DNA from: Candidatus Hydrogenedentota bacterium
GTDB lineage: Bacteria > Hydrogenedentota > Hydrogenedentia > Hydrogenedentales > CAITNO01
Length of the DNA: 34,631 nt
Reading direction: 5' to 3'
Assembly (NCBI GenBank): GCA_012730105.1
Contig: JAAYBJ010000049.1
Span: 1 to 34,631 of the forward strand
Made by a program: the position numbers and the translations under genes. This document shows, piece after piece, positions 1-34,631 of the stretch. The notes under the pieces are model-generated. The model was not told the origin of the DNA. It worked only from the letters and a program-made list of their open reading frames with translations, and did not search any database. Position 1 is the first letter of the stretch, and each line of letters starts with the position of its first letter.

Positions 1-66
1 GAAGGTGAGGGCGAAGGTGAAGGTGAAGGTGAAGGTGAAGGTGAAGGTGAAGGTGAAGGTGAAGGC
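1..66 (+). repeat. GAAGGT hexanucleotide repeat encoding (Glu-Gly)n
   Basis: Eleven copies of a 6-bp unit, mostly GAAGGT with two GGC/GAG variants, run from the window edge and read in frame as Glu-Gly. The true length is unknown because the repeat continues out of the window. A related acidic repeat with a longer unit occurs at 16566-16925. Confidence 0.9.
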
Positions 67-462
67 CTTTTTGCCCTGTTATACAACGGTTCTGACCCCG
101 TGCATGCGGTCTCCGGTGACCGGGTGGAAATAACGGTCATTCCCGTAAACTATACCGGCCTTATTGATTTCCAGTGGTATCGTTTCCGGGACGCAAAGAA
201 GTATGAACTGATTCCTGATGCCCATGAGGAAACACTGGTTTTGGACCCGGTGTACTATGATGACAAGGGTAGCTATTACTGCGTGGGCATTGATCAGAGC
301 GGGGAAGCGACGTCGCCGATTATTACCCTGGAGGTGGTGTGGGGGCTTGCCTTGTCGGGGAGGGCCGTTGTAGCGGCGGCGGTGTTGTTGCTGTCGGTGG
401 CGCTGGGCCGCGTAAGATTCTCCCGTCGCGGCGGCATCCGGTGTCGGCACGGTATTCTTTGA
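1..462 (+). CDS. Exported Glu-Gly stalk / Ig-like domain protein, C-terminal part (5' truncated by window edge)
   Basis: The reading frame is open from base 1, so the start lies outside the window. It encodes about 11 Glu-Gly dipeptides, then a roughly 85-residue Ig-like domain (the FQWYRF core Trp and the DKGSYYC strand are typical of I-set/Ig folds), then a hydrophobic stretch (AVVAAAVLLLSVALG) followed by RFSRRGG. Hydrophobic helix plus basic tail at the C-terminus is the layout of a sorting or membrane-anchor signal, similar in form to the tail of the protein at 20497-26853. I infer a surface protein whose Ig domain is held off the membrane by the flexible acidic stalk. The internal GTG at position 100 is in frame but is probably not the true start, because the Glu-Gly repeat upstream is in the same frame. 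The ligand is unknown. Confidence 0.75.
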   Translation, partial: EGEGEGEGEGEGEGEGEGEGEGLFALLYNGSDPVHAVSGDRVEITVIPVNYTGLIDFQWYRFRDAKKYELIPDAHEETLVLDPVYYDDKGSYYCVGIDQSGEATSPIITLEVVWGLALSGRAVVAAAVLLLSVALGRVRFSRRGGIRCRHGIL

Positions 463-1165
463 CCGTATGACAGACGTTTCGGGGGGCTGCTCTCTTTAAG
501 CGGCATGCATCTGGATTTCGGCCTTTTTCGTTTTATCCAGCAGCGCTCTGTAATGGCGCATGAGTCACCTAAAAAGCGGAATGACGTTCTGTGGGGAGTG
601 CTGGCCGCTAAGCGTGCAGTTGTTTGAAATGGGTTTGGTTTTGCGCTTCCCGTATCACATGCTGTCCTTTTGGCCGGATACTCCGGTAAATCTCTCCTGG
701 CACTTTCCCTGTGGCTGCGGTTTGTTCGCGTGGTCGCCTATTCTCTTTTCTTCTCTTTCGATACGGGACCAGTACCATTGGGTAGCGCTTCGTGATGGTT
801 GCCGGTGAATAGGATTTCGGGGACGGGGCTTCGGAGACGCCGTCCGCTTTCAAACGCCGCTTATGAAAAAAAACGGGAGTATCGACACTGCGGGTAGGAT
901 TTCCGCGTTGAACTAAGGGGTCAAGACATTTTGACAATAGGGCAAAAAAACAATATTTGTTGTAGTATTCAGGGCTTTATGGTATACTTCATGACCAGCC
1001 CTACGGGGTGAATATTTTATGGAATATAAGTCTATGGTGGAAATGTTATCTTCAGGAAAGGCTCTTTCCAGCCTGTAACAATGTCCGGTGCAAACGTTAC
1101 TCTTAAGTGACCGGGCATAATAACTTGGTGTGTGTCCATTAAAAAATAGACGGGAGTGGTGCAGT
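463..1165. other. Gene-poor interval of about 700 bp
   Basis: Open frames exist on both strands (for example 560-808 plus and 913-1353 minus), but none has a convincing ribosome site or a recognisable protein sequence. I see a GC-rich hairpin with arms GGACGG (821-826) and CCGTCC (840-845), a small inverted repeat GTCAA/TTGAC at 920-935, and promoter-like sites at 931-988. The rest shows nothing I can name. Confidence 0.6.
931..988 (+). promoter_or_regulatory. Two overlapping sigma70-like promoter candidates for the lipoprotein gene
   Basis: TTGACA at 931-936 is followed after 17 bp by TATTTG (954-959). A second pair, TTGTAG (960-965) and TATACT (983-988), is also spaced by 17 bp. Either would give a leader of about 170-200 nt to the ATG at 1166. 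The inverted repeat GTCAA-N6-TTGAC (920-935) overlaps the first -35 box, which would suit a repressor site. The assignment rests on sequence match only. Confidence 0.4.
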
Positions 1166-1933
1166 ATGCGTTGCCGCGGTGAAATACGAGTCATGATTGC
1201 GTTGCTGATCATGCTTGCCGCAGCGTTGCTTCCAGGCTGTATTAAGGGCACCAGCCCCATGATCGTGGAGGAAATGGAGTTGTGTTCCGCCACGGAATTA
1301 TCCATTTCCAATCCCCTGGGCGATGTGAAGGTATCCGGGGCCGAACTGAACAACCTGAATGGGGCGGTTTATATACGCACGGAAAAATATGTGGACGCGT
1401 ACAGCCTTTTCGGCTTGGCTTCGCCGGAAGCGTACCTGGGCAAGGTGATGGCAACGCCCGTAATGAATGACACGGGGCGTATTGATATGAAGGTTCAAAT
1501 GGCGCCCCGCGGCCTGCTCGAACGCCTGTTCGTGCGGGTGGTGCCCCACGTCAACCGTGTTGTGGAGGGTCCCACCCTGATTTCCACAAGCGCCGAGATT
1601 CAATTCGGGGACATGGAGTTGAAGAACCTTCCAGGAGATGTGAAGGCCTCCGTTTCCGTGGGAAAGTTGATTGCCGATTCCCCGGCGGGCGTGTGGGGGG
1701 AACATCGTATTGATATCGACGTGGGGGAGCTGGAACTGCGCGTGCCGAAGCGCGGCGGATTCGAATATGATTTCTTGGTGGATATTGGCAAGGCTGAATC
1801 GGAGGATTTGGACCTTGATGTGAAGCATCGTTTCATGGGCGCCCGCGCCGCGGGTCTTGCGGGTACCCTGAACACGCCGGGCCTGATCGCCGCAAAGGTG
1901 AAGATAGGCAGTATCGCGGTCAAGGCGCAGTAG
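1166..1933 (+). CDS. Predicted lipoprotein, DUF4097-like beta-repeat protein
   Basis: The 255-residue product starts with a basic n-region, a hydrophobic core and the lipobox LLPGC (Cys25), so it should be lipid-anchored. The ATG at 1166 was chosen because GGGAG lies about 8 nt upstream and it gives a compact signal peptide; an in-frame ATG at 1193 would still leave a shorter one. The mature part is mainly short beta-strands separated by Gly-Asp or Gly-Lys turns, as in SISNPLGDVKVSG and SVGKLIADSPAGVWGE. That pattern of regularly spaced Gly/Val strands resembles the putative adhesin family DUF4097, but the match is by appearance only. No catalytic motif is visible. It stands alone, about 200 bp before the aldo/keto reductase gene. 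Confidence 0.7.
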   Translation: MRCRGEIRVMIALLIMLAAALLPGCIKGTSPMIVEEMELCSATELSISNPLGDVKVSGAELNNLNGAVYIRTEKYVDAYSLFGLASPEAYLGKVMATPVMNDTGRIDMKVQMAPRGLLERLFVRVVPHVNRVVEGPTLISTSAEIQFGDMELKNLPGDVKASVSVGKLIADSPAGVWGEHRIDIDVGELELRVPKRGGFEYDFLVDIGKAESEDLDLDVKHRFMGARAAGLAGTLNTPGLIAAKVKIGSIAVKAQ

Positions 1934-1934
1934 G

Positions 1935-1956
1935 CGCCCGAACCGCCGGGCGTTTT
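1935..1956 (+). terminator. Weak intrinsic terminator candidate
   Basis: Immediately after the lipoprotein stop codon, CGCCCG (1935-1940) pairs with CGGGCG (1947-1952) across a 6-nt loop, followed by TTTT and then C-rich sequence. The stem is short and the T-run is only four bases, so efficiency is doubtful. Confidence 0.4.
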
Positions 1957-1998
1957 CCCCCTCGAACCCTGCACCTGCTTCACGGGCGTTTTCCCCCT
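1947..1998. repeat. 16-bp direct repeat (partial 36-bp tandem duplication)
   Basis: CGGGCGTTTTCCCCCT occurs at 1947-1962 and again at 1983-1998, exactly 36 bp apart. The first copy contains the 3' arm and T-run of the terminator candidate. It looks like a small slippage duplication. Confidence 0.8.
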
Positions 1999-2136
1999 GC
2001 TAAAAAATCAAGGGGTCAAAACACAGGTGAAGCCGCGACACGTTGCGGGAGCGGGATGAGGGCGACGTGCGCATATGGGAATAACCGCGGTCCGTCATGA
2101 AAACGGGCCGCAGGACAAATACAAGGAGATACAACC

Positions 2137-3135
2137 ATGCAGTACAGAAAAATTGGTCGTTCAGGCATTGAGGCTTCCGTGGTCGCCATGGGCACCTGGG
2201 TGACGGGCGGCGGGCTGTCATGGGACGGTGTGGAAGACCAGGAATCGCTGCGCGCCGTGGATGCCGCGCTGGACGCCGGCGTCAATTTCATTGACACGGC
2301 GCCGGGCTACGGCTGGGGGCACGCCGAAGAGGTGCTGGGTCAGGCCCTGAAAGGGCGCCGCGACAAGGTGGTCATCGCCACCAAGTGCGGCATCTGGTGG
2401 CAGGACAAGCGGGGCTCCTTTCACTACCACCTGGACGGCAAGGACACCTATATCAGCCTGCGTCCCGATACCATACAGATTGAACTGGAAGACAGCCTGC
2501 GCCGGCTCGGCACGGACTACATCGATCTGTACCAGACCCACTGGCCCGCGAAGGAGCCCGATTTGACGCCCATTGAGGACACCATGGCCTGTCTCTGGAA
2601 AATGAAGGATGAGGGCAAGATCCGCGCCATCGGCGTGTCCAACGTTTCCCTCGCCCAGCTCCAGGAATACCATGCCTGCGGCGGCGTCGCCAGCGACCAG
2701 TTCCGTTACAGCATGCTCTATCGCGCACCCGAGACCGATATCCTGCGGTATTGCAAGGAAAAAGGCATCGGCACGCTGACCTACATGTCGTTGGAACAAG
2801 GCCTGTTGACCGGCAAGGTGGGCATGGACCGCGAGTTCAAGAAAACCGAATTCCGCAGCGATGAAAATTGGAACGCCTGGTTCAAGATGGAGAACCGCCC
2901 CAAGGTGTTGAACATGCTCGCCGGCTGGTCGGACCTGACCGAAAAGTATGCCTGTTCTTTGGCCCAGCTGGTGATCGCGTGGACGGCGGCCCAGCCAGGC
3001 GTCACCCATGTGCTGTGCGGCATGCGCACCGCGGCCCAGGCGGCGGACAACGCCGCGGCGGGCGGGCTGCACTTGGAAGAGGCGGACGTGGCACGCATGC
3101 GTCGGGACGCCGTGCTGCTCGGCACTCCCGCCTGA
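2137..3135 (+). CDS. Aldo/keto reductase
   Basis: The 332-residue product has the whole aldo/keto reductase TIM-barrel pattern: N-terminal YRKIGRSGIEASVVAMGTW, then the active-site tetrad Asp53 and Tyr58 (FIDTAPGYG), Lys83 (ATKCG) and His135 (YQTHWP), and IRAIGVSN on a later strand. Family members use NADPH to interconvert carbonyls and alcohols, often on sugars or aldehydes; some members of the broad YajO/MocA-like group act on sugar derivatives, but the substrate cannot be read here. The ATG at 2137 is well placed behind AAGGAG (2123-2128). There is no signal peptide, so the enzyme is cytoplasmic. The gene stands alone: 203 bp separate it from the lipoprotein gene, and a 9-bp tandem repeat follows its stop. 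Confidence 0.92.
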   Translation: MQYRKIGRSGIEASVVAMGTWVTGGGLSWDGVEDQESLRAVDAALDAGVNFIDTAPGYGWGHAEEVLGQALKGRRDKVVIATKCGIWWQDKRGSFHYHLDGKDTYISLRPDTIQIELEDSLRRLGTDYIDLYQTHWPAKEPDLTPIEDTMACLWKMKDEGKIRAIGVSNVSLAQLQEYHACGGVASDQFRYSMLYRAPETDILRYCKEKGIGTLTYMSLEQGLLTGKVGMDREFKKTEFRSDENWNAWFKMENRPKVLNMLAGWSDLTEKYACSLAQLVIAWTAAQPGVTHVLCGMRTAAQAADNAAAGGLHLEEADVARMRRDAVLLGTPA

Positions 3136-3141
3136 CCCGCG

Positions 3142-3186
3142 TCCTTTATGTCCTTTCGGTCCTTTCGGTCCTTTCGGTCCTTTCTT
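3142..3186. repeat. 9-bp tandem repeat TCCTTTCGG (five units) after the aldo/keto reductase gene
   Basis: Five consecutive 9-bp units start at 3142: TCCTTTATG, three exact TCCTTTCGG, then TCCTTTCTT. The array begins 6 bp after the stop codon. Related arrays of the same period and position relative to genes lie at 6517-6587 and 27014-27049. Confidence 0.9.
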
Positions 3187-3251
3187 TTAAGAGGTTTTCC
3201 CGGCGTTAACAGCCGTTTTTAGGTTGAAAACAACAATGGTGGACCCAGCGC

Positions 3252-6200
3252 ATGCAGGATAACGGGTATTTCGCGCATACAGGACGGTTATTCGCAACGG
3301 TGTTGTTTGTCGCCTTTACGATGTGGACCGTACCCGTTCGCGGTGAGGAGTGCCTTAACCCCGATGCGGTCTGCCGGGCGGTGGAGGATCTGCAGCGGAC
3401 CTTCGGCGTCGCCTATGCTGTCGGGTCGGACGGCTTGGCCGCGCTGCGAAATGCTCCGGAAAACGGGGACACTGCTGACAATCCCGCCATGAAAGCGTGG
3501 CGCGAACAGGCGCGGGCGGCGTTGCTGGCCAACCCGCTGCTTGACTTCGGTGCACTCCTGTTTATCCGGCGCGGTGCGGGGCAGCTCGGACTGCCCCAGA
3601 ACTGGGAAAGCAATTCCTCCCTGCCCCTGTCAGGTTTTGACAACGAGATCTGCCGGATGTTCCCGCGCGGAGATGGAACCCCACAGCGCGTGTATCGACC
3701 GGACAAGGACGTTTTCGCGGGAGACTTGGCGCTGCATTGGGACGCGGGCAGGCTCCTCTTTTCCATGCCCGGATCCAACGGGCGCTGGCAGGTCCATGAA
3801 CTGGATCTGGCCACAGGCCGGGCGCAAGAGGTGTCCCTGATTAACGAACCCGATGTGGACAACTACGAGGCCTGTTACCTCCCCGACGATAACCTCGTTT
3901 TCGCTTCCACCGCGCCCTTTGTCGGGGTGCCTTGTGTGACCGGTTCCTCCCATGTGTCCAATCTGTACCGGTATGACGTCGCCACGGGCGCGATACGGCG
4001 GCTGACCTTTGAACAGGACCATGACTGGTGTCCCCGGATACTTCCCAACGGACGCGTTCTGTACCTGCGCTGGGAATATTCCGATATTCCCCATTTCGCG
4101 TCCCGCATCCTGTTTCACATGAACCCGGACGGCACGGAGCAGATGGAATATTACGGCAGCAATTCCTACTGGCCGAACGCCATGTTTTATGCCCGGCCCT
4201 TGCCGGGAAGCGCCACCAAGGTGGTTACGATTGTCGGCGGCCATCACGGCGTGCCGCGCATGGGCGAGTTGGTGCTTCTCGATGCCGCCCACGGACGCCG
4301 GGAGGCGGACGGCGTTATCCAGCGCATCCCCGGTTACGGCAAGGCCGTGGAACCGGTGTTGCGGGACAACCTGGTGGATGATTCCTGGCCGAAGTTCCTG
4401 CATCCTTTCCCGCTCAGCGACACGTATTTTCTCGTTTCCTGCAAGCCGGGGCCCGAAGCGCTTTGGGGTCTGTATCTCGTGGATCGCTTTGACAACCGGG
4501 TCCTCCTGCGAGAAGAATCGGGCTACGCCCTTTTCGAGCCGATACCTTTGGCTGCCGTGCCCCGGCCCCCGGTCATTCCGGACCGCGTGGACCCCGGCCG
4601 CAACGATGCCGTGGTATTTCTGAGCGACATTTATGAAGGCGACGGGCTAAAGGGCGTGCCCCGGGGTACGGTCAAGCAATTGCGCCTGTTCACTTACCAC
4701 TTCGCTTATCACGGCATGGGCGGGCAGATTAACCGCGTGGGACTTGACGGTCCCTGGGACATCAAACGCGTGCTGGGCACCGTGCCCGTCGAGCCGGATG
4801 GCTCCGCCTTCTTCCGCGTGCCGGCGAATACGCCCGTGTCCGTCCAGCCCCTGGACGAAAAAGGCCAGGCCCTGCAACTGATGCGCAGCTGGATGACCGC
4901 CATGCCCGGCGAAACGCTCTCCTGTGTCGGCTGCCATGAACCGCAGAACACCCCGCCGCCCGTGCGCCCGAGCCTGGCGGCCCGACGCGCGCTCTCGGAC
5001 ATTGCGCCGTGGTACGGGCCCGAGCGGGGCTTCTCCTTCCGCCGCGAAGTGCAGCCCGTGCTGGACCGCTACTGTGTGCGCTGCCATGACGGCACGGATG
5101 TCGGTAAACCCGATTTCCGGGAGTTGCCCGACATACATACCACCGCCGAAGAACCCGCCTACAACAACGGCTCCCAGTTTCCGCCCGCCTATCTCGCCCT
5201 GCGCCGGTACGTGCGCGGCCACACCATGGAAAGTGACCTGCACCTGCTCATGCCCCTGGAGTTTCACGCCGGCACCACCGACCTGGTGCGCCACCTGCGC
5301 GGCGGACACCAGGGTATTATCCTCGACCCGGAATCCTGGGACCGCCTCATTACCTGGATTGACCTGAACACACCCGCCCACGGCACCTGGCATGAAATCG
5401 TCGGCACGGACAAGGTGGACCACCAGCGCCGGCGCCGCCTCGATATGCACGCCAAGTACGCCCTGGGCATCGGCGACGATCCCGAAACCATATATCATCT
5501 CACCCCGTATCAAGAGGGACTGTCCCTAACGAGCGACCGCAGGGAGCGAGACGGGACTGTCGATACCATCGATGTTAGCGATGCGAGCGATAGCGATAGC
5601 GATAGCGATAGCGATGCCGATACCGATACCGATACCGATACCGATGCCGATGCCGATACCGATGTCGATACCGATGTCGATACCGATGTCGATACCGATG
5701 TCGGACATAGCCTTGTCCCTGAAAAACGATCGATCGCGTTGGCTGATGGCATTCAACTCCACCTCGTCCGTGTGCCTGCCGGGCGCTATGTTTCGGATGC
5801 CGGTCCCGTGGAAATCGCGGAACCCTTCTGGATGGGCGCCACTGAAGTGACCAACGCCCAGTTTACCCTGTTCGACCTGGAACACGACAGCCGCCTGGAA
5901 CATGGTGATTTTCTGCAGTTCAGCACGGGAGAGCGGGGCTGGCCGCTGAACACCCCTGATCAACCCGTGGTGCGCGTTTCCTGGGAGCGGGCCCGGGCGT
6001 TCTGCGAATGGCTGGGCGCCGTCACCGGGGAGGCCTTCGACCTGCCCACCGAATCTCAATGGGAATACGCCTGCCGCGCTGGCGGCGATGCTCCGCTATG
6101 GTACGGCCCCCCGGAAATGGACTTCAGCCCCTTTGAGAACCTGGCGGACGCCTCCTTCCTGCGTGTGGAAACCCATGACCCGTGGAAGCTGCCCTCGGGC

Positions 6201-6494
6201 GCCATCCATCCCTGGCGCCTCGCTCGGGCTGAATTCAACGACGGGTACCGAGTCAGTGCGCCCGTGGGAAGCTTCGCGCCCAATCCCTTCGGCCTGCATG
6301 ACATGCTCGGAAACGCCGCCGAGTGGACGCGCGATGCCTGCACATCGGCGGAAGGCGGCCCTGCTGTCCGCACGGTACGCGGCGGGTCCTGGGCCGACCG
6401 GCCTGAAAAGGCCATCGCTCGGCGCCCCTACGCCACCTGGCAATCCGTTTACAACGTCGGCTTCCGTGTGGTCTGCCCGGCTGCGGACCGCTAA
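3252..6494 (+). CDS. Exported hydrazine-synthase-alpha-like propeller / di-haem cytochrome c / SUMF1-like fusion protein
   Basis: The 1080-residue product has a signal peptide (to about residue 30). Roughly residues 140-520 form a beta-propeller-like region (NGRWQVHELDLATGR, NLYRYDVATG, RILFHMNPDGTEQ) that resembles the middle domain of hydrazine synthase alpha, a module common in planctomycete-type genomes outside anammox. Two c-type haem sites follow, C558-VGC-H562 and C608-VRC-H612. After an odd acidic linker (about residues 756-818), residues 829-1078 are a SUMF1/formylglycine-generating-enzyme-like domain (MGATEVTNAQF, LPTESQWEYACRAGG, DMLGNAAEWTRD, RGGSWADR). The region after RGGSW lacks the paired cysteines of true formylglycine-generating enzyme, so I infer a binding role. 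The ribosome site is weak (GGTGGA). Likely a periplasmic electron-transfer or sensing protein; the substrate is unknown. No other anammox gene is present. Confidence 0.8.
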   Translation: MQDNGYFAHTGRLFATVLFVAFTMWTVPVRGEECLNPDAVCRAVEDLQRTFGVAYAVGSDGLAALRNAPENGDTADNPAMKAWREQARAALLANPLLDFGALLFIRRGAGQLGLPQNWESNSSLPLSGFDNEICRMFPRGDGTPQRVYRPDKDVFAGDLALHWDAGRLLFSMPGSNGRWQVHELDLATGRAQEVSLINEPDVDNYEACYLPDDNLVFASTAPFVGVPCVTGSSHVSNLYRYDVATGAIRRLTFEQDHDWCPRILPNGRVLYLRWEYSDIPHFASRILFHMNPDGTEQMEYYGSNSYWPNAMFYARPLPGSATKVVTIVGGHHGVPRMGELVLLDAAHGRREADGVIQRIPGYGKAVEPVLRDNLVDDSWPKFLHPFPLSDTYFLVSCKPGPEALWGLYLVDRFDNRVLLREESGYALFEPIPLAAVPRPPVIPDRVDPGRNDAVVFLSDIYEGDGLKGVPRGTVKQLRLFTYHFAYHGMGGQINRVGLDGPWDIKRVLGTVPVEPDGSAFFRVPANTPVSVQPLDEKGQALQLMRSWMTAMPGETLSCVGCHEPQNTPPPVRPSLAARRALSDIAPWYGPERGFSFRREVQPVLDRYCVRCHDGTDVGKPDFRELPDIHTTAEEPAYNNGSQFPPAYLALRRYVRGHTMESDLHLLMPLEFHAGTTDLVRHLRGGHQGIILDPESWDRLITWIDLNTPAHGTWHEIVGTDKVDHQRRRRLDMHAKYALGIGDDPETIYHLTPYQEGLSLTSDRRERDGTVDTIDVSDASDSDSDSDSDADTDTDTDTDADADTDVDTDVDTDVDTDVGHSLVPEKRSIALADGIQLHLVRVPAGRYVSDAGPVEIAEPFWMGATEVTNAQFTLFDLEHDSRLEHGDFLQFSTGERGWPLNTPDQPVVRVSWERARAFCEWLGAVTGEAFDLPTESQWEYACRAGGDAPLWYGPPEMDFSPFENLADASFLRVETHDPWKLPSGAIHPWRLARAEFNDGYRVSAPVGSFAPNPFGLHDMLGNAAEWTRDACTSAEGGPAVRTVRGGSWADRPEKAIARRPYATWQSVYNVGFRVVCPAADR
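5516..5561 (+). repeat. REP-like palindromic element inside a coding region
   Basis: GGGACTGTCCC (5516-5526, palindromic apart from its centre) is followed by the two GAGCGA-type repeats GAGCGACCGC and GGAGCGAGAC, and then GGGACTGTC (5553-5561). The segment reads in frame as part of the linker of the protein at 3252-6494. Its core AGCGA..G.AG.GAG and GGG.CTGTC end resemble the hairpin at 29683-29746, which suggests an inserted repetitive element that kept the frame open. Confidence 0.55.
5589..5702 (+). repeat. GATNNC hexanucleotide repeat encoding an Asp-X linker
   Basis: Nineteen uninterrupted 6-bp units of the form GATNNC (GATAGC x4, then GATGCC, GATACC and GATGTC variants) encode Asp-Ser, Asp-Ala, Asp-Thr and Asp-Val pairs, residues 780-817. 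The last eight units alternate GATACC and GATGTC, so the 12-bp pair was itself duplicated. This separates the cytochrome part from the SUMF1-like domain. Confidence 0.95.
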
Positions 6495-6516
6495 ACCGGT
6501 TTTGCGGCCCGAAGCC

Positions 6517-6587
6517 TCCTACGCATTCTACCCTTCCTATTGTTCTACCAGTCCTATGCGCCCTACCAATCCTACACGTCGTATCCA
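6517..6587. repeat. 9-bp tandem repeat TCCTAYNNN (eight degenerate units)
   Basis: Starting 23 bp after the stop of the fusion gene, eight units follow in near-perfect 9-bp register: TCCTACGCA, TTCTACCCT, TCCTATTG (one base short), TTCTACCAG, TCCTATGCG, CCCTACCAA, TCCTACACG, TCGTATCCA. The first five or six bases are conserved and the last three vary. Same period and gene-end position as the array at 3142-3186. Confidence 0.8.
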
Positions 6588-6703
6588 CCTCCCGGGACAC
6601 CTCCAGCACGTATTGTATCCATACTTCTTGTCCTGATATAGTTAACTCAGAAATATTATCTCAACTGTCATCGTGGTTTCGTCACGGACCAGGAAAGGAT
6701 GCC

Positions 6704-9121
6704 ATGAACAGGGCCATGCTGGTTCTTATCTTTCTTGCCAGTGCACTGTGTATAAATGCCGCTGCTGAACGGTTAACGGTGCCCGAAGACTATGCTTCCA
6801 TCCAGGCAGCCCTTGACGCCGCCGCCCCGGGCGACAGTGTCGAGGTTGGGCCGGGTGTCTACGAGGAAACCCTCCTTTTCAAGGACGGTGTTGAACTGAA
6901 AGGCGCCGGGCCGGACAGTACGATCGTTCGTACGCCCAGTGCGAAAGGGGAAGTGCTGAAGGTAATTGATGCCACCGGCGGGAGTATTTCAGGGTTCAAG
7001 TTTGAGCATTCAGATGTGGCCTCCCTGGATCCCAACCGGGAGGATTTTACACCCGCGGTGGATGTCCGTAACAGCAGCGTGGAGATTCGCAACTGCATCC
7101 TGGGGCCCAGCGCCGGCAGCGGGATCGCCGTGCAAGAGAAGAGCAACAGCCGCGTGGTCGAATGCCGGGCGGAGGGCAATTCCCAGACGGGTATCTATGT
7201 CAGGGGAGAAGGCACGGAGGCGACGCTGTTGCGCAATGTATGCAGCAACAATCCGTGGGGCGGCATCAGCCTTACCAAAGGTGCGAAAGTGGTGGCGGAG
7301 GAAAACACCTGTTCGAACAACAATCGGTGGGGTGTCAGGGCGCTTAACAGGGGCACTTCGATTGTTCTGAAGAACAATACCATCACGGGCAACACGGGCC
7401 CGGGCATACTGATTGACAAATGGGCAAACGGCCTCGCCGAGGGCAACACCTGCGCGGAAAACGAAAACAACGGGATCATCTTCAAACTGGCCGCAACCGG
7501 CGCGGTTACGGGAAACACCTGCGAGAAAAACACCTGGAACGGCATTGTCATTCAGTCCCTGGGCGCCGAGGTCGCGGTGCGCGACAACGTGTGTTCCGGA
7601 AACGGGAACAACGGGATAACCATTTGCCTGGGCGCCGGCGGTGAGGTGGCGCGGAATACCTGCAAGGGCAATACCTCCTGCGGCATCTATGTCTCCAGCT
7701 GGTTCACCGCCCCTGTTATTTCCGAAAACGAGTGCAATGAAAACGGGAAGCACGGCATAGGGTTCTATTGCGGGGCCGGGGGCAAGGCGGAAGGAAACGC
7801 GTGCCGGAAGAACACCTTGCACGGGATTCTGGTGAGCGATGAAAACACGGAACCCGATATCGGGCAAAACGCTTGCCCTGAGAACGGCGGCCGGGATGTC
7901 GCGCGCGAGGCGGGCGATCCGATTTCCCGCCAGTATCAGGTCGAACCCGATGAAACCGGGTGTACCCTTGCCGGGGAACACTTCGACGTGGTAGAGGAAA
8001 TGGCCGACCGGCTTCGTCGGCACCAGTGCCGGTACAGCGGCGGGGGATGGCAGCTGGATTATTTCTATGACGAATTGAAGAAAGGCTGCGATGATGTCTC
8101 CCCGAAGCAGCGGGAAGTATTCGAGGCACTGCTTGAACGCTGGAAGCAGGCCTATCCGGAATCCGTGACGCCCTTTATCGTTCAGGCCGAGGTGTATGCC
8201 GCCTACGGATGGGAAGCGCGCGGCGGCGGATATGCCGATACGGTTAGCGATGAGGGGTGGCGGGTCTTCCACAGGGAACTGGGCGCCGCCGACAGGGTTC
8301 TGCGGGAGGCCGAGGCCTTGAATAGCAACGACCCCCAGTTTTACGCGGCCATGATTGACATCGGCAACTGCCTGGATTACACGAACGAAGATCTTCAGGC
8401 TCTCTTTGACAAGGGCGTTACAATCGATGCCGGGTATTTCCCACTGTATAGCGCCAGGGCGTGGACCCTTACCCATCGCTGGGGTGGCCGCCATGGCGAA
8501 CTTGAACGTTTTGTCGAAAAAGCCTTCGAACGGACCCGGGAGAAATACGGGCATACCCTGTATGCGCTGATCGCCGCCCACTTGGCGACGTGCCTGGGGG
8601 GCGAGGACTATGTAAAGGACCATTTCCTTGACTGGAAAAAGATCGATGCGGGCTGTGGCGAATTGATCGAGGCGTTCCCGGAATCCGATTACTATCTCAA
8701 CCAGCACTGCCTGATGGCGTGCCTCTATCACGACAAGGAGAAGGCGGTGAGTCTCTTCAACAAGATCGGCCGCAACCCCTATGACTATGTGTGGCGCGGC
8801 AGGTCGGGCTTCAACAGGTGGCAGCAATGGGCCTTTGACATGGCGCCTGCTCCGCATCCGAAAGCCCGTGGCAGGTGGGCCGGCATGCTTCCCCGCATCC
8901 CGTTTCTCGATTCTGTGCGGACCCCGGCGGTTCAACTTTTAGCCCGCATCGTGCTGATCATGGGAGCGGCCGCCCTTGTCCTCTGCGCCATTGTGGTGGT
9001 CCTGGCGCTGGGATACGCAAATAGAAAAAAACGGCAGGCAGCGCCGATACCCAAACCGCCTGATCCGGATGAACACCCGGATGATAACCAAACTACGCCG
9101 GACATGGAAGATAAGAATTAG
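6704..9121 (+). CDS. Membrane-anchored right-handed beta-helix protein with C-terminal helical domain (DUF4034-like)
   Basis: The 805-residue product has a signal peptide (to about residue 21) and then TVPEDYASIQAALDAAAPGDSVEVGPG, the usual N-terminal cap of pectin-lyase-like beta-helices. Residues about 120-400 contain coils of some 23 residues with the core N-x-C-x-x-N followed by GI; nine coils carry the Cys, giving a predicted Cys/Asn ladder of the NosD/PbH1 type. Residues about 420-720 form a helical region (WKQAYPESVTPFIVQAEVYAAYGWEARGGG) that reminds me of DUF4034 modules. A transmembrane helix (about 748-770) and a cytoplasmic tail rich in Pro and Asp follow. The ATG at 6704 sits behind AGGAAAGG. 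It probably displays a carbohydrate-binding or carbohydrate-cleaving beta-helix outside the membrane; no catalytic residues are certain. Confidence 0.75.
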   Translation: MNRAMLVLIFLASALCINAAAERLTVPEDYASIQAALDAAAPGDSVEVGPGVYEETLLFKDGVELKGAGPDSTIVRTPSAKGEVLKVIDATGGSISGFKFEHSDVASLDPNREDFTPAVDVRNSSVEIRNCILGPSAGSGIAVQEKSNSRVVECRAEGNSQTGIYVRGEGTEATLLRNVCSNNPWGGISLTKGAKVVAEENTCSNNNRWGVRALNRGTSIVLKNNTITGNTGPGILIDKWANGLAEGNTCAENENNGIIFKLAATGAVTGNTCEKNTWNGIVIQSLGAEVAVRDNVCSGNGNNGITICLGAGGEVARNTCKGNTSCGIYVSSWFTAPVISENECNENGKHGIGFYCGAGGKAEGNACRKNTLHGILVSDENTEPDIGQNACPENGGRDVAREAGDPISRQYQVEPDETGCTLAGEHFDVVEEMADRLRRHQCRYSGGGWQLDYFYDELKKGCDDVSPKQREVFEALLERWKQAYPESVTPFIVQAEVYAAYGWEARGGGYADTVSDEGWRVFHRELGAADRVLREAEALNSNDPQFYAAMIDIGNCLDYTNEDLQALFDKGVTIDAGYFPLYSARAWTLTHRWGGRHGELERFVEKAFERTREKYGHTLYALIAAHLATCLGGEDYVKDHFLDWKKIDAGCGELIEAFPESDYYLNQHCLMACLYHDKEKAVSLFNKIGRNPYDYVWRGRSGFNRWQQWAFDMAPAPHPKARGRWAGMLPRIPFLDSVRTPAVQLLARIVLIMGAAALVLCAIVVVLALGYANRKKRQAAPIPKPPDPDEHPDDNQTTPDMEDKN

Positions 9122-9597
9122 ATTACAGTCCCGGCTCGTCATCCTTTGGAGTGCGTAAGCCGTGCTTGCGCTTTTTCTTTCTGGTTAAGGCCGATATTGA
9201 AGCGTATATAGAAATCCCGGAAGTGCCACGAACAAGAAGGCTAAAGCGGCGGCACGGCTAATACAGTCCCCCAAAACTGCAACACACGGTTACGGGTAAG
9301 GCCCGGGGGGATTCTACCCCCCCACTAAACTTTGCCTCTGCCGGGATGGACCTGATGGGGAAAAGACAACCGTGTTTTGCTATGGTTCATTTGGAAAATG
9401 TGATGTCAGTCCGGTTCAATATCTTTTTTAAGTTTATGGCTTCAAGTACGATGACTCGCATTATCGCGTTTGGCCTGTCAAAACGGATGCCTGAAAAGTT
9501 GGAAATAAGTTGGTCCACATCGTTTTTCCCTGTTATGTTTGTTATGCTGTGCGATACAGGAAGCACTTGAAACAGACTAAACAAGGAGTACGGCGGC
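9122..9597. other. Intergenic region of about 475 bp
   Basis: It begins with an intrinsic terminator (9153-9180). In the middle GGGGGG (9305-9310) and CCCCCC (9317-9322) flank ATTCTA, a very strong hairpin without a T-run. A 74-codon frame at 9346-9570 has neither a good ribosome site nor a protein-like composition and was not called. No clear promoter was found for the operon starting at 9598. Confidence 0.6.
9153..9180 (+). terminator. Intrinsic terminator of the beta-helix gene
   Basis: GCGTAAGC (9153-9160) pairs with GCTTGCGC (9164-9171) with one G-U wobble over a 3-nt loop, followed directly by TTTTTCTTT. It lies 32 bp after the stop codon. Confidence 0.75.
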
Positions 9598-9804
9598 ATG
9601 GCCCACGGCGTTTACCGCATCACGGAAAAGAAGTGCGCCACATGCGCCTATTGGGACGGTGCGCGCAGTATTGACTTTGTGGCGAACAAGCCGCATTCTG
9701 TCAAGGCGGAGGCGGGCTCCTTCAATTGTCTCGCGCAGTCAGGCAAGACTGCCACGGCAGCCACCCATTGTCTGAGGTATCATTTGTGGGAAAAGATAAA
9801 CTGA
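9598..9804 (+). CDS. Small four-cysteine protein, putative zinc- or metal-binding
   Basis: The 68-residue product contains C13-A-T-C16, C44 and C58, with the aromatic context CAYWDGAR and a final RYHLW. Two Cys close together plus two single Cys fit a four-ligand zinc site, or less likely a small iron-sulfur site. Short proteins of the same general layout (KC..C.YWDG) occur in diverse anaerobes, as far as I recall, without known function. The ATG follows AAGGAG (9583-9588) at good spacing, and the coding frame ends 9 bp before the FGGY kinase gene, so the two are very likely co-transcribed. There is no signal peptide. Function is not assigned. Confidence 0.75.
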   Translation: MAHGVYRITEKKCATCAYWDGARSIDFVANKPHSVKAEAGSFNCLAQSGKTATAATHCLRYHLWEKIN

Positions 9805-9813
9805 GGGCGTATC

Positions 9814-11352
9814 ATGAGCCTGATGGGTATTGACATCGGAACCACCGGCTGCAAGGCAGGCCTATTCTCCGAGGAGGGGAGGCTGCTTGCCTTGGCCTAT
9901 AGAGAATATCCGACGCTTCATCGCAAGCCGGGCTGGGCGGAACTGGACAGCCTCCAGGTCATCACTCTAATCAAGGAGTCCATTGCCGAAGCTGCTGCGT
10001 GCGCGGCTGAGGATCCCGTCACCGCGTTGTGCGTCAGCGCCATGGGGGAGGCGATGACGCCCGTCTCCGAATCGGGCGATATACTCGGTCCTGCCATCCT
10101 GTCTTCGGATGTGCGGGGCGGCGAATATGCCGGACAATTGGCCGGGGAGATGGGGCAGGGGCCTTTTTATGACATCAACCCGAATATTCTGGCCGCCAAC
10201 TATTCGCTGCCCAAGTTGCTGTGGCTGAGGGACCATGAAACAGGCCTTTTTGACCGGGTCTGGAAATTCCTGCTGTGGACCGACCTGGTTTCGTTCCTTT
10301 TCGGCGGCGAGTCGGTGACGAGTTATTCCCATGCCAACCGTACGTTGCTCTTTGATTTGAAAAAAGAAGACTGGTCCGATACCTTGCTGGGTTGGGCGGA
10401 CATTTCCCGTGAACGCCTGGCGCGGGTGGCGCCTGCAGGCACGATTACCGGAACCGTGGCCGGACGCCTCGCCGAAGAACTGGGGCTGACCCGGGACACG
10501 AAGATTGTCCTTGGCGGCCATGATCAGTGCTGCAATGCCCTGGGCGCGGGCATCATCGCGGGCGGCAAGGCTATCTGCGGTATCGGTACGATCGAATGTA
10601 TTACACCCGTGTTTGATCACATCCCCTGTTATGACGCCATGCGTGACGCCCGCTTGAGCATTGAACACCACGTGCTGCCGGACTTGTATATGTCTTTTAT
10701 TTACAACCAAAGCGGCGTGCTGCTCAAGTGGTTCCGCGATGTGTTCGCCACCGCCGATCAGCGTCTGCTACCCCCGGATGCGGACATTTATGACACACTT
10801 ATGCGCGAAATGCCGGAAGGGCCCACGGGCATGCTGGTGCTGCCCCATTTCGAGCCGACGGGCGCGCCGGACTATCTGCCGGACTCCGCGGGGGTGATCG
10901 CGGGACTGCACACGGACACGCCCAGGGGATCAATTCTGAAGGCTGTCATCGAGGGGGCCTCGTTTTATTTTTGCGAAAGTCTTCAGGCGCTTCAACATGT
11001 GCACGCGGACACCTCGGAGTTTATCGCCACGGGCGGCGCCGCGAAATCGGATGCCCTGCTGCAGATTAAGGCGGACATTTTCGGCGCCCCCTTTGTCCGT
11101 CTGAAAAACACCGAATGCGGCGCGGCCGGGGCGGCCATGCTGGCCGGGCTGGCCATGGGCACTTATGATAGTCCGGATCAGGCGGTCGCCGGTTTTGTCG
11201 AGCGCGACCGTGTTTTCGAACCGGACTCCCGGAATCATGAACGGTACCAGGATCTATTGGGCCGTTACAGGCGGCTGTATCCGAGCCTGCGGGAACTGCT
11301 GGCGGAAATGAGCCGCGACCGGGTCTCGGGCAATGGTAACACTACAGGATAG
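9814..11352 (+). CDS. FGGY-family carbohydrate kinase (xylulokinase-like)
   Basis: The 512-residue product has the length and both halves of FGGY sugar kinases. The N-terminal phosphate loop is GIDIGTTGCKAG, GGHDQCCNALGAG carries the likely catalytic base Asp237, and the C-terminal ATP-binding part has ATGGAAKSDALLQIKADIFGAP and ECGAAGAAMLAG. The family phosphorylates pentuloses, glycerol, gluconate or similar polyols with ATP in the cytoplasm; which sugar is used here cannot be read from sequence alone, so I do not give a gene symbol. GAGGGCG lies upstream of the ATG. It sits 9 bp after the small Cys protein and 7 bp before the sulfatase, which suggests that the sugar released by desulfation or import is phosphorylated here. 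Confidence 0.88.
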   Translation: MSLMGIDIGTTGCKAGLFSEEGRLLALAYREYPTLHRKPGWAELDSLQVITLIKESIAEAAACAAEDPVTALCVSAMGEAMTPVSESGDILGPAILSSDVRGGEYAGQLAGEMGQGPFYDINPNILAANYSLPKLLWLRDHETGLFDRVWKFLLWTDLVSFLFGGESVTSYSHANRTLLFDLKKEDWSDTLLGWADISRERLARVAPAGTITGTVAGRLAEELGLTRDTKIVLGGHDQCCNALGAGIIAGGKAICGIGTIECITPVFDHIPCYDAMRDARLSIEHHVLPDLYMSFIYNQSGVLLKWFRDVFATADQRLLPPDADIYDTLMREMPEGPTGMLVLPHFEPTGAPDYLPDSAGVIAGLHTDTPRGSILKAVIEGASFYFCESLQALQHVHADTSEFIATGGAAKSDALLQIKADIFGAPFVRLKNTECGAAGAAMLAGLAMGTYDSPDQAVAGFVERDRVFEPDSRNHERYQDLLGRYRRLYPSLRELLAEMSRDRVSGNGNTTG

Positions 11353-11359
11353 GACGGGT

Positions 11360-12712
11360 ATGCATATGCGAAATCCCAATGTTGTGCTTGTGTTCGCGGA
11401 TCAGTGGCGCGCCCAGGCAACCGGCTATGCCGGCGACCCGAACGTGAAGACGCCCCGCCTGGATGCCCTGGCTCAGGAAAGTCTGAATTTCAGCCTGGCC
11501 ATATCCAATTGTCCGGTCTGTTCGCCCTATCGCGGATCCTTGATGACGGGGCAATACCCGCTTACCCACGGCGTTTTTGTGAATGACGTTACGCTGGACC
11601 CGGACGCCGTTACTATGGGAAAGGTCTTCGCCGCCGCCGGGTATGACACGGCGTACATCGGCAAGTGGCATCTTGACGGGCAGGGGCGCTCGGCCTACAT
11701 CCCGCCGGAACGGCGCCAGGGCTTCTCCTATTGGAAGGCGCTTGAATGCACCCACGACTATAACCGTTCCCCTTATTATGCCGGCAATGACAACGAAAAG
11801 AAACAGTGGGAGGGCTATGATCCCACTGCCCAGACCCGGGACGCGGCGGAGTATATCCGCGGCCGTTCCAAGGAAAAACCCTTTCTGCTGGTGTTGTCCT
11901 GGGGGCCGCCCCATAACCCCTATGAAACCGCCCCGCAGGAGTATAAAGATCTCTATTCTCCGGAAAGTATCATCCTGCGCCCGAACGTGCCCGAAACCAT
12001 GGCAGGCGAGGCACGGCAATGGCTGGCAGGCTATTACGCCCATTGTTCCGCGCTCGATGCCTGTCTTGGACAGTTGCTGGATACCTTGCGCGAAACAGGC
12101 CTGGAAGAAAACACGCTTTTTCTGTTTACCTCCGACCATGGCGACATGCTGGGCTCCCAGGGCGAACAGCGCAAACAGCGCCCCTGGGACGAGTCCATCC
12201 GGGTGCCCTTCCTGTTGCGGTGCCCTGAAGGATTCGGACGGCAGGCGGAACGCAACGATGCCCCCATAAGCGCACCGGATATATTGCCGACCCTCCTCGG
12301 TCTCTGCGGCATCGCGGTTCCGGAGACGGTGGAAGGGCTGGATTTTTCCGGGTATGTCCGGGGCGGTCAGGATCCCACGGACGGGGCCGCTCTCATCATG
12401 TGTCCCCATCCCTTCGGGGAGTGGACCACGGCGCGTCACCTGGGCCGCGCCTATCGCGGGCTGCGAACCCGGCGCCATACCTATGTGCGCGACATCAACG
12501 GGCCCTGGCTACTCTATGACAATATCGCGGATCCTTATCAACAGCGCAACCTCGTTGATGATCCTGAACAGATGACGCTGATTAAGGATATGGAGAACCG
12601 GTTGACCCGCAGGCGTGCCTTGCTGGCCGATGAATTCCTGCCGGGCATGGCGTACATCCGGCGCTGGGGGTATGAGATCGATGCGTCGGGCACGGTTCCT
12701 TATCTGCCATGA
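11360..12712 (+). CDS. Sulfatase (type I, formylglycine-dependent), apparently cytoplasmic
   Basis: The 450-residue product is an S1-type sulfatase. Metal ligands are likely in VFADQWR (Asp14, Gln15) and TSDHGDMLG, the lysine motif is YIGKWHLDG, and the activation motif is C54-S-P-Y-R-G-S-L-M-T-G. That fits C-x-P-x-R-x4-TG, but Tyr replaces the common Ser or Ala. Cys54 would have to be converted to formylglycine, by an anaerobic radical-SAM maturase or a formylglycine-generating enzyme encoded elsewhere. No signal peptide is visible, so desulfation probably occurs in the cytoplasm on an imported sugar, which agrees with the co-transcribed kinase. I set the start at ATG 11360, 7 bp after the kinase stop; ATG 11366 is equally possible. 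The longer upstream frame would overlap the kinase gene and lacks a ribosome site. Confidence 0.88.
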   Translation: MHMRNPNVVLVFADQWRAQATGYAGDPNVKTPRLDALAQESLNFSLAISNCPVCSPYRGSLMTGQYPLTHGVFVNDVTLDPDAVTMGKVFAAAGYDTAYIGKWHLDGQGRSAYIPPERRQGFSYWKALECTHDYNRSPYYAGNDNEKKQWEGYDPTAQTRDAAEYIRGRSKEKPFLLVLSWGPPHNPYETAPQEYKDLYSPESIILRPNVPETMAGEARQWLAGYYAHCSALDACLGQLLDTLRETGLEENTLFLFTSDHGDMLGSQGEQRKQRPWDESIRVPFLLRCPEGFGRQAERNDAPISAPDILPTLLGLCGIAVPETVEGLDFSGYVRGGQDPTDGAALIMCPHPFGEWTTARHLGRAYRGLRTRRHTYVRDINGPWLLYDNIADPYQQRNLVDDPEQMTLIKDMENRLTRRRALLADEFLPGMAYIRRWGYEIDASGTVPYLP

Positions 12713-12956
12713 CGGTCGTGGCGCATGCCGTTCCGGAAGGCTTTTTGTCGTGCCGGGTGCTTATTTGATATACTTGCTCAGCCTGTTCACCGGAGGCCGA
12801 CGGGGACGGGTTGTTACAAGCGGCCTTTACAGTTGAAAAAAGGTGGCGGGTTCTGGGATACCCTGTTACGCGGGTTGCCGGAGCTCCGCAATGAATGACG
12901 ATGATGAACGATTCAGGCATATATCCAAGTGCACTTGCGCTGAAGGGACGTTTTTC

Positions 12957-13022
12957 GGCCCGGCAGGCGTCCTGCACGAAAGACCAGTTTAAAGGTCTGT
13001 TGCCTGCTTCCTTCAGCCGGGC
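12957..13022 (+). ncRNA. Candidate structured RNA or leader element
   Basis: Three nested arms (GCCCGGC with GCCGGGC, AGGC with GCCT, AGACC with GGTCT) would fold as one long interrupted stem. A competing pairing, AGGGACG near 12946 with CGTCCT, could disrupt it. Structure followed within 10 nt by a terminator is the layout of an attenuator, but I recognise no known riboswitch consensus (not T-box, SRP, c-di-GMP or THF). It could equally be a plain terminator array. Confidence 0.3.
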
Positions 13023-13032
13023 ATTTTTCCAT

Positions 13033-13062
13033 GCCGCAGCCTCTTCAGGCTGCGGCTTTTTT
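13033..13062 (+). terminator. Strong intrinsic terminator upstream of the housekeeping operon
   Basis: GCCGCAGCC (13033-13041) pairs perfectly with GGCTGCGGC (13048-13056) over a 6-nt loop, then TTTTTTATTT. It either ends the sulfatase transcript or acts as an attenuator in the leader of the zinc-ribbon/accD/folC operon, because it lies only about 30 bp before that operon's first start codon. Confidence 0.9.
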
Positions 13063-13093
13063 ATTTATCCCAACCCGTTGGAGAACTGATACA

Positions 13094-13825
13094 TTGCTGG
13101 ACTTACTCGAATTACAGAACCTGGACATAAAGATAGCGGAGCACAAGGCGCGTGAGAAGGAACTGCCCAAACAGAAGGACAAGTTTTCCATACACAGGAA
13201 GCGTCTTGATGAGGAACTGAAGAACAGCGAGGAGCGCTGCAAAAGCATTCAGCTCAAACAGCGTGAATGTACCGGGGAGATAGAGCAGCGGCAGGCCCAG
13301 ATACAGAAGTACGAGGGCCAGCTGTACAGCATTAAAAAGAATGAAGAGTACAAGGCGTTGCTTCACGAGATGGAATTGCTGAAAAAGCAGATCGCCATCA
13401 AGGAGGAGCGGATCATAGCGTTGATGCTTGAATATGATGAGGCGAAAGCGGCCCTGGAGGCGGATCGGGAGCGTATACAGGCCGAAATCAAAAAAATCGA
13501 TGCAGAGTGCGCCGTTATCGATAATAATCTAAAGGAACTTACCGCGGAACGCAAGGAACTTGAAAAGACGCGCGCCCCGAAGGCGGCCAAAGTGGGTCCG
13601 GAACTCCTGGCGCGATACGAGCGCATCCGCAAGGTGCGCACGCCCGCGGTGGTGCCGTTGAAAGACGAAACCTGCGGCGGATGTTTTATGGCGGTGCGCC
13701 CCCAGATAGTCAATGAAATCCTCGCGAACGACAAAATACACGCGTGCCAGCATTGCGGGCGGTTGCTCTATCACCTGTCCAATATCGATGACGCGCCGGC
13801 CTGTGAAATCATAGAAGGTGCATGA
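13094..13825 (+). CDS. Coiled-coil protein with C4-type zinc ribbon (DUF164 / zf-RING_7 family)
   Basis: The 243-residue product begins LLDLLELQNLDIKIAEHKARE, continues as about 150 residues of charged heptad coiled coil, and ends in a zinc ribbon with C194-GGC197 and C218-QHC221. This is the usual length and layout of the DUF164 family, found widely in bacteria next to RNase H, dinuclear-metal or accessory genes; its molecular role is poorly known (a type III secretion homologue is called CdsZ in Chlamydia). I chose TTG 13094 because GGAGAA sits 10 nt upstream and the longer frame would run through the terminator. The stop overlaps the accD start (ATGA), so translation is probably coupled. 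Confidence 0.85.
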   Translation: MLDLLELQNLDIKIAEHKAREKELPKQKDKFSIHRKRLDEELKNSEERCKSIQLKQRECTGEIEQRQAQIQKYEGQLYSIKKNEEYKALLHEMELLKKQIAIKEERIIALMLEYDEAKAALEADRERIQAEIKKIDAECAVIDNNLKELTAERKELEKTRAPKAAKVGPELLARYERIRKVRTPAVVPLKDETCGGCFMAVRPQIVNEILANDKIHACQHCGRLLYHLSNIDDAPACEIIEGA

Positions 13826-14727
13826 CACCAATGTCCCTGTTCTCGCGAAAACGCGTCGTGTCGCGCGGGGGGGCCAAAACCGATATGCCGGAGGGGCTCT
13901 GGATCAAGTGTGAAGGCTGCCGGCAGACGGTATACCGCGCCGAGTTCGAAGAGAACGACCGGGTATGTCCCGCCTGCGGACGGCACTTCCGGATTAGCGC
14001 TTCCCGCCGCCTCGCCATTACCGTGGATGAGGGTTCTTTTCGGGAAACCCACAAAGATGTGGTTACCGCGGATCCCCTGGATTTTCACGTGGGGGAGGAA
14101 AGCTATCTCCAACGTGTTGCCCGGGCCCGGGAGAAATCCGGGCTTGACGAGGCGCTCCTCACCGGTATGGCGTGCATCGGGGAACGCGAGGTCGCCCTGG
14201 GTATCATGGAATCCGAGTTCATGATGGGAAGCATGGGCGCCGTGGTGGGTGAAAAATTCTGCCGCCTCGCCGAAGACGCGATTACGCGCCGCTGCCCCCT
14301 GGTTGTTTTCACGGCCAGCGGCGGCGCACGCATGCAGGAGGGCACCCTCGCCCTGATGCAAATGGCCAAAACGGCCAACGCCGTCCGTGAACTTCAGCAG
14401 GCGCGGTTGCCCTATATCACGATTTTAACGGATCCAACCACCGGGGGGGTGTGGGCGAGTTTCGCTTCCCTGGGCGATATCGTTCTGGCCGAACCGGGCG
14501 CCTATGTCGGCTTTGCGGGAAAGCGCCTCATTGAGGGTTCCCTAAAAATAAAATTGCCGGAAGGCTTTCAGACGGCCGAGTATCAGCTGAAAAACGGCTT
14601 TGTCGACGCCATTGTTAAGCGCCATGAAATGCGCCAGTTCCTGGTGCGGCTGGTGGCGTACCTGGAGCCGGTTAACAAAAGGGGGGTGTCGCAACCGGAA
14701 TCGGGAGGCGGACATGCCCTTCCCTGA
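13822..14727 (+). CDS. accD: Acetyl-CoA carboxylase carboxyltransferase subunit beta
   Basis: The 301-residue product is AccD, which with AccA transfers the carboxyl group from carboxybiotin to acetyl-CoA, making malonyl-CoA for fatty acid synthesis. The N-terminal zinc ribbon is present (C30, C33, C49, C52). The carboxyltransferase core shows GIMESEFMMGSMGAVVGEKFCRL, FTASGGARMQEG, GFAGKRLIEG and LPEGFQTAEY. One position is unusual: the oxyanion-region motif usually read as GGVTASFA is GGVWASFA here. The start overlaps the previous stop by 4 nt; ATG 13831 would also give an acceptable AccD N-terminus. The AccA gene is not in the window. Confidence 0.95.
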   Translation: MTPMSLFSRKRVVSRGGAKTDMPEGLWIKCEGCRQTVYRAEFEENDRVCPACGRHFRISASRRLAITVDEGSFRETHKDVVTADPLDFHVGEESYLQRVARAREKSGLDEALLTGMACIGEREVALGIMESEFMMGSMGAVVGEKFCRLAEDAITRRCPLVVFTASGGARMQEGTLALMQMAKTANAVRELQQARLPYITILTDPTTGGVWASFASLGDIVLAEPGAYVGFAGKRLIEGSLKIKLPEGFQTAEYQLKNGFVDAIVKRHEMRQFLVRLVAYLEPVNKRGVSQPESGGGHALP

Positions 14728-16015
14728 TGGCGCCGGGGAGGATAACCCCCGGGCCTACCTGGATTCGCTTATTTTGCACGGCATCAAGCTGGGGCTGCAG
14801 AATATCAGCGCCATGATGGAGGCCAGCGGACGACCCCACCTGTCCCGTCCGGTCATTCATGTGGCGGGCACCAACGGCAAGGGCAGTGTGCTCGCTTTTC
14901 TTGCTTCCATACTGAACGCTTCGGGGTACCGGGTGGGGCGCTTCACCAGTCCCCATCTCCTCGATGTGACGGAACGGTTTCTATTGGACGGTGTGCCCAT
15001 GCCCGAAGCGGCCTTGCGGGAAAATGTCGCCTGGTTCCAACAGGTCGCTGAAGCGACAGGACAGGTTCCAACTTTCTTTGAACTGAACACGGCCATGGCT
15101 TTTCGCTGGTTCGACCAACAGAAGGTGGATGTCGCCTTGATTGAGGTGGGCATGGGCGGGCGTTTCGATTCCACCAACATCGTCGCTCCCCTGGCCTGTG
15201 CCATTACCAATATTGATTATGACCACATGCAATACCTGGGAGATACCCTGGAAAAAATCGCGTTCGAAAAGGCGGGCATCCTCAAACCAGGCGTTCCTGC
15301 CGTGGTTGGCGTGACCAATGCCGGGGCTATGTCCGTCATTCAAAAACAGGCCCGGGAACTGGATGCACCCTTATTCGAAATTGACAAGGAATATGCGTTT
15401 TCCTCCGAGGGAACCCCGTGGATTCCGGAACTTGAGTATCAAGGCCTGGGCATGCATTTCCAGAGGATGACATTGGGCCTGGCAGGGCGGCATCAGCCGC
15501 AGAACGCCGCGATTGCCGTCAGTCTGGCCCTGCTTGTAAAGAAACACTTTGACCGCATTACCGGTGAGACGATCCGGGAAGGGCTGCGGACCGCCCGATG
15601 GCCCGGCCGTCTCGAACGGGTTCTCGATGATCCGCCTGTAATCATGGATGCCGCTCATAATACGGCGGGATGTCACACGGTCGCCGATGCGTTTGAGGAA
15701 AAGTGTGTGGTGGTTTTCTCCGTGTCTTCGGACAAGAATGCCGCGGGAATGATCGATATTCTGGCCCGGATTGCTGATCCGTTGATTTTAACCGCCTATC
15801 AGGGAGGGCGGGCGTTGTCGTTGGTGGATCTGTCCGCCCGCGCGGGGGAACACGGTGTGTTGTCCTTTCCTTCAATGAAGGAAGCCCTTGAACAGGGAAT
15901 GCGGCTGGCTTCCCGCAGGAAACCGCTTCTGATTACCGGCTCCATTTACGGGGCGGGGGAAGCGCGTCGTATCCTTATGGATTGTTACGGCGCCCGCCCG
16001 GTTGTTTTCCGGTAG
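14714..16015 (+). CDS. folC: Folylpolyglutamate synthase / dihydrofolate synthase
   Basis: The 433-residue product matches FolC, which joins glutamate to dihydropteroate and adds further glutamates to folates with ATP. Visible motifs are HVAGTNGKGS (P-loop, residues 50-58), GRFTSPHL, EVGMGGRFDSTN, ITNIDYDHMQYLGDTLEKIAFEKAGI and the C-terminal-domain MDAAHNTAG. Start ATG 14714 lies after GGGAGGC and overlaps the end of accD by 14 nt, so the frame opened from 14600 is not used at its full length. The order accD-folC is the same as in many proteobacteria, for example Escherichia coli. It is the last gene of the housekeeping operon; no clear terminator follows on the plus strand. Confidence 0.95.
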   Translation: MPFPDGAGEDNPRAYLDSLILHGIKLGLQNISAMMEASGRPHLSRPVIHVAGTNGKGSVLAFLASILNASGYRVGRFTSPHLLDVTERFLLDGVPMPEAALRENVAWFQQVAEATGQVPTFFELNTAMAFRWFDQQKVDVALIEVGMGGRFDSTNIVAPLACAITNIDYDHMQYLGDTLEKIAFEKAGILKPGVPAVVGVTNAGAMSVIQKQARELDAPLFEIDKEYAFSSEGTPWIPELEYQGLGMHFQRMTLGLAGRHQPQNAAIAVSLALLVKKHFDRITGETIREGLRTARWPGRLERVLDDPPVIMDAAHNTAGCHTVADAFEEKCVVVFSVSSDKNAAGMIDILARIADPLILTAYQGGRALSLVDLSARAGEHGVLSFPSMKEALEQGMRLASRRKPLLITGSIYGAGEARRILMDCYGARPVVFR

Positions 16016-16158
16016 TTGCGACGCCCGGTTTCTCCTATAGTTCCTCATGAATCCAAGAGCGCTTTTCAGGGCTGAACGGTATTATATTCTCCTCAATCTG
16101 TCCCCGAGTTCTTTGTTTGTTATTTCCAGGAAGCATTTCCAAGGTAATCGTTCCAAGT

Positions 16159-16194
16159 AAAAAAATGCCGGTTGCCGTTACCACGGCAACCGGC
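16159..16194 (-). terminator. Strong intrinsic terminator of the minus-strand surface protein gene
   Basis: Read on the minus strand, GCCGGTTGCCGT pairs perfectly with ACGGCAACCGGC over a 4-nt loop, followed by ATTTTTTT. It lies about 20 bp beyond the stop of the gene at 16215-17354 and also separates it from folC. Confidence 0.92.
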
Positions 16195-16214
16195 GTAATC
16201 AGGATTCGTGTTAC

Positions 16215-17354
16215 TTACCAGGGAAGTTTGATGAAACCACCACCACCGCCGCCTACACTCAGAACGATGCTGGCAATAATCAGGACCAGCAGGGCCAGAC
16301 CGCCCAGGAACAGGTTGGTGGGATCAAGCGGATCAAAGCCGTCGCAGCAGGCGCAGCGACCGGAGGAAATCACCAGGTCAACGGGAGAGAGTCCGATGGC
16401 AACCGCGCCTGCGGCGGGATCCTGGCTGATTACGCAGCCCTTGGGTATGTCATCACTGCATTCTTCCGTTACTGCGCCCACCACAAAGCAATTCGCGTTC
16501 AGGATTGCGGTGGCATCCGCAAGCGTTTCGCCCACGACGTCGGGCACTTCGAATTCACCGGTGCATTCAGGCTCGCCTTCCACAGGGGTTTCGCCTTCGC
16601 CCTCGACGGGTTCTTCGCCCTCGCCTTCGACGGGTTCTTCACCCTCGCCTTCGACGGGTTCTTCACCCTCGCCTTCGGGCAGTTCTTCGCCCTCGCCTTC
16701 AGGCAGTTCTTCACCTTCGCCTTCGGGCAGGACTTCACCTTCGCCTTCGGGCAGGACTTCACCTTCGCCTTCGGGTAGGACTTCGCCCTCGCCTTCGGGT
16801 AGGACTTCGCCCTCGCCTTCAGGCAGGACTTCACCTTCGCCTTCGGGCAGGACTTCACCTTCGCCTTCAGGCAGGATTTCGCCTTCACCTTCGGGCAGGA
16901 CTTCACCTTCGCCTTCGGGCAGGACTTCGCCTTCGCCCTCTACTACGACGGGGCACAGACCCAGGGGGTCGGTTACCGTTACGTTGAAGGTACATTCCGC
17001 AGGGCCTGATAAACCATCTGCCATGAGCACAATAAGCGGAACGGCTACTGGTTCGCCGATGTCGTCACAAGTGAACGTTGATTGTTCCACGGAAATTACA
17101 AACGCACTGGGATTGTTTTCATAGGCACCGGCACAATCCTGATACAGGTAAGTAATTGCTTCTGTGGAATAAAGCGCAGCGGCGGCGAAGACGCTGGCAA
17201 TACCGCTGTCATCCAATTCCACCGTGATGTCCTGGCAGGTTAATACCGGCGGGGCAGAGCTATCGCATTGTGACTGGGCATTGCCAGACAGCACAAGCCC
17301 CATAACGCACAGGCATGCGGTAAGCAGGAATGAATACTTTGAGTGTTGGTTCAT
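16215..17354 (-). CDS. Exported HYR-like / Glu-Gly stalk / PASTA / membrane-anchored surface protein
   Basis: The 379-residue product has a signal peptide (cleaved near residue 28), a beta-sandwich about 35-130 of HYR/Ig type (LTCQDITVELDDSG at the start, CTFNVTVTD at the end), 15 tandem copies of an 8-residue unit (144-263), a PASTA-like domain (VPDVVGETLADA, about 270-331), CACC, and a hydrophobic helix (about 348-367) ending GGGGGGFIKLPW. PASTA domains usually sit on penicillin-binding proteins or serine/threonine kinases and bind cell-wall fragments; here there is no kinase, which is unusual. I chose ATG 17354 because GGAGG lies 8 nt upstream. The gene has its own promoter and terminator, so it is a single-gene unit. 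Likely a wall- or membrane-attached spacer protein; its ligand is not known. Confidence 0.8.
   Translation of the reverse strand: MNQHSKYSFLLTACLCVMGLVLSGNAQSQCDSSAPPVLTCQDITVELDDSGIASVFAAAALYSTEAITYLYQDCAGAYENNPSAFVISVEQSTFTCDDIGEPVAVPLIVLMADGLSGPAECTFNVTVTDPLGLCPVVVEGEGEVLPEGEGEVLPEGEGEILPEGEGEVLPEGEGEVLPEGEGEVLPEGEGEVLPEGEGEVLPEGEGEVLPEGEGEELPEGEGEELPEGEGEEPVEGEGEEPVEGEGEEPVEGEGETPVEGEPECTGEFEVPDVVGETLADATAILNANCFVVGAVTEECSDDIPKGCVISQDPAAGAVAIGLSPVDLVISSGRCACCDGFDPLDPTNLFLGGLALLVLIIASIVLSVGGGGGGFIKLPW
16566..16925 (-). repeat. 24-bp tandem repeat encoding 15 copies of [VIE]LPEGEGE / EPVEGEGE
   Basis: Exactly 360 bp made of 15 units of 24 bp. The first nine (counted from the N-terminus) read VLPEGEGE or ILPEGEGE, two read ELPEGEGE, three EPVEGEGE, and the last TPVEGEPE. 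Grouping of identical variants shows stepwise local duplication. Confidence 0.95.
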
Positions 17355-17442
17355 AATGGTGGCCTCCATGTTTTTGTCCCGGTTAAGATAAACAGCGCAT
17401 CCCTTGACTGGTGCCCCTTTGGGGCCGCTCATAAGCGGAGTA

Positions 17443-17471
17443 ATTCTAGCAATAGAAACGCCAAAAGTCAA
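17443..17471 (-). promoter_or_regulatory. Sigma70-type promoter of the stalk protein gene
   Basis: On the minus strand, TTGACT (17471-17466) and TAGAAT (17448-17443) are separated by exactly 17 bp; each matches the consensus at five of six bases. The predicted transcript would start near 17436 with a leader of about 80 nt. Confidence 0.75.
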
Positions 17472-17562
17472 CAGAAAAATAATGTTTTTTGCCCATCGCT
17501 CCGAAATGTGCGATTAGTTTGGGGAAGACGGGTAATATCAATTTTAAAAGAGTCAAAAGTAA

Positions 17563-17589
17563 CTGGCTGTGCTGCCAGCGATTTTTTTT
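17563..17589 (+). terminator. Terminator-like hairpin upstream of the fusion hydrolase gene
   Basis: CTGGC (17563-17567) pairs with GCCAG (17574-17578), then CGA and eight T. The stem is only 5 bp. It sits about 95 bp before the ATG at 17684 and could be an attenuator, or only a block to upstream transcription. Confidence 0.4.
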
Positions 17590-17683
17590 CTCCCGGACGT
17601 TGTATGATATAAGGATTGTCACTACAGGAAGGCTTATTGGGATCCAGGTACCTGTAATCCCTGTCGGGTGAAAGGCGCGTTCG

Positions 17684-20209
17684 ATGCGTTTCGTTTTAAT
17701 CCCTCTGTTTTTAATGCTGGTCTTGGGTATTCAAGGGTACACGGAAGAGAAGCTGATCCCGTTGCTGGAACAAAACGCCGCCGCCGCGGGAGAGGCCATG
17801 GCCTTGTGTCATCACTATGTGAATGGGTGGCTGGCCCAGGCGGATCCCGAAACGGGACTATTGCCCCGGAATCTTACGGGAGACTCGTTCTGGAATGCTA
17901 AGGATGCCGCGGCTGACAATTATCCTTTCCTTGTGCTTACGTCCGGCATTTCAGGCTTGTACCATCTGCGGCGGTCGGCGGAGCATATTCTGGAGCAGGA
18001 ACAACGCCTGGCAAGCCGTGAAGATGGCTTGCCCGTTGTGTATGATTTTGGCGCCCGCGCTCGCTCGGAAAATAACGCCGCGCCCGATCTGATTTTTGGT
18101 GCCGCGGAATATGTCAAGGACGGGTTGATGCCGGTCGTGGAATGGATGGGGTCCGGACCCTGGCTGGACAGGATGCATGTGCTGGTGCGGGCCCTCTATG
18201 CTGAGGCGGAACGCACCCTTCCCCCGGACAAATCACCTTCGGAAAACGTCGAAGTATGCGGCGATCTGATGCAGGCCATGAGCCGCCTCTATTGGAATTC
18301 GGGGGATCCCTGGTATAAGGAACAATGCTTTCGCCTTGCGGACCGTTACTTGTTTGAACGGCCCGTGGCGTCCATGGAGACGATCCGGCTTCGAGACCAT
18401 GGTTGTGAAGTCATCGGGGGCCTGTCCGAAATATATGTCATTGCCGCCCGCGAGGATGCCGACAGACACGAACGGTATCGCCCGGCTTTGTACGCGCTCC
18501 TGGACCTGATAATGGAGAAGGGGATAAACGAGGATGGCATGATGCCGGAGTGGTTCAATCCGAAAAGCGGTGAACAGCAGTGGGAGCGCGTAAGTGACGG
18601 GTGGGGGTATGTTTATGACGCCTTCCTTACCGTTGCGTTGGTGGACAACAATGAGCGCTACAGGAATGCGGTTCTTCATGCCCTGAACAACATCCACAAG
18701 TACTTGGGCGCGGATTGGGAAGGGGGCAGCGCCGACGGATATGCCGACAGTATCGAAGGGGCCCTGAACTTGTTAAATCGTCTTCCCGTTGTCAACGCGT
18801 TTGAATGGGTTGACCAGTCAATGTGGCATGTCTTTGACCGGCAGCGGTCGGATGGAATCCTGGAGGGATGGCACGGCGACGGCAATTCGGCGCGCACTTC
18901 CCTGATGTACGCACTCTGGAAAACCCAGGGAACCGCCGTGCATCCATGGCGCGAGGATGTGCGTCTTGGTGGTGTGGTTGATGAACGGGGCGCGTTGCAC
19001 CTGCTGGTCAAAGCGGAATGGAAGTGGCAGGGCAACGTAGTTGTGGACCGCCCGCGCCATCGTGAGTACCTGAACCTGCCCCTGGAGTATCCTCGTATCA
19101 ACCAGTTTCCGGAATGGTTCACCGTATCGCGGGACGCTGAATATGTCGTCCAGATGAATGGGGAAGCGCCGGAAACCGTTTCAGGGGAAGTTCTCTGGCA
19201 GTTTCCGATGGTTTTGGAGCCCGGACAGCAATGTCACCTGGTCATTACACCGTTGACTGCGGGGAACCCCCCGAAAAAAGTCAGTGGTGATGGCTTCCGT
19301 GCCTTGAAATATACGCCCCGAACAGCCGCACAGGCGTTGGCATGGCAACAGGAAGTGCGCGCACATCTGGCCGATTTGCTTGGTGTGTCCCTGAAGCTTT
19401 CCGATGAAAGCGTAAAGATGGAATCCAGGGTGATTTCGGAGGGAAACAAAAGAGATTATTTGCGTCGGGATATTTTGCTGGGCATCGGGGCGGAACCGGA
19501 CATTCCCGCGATTTTGACGCTGCCGTTAAATAGGGGGGACGGTCCGTTTCCCGCAGTGGTTTGCATACATGGACATGGCGCCGACCGTGAGACCGTCTAC
19601 GAACAAGATAACGCCTATCATGGGTTTGCCGGGGCGCTTGCCGGCGCCGGGGTCGTGACGATCGCCGTGGATGTCGGGCAGCATCAGAAACGGGAAGCGA
19701 GCAAAACGCTGATGGGAGAGCGCCTGCAGGACCTCATGGGGTGTGTGGATTATCTGGAAACGCTGCCTGAGGTGGATTCCGGACGCATCGGATGCGCCGG
19801 TCTGTCCCTTGGGGGCGAAATGGCCATGTGGCTTGGCGCCATGGACACTCGTATTCGTGCGACGGTCAGCGCCGGGTTCTTAACCTTCATGAACCAGATG
19901 GAGCGCAACCACTGTATGTGCTGGAAAGAGGCGGGCATGCGGGAATTGATCGACTTTCCGGATATTTATGCGCTCGTCGCGCCACGCGCGCTTATGTGTC
20001 AGGTGGGACGTCAGGAACCTGTGACGCAATTCAATACGGTTTTGGCGGACAGGGCCTTCGGCCAACTCCATCAAACCTTTATGGATCTCAATGCCGGGAA
20101 TCGTGTCGTATTGGATATCCATGAAGGGGGACATGAAGTGGATCTTGCTACGATGGCGCCCTTTTTACTGGGAAACCTGTGTCCTGACAGGGCAACTGCC
20201 AAAATCTGA
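17684..20209 (+). CDS. Exported two-domain hydrolase: alpha/alpha-barrel-like region fused to alpha/beta hydrolase
   Basis: The 841-residue product has a signal peptide (to about residue 19). Residues about 30-420 are helical and rich in motifs of (alpha/alpha)6 glycoside hydrolases (NYPFLVLTSG, DHGCEVIGGLSEIY, DGWGYVYDAF, DSIEGALNLL). A beta-rich segment (about 430-530) follows. Residues about 545-838 are an alpha/beta hydrolase of the dienelactone-hydrolase/acetylxylan-esterase type: VCIHGHGADRETVY, nucleophile elbow G-L-S708-L-G-G, and His817 in EGGHEVD; the acid is probably near CQVGRQEP. I infer removal of an acyl group from a sugar chain together with glycan binding or cleavage by the first half, outside the cytoplasm. 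The ATG at 17684 follows GAAAGG. Substrate and glycoside hydrolase family are not assigned. Confidence 0.75.
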   Translation: MRFVLIPLFLMLVLGIQGYTEEKLIPLLEQNAAAAGEAMALCHHYVNGWLAQADPETGLLPRNLTGDSFWNAKDAAADNYPFLVLTSGISGLYHLRRSAEHILEQEQRLASREDGLPVVYDFGARARSENNAAPDLIFGAAEYVKDGLMPVVEWMGSGPWLDRMHVLVRALYAEAERTLPPDKSPSENVEVCGDLMQAMSRLYWNSGDPWYKEQCFRLADRYLFERPVASMETIRLRDHGCEVIGGLSEIYVIAAREDADRHERYRPALYALLDLIMEKGINEDGMMPEWFNPKSGEQQWERVSDGWGYVYDAFLTVALVDNNERYRNAVLHALNNIHKYLGADWEGGSADGYADSIEGALNLLNRLPVVNAFEWVDQSMWHVFDRQRSDGILEGWHGDGNSARTSLMYALWKTQGTAVHPWREDVRLGGVVDERGALHLLVKAEWKWQGNVVVDRPRHREYLNLPLEYPRINQFPEWFTVSRDAEYVVQMNGEAPETVSGEVLWQFPMVLEPGQQCHLVITPLTAGNPPKKVSGDGFRALKYTPRTAAQALAWQQEVRAHLADLLGVSLKLSDESVKMESRVISEGNKRDYLRRDILLGIGAEPDIPAILTLPLNRGDGPFPAVVCIHGHGADRETVYEQDNAYHGFAGALAGAGVVTIAVDVGQHQKREASKTLMGERLQDLMGCVDYLETLPEVDSGRIGCAGLSLGGEMAMWLGAMDTRIRATVSAGFLTFMNQMERNHCMCWKEAGMRELIDFPDIYALVAPRALMCQVGRQEPVTQFNTVLADRAFGQLHQTFMDLNAGNRVVLDIHEGGHEVDLATMAPFLLGNLCPDRATAKI

Positions 20210-20365
20210 AATAATCGGGACTATGCTTTACGAGGAAATTGTTTCATAGAAAAGAATTAATAATGCTATGCGGTGGTTCGGTATTATGAAATTTTTCACA
20301 GTAGGCCCTTGGTCGCAGGTGTTTTAATGGATGATTATTTTTGTGACTTTTTGACATGGATTGTG

Positions 20366-20371
20366 TATAAT
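20366..20371 (+). promoter_or_regulatory. Perfect TATAAT box upstream of the giant surface protein gene
   Basis: TATAAT lies about 125 bp before the chosen start. A TTGACA at 20351-20356 is only 9 bp away, too close to be its partner; TTGTGA (20341-20346) is 19 bp away. TTGACA could instead pair with CAATAT (20373-20378, 16-bp spacer). A promoter is likely here, the exact boxes are not. Confidence 0.45.
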
Positions 20372-20496
20372 TCAATATGACGTGATGCAGGATTTTTCCC
20401 TTCTCGTGAATATCCGATTGTTAGTCTTCAATTGTTTGATCGTTTAAGAAACAGGGTTGATGTTTATTGGTAAGCAGCACAAGGAACGATAAAATC

Positions 20497-23400
20497 ATGT
20501 TATGTTCTTCTTTCGTCTGCAAGCGGGCGGACAAAATGCATGTCGTTAGCGCGACACTCCTGTTTATTTGTTCCCTTTTACTGGCCGCGGTACCCTCTGC
20601 GCGGGCGGACCTGCTGGATGTCTATGAAAGCGATGGCATCTTGCGCGACCTCATCGTGCTGGAAGGGGACCTCGTGGAGATTAATACAGGCAGCAGTCCG
20701 CCTGTTTTCACGGTGGATGCATCCCCTATCGGGTACATCTACAAGGGGCGCGTAGTGGATGGAGCGGCCGTTTTTGATTTTGACGATGTATACATTGATC
20801 AAAGCATCAGTGTGTCCGTCCTTGGTAATCGTCCCTTGGTGATTTCGGCCAAGGGCGACATGACCGTGGGCGCTTCCTTTGATGTGTCCGCCGGTGTCGC
20901 GGGCGGCGGTTCGGGGGGCACGGGCGGACCTGCGGGCACAGGTGGCACGGGTGGTGCAGGCGGTGCGGGTGGTGCGGGTGGTGCGGGCGGTGTCGGCGGC
21001 GGCGGTGGCGATGCCAATCCCGCGTCCGCTCCGGGTGAAGACGGTGGTTTGGGCCTGGGTAGTGGCGCCGGACAGCCCGGGGAAGCTGGGTCTCCCGGTG
21101 GCGTAGCTTCCGGCACCGGCCAACGGGGTGGTTCCGGTTTTGGTAACCCTTTGGAATATGGCGGCGCGGGCGGCCAGTCCGGCCAGACGGGAGGTGCCGC
21201 GGGAACGGGCTCTACAATTGCCGGCGCGGCCCTGGGCGACAAAACGCGTGCGCTTTTGCTCGATGGACGCGGTGGTACGCTGGTTAACATCACATGGCCT
21301 GTGACCCTGACCTATGGTTTGCCCGGATCCGGAGGTAATGACGGCGATGACGGCGAGCCCGCGAGGACAGGCAATATTTTCAATTATGTGTATACCAACG
21401 CGACCGCTGGGGGTACGGGCGCTGTCGGATCTGCCGGTCAAGCGCCGGTATTCGCCGCTGACCCGTCCTCTCTGCTTCTTGCCGGTGGGCCTGGTGGCGG
21501 TGGCGGTGGTGGTGGCGCTGGCGGCGGCGGTGGTGGCGGCGGTGGTGGTGGCGGCGGCGGCCAAGGCGGTAACGGCGGCGGTGGCGGTGGCAGTACTGCT
21601 TTTGATAGTTTTACAATTTTGGGTATTTCTGTCCCGGCGATGGCTTTTGGTGGTGGTGGCGGCGGTGGTGCTGCCGGCGGCAGCACGGGTGTTGGTGGTG
21701 CTGGCGCTGGTGGTGGTGGCGGTGGCGGTATGTCTGGTGCCCCGGGCCAGCAGGGGGGCCAAGGTGGCTCTGCCGTTGGTAGCGCAGGACAGGCGGGCGG
21801 CGACGGGCAGTTGGATTTAGGCGGTTTTTTTGGCCAGGGCGGTGACCCGGGCACGGGCGGTGCGGGCGGCACCGGCGGCACCGGCGGCGCAGGTGGTGCA
21901 GGTGGCGCAGGTGGTCAGGGTGGTGTCGGTGCGGCTGGTGGCGGGTGTATTGTCCTCGCGGCGCGCGGACTTTTGGAGGTTAAAGAAGGGGCTCAATTTA
22001 ATATCTCCGCGGCGGTCCCGGGCACAGGCGCGGGTGGCGCTGCTGGCGGTGGTTCACGTACAGGCGCCGATGGCGATGATCCAAGCGCTGGCGGCGCGGG
22101 CGGCGCTTCCGGGGGCACCTTGTTTGAAGGTGCGATCCCGGGATGGCTTCTGGATATTCTCACCGGTGGTTCTGGCGGTTCGGGCGGTGATGGCGGCAGC
22201 GGCGGACGCGGCGGCGACAGTGCGACTGGTGGGACCGGCGGCGGCGGCGGCGCAGGCGGGTACGGCGCGCCGGGTATGGTAAAACTGGCGGGGTCCATTA
22301 TTCTGGTCGATCAGGCCGGTGCGGCGACGCCCCGGGTGGTCGCCAACAATGCCGGCGGTACCGCCCCTGAAAACAACGGCAAATTCAGCTTCATCTCCAA
22401 TATGACGGCTGCGGCGCGTGCGGCAAACCAGCCAGCCTTCAGCACCGCGAATGTCGCTAAAGGCTTTAATGCTTATGATGATTTCCTGAAGGCCTTTAAC
22501 GCCTATGTTTTCCTGGAAACACCGTTGATTCCGAATCTGCTCGGCGGTCCTGCCCAGCACGGCTGGTGTCTGGAGAATTACTGGAATCAGACGGAAGTCG
22601 AAGCGTTGGCGCCATCGGGCACCTTTGGCGACGTTACCTACTGGCAGTTCCCAAGTATTTTTGAGGGCTTCGACCAACTGGTGATCAAAAACACCGGTGG
22701 ACAAAGCACAATCCGTGACCTCACGCTTACTGTCGGCGACAACAATCCGAGGCTTATCCGCGGTAACGGCGGCGTGCCCGGAGAATTGCCTCCCTTGGCT
22801 TCCTGGACCACTACGGTGCCTGCCGGCGCGGCAGTTTTGATCAACGCCGAGGGCGAAGGTGCCGGAGAAGAGGGCAGCTTCTACGTCAGCGATGGCACCC
22901 TGGGCGACTTGATTGCCAACAGCGGCACGATTACTATTGATACGGGTGACCTGGGCGGCGGCCCGGGCACGCTTACCTTTGGTGGCAACACCTATGAAGC
23001 GCGCACGGATCTCCGGTATGACACCGGTCAGGAAGTGGCCGTCTTTGAGTTCGAAAACATTACCGTGGCCAGCGGGGTGACGGTTAACGTTATTGGCAAT
23101 AGGCCGCTGTCGCTTGCCGCGCGCAGTGATATCAATTGGGCGGCGGATGTGACCGTTCCCGCCGGTACGCTTGGTGGTGGTGCGGGCGGTACAGGGGGTG
23201 TAGGCGGTGTAGCGGGCACGGGCGGCACGGGTGGCACGGGCGGCACAGGTGGTGCTGGTGGCGGCGGTGGCCGCGGCGGCGGCGCGGATACCATCCGGGG
23301 CGCCCAGGGTAACGGTGAGCACGGTTTCCCGGGCTTGGCAGGCATTGCAGGCAATGCCGGCAGTCCTGGAGCAGGGGGAGAGCCAGGTGCCGACGGGACC

Positions 23401-26400
23401 CCCGGTAGCGTGGGCTTTGGTCTTGCCAGCACTCGCGGTAACGGTGGTTCGGGTGGTCCCGGCGGTGATGCTGGTACAGCCGGTGCGGCCGGCACGGCCG
23501 GTGGACAGGCGGCTGGCGGTTTGGGCAAAGATGTAACCGAGGGTATTGCAAACAAGTATGGTGAGGACGGCACATCAAATGCAGGTGTAACCCCGGCAGC
23601 AGCGGGTGCGGGCGGCACTGGTGGCACAGCGCTTGCCGGTGATAATGCCGCCTACACGGATATATCTATTTTCGCATCTGGACTGGGTCTTGCGGCCGGT
23701 TCTGGTGGTGGTGGCGGTGGCGGCGGTGGCGGTGGCGGCGGCGGTGGCGGCGGTGGCGGTGGCGGCGGCGGTTCCGGCGGTTCCGGCGGCGGCGGTGGCG
23801 CAGGTGGCCAGTTTGACGGCGTATTTGGTGTGGGTGCCTATCGTGCGGCCGGTGGTGGAGGAGGTGGTTATACGGCTGGCGGCGGGGGTACGGCTGCATC
23901 GGGCACCACGTGGACGCCTTCACCCGCAGGTGGTGGCGCGGGTGCTTTGGGTGGTGGCGGCGGTACGGGCGGTACGGGCCGTCCCGGCGGCGGTGGTGGT
24001 GCAGGTGGTACGGGTGCGGCCGGTGGCGGAGCCTTTGTCCTTTCCGCGCGCGGTTTGTTAAATATTGCGAGTTCCTGCACCTTTAGTGTGGATGCGGGGG
24101 CGCGGGCCAGCGGTTCAGCCGGAACTGGTCAGGGCACTTCTCCTCAGGGACCGACCTCCGGTTCTGACGGTCTTGCCGGTGCCGATGGTGGTGCGGGAGC
24201 AGGCCTGTTAGGCTTGGGCATTCTCTCCGGTAATGGCGGCGCAGGCGGTGATGGTGGTTCCGGTGGAGGTGGTGGCGCCGGCGGTAGTGGCGGCGCGGGT
24301 AGCGCGGGCGCTGGCGGCGGCTATGGCGTGCCGGGCATGGTGAAACTGCATGGTTCCGTTGTGTTGGCCGGAGGTGCTCAGGTAAGCGCCGGCAATGTGG
24401 CCGGCTCGGATCCGAATCAAAACGGCGCGGTGACGGTCATTTCCAACATGACTTCCGCTTCGTTGACGCCCAATCTGCCGCAGGCGGCCACGGCAAGCCT
24501 GGTGCAGGGCATCACGACCCACGTGCCCTATCTTACGGCATTCAATCCGTTGATTGGTGCCCGTACGCCGATCATTCCGAACTTGGTGTCCGGTGCCGCC
24601 ACGCGTGGTTGGTGCCTGCCCGGATACTGGAATGACGGGGATGAGAATCCCGTCTTTACAACGGAAAACGACCTCGAGTTCCGGGTCTTCCGCATGGTGG
24701 ACGGCACCTCCGTATTCGAGGGCTTTGACCAGGTGGTGATCCGGAATACCAACAGTTCCGGACAGATCGAAGATGTGACCATCATCGTCGGCGCGAACCC
24801 GGCGGTGCCGATTGACGGCGATGGCGGCACGGCGGGCATCCTGGCGGCCGGTCAAACGTGGACAACCTGTGTCCCGGCCGGCGCCTATATCTCCGTGCCC
24901 GGCGCCAGCGGCACCGGACCCGGCGACGGGCCTGTGGCCTTGTTCAGCGCCTCGCCAATCTCCGGTCCCTATAACCTGGCGGTAGAATTCTTTGACCAGT
25001 CCCTGACGGGCGCGCAGCCCATTCATACTTGGGAGTGGCTCTTTGGCGATGGTGGCAGCAGCAACGACCAGAATCCGGTGCATACCTATACGGCGCCCGG
25101 TGTCTATACGGTCTCTTTGAGTGTTACGTCTGACATCGGTACCAATATTCTGACGAAGGAAGGCTACATCGTCGTCACGGAGCCGGTGGGCCCGATGGCG
25201 GATTTCTCCGGCGGCCCCACCAGCATACTGACAGGTGAGACCGTATTCTTCGGGGATGCCTCCGTGCCGGGGACGGCTCAGATTACCTCGTGGGCATGGA
25301 CCTTTGGCGATGGCGGAACCAGCGCGCTCAAGAGTCCTTCCCATGCCTATATGGCGCCCGGGGTTTACGATGTGTCCCTGACCGTGACAACCAGCATCGG
25401 TTCGGACACCAAGGCGGTCACCGGCTATGTGGTGGTATCCGCTCCGCCCGATCCGGTGCCGCCCGTGGCGGACTTTACCGCATGGCCGACCGAGATCATG
25501 ATCGGCCAAAGCGTCCAGTTTGCGGATATGTCCATGCCCGGTTCCGCGCCGATCGCGGAATGGATATGGGACTTCGGCGATACCCAGGGCGGTGTGGGAC
25601 AGGCCCCGGTTCACACCTATAATTCGCCGGGCTTGTACACGGTCGCCCTGACGGTGAATTCGGCCAGCGGCAACAACACGCTCGTCAAGGAAGCATATGT
25701 GCATGTGACGGCGCCCGGCGGGCCTACCGCCAATTTCATGGGCGTGCCCAACATCGGCACGAGCCCGCTGACCGTTGCGTTCACCGATATGTCACTACCG
25801 GGTGATGAGCCCATTACCGGGTGGCTGTGGGAGTTCGGCGACGGTGGCAGCAGTACGGACCCCGCGCCGGTCTATACCTACCTCAACGCGGGTGTGTACA
25901 CCGTGTCTCTGACGGTAACGACGATCGCTGGCGGTGATCAGCGCATTCGTGACAATTACATCACCGTCAATGCGCCTAAAGGGCCGACGGCTGAGTTTAC
26001 CGCCGTGCCTACCGGCGGACTGGAACCGCTCACGGTTCAATTCGTCGACTTGTCGCTTCCCGGCGACAGGCCCATTACCGCCTGGCAGTGGAACTTTGGC
26101 GACGGCGGCACCAGTGCGGAACCTTCGCCGGCCCATGTCTACAACAATGCCGGCACGTATACGGTCCAGCTCACTGTTACCACGGAAGTGGGCAGTGATG
26201 ATGTTATCGCCGCCAATTTAATCAATGTAACGACGCCGGGCGGGCCGACCGCAGACTTCACCGGCTATCCCGCCTCGGGCCACGCGCCGCTGACCGTGCA
26301 GTTTGCCAGCCAGTCTCAGGCCGGCGATACGCCGATCACCAGTTGGGCCTGGGACTTCGGGGATGGCGCGACCAGCACGGAACAGGCTCCGATACATGAG

Positions 26401-26853
26401 TACCCGAACGCGGGTGCCTACGATGTGAGCCTGACGGTTACCGCGAATGACGGCAGTTCTGATGAAGAACTTAAGGCCGGATTCGTGGTGGCCAGTGTGC
26501 CGGATTCGCTGACCGCGAATTTTGTGGCCAGCGTGACTTCGGGTTCGGCGCCTCTCGTGGTGCAGTTCGCCGATCTCTCGTCAGCCGGTAGCCAGACCAT
26601 CACCAGTTGGGCGTGGGACTTTGGTGACGGCGCGACCTCGGATCAACAGCATCCACAGTACACCTATCTGGCCGATGGTGCGTACACTGTGAAACTGACC
26701 GTTAACACGGCCATTGACAGTGACACACTGGAAAAGGCCGCTTATATCAACGTGTCGCCCCAGATGCCGGCGGCAGGTCTATTCGGATTGCTTGCCCTGG
26801 TGGCGGCTTCCGCTGCGGCGGGTGTGCGCGTGCTTAACCGAAGGAAAAAATAA
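20497..26853 (+). CDS. Giant exported protein: two glycine-rich modules, seven PKD domains, C-terminal anchor
   Basis: The 2118-residue product has an extended signal peptide (cleaved near Ala37). Two homologous modules follow, about 38-788 and 792-1475. Each starts with strands (DGILRDLIVLEGDLVEI; DGTLGDLIANSGTITI), passes ILGNRPL-like strands (VLGNRPLVISAKGD; VIGNRPLSLAARSD), then several hundred residues of GGX/GGAGG repeats, an ARGLL strand, a second Gly-rich block and a closing domain (HGWCLENYWN; RGWCLPGYWN). Seven PKD domains (about 1480-2087) carry W-x-F-G-D-G and GxYTVxLTV motifs. The tail MPAAGLFGLLALVAASAAAG plus RVLNRRKK fits a sorting or membrane-anchor signal. ATG 20497 lies behind AAGGAA; ATG 20536 is an alternative. 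Likely a fibrous adhesin or cell-surface scaffold; the ligand is unknown. Confidence 0.82.
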   Translation: MLCSSFVCKRADKMHVVSATLLFICSLLLAAVPSARADLLDVYESDGILRDLIVLEGDLVEINTGSSPPVFTVDASPIGYIYKGRVVDGAAVFDFDDVYIDQSISVSVLGNRPLVISAKGDMTVGASFDVSAGVAGGGSGGTGGPAGTGGTGGAGGAGGAGGAGGVGGGGGDANPASAPGEDGGLGLGSGAGQPGEAGSPGGVASGTGQRGGSGFGNPLEYGGAGGQSGQTGGAAGTGSTIAGAALGDKTRALLLDGRGGTLVNITWPVTLTYGLPGSGGNDGDDGEPARTGNIFNYVYTNATAGGTGAVGSAGQAPVFAADPSSLLLAGGPGGGGGGGGAGGGGGGGGGGGGGGQGGNGGGGGGSTAFDSFTILGISVPAMAFGGGGGGGAAGGSTGVGGAGAGGGGGGGMSGAPGQQGGQGGSAVGSAGQAGGDGQLDLGGFFGQGGDPGTGGAGGTGGTGGAGGAGGAGGQGGVGAAGGGCIVLAARGLLEVKEGAQFNISAAVPGTGAGGAAGGGSRTGADGDDPSAGGAGGASGGTLFEGAIPGWLLDILTGGSGGSGGDGGSGGRGGDSATGGTGGGGGAGGYGAPGMVKLAGSIILVDQAGAATPRVVANNAGGTAPENNGKFSFISNMTAAARAANQPAFSTANVAKGFNAYDDFLKAFNAYVFLETPLIPNLLGGPAQHGWCLENYWNQTEVEALAPSGTFGDVTYWQFPSIFEGFDQLVIKNTGGQSTIRDLTLTVGDNNPRLIRGNGGVPGELPPLASWTTTVPAGAAVLINAEGEGAGEEGSFYVSDGTLGDLIANSGTITIDTGDLGGGPGTLTFGGNTYEARTDLRYDTGQEVAVFEFENITVASGVTVNVIGNRPLSLAARSDINWAADVTVPAGTLGGGAGGTGGVGGVAGTGGTGGTGGTGGAGGGGGRGGGADTIRGAQGNGEHGFPGLAGIAGNAGSPGAGGEPGADGTPGSVGFGLASTRGNGGSGGPGGDAGTAGAAGTAGGQAAGGLGKDVTEGIANKYGEDGTSNAGVTPAAAGAGGTGGTALAGDNAAYTDISIFASGLGLAAGSGGGGGGGGGGGGGGGGGGGGGGGSGGSGGGGGAGGQFDGVFGVGAYRAAGGGGGGYTAGGGGTAASGTTWTPSPAGGGAGALGGGGGTGGTGRPGGGGGAGGTGAAGGGAFVLSARGLLNIASSCTFSVDAGARASGSAGTGQGTSPQGPTSGSDGLAGADGGAGAGLLGLGILSGNGGAGGDGGSGGGGGAGGSGGAGSAGAGGGYGVPGMVKLHGSVVLAGGAQVSAGNVAGSDPNQNGAVTVISNMTSASLTPNLPQAATASLVQGITTHVPYLTAFNPLIGARTPIIPNLVSGAATRGWCLPGYWNDGDENPVFTTENDLEFRVFRMVDGTSVFEGFDQVVIRNTNSSGQIEDVTIIVGANPAVPIDGDGGTAGILAAGQTWTTCVPAGAYISVPGASGTGPGDGPVALFSASPISGPYNLAVEFFDQSLTGAQPIHTWEWLFGDGGSSNDQNPVHTYTAPGVYTVSLSVTSDIGTNILTKEGYIVVTEPVGPMADFSGGPTSILTGETVFFGDASVPGTAQITSWAWTFGDGGTSALKSPSHAYMAPGVYDVSLTVTTSIGSDTKAVTGYVVVSAPPDPVPPVADFTAWPTEIMIGQSVQFADMSMPGSAPIAEWIWDFGDTQGGVGQAPVHTYNSPGLYTVALTVNSASGNNTLVKEAYVHVTAPGGPTANFMGVPNIGTSPLTVAFTDMSLPGDEPITGWLWEFGDGGSSTDPAPVYTYLNAGVYTVSLTVTTIAGGDQRIRDNYITVNAPKGPTAEFTAVPTGGLEPLTVQFVDLSLPGDRPITAWQWNFGDGGTSAEPSPAHVYNNAGTYTVQLTVTTEVGSDDVIAANLINVTTPGGPTADFTGYPASGHAPLTVQFASQSQAGDTPITSWAWDFGDGATSTEQAPIHEYPNAGAYDVSLTVTANDGSSDEELKAGFVVASVPDSLTANFVASVTSGSAPLVVQFADLSSAGSQTITSWAWDFGDGATSDQQHPQYTYLADGAYTVKLTVNTAIDSDTLEKAAYINVSPQMPAAGLFGLLALVAASAAAGVRVLNRRKK
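20893..22275 (+). repeat. Glycine-rich coding repeat, module 1
   Basis: GGC/GGT-dominated sequence encodes long GGAGGAGG and GGGGGG tracts broken by short hydrophobic strands. The DNA is highly GC- and purine-biased and so is open in several frames, which produces many shadow frames on both strands. Confidence 0.85.
23164..24345 (+). repeat. Glycine-rich coding repeat, module 2
   Basis: Second copy of the glycine-rich block, aligned in layout with module 1 (ends GGYGVPGMVKL here, GGYGAPGMVKL there). It contains the longest uninterrupted polyglycine runs of the protein, near 23704-23770. Confidence 0.85.
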
Positions 26854-26876
26854 TTCCCTGACACCATGAAACATCA

Positions 26877-26912
26877 CCGCCGGATATCTCAGGATGTCCG
26901 GCGGTTCTCTTT
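26877..26912 (+). terminator. Intrinsic terminator of the giant surface protein gene
   Basis: CCGCCGGA (26877-26884) pairs with TCCGGCGG (26897-26904) over a 12-nt loop that can extend the stem (TATC/GATG), followed by TTCTCTTT. It begins 23 bp after the stop codon. Confidence 0.7.
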
Positions 26913-26940
26913 GAACTTAACGCGGCGGTTGAAGACAGAA

Positions 26941-26992
26941 ATGCCTGCTGAAAGAAACAATACAATGGACGCAAGAATCTTGCAGCAGGCAT
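26941..26992. repeat. 10-bp perfect inverted repeat with internal palindrome
   Basis: ATGCCTGCTG (26941-26950) and CAGCAGGCAT (26983-26992) are perfect complements 32 bp apart. Between them lies GCAAGAATCTTGC (26971-26983), itself palindromic. Eleven bases, GACGCAAGAAT (26968-26978), recur exactly at 29850-29860. Confidence 0.75.
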
Positions 26993-27013
26993 CACCAGAA
27001 GTGTGTCTGACCG

Positions 27014-27049
27014 TCCTTCTGGTCCTTTAGGTCATTGGTGTCCTTTGGC
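27014..27049. repeat. 9-bp tandem repeat TCCTTTNGG (four units)
   Basis: TCCTTCTGG, TCCTTTAGG, TCATTGGTG and TCCTTTGGC follow each other in exact 9-bp register, about 160 bp after the stop of the giant protein gene. Third member of the repeat family seen at 3142 and 6517. Confidence 0.75.
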
Positions 27050-27116
27050 CAAAAAAGCACTTTCTATTCCAAACACGTATGAGACAATAGCAGTCGCCTC
27101 GTCTTGAAAATTTGTA

Positions 27117-27201
27117 TGTTGTTCACGTTTCAGCGTGCTAGGCGTACAATCAAAACCGAAAGTTATGCTGCCAAATCCAGCACACTGAAGTGTGAACAAC
27201 A
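27117..27201. repeat. Imperfect 23-bp inverted repeat (possible miniature mobile element)
   Basis: The left arm (27117-27139, starting TGTTGTTCACG) and right arm (27179-27201, ending GTGAACAACA) match at 20 of 23 positions when inverted, separated by 39 bp. Similarity weakly continues outward (TTGAAAA on the left, TTTTCA on the right). The right arm itself contains CACACT-GA-AGTGTG. There is no open reading frame for a transposase. Confidence 0.65.
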
Positions 27202-27284
27202 TGCTTGTTTTCATTGTTTATGGCGCAGGCAAAATCTTCATGACGGACTGCCCCTGGAAACGATCAATGAAGAATGGAATCCCG

Positions 27285-29630
27285 TCATTGAGTCGTCTTG
27301 GCGGGCGTCGGCCCCATTTCAAAGCGCAGGATGCCGCCCTGTGCGATTTCACCATGGTCCAGCCAGAACCGGTCCAAGGGAACATCGTTCAGGAGCAGGC
27401 GTTGTATGTAAGGATTTTCGGAGGGATTGTTCTCGGCGATAACGGTCAGGGTTATGCCCGCATCCATACGCACTACCGCCCGCTCGAAGAGGGGGGAACT
27501 GATCCAGTATCGGCTGGTGCCCGCGACGGGATACAATCCCAGGGCGCTTAGCACATACCAGGCGGACAGGGTGCCGCAATCATCGTTGCCGTCGAGGCCG
27601 ACATAATCATCATTGTATTTGCTTTCCTGCAGCCGGCGCACCCATTTCTGAGTGAGATCGGGGCGGCCGGCATCGTTGAACAGGAAGGCCGCGTGGAAGT
27701 AGGGTTCGTTGCCGTGCCAGTAATAGGCGCCGGGATGCCAGTTCCCAAGACGTTTCCGGTTTTTTTCAAGGTAGGCTTCCAATTCCGAAACAAACACCCC
27801 GTCGCCACCGATGGTGGCGATGAGCCCTTCCGGGTCAAAAGGCGCGGCCCAGCGCCATTGCATTGCGCTGCCTTCGCAGTAGGCCGAGGTGTATTTTCCG
27901 TCAAAGTCGGTATAAGTCAGTTTGTAGGGATCGATCTCATCGGCAAAGACACCGGCCGAGTTCCGGGGATGAAAAAAGCGGTTGTCCGGGTTCCACAGGT
28001 TGCGGTAGGAGGTGGCGCGATGGGCGAATACCCGCGCGTCCTCCGTCTTGCCCAGGGCGGCGGCGAGCAGGGACAGCGAATGGTCCGCCCAGGCATACTC
28101 GAAGGTAGATGCGACCGACTTTTTCATTTTGTCCGAGGGGCAATAGTTCAGTCGCAGATATTCCGCCAAACCGTCGCGGCCGCCGAAACGGCAACCAGCG
28201 GGAACCCCCTCCTGCGCGGTGCGGCGCATGGCCGCATAGGCCGTTTCGATATCAAAATCCTGAATACCCTTCAGCCAGGCCTCGGTTATCGTCATGTCCG
28301 CCGGGGTGCCAAACATGCTGTTGGTATACCCGCATCCGGAGGGCCACCGCGGCAGGCAGCCCCCGCCCGCCTTGGACATTTCCACCAGGGACACCATCAT
28401 GTCACGCTGCTCCGAGCGGGCCACCAGGTTGAACAAGGGATGTACCGTGCGGAAGGTGTCCCACAGGGAGAAGTCCGTGTAGTACTTGAACCCGTCGGCG
28501 GTATGCACCTGCTTGTCGAAACCGCGATACTCCCTGTTGGCGTCGGTGAACAGGGAAGGCATCTGAAAGGCGCGGTACAAGGCGGTATAGAAAATGCGCC
28601 GCTGCCTGTCGGTGCCGCCGGTCACCTGGATGGTCTGAAAGCGCCGTTCCCAGGCGTCGCGGGCATTGGCAAACAGCGCTTCAAAGGATTTTCCGCCGGT
28701 TTCGGTGTCCAGGTTCAGGCGGGCATTGGCGATACTGACCGGCGACACGGCCAGGCGCAGCTCCAGCGGTTCACCGGAAACGGCCGGGTCAAAACCGATG
28801 TGGGCGCCGATGGCATTGCCCGCCGCACCGTTTCCTCCCTGGCGGACCGTTTCGCCCACCCAGGTGCTGTATTGTTTGAACGGATGGCTGAACCGGGCTA
28901 CAAAGAACAGGTCCAGTCCGTCATATCGCCCGGAGAAAGAGCCGAAGTAACGCACGGAACCTTCCATTTCACGGCTTTCCGGGAGGAGTTGGAAAACCCC
29001 GTCTTCGCATCGACCATTGCCTAACGCGCTGGTTACGTCGAAGCGCAGAAAGGGGACGCTGCCCTCCGGGAAGGTATATCGGTGAATCCCCGTGTGGGCG
29101 GTTGCCGTCAATTCGGCCAATATGTCCGTTTTCCCCAGTTTAACCGCGTAATAGCCCGGGAAGGCCGCTTCCTCCGCGTGTGAAAACCGGACAAACGGCT
29201 TTTCTCCGGCCCCCGTTGCCGTTGCGTCGAGGGTTGGGAATATCCTGAAATTACCTCCCTCGCGCACACCCGCTCCCACGACGCGTGTATGGCTGAAACC
29301 GATGATCTTGTTGTCGCCGTAATAATAGCCGGAATAATTCAGGGCCTCCGCGTTAAGCAGCAATGATGCCGTATCCGGTGCCAGGCGCACCAGGCCAAAG
29401 GGAACGCAGGCGGCCGGGTTATTGTTGGCGCACATGTAATATACGCCGCCGGTGCCGATGAAAGGATCCACGGAAGCGCCCAGCGGTCCGGCGAATACGG
29501 GCACCGGAAGGGCGCCGGGTTTCTTGCTGACCACATGAGAGTAAACACCATACAGGGAGAGCAGAAACAGCACCGGCGATGCCAGGAGCAGTGCCAGGAC
29601 AAGCGCCACATATTTCAACCACTTTTTCAT
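27285..29630 (-). CDS. GH92 family alpha-mannosidase, membrane-anchored or exported
   Basis: The 781-residue product is a glycoside hydrolase of family 92, calcium-dependent exo-alpha-mannosidases that trim mannose from glycoprotein or fungal-type glycans. It has the family's two-part layout: an N-terminal beta-sandwich beginning VDPFIGTGG and an (alpha/alpha)6 domain with YRAFQMPSLFTD, YTDFSLWDTFRTVHPL, GGGCLPRWPSG, EGSAMQWRWAAPFDPEGL and GNDDCGTLSAWYVLSALGLYPV. The Asp pair of GNDDCG (about 683-684) is the expected catalytic-base region. The N-terminus (KKWLKYVALVLALLLASPVLFLLSLYG) is a long hydrophobic segment, so it may be a non-cleaved anchor. ATG 29630 follows GGAG. It is separated from the DUF1080 gene upstream by 400 bp of palindromes. 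Confidence 0.93.
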   Translation of the reverse strand: MKKWLKYVALVLALLLASPVLFLLSLYGVYSHVVSKKPGALPVPVFAGPLGASVDPFIGTGGVYYMCANNNPAACVPFGLVRLAPDTASLLLNAEALNYSGYYYGDNKIIGFSHTRVVGAGVREGGNFRIFPTLDATATGAGEKPFVRFSHAEEAAFPGYYAVKLGKTDILAELTATAHTGIHRYTFPEGSVPFLRFDVTSALGNGRCEDGVFQLLPESREMEGSVRYFGSFSGRYDGLDLFFVARFSHPFKQYSTWVGETVRQGGNGAAGNAIGAHIGFDPAVSGEPLELRLAVSPVSIANARLNLDTETGGKSFEALFANARDAWERRFQTIQVTGGTDRQRRIFYTALYRAFQMPSLFTDANREYRGFDKQVHTADGFKYYTDFSLWDTFRTVHPLFNLVARSEQRDMMVSLVEMSKAGGGCLPRWPSGCGYTNSMFGTPADMTITEAWLKGIQDFDIETAYAAMRRTAQEGVPAGCRFGGRDGLAEYLRLNYCPSDKMKKSVASTFEYAWADHSLSLLAAALGKTEDARVFAHRATSYRNLWNPDNRFFHPRNSAGVFADEIDPYKLTYTDFDGKYTSAYCEGSAMQWRWAAPFDPEGLIATIGGDGVFVSELEAYLEKNRKRLGNWHPGAYYWHGNEPYFHAAFLFNDAGRPDLTQKWVRRLQESKYNDDYVGLDGNDDCGTLSAWYVLSALGLYPVAGTSRYWISSPLFERAVVRMDAGITLTVIAENNPSENPYIQRLLLNDVPLDRFWLDHGEIAQGGILRFEMGPTPAKTTQ

Positions 29631-29682
29631 TCAGGCGTCTCCGGGGAAGTAGACATCAAGCAGCAGTCTGTTCTGAAAATAA

Positions 29683-29746
29683 GTTCGGAAGGCAGGGATT
29701 GACCCCAGCGAATGTAGTGAGCCGGGTCTGTCCCTGACTTCCGAAC
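29683..29746. repeat. 64-bp REP-like hairpin element
   Basis: GTTCGGAAG-G-CAGGGA at the left pairs with TCCCTG-A-CTTCCGAAC at the right, and inside them GACCC pairs with GGGTC. The loop carries AGCGAATGTAGTGAG. The overall form matches bacterial interspersed palindromes. Similar core at 5516-5561. Confidence 0.75.
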
Positions 29747-29843
29747 GAACCCATTTTCATTGTTTCTGGTGGAGCCACAAGGCTCATAAGGAACTGTGGA
29801 GTCGTTGAAAAAACCGACTAAACATAAAACACAAGAGAAAAAC

Positions 29844-29886
29844 GGGACTGACGCAAGAATTTACGCAGTAAATTCGGGTCTGTCCC
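29844..29886. repeat. 43-bp nested hairpin element
   Basis: Outer arms GGGAC (29844-29848) and GTCCC (29882-29886); inner perfect arms AATTTAC (29858-29864) and GTAAATT (29868-29874) around GCA. It shares CGGGTCTGTCCC with the element at 29683-29746 and GACGCAAGAAT with the region at 26968. Confidence 0.75.
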
Positions 29887-30029
29887 ACAGTTTTTCGCGC
29901 GAGATGTACAAGAAGGGGACTTTTTCAATACCTTCACTGTCCCAGCTTTCACGGTACGGATACAAAACCATAATAGTAGATGCGGCCGGGCTGTTACAAA
30001 ATCAGATGAACCCTGTGCTCGTCCGATAC

Positions 30030-31124
30030 TCAGTTCTGTCCCGTTGGCGCCAGATCTTCCACCCAGATATTACGAAACTGCACCCGGTTCTTGTGTGATT
30101 GCAGCCGGATGGATCCCGGGTCTTTGGGCGGGGATACCGGCGGTTTCTTGGCGTCACCGGAAGTTCCGCGGGGCATTTCCCGGTCCTTTTGCACCACCAC
30201 CCCGTTATGCAGCACTGTCATGCGCGCGTTTTCGAGCAAATTGCCCTGGTCGTCAAAGCGGGCCGCGCGGAACTCGATATCATAGGTCTGCCATTGCAGC
30301 GGCGGCAGGCACATATTCACCCAGGGCGCGGAAATGCGGTAGATGGCGCCGCATTCGTTCCAATACCCGGGCAGGCCGTAACTGTCCAGTATCTGCACTT
30401 CGTAATAGTGCTGCAGGAACACGCCGCTGTTGCCCCGTTCCTGGCCGCGCGCGTCCGGCAACAGCGGAATCCGGAACTCCAGATGGAGCCGGCAATCGCT
30501 GAACTTGCGCCGCGTTTCGATGGTGCTCAGGTTCGGGTTCGCCTGCAGGATACCGCCCTCCAGGCTGTCCCAGCCGCTGCCTTTTGGAAACCGGCCCCAT
30601 TCCGCAAATCCGGAACCGTCGAACAAGATGATGGTCCCTTCCGGCGGAGGTGCGCCCAGGGAGGGAGGTGTCAAGAGGAAACGTTCCATCTCAAAAATGC
30701 CGGCCTTGTCACCGCCGCGTCCGCCGTGGAAACGGCCTTCCTTGATTTCTCCGTAGTAGAACCCATCATCGAAATTCAGCACACCGCCGTTGCTTGTCGC
30801 GGTGATCACGGCGTCCGGGGGCACCCGCTGATACAGGGCTTCAGCCAGAGTGATCTGGTATTGGTTGTTTCCCAGGGGAACAACCTGCGCGGTAATATCG
30901 GGGTGCTTGTCCTCGCCGGTTTTCCAAAGGCCTTTCCAGTCTCCCAGGAAGGGGTCGGTGATCCCGGCACAGGAGTCGGCCACCGCCTCTTCCGCCCGGG
31001 CCTGAAAGACCCATGCAATACCGCAAAGCAATAGAAGCGGAAGGAGGCGGGTGAAGTACGGCAACTCCGTAAGTCGTGTCGGGATACTGAAGTGGATTCG
31101 GCTTGTACGATGCGCGTTCACCAT
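30030..31124 (-). CDS. Exported DUF1080 (3-keto-disaccharide hydrolase-like) protein
   Basis: The 364-residue product has a signal peptide (hydrophobic core LLPLLLLCGIAWVF, cleavage near ARA at about 44). The N-terminal part of about 115 residues (DPFLGDWKGLWKTGED, NGGVLNFDDGFYYGEIKEGRFHG) is a small beta-rich region often found before DUF1080. Residues about 160-358 are the DUF1080/PF06439 concanavalin-like sandwich: IILFDGSGFAEWGRF, FSDCRLHLEFRIP, GNSGVFLQHYYEVQILDSYG, IRLQSHKNRVQFRNIWVEDL. The family includes glucan- or keto-sugar-acting hydrolases and many binders. ATG 31124 follows AGGAG. It lies 84 bp downstream of the DJ-1-like gene, in the same direction, probably in one transcript. 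Confidence 0.88.
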   Translation of the reverse strand: MVNAHRTSRIHFSIPTRLTELPYFTRLLPLLLLCGIAWVFQARAEEAVADSCAGITDPFLGDWKGLWKTGEDKHPDITAQVVPLGNNQYQITLAEALYQRVPPDAVITATSNGGVLNFDDGFYYGEIKEGRFHGGRGGDKAGIFEMERFLLTPPSLGAPPPEGTIILFDGSGFAEWGRFPKGSGWDSLEGGILQANPNLSTIETRRKFSDCRLHLEFRIPLLPDARGQERGNSGVFLQHYYEVQILDSYGLPGYWNECGAIYRISAPWVNMCLPPLQWQTYDIEFRAARFDDQGNLLENARMTVLHNGVVVQKDREMPRGTSGDAKKPPVSPPKDPGSIRLQSHKNRVQFRNIWVEDLAPTGQN

Positions 31125-31207
31125 AGGTTAATCTCCTGGGCCGGTTGTGGAAACGGCCGCCGCAGTGGCGGCGACCGTCTTCTAAAAACAAGTCTGTATA
31201 AGCTATT

Positions 31208-31831
31208 TTAGTCAGCGGAGAGGGCCAATTCAATCTCTCGACAGAATCCCGGGAGATCTTCCGGGATGCGGCTGGTAATGATATTGCCGTCACGGACCAG
31301 GGGCGCATCTTCATAGAGCGCGCCTGCCGCGCGCAGTTCATCGGCGACCTTGCTGTAGGCGGTGACCTTTTTATCCTTCAGCACGCCCGCACTGATGAGC
31401 ACCTGTGGGCCGTGACAGACGGCTGCGGTGGGCTTGCCGGATTCAGCCACGGCTCTGACGAAGGCAAGAATATTTTCATGCTCCCGCAGGCAGGCCGGGG
31501 ATTTGCCGCCGGGAATGACCACGGCGTCAAATTCCTCCGGCGTTACTTCGTCCACGCCTTTTTCTATACGCACGCGGATGTCGCTGTTGTACGCTTTCGC
31601 GTAGCCGGGCGCAAGGCCTACCACGGTAACGGATGCGCCGCGATTCGTCAGGTAGCCGAGCGGCACCAGCGCTTCGGCGTCATGGACGCCCTCGCACACG
31701 AGAAGAGCCACCCGCTTCCCGGTCAGGTCGAACGGGGCGGTATCTTCTTGCGTTTCGGCTTGGGCGGCATACGGGGCCACGGCGGTCAGCGCGCCGAGGA
31801 AGACGGTTAAGAGTCGGTGATTCAGGCTCAT
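31208..31831 (-). CDS. Exported DJ-1/PfpI family protein
   Basis: The 207-residue product has a signal peptide (FLGALTAVAPYAAQA) before a complete DJ-1/PfpI domain: RVALLVCEGVHDAEALVP, FDAVVIPGGKSPACLR, and the nucleophile elbow AAVC139-H140-GP. Cys139 is the expected active residue, with a nearby Glu from the CEG/DAE region. Intracellular members are proteases, deglycases or chaperone-like proteins acting on aldehyde-modified targets; a secreted version is uncommon and no substrate is evident. ATG 31831 sits behind AAGGAA. It lies between the propeller protein and the DUF1080 protein, both exported, so it may act on oxidised or glycated products of sugar breakdown in the periplasm, which is inference only. 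Confidence 0.88.
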   Translation of the reverse strand: MSLNHRLLTVFLGALTAVAPYAAQAETQEDTAPFDLTGKRVALLVCEGVHDAEALVPLGYLTNRGASVTVVGLAPGYAKAYNSDIRVRIEKGVDEVTPEEFDAVVIPGGKSPACLREHENILAFVRAVAESGKPTAAVCHGPQVLISAGVLKDKKVTAYSKVADELRAAGALYEDAPLVRDGNIITSRIPEDLPGFCREIELALSAD

Positions 31832-31918
31832 GAAAAAGGTTCCTTATCGGTTGCGGTTTTCCCGGTTGTTGTATGTTGCGAAACTGGATCCATCCGCCTC
31901 CTAAAGAAACAGGCGATT

Positions 31919-33913
31919 TCAGGGGCTTACGGTGACCGCGCCTCCGTCCGGGATCCCCGGCGCGGCATACCAGCTCTCAAGGAAACGGGACAGCGGGCCG
32001 TTGTATTCCGCCCACAGGATATTCATCCATGTCAATTGATCCCCGGCGGCATAGTAGAGGCGTGTTTTCCCGTCATGTTCTATGAGGTCCGGATCCGAGA
32101 CATTGATGCCTTCCCCCAGCGCGGCGGGGGAGAGGACAGGGTTGGCGGCGCTGCGTTCCCACCCTTTCAAGTCTTTTGAGCGGGTGATATAGGTCTCAAA
32201 GAACCAGCGCGGTTCGCGCCGTTCCAGGTAAAGGACATAGTAAAAACCGTTGGCATGGGTGATAAAAGGGCAGGCCGTATACCGGTTTGTGCCGAAGGTC
32301 GCTTCCGGTACCTTGGTCCAGGTCTTCAGGTCCGGGGAAACGGCGAATTTGGTGGTGAACGCGGGATAGGCCGGGTCGTTGGACTCGTAGGCCATGGCGA
32401 AACCTTCCGGCCCCCGGCAGACGGAACTGTTGAAAAGATGTTCGTTTTCCTGGACGATGGCCACCGTGCTTTCCCACGCCTTCAGATCGCGGGAGGAGAA
32501 ACAAGTGACATCGTTCCAGTTGCCCTCTTCCCAGCGTGAGGCAAAGGCGTAAAAGGTGTCCTCATGCACGAAAGCGCTGGCAAGCCCGTAACCCTCCGCG
32601 AAGCGGGCGATCTCGGCGCCGGTCTCCGCGTCGCGAAGCAGCAGGTAGTAATCGGCCTGGGTGCCGCCCTGTCCCGGGCGTATGCATTCCATGCGACAGA
32701 GCCGTCCCTGCCAGTGCACATGGGACACCTCGCACAAGTCGCGGATGACCGTTTCCCGGCGTTCCAACACCGGTCCGGCGGCGGTCAGGGCGGGCGGCGC
32801 CATGGACGCAAAAAGGTCGGTGGGCCAGTGGGTCAGCCGGTAAAAACCTTCAGGCACCGGCTGGGTAAACTGGACGTAGGCTTTTACGTCCCCCGTCGTT
32901 GTGAAACCGAGGGCGTTAACGGAATCCGTGTCCACCTTGACACCGAATACTTTGTAACCCATCACCGTGGAATCTTCAAGGTCCACATGAAAATATTTTC
33001 CGTTTTGAACGCTTACAATGATGCCGTCGCTGGGCGTGCCCACTGGCTGGGAAAAGTTGAGCACCACCATGTTGCATCGTGTTGCCTTTGCACGCGTGTA
33101 CGTGTGAAAGCCGAAATTGCCGCCCTTCAAGGCGCACTGCGGGCTGGCCATGACGCAGTCCTCAAAGTAGACATCGGGCCGGTCGGGCATGGATTCATTT
33201 TCCACACGCACATAGGCCGCGGCCGTGTCGCCCCACCAGTCCAACGCCCACAGGCCGCACCTGCGGAACACGATGGGCTCGTCCGTGCGGGACAGGCAAC
33301 TGGCAACACCCGCCCCGAAGGCGCGCCCGATACTGACGCAATCCTCCACCACCACAGTAAAAGGTTCCACCCGGTTGGTGCAGTCCCAGAACAGGCCGGC
33401 ATCGGCGCCCGTCGCATACAAGCGGCGCAATTGCCAGCGGTCCCAGCAGATGGCGGAAAAGGTGGCATCCTTATGTTCTTCCGACCAGCCCTGTTGCGTG
33501 GCGCGGATGGTGCTCCACCAGTCGTAACTCTTGAATCCCTTGGTCGGATCGCCGGAATCGATGACCGCCCAGCCCGAGGCGCCGGAACCCAACCCCCCGT
33601 CCCAGTCGCCCACAAGCGTGTTATAAGCCCCGGCCGCGCCGGGATGGGCGGGCGCAAGATTGGCTTCCATGTACGTGTCCGGACGCACCACGATCGTGTG
33701 GCCGCCCTTGTCATCCGGTACGGCGTCCAGCGCCGCCTGCAGGGTGGTAAAGGCCGTACGCCAGCTCAGGCCGTCGGTGTTATCGCCCAGTTTGGAAACA
33801 TAAAACATTACGCCCTGTAATGCCTCCTCTTCGGCAGGAACAGGTTGTCCGAGGGCTGTCATGGTGACGCTGAGCACGAACAAAACGAGCGATAAGGTGC
33901 TACTGGTGCGCAT
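31919..33913 (-). CDS. Exported beta-helix / five-bladed beta-propeller protein (pectin-lyase-like + GH43/GH32-like)
   Basis: The 664-residue product has a signal peptide (LSLVLFVLSVTMTALGQ). Residues about 36-350 start with FYVSKLGDNTDGLSWRTAFTTLQAALDAV, the cap typical of pectin-lyase-like beta-helices with DUF1565-type entry, followed by coils with VYFEDCVMASPQ and VDLEDSTVMGYKV. Residues about 380-650 form repeats of the five-bladed propeller used by GH43/GH32/GH117-like enzymes: HEDTFYAFASRWEEGNWN, SSRDLKAWES, FAVSPDLKTWTKVPE, ACPFITHANGFYYVLYLERRE, RSKDLKGWERSAANP, VSDPDLIEHDGKTRLYYAAGD. The SD-D-LK-W pattern recurs in three blades. I cannot place the catalytic acids with certainty. GGAAGGA precedes ATG 33913. 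It is first in the minus-strand exported cluster. Confidence 0.82.
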   Translation of the reverse strand: MRTSSTLSLVLFVLSVTMTALGQPVPAEEEALQGVMFYVSKLGDNTDGLSWRTAFTTLQAALDAVPDDKGGHTIVVRPDTYMEANLAPAHPGAAGAYNTLVGDWDGGLGSGASGWAVIDSGDPTKGFKSYDWWSTIRATQQGWSEEHKDATFSAICWDRWQLRRLYATGADAGLFWDCTNRVEPFTVVVEDCVSIGRAFGAGVASCLSRTDEPIVFRRCGLWALDWWGDTAAAYVRVENESMPDRPDVYFEDCVMASPQCALKGGNFGFHTYTRAKATRCNMVVLNFSQPVGTPSDGIIVSVQNGKYFHVDLEDSTVMGYKVFGVKVDTDSVNALGFTTTGDVKAYVQFTQPVPEGFYRLTHWPTDLFASMAPPALTAAGPVLERRETVIRDLCEVSHVHWQGRLCRMECIRPGQGGTQADYYLLLRDAETGAEIARFAEGYGLASAFVHEDTFYAFASRWEEGNWNDVTCFSSRDLKAWESTVAIVQENEHLFNSSVCRGPEGFAMAYESNDPAYPAFTTKFAVSPDLKTWTKVPEATFGTNRYTACPFITHANGFYYVLYLERREPRWFFETYITRSKDLKGWERSAANPVLSPAALGEGINVSDPDLIEHDGKTRLYYAAGDQLTWMNILWAEYNGPLSRFLESWYAAPGIPDGGAVTVSP

Positions 33914-34413
33914 AAAAGGTGTCCTTCCGTATTTGTTTCAAAAGCAAACGCAAAGGGGAAATGGTCAATGCCACGCGGCAGATCCCGCCTTTGTGCTCCA
34001 GAGACAGGATTCATCCGAATGAGGTGAGGCTTTTCTGTAACCTGACCCTTGAGTGGATTACATTCATCATACTTGATATCTTGGGTGGCCGGCAACCCGT
34101 AAATCCACGCGGTTCGTATTGCGATACCAAAGTCACCTGAAACGACATCCAGGATGCTTTTCTGGGAACGCCACTCGCCTGAGTGGCCGCAAAAGAAGTG
34201 CTGATATCCATTAGGATTCAACCTTATCTGTAGGCAGGATTGTGATCATGCGGGAATTTCAGTGCATACTATTTTTTCAGCCTAAATGGTATGCTTGCGT
34301 TTCTGTGTTTCTGGGAAGGGGATATTTGGCGGGGTTGTTTGATAGGAAGGAACCGCTTGTGCAATGATTCTGAAAACAATCAACTATAGAGCCTCTTGCA
34401 AAACCCTGCGGCA

Positions 34414-34431
34414 CATACCGCCCATACCGCC
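34414..34431. repeat. Tandem duplication CATACCGCC x2
   Basis: Two exact copies of a 9-bp unit, at 34414-34422 and 34423-34431. Same period as the arrays at 3142, 6517 and 27014 but a different core sequence. Confidence 0.85.
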
Positions 34432-34444
34432 GACAAAATGCATG

Positions 34445-34504
34445 CTACCGCAGCGATGCGCAAAAATCAAGATGTTTTTGCTTTTTCACTCTTCATAGCG
34501 GTAG
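34445..34504. repeat. Nested inverted repeat near the right end
   Basis: CTACCGC (34445-34451) pairs with GCGGTAG (34498-34504). Inside, GCAAAAA (34460-34466) pairs with TTTTTGC (34475-34481) around 8 nt. The outer flanks show partly matching ATGCA/TGCAT. Confidence 0.7.
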
Positions 34505-34563
34505 TTTTTGCATAAAATATGGTGTCATACGTATACCACAACCTCCGGTTTAACGGCCGGAAC

Positions 34564-34594
34564 CTGAAAAGGCCCTCAATCAAGGCTTTTTCAG
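34564..34594. repeat. 11-bp inverted repeat, terminator-like
   Basis: CTGAAAAGGCC (34564-34574) and GGCTTTTTCAG (34584-34594) match at 10 of 11 positions with a 9-nt spacer. The T-run is within the stem. It could be a terminator for a gene outside the window, or part of a repeat. Confidence 0.6.
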
Positions 34595-34631
34595 CCTATC
34601 AGTCGGAAGACTTGTGCCGCCGTTAATGCAA

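Follow-up and report, generated by a model that had tools for sequence, protein, structure and literature searches.

The gene analyzed here occupies positions 3252..6494 of the window, the whole 34,631-nucleotide stretch of DNA, which comes from a 343-contig MAG of a Candidatus Hydrogenedentota bacterium; the gene, its domains and linker repeats, and the two other hairpin copies of the window are on the plus strand. The ORF encodes a protein of 1080 amino acids, as supported by Pfam matches (PF18582 and PF03781) and an AlphaFold2 model. In this protein, an N-terminal hydrophobic segment is followed by a beta-rich and di-haem region containing an HZS_alpha domain, then by a linker and a SUMF1/FGE-like domain. 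Residues 11-23 are helical in the model and likely form an N-terminal membrane or signal helix. The HZS_alpha middle domain (residues 472-563, 4665..4940; Pfam E=3.9e-33) is accompanied by two CXXCH haem motifs recognizable in the sequence, CVGCH starting at residue 558 (4923..4937) and CVRCH starting at residue 608 (5073..5087), and the C-terminal part of the protein is an FGE-sulfatase (SUMF1-like) domain (residues 853-1074, 5808..6473; Pfam E=4.4e-34). The interdomain linker (residues 754-820, 5511..5711) was delineated from the AlphaFold2 model, which was built with a 30-sequence homologue alignment, and from the variable length and sequence of the corresponding region in 92 linkers. In the model, the cytochrome part is well resolved and the FGE part only partly, whereas residues 754-820 have pLDDT values below 50 and no secondary structure. 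With 24 Asp among 72 residues, the product of the linker is best seen as an acidic Asp-X spacer that is predicted to be disordered.

The linker DNA carries two nearly adjacent repeats, both in frame with the ORF. The DNA from position 5515 reads AGGGACTGTCCCTAACGAGCGACCGCAGGGAGCGAGACGGGACTGTC and starts with a REP-like hairpin element of a long-loop subfamily (5515..5564), assigned by a covariance model and by identity to genomic copies and translated as GLSLTSDRRERDGTV. The arms of the palindrome are GGGACTGTCCC at 5516-5526 and GGGACTGTC at 5553-5561, for an overall length of 46 bp. A degenerate, GATNNC-like lead-in of 27 bp, GATACCATCGATGTTAGCGATGCGAGC (5562..5588), connects the hairpin to 19 perfect GATNNC units (5589..5702) coding for (Asp-Ser/Ala/Thr/Val)n. 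The palindrome and the 19 in-frame units had been noticed in the sequence-only reading of this DNA, with coordinates and counts that proved correct. The short sequences GTATC (5507) and GATAC (5562) flank the element and could be a target or a remnant of an outer arm; they are short enough to have arisen by chance.

The hairpin belongs to a family that is dispersed in the genome. Covariance model R1, built from 12 genomic copies with the linker copy left out, detects 39 sites across this genome at E<=1, of which 30 are at E<0.003, the linker copy included. The linker copy itself is retrieved at E=1e-6 genome-wide by this model, which contains only other genomic copies, and is identical to an intergenic copy on contig C253 at 41 of 50 positions. 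The aligned genomic copies share the pattern AGGGACTGWCCC-(A/C)AGCGAGCG.AGCGAGAC-GGGWCTGTCCCT. Family membership becomes visible only with the full element: taken by itself, the 9-mer GGGACTGTC occurs 48 times in the genome, barely more often than a reversed control (39). In the linker copy, the 3' arm is broken, with GTCGAT vs GTCCCT in other copies, and the distal CCCT is replaced by GATA; because of this loss, the hairpin of the linker copy taken alone no longer folds significantly (z -1.0). The window harbors one further intergenic copy at 29694..29735 (R1 E=1.7e-13; one of the 12 used to build the model) and a weaker, diverged intergenic copy at 29843..29887 (R1 E=0.005 genome-wide). Among the relatives, 32 of the 60 searched have R1 matches; two of the three congeners contain 20 and 17 matches, respectively, and the third has none.

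The structure of the family is maintained across its copies. Among 62 distinct sequences, 92.9% of the cells in the 12-position arms are paired. A clear compensatory change is seen at pair 9/109, where 32 sequences have A-U and the other 30 have U-A, without a single failure; covariation is 0.154 vs 0.072 in shuffled alignments (0/500). The arms of the outer stem differ between copies yet pair within each copy, with a mean score of 6.4 compared with 3.7 +- 0.2 for shuffled partners. In all family copies (L288-L340), the conserved core hairpin is flanked by such copy-specific arms, which gives the impression that the element inserts within local hairpins or duplicates them.

Most copies of the family are non-coding: 46 of the 53 examined lack a strong ORF across them, and the sampled copies are nearly all intergenic, with ORFs near repeats called by a simple codon score rather than a gene finder. 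Apart from the linker gene, in-frame copies were detected in at least three other genes with Pfam support. A TPR protein of genome G003 contains a family copy in frame, whereas genome G015 carries two tandem in-frame copies in a nucleoside hydrolase and another two in an FGE-domain protein; in the latter, the peptide GLTQASDQRERDGSVPV matches GLSLTSDRRERDGTV of the window in reading frame. Two genic copies are less certain: one in the own genome, which lies next to a Peptidase_C13 match, and one in genome G036, within a PKD protein.

These properties invite comparison with two kinds of known repeats. Intragenic REPs, with the GTAG/CGTC tetranucleotides, have been described in several species, a verrucomicrobium among them (PMC3733652). 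The family described here resembles them as a small, imperfect palindrome that can fold into a hairpin, multi-copy, dispersed and mostly intergenic, with some in-frame copies, single or in tandem, in a genome that also encodes Y1_Tnp proteins. It differs from REPs in that its outer stem arms vary by copy and in that tens rather than hundreds of copies were found; a terminal GTAG tag was not seen, GTAG being absent from the consensus, and CGTC is confined to the reverse strand, at the edge of the loop. Ten Y1_Tnp matches were found in the own genome, and related Y1 genes lie about 150 bp from an element copy on contigs C32 and C93 only, that is, at 2 of about 60 fetched loci. Together, the hairpin family and the Y1_Tnp genes present the picture that is usual for REP elements; this is not proof of mobility, and the family is putatively mobile. 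The second comparison is with Rickettsia palindromic elements (RPE; Ogata et al.), palindromes that are found in frame in protein genes (reviewed in PMC10969869). As with RPEs, a dispersed palindrome has entered unrelated protein genes without disturbing their reading frame and survives there as additional peptide sequence, with other copies in intergenic regions. The hairpin described here, though, is about 50 bp long compared with about 150 bp for RPEs, is read in several frames, is intergenic in most of its copies, and in the window is joined to a GATNNC array in a linker that unrelated repeats have colonized as well. The likeness to RPEs considered here is one of habit.

The GATNNC repeats are similarly dispersed. 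A pattern of six GATNNC units gives 97 overlapping matches in the own genome and none in the reversed control; the three congeners lack it, and G036, which belongs to another family, has 84 matches. Beyond the window array, the own genome contains eleven further arrays with 158 units, apparently all non-coding. In these arrays, GAT and the final C are fixed (entropy 0.10-0.23 bits), and positions 4 and 5 are free (1.3-1.4 bits); the array in the linker follows this division into four fixed and two free positions. Accordingly, all 19 of its Asp codons are GAT, compared with 24 of the 74 elsewhere in the gene, where 50 are GAC (chance 5e-10), and the second codon of every unit ends in C. Given that the same pattern holds in arrays that lack coding support, the linker apparently owes its codon choice to the DNA rather than to selection on the protein. 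Four of the six frames of GATNNC are stop-free under the genetic code whatever the free bases, and six is a multiple of three, so an array of this kind can grow inside a gene.

A second coding array was considered on contig C57 and rejected. It lies in a 491-residue frame that has no Pfam match, and judging from the translation the array appears to be situated upstream of a later gene; it was therefore treated as non-coding. Two array-bearing frames of the own genome were tested against Pfam, and neither gave a match. GATNNC arrays are abundant in the own genome (G000) and in G036, which represent different families (loci L168-L187), and several arrays of G036 share similar flanks. In the own genome, the arrays on contigs C59, C78 and C176 are located at or near contig ends, so that the true arrays may be longer than assembled; likewise, given the 343-contig MAG, the length of the window array may be a product of assembly.

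Orthologue searches recovered the two-domain fusion in 99 open frames with 92 distinct linkers. Nearly every orthologue examined has the fusion, and the genomes concerned carry the labels Hydrogenedentota, Planctomycetota, Armatimonadota, Verrucomicrobiota, and Lentisphaerae; the fusion is also shared by three paralogues in the own genome that have ordinary linkers. Across the 92 linkers, neither length nor sequence is conserved, and the hairpin element is absent from almost all orthologues of the fusion. The closest orthologue, from G002, is 82% identical in the cytochrome anchor; its linker is 38 residues long vs 72 here and contains neither the hairpin element nor an Asp-X run. No acidic linker was found in any of the orthologues or paralogues compared. 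When the linker with its flanks was compared with the own genome using BLAST, strong repeat matches were confined to the two repeat segments. Thus, the fusion is old and the repeats came later; given that the orthologues, including the closest one, have ordinary unrelated linkers, the capture of the repeats is recent. The sequence-only reading had proposed such recent recruitment of repetitive DNA as a protein linker, making it depend on further genomic copies of the palindrome and on linkers that are not conserved among orthologues, and this part of its interpretation holds up on both counts.

We traced several cases of repeat uptake at the same position in other lineages. Each linker, with its flanks, was searched against the genome it came from. 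In G026, the linker contains two distinct dispersed repeats that together have dozens of genomic copies, and in G016, a single repeat with more than 40 copies. In a Phycisphaerales genome (L265), the linker holds two inverted copies of a repeat that recurs dozens of times, and in a Planctomycetota genome (L206), it contains heptad arrays of a kind that occurs at about 18 other sites. In all four cases, the flanking parts of the gene match mainly homologous genes. These linkers were picked by eye from the translated sequences, so that four positives out of four give no capture rate. Across the whole set, inverted repeats scoring >=10 occur in 7 of 92 linkers vs 32 of 2213 windows of the same length from the same genes (p=7e-4), and short tandem periodicity >=0.65 in 4 of 91 linkers, the window's own being excluded, vs 5 of 2213 windows (p=2.5e-4). 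Because unrelated dispersed repeats occupy the same linker in other lineages, the site appears to be a general sink rather than the scene of a unique accident.

Taken together, these observations make it highly probable that a permissive interdomain linker has been repeatedly colonized by intergenic repeats and that, in the present case, an acidic Asp-X spacer resulted. Under this scenario, an ancient protein combining a di-haem cytochrome/HZS-alpha part with a SUMF1-like domain would have possessed an unstructured interdomain linker that need only stay open and flexible, and insertions would therefore have been tolerated. A copy of the dispersed REP-like hairpin, identified by its family membership and its absence from orthologues, would have landed in this linker in frame, perhaps moved by a Y1/HUH transposase. 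The GATNNC array directly behind the hairpin begins at the broken 3' arm and belongs to the same repeat class as the intergenic arrays; it might have grown by slippage or unequal recombination, or might have been copied from another array. The outcome would be a long, acidic, disordered Asp-X spacer.

Several other explanations have to be weighed against this one. Selection at the protein level for an acidic Asp-X spacer, comparable to those of the staphylococcal Sdr/Clf proteins, would make the DNA repetition a by-product and the link to intergenic repeats incidental. Asp-X linkers are plausible functional spacers, and the segment weakly matches the SdrC, SdrD, ClfA, and ClfB models, although these NCBIfam matches are far below the cut-off and confined to the Asp-X stretch. 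Like the serine-aspartate repeat spacers of Sdr/Clf proteins (PMC3324548), the linker is an acidic run of Asp-X dipeptides, encoded by short repeats that come in multiples of three. There is, however, no homology beyond composition; Pfam shows only HZS_alpha and FGE, with neither an adhesin A-domain nor a wall anchor, so this is not a wall-anchored adhesin, and the repeat occurs here also as non-coding arrays genome-wide. The role of the spacer may be likened to that of Sdr-type spacers, though the protein is not a member of the Sdr family. Selection is an unlikely cause of the repeat, considering the invariant GAT and C-ending codons in a gene that otherwise prefers GAC, the identical pattern of fixed and free positions in arrays that lack coding support, the absence of an acidic linker in the orthologues and paralogues, and the adjoining hairpin, which needs an explanation at the DNA level regardless.

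The near adjacency of the hairpin and the array in the window could mean that they form one composite mobile element that arrived in a single insertion, but this is decidedly improbable, given that no other adjacent pair was found in the own genome, where the closest, on contig C328, lie about 6 kb apart. A repeat-driven misjoin inside the gene deserves consideration in a MAG of 343 contigs, in which the GATNNC arrays at contig ends indicate that such arrays trouble the assembler. Yet the sequences on either side come from one conserved gene, correctly ordered and in frame without a stop codon, and repeats occupy this linker in independent assemblies as well, so an artefact of this kind is very improbable. 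The position of the repeats exactly between the two domains also led the sequence-only reading to suggest that they mark the site where two genes fused, which would make the linker the point of a repeat-mediated recombination. The part of its interpretation that concerned the fusion site fails, in that the same fusion spans several phyla and the paralogues of the own genome, almost always without the element; this distribution rules out the element as the cause of the fusion, and repeat-mediated fusion has next to no plausibility.

The colonization of a permissive linker by intergenic repeats bears on more than this one gene. Repeats within genes are usually treated as single cases, for example, the RPEs of Rickettsia, whereas here a single linker of an old, widespread fusion independently took up at least five unrelated repeat classes across lineages. 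Hence, it becomes directly testable, by scanning the linkers of one genome after another, how dispersed non-coding repeats are linked to new protein sequence without structure. The analysis adds a new hairpin family with an in-frame habit in Hydrogenedentota and shows it combined with an array of semi-degenerate hexamers. It also adds the case of a single interdomain linker that repeats of unrelated kinds have occupied again and again in several lineages.

The arrays themselves might have a significance of their own. The patchily distributed GATNNC class keeps about four positions fixed and two variable even in non-coding DNA, a pattern that is not obviously explained by slippage. Tentatively, and with more doubt than confidence, the GATNNC arrays, along with the similar semi-degenerate heptads in linkers of other phyla, could be considered a distinct repeat class that depends on an unknown array-forming or array-reading mechanism rather than on plain slippage; linkers would then be one of the places where such arrays persist. 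Like the prokaryotic satellites and microsatellites covered in the consulted part of PMC6749651, the GATNNC repeats are short, tandem, scattered through the genome, and species-specific; they differ in holding four positions fixed and two free, and that part of the source mentions no such class. A literature search with a reach outside subscription journals returned no description of degenerate hexamer or CGATAC tandem arrays, and the one paper found for Hydrogenedentes and palindromes has a title that does not concern repeats.

Semi-degenerate heptad arrays were seen in the linkers of orthologues L201, L206, L228, and L233, from Planctomycetota, Verrucomicrobiota, and Armatimonadota records, and are possible cousins of GATNNC. 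The window contains several other tandem repeats: GAAGGT at the contig start (1-65), GTCCTTTCG at 3141-3184, downstream of an aldo/keto reductase gene, a 24-bp array at 16572-16937, and Gly-type GGTGGC repeats at 20941-24296.
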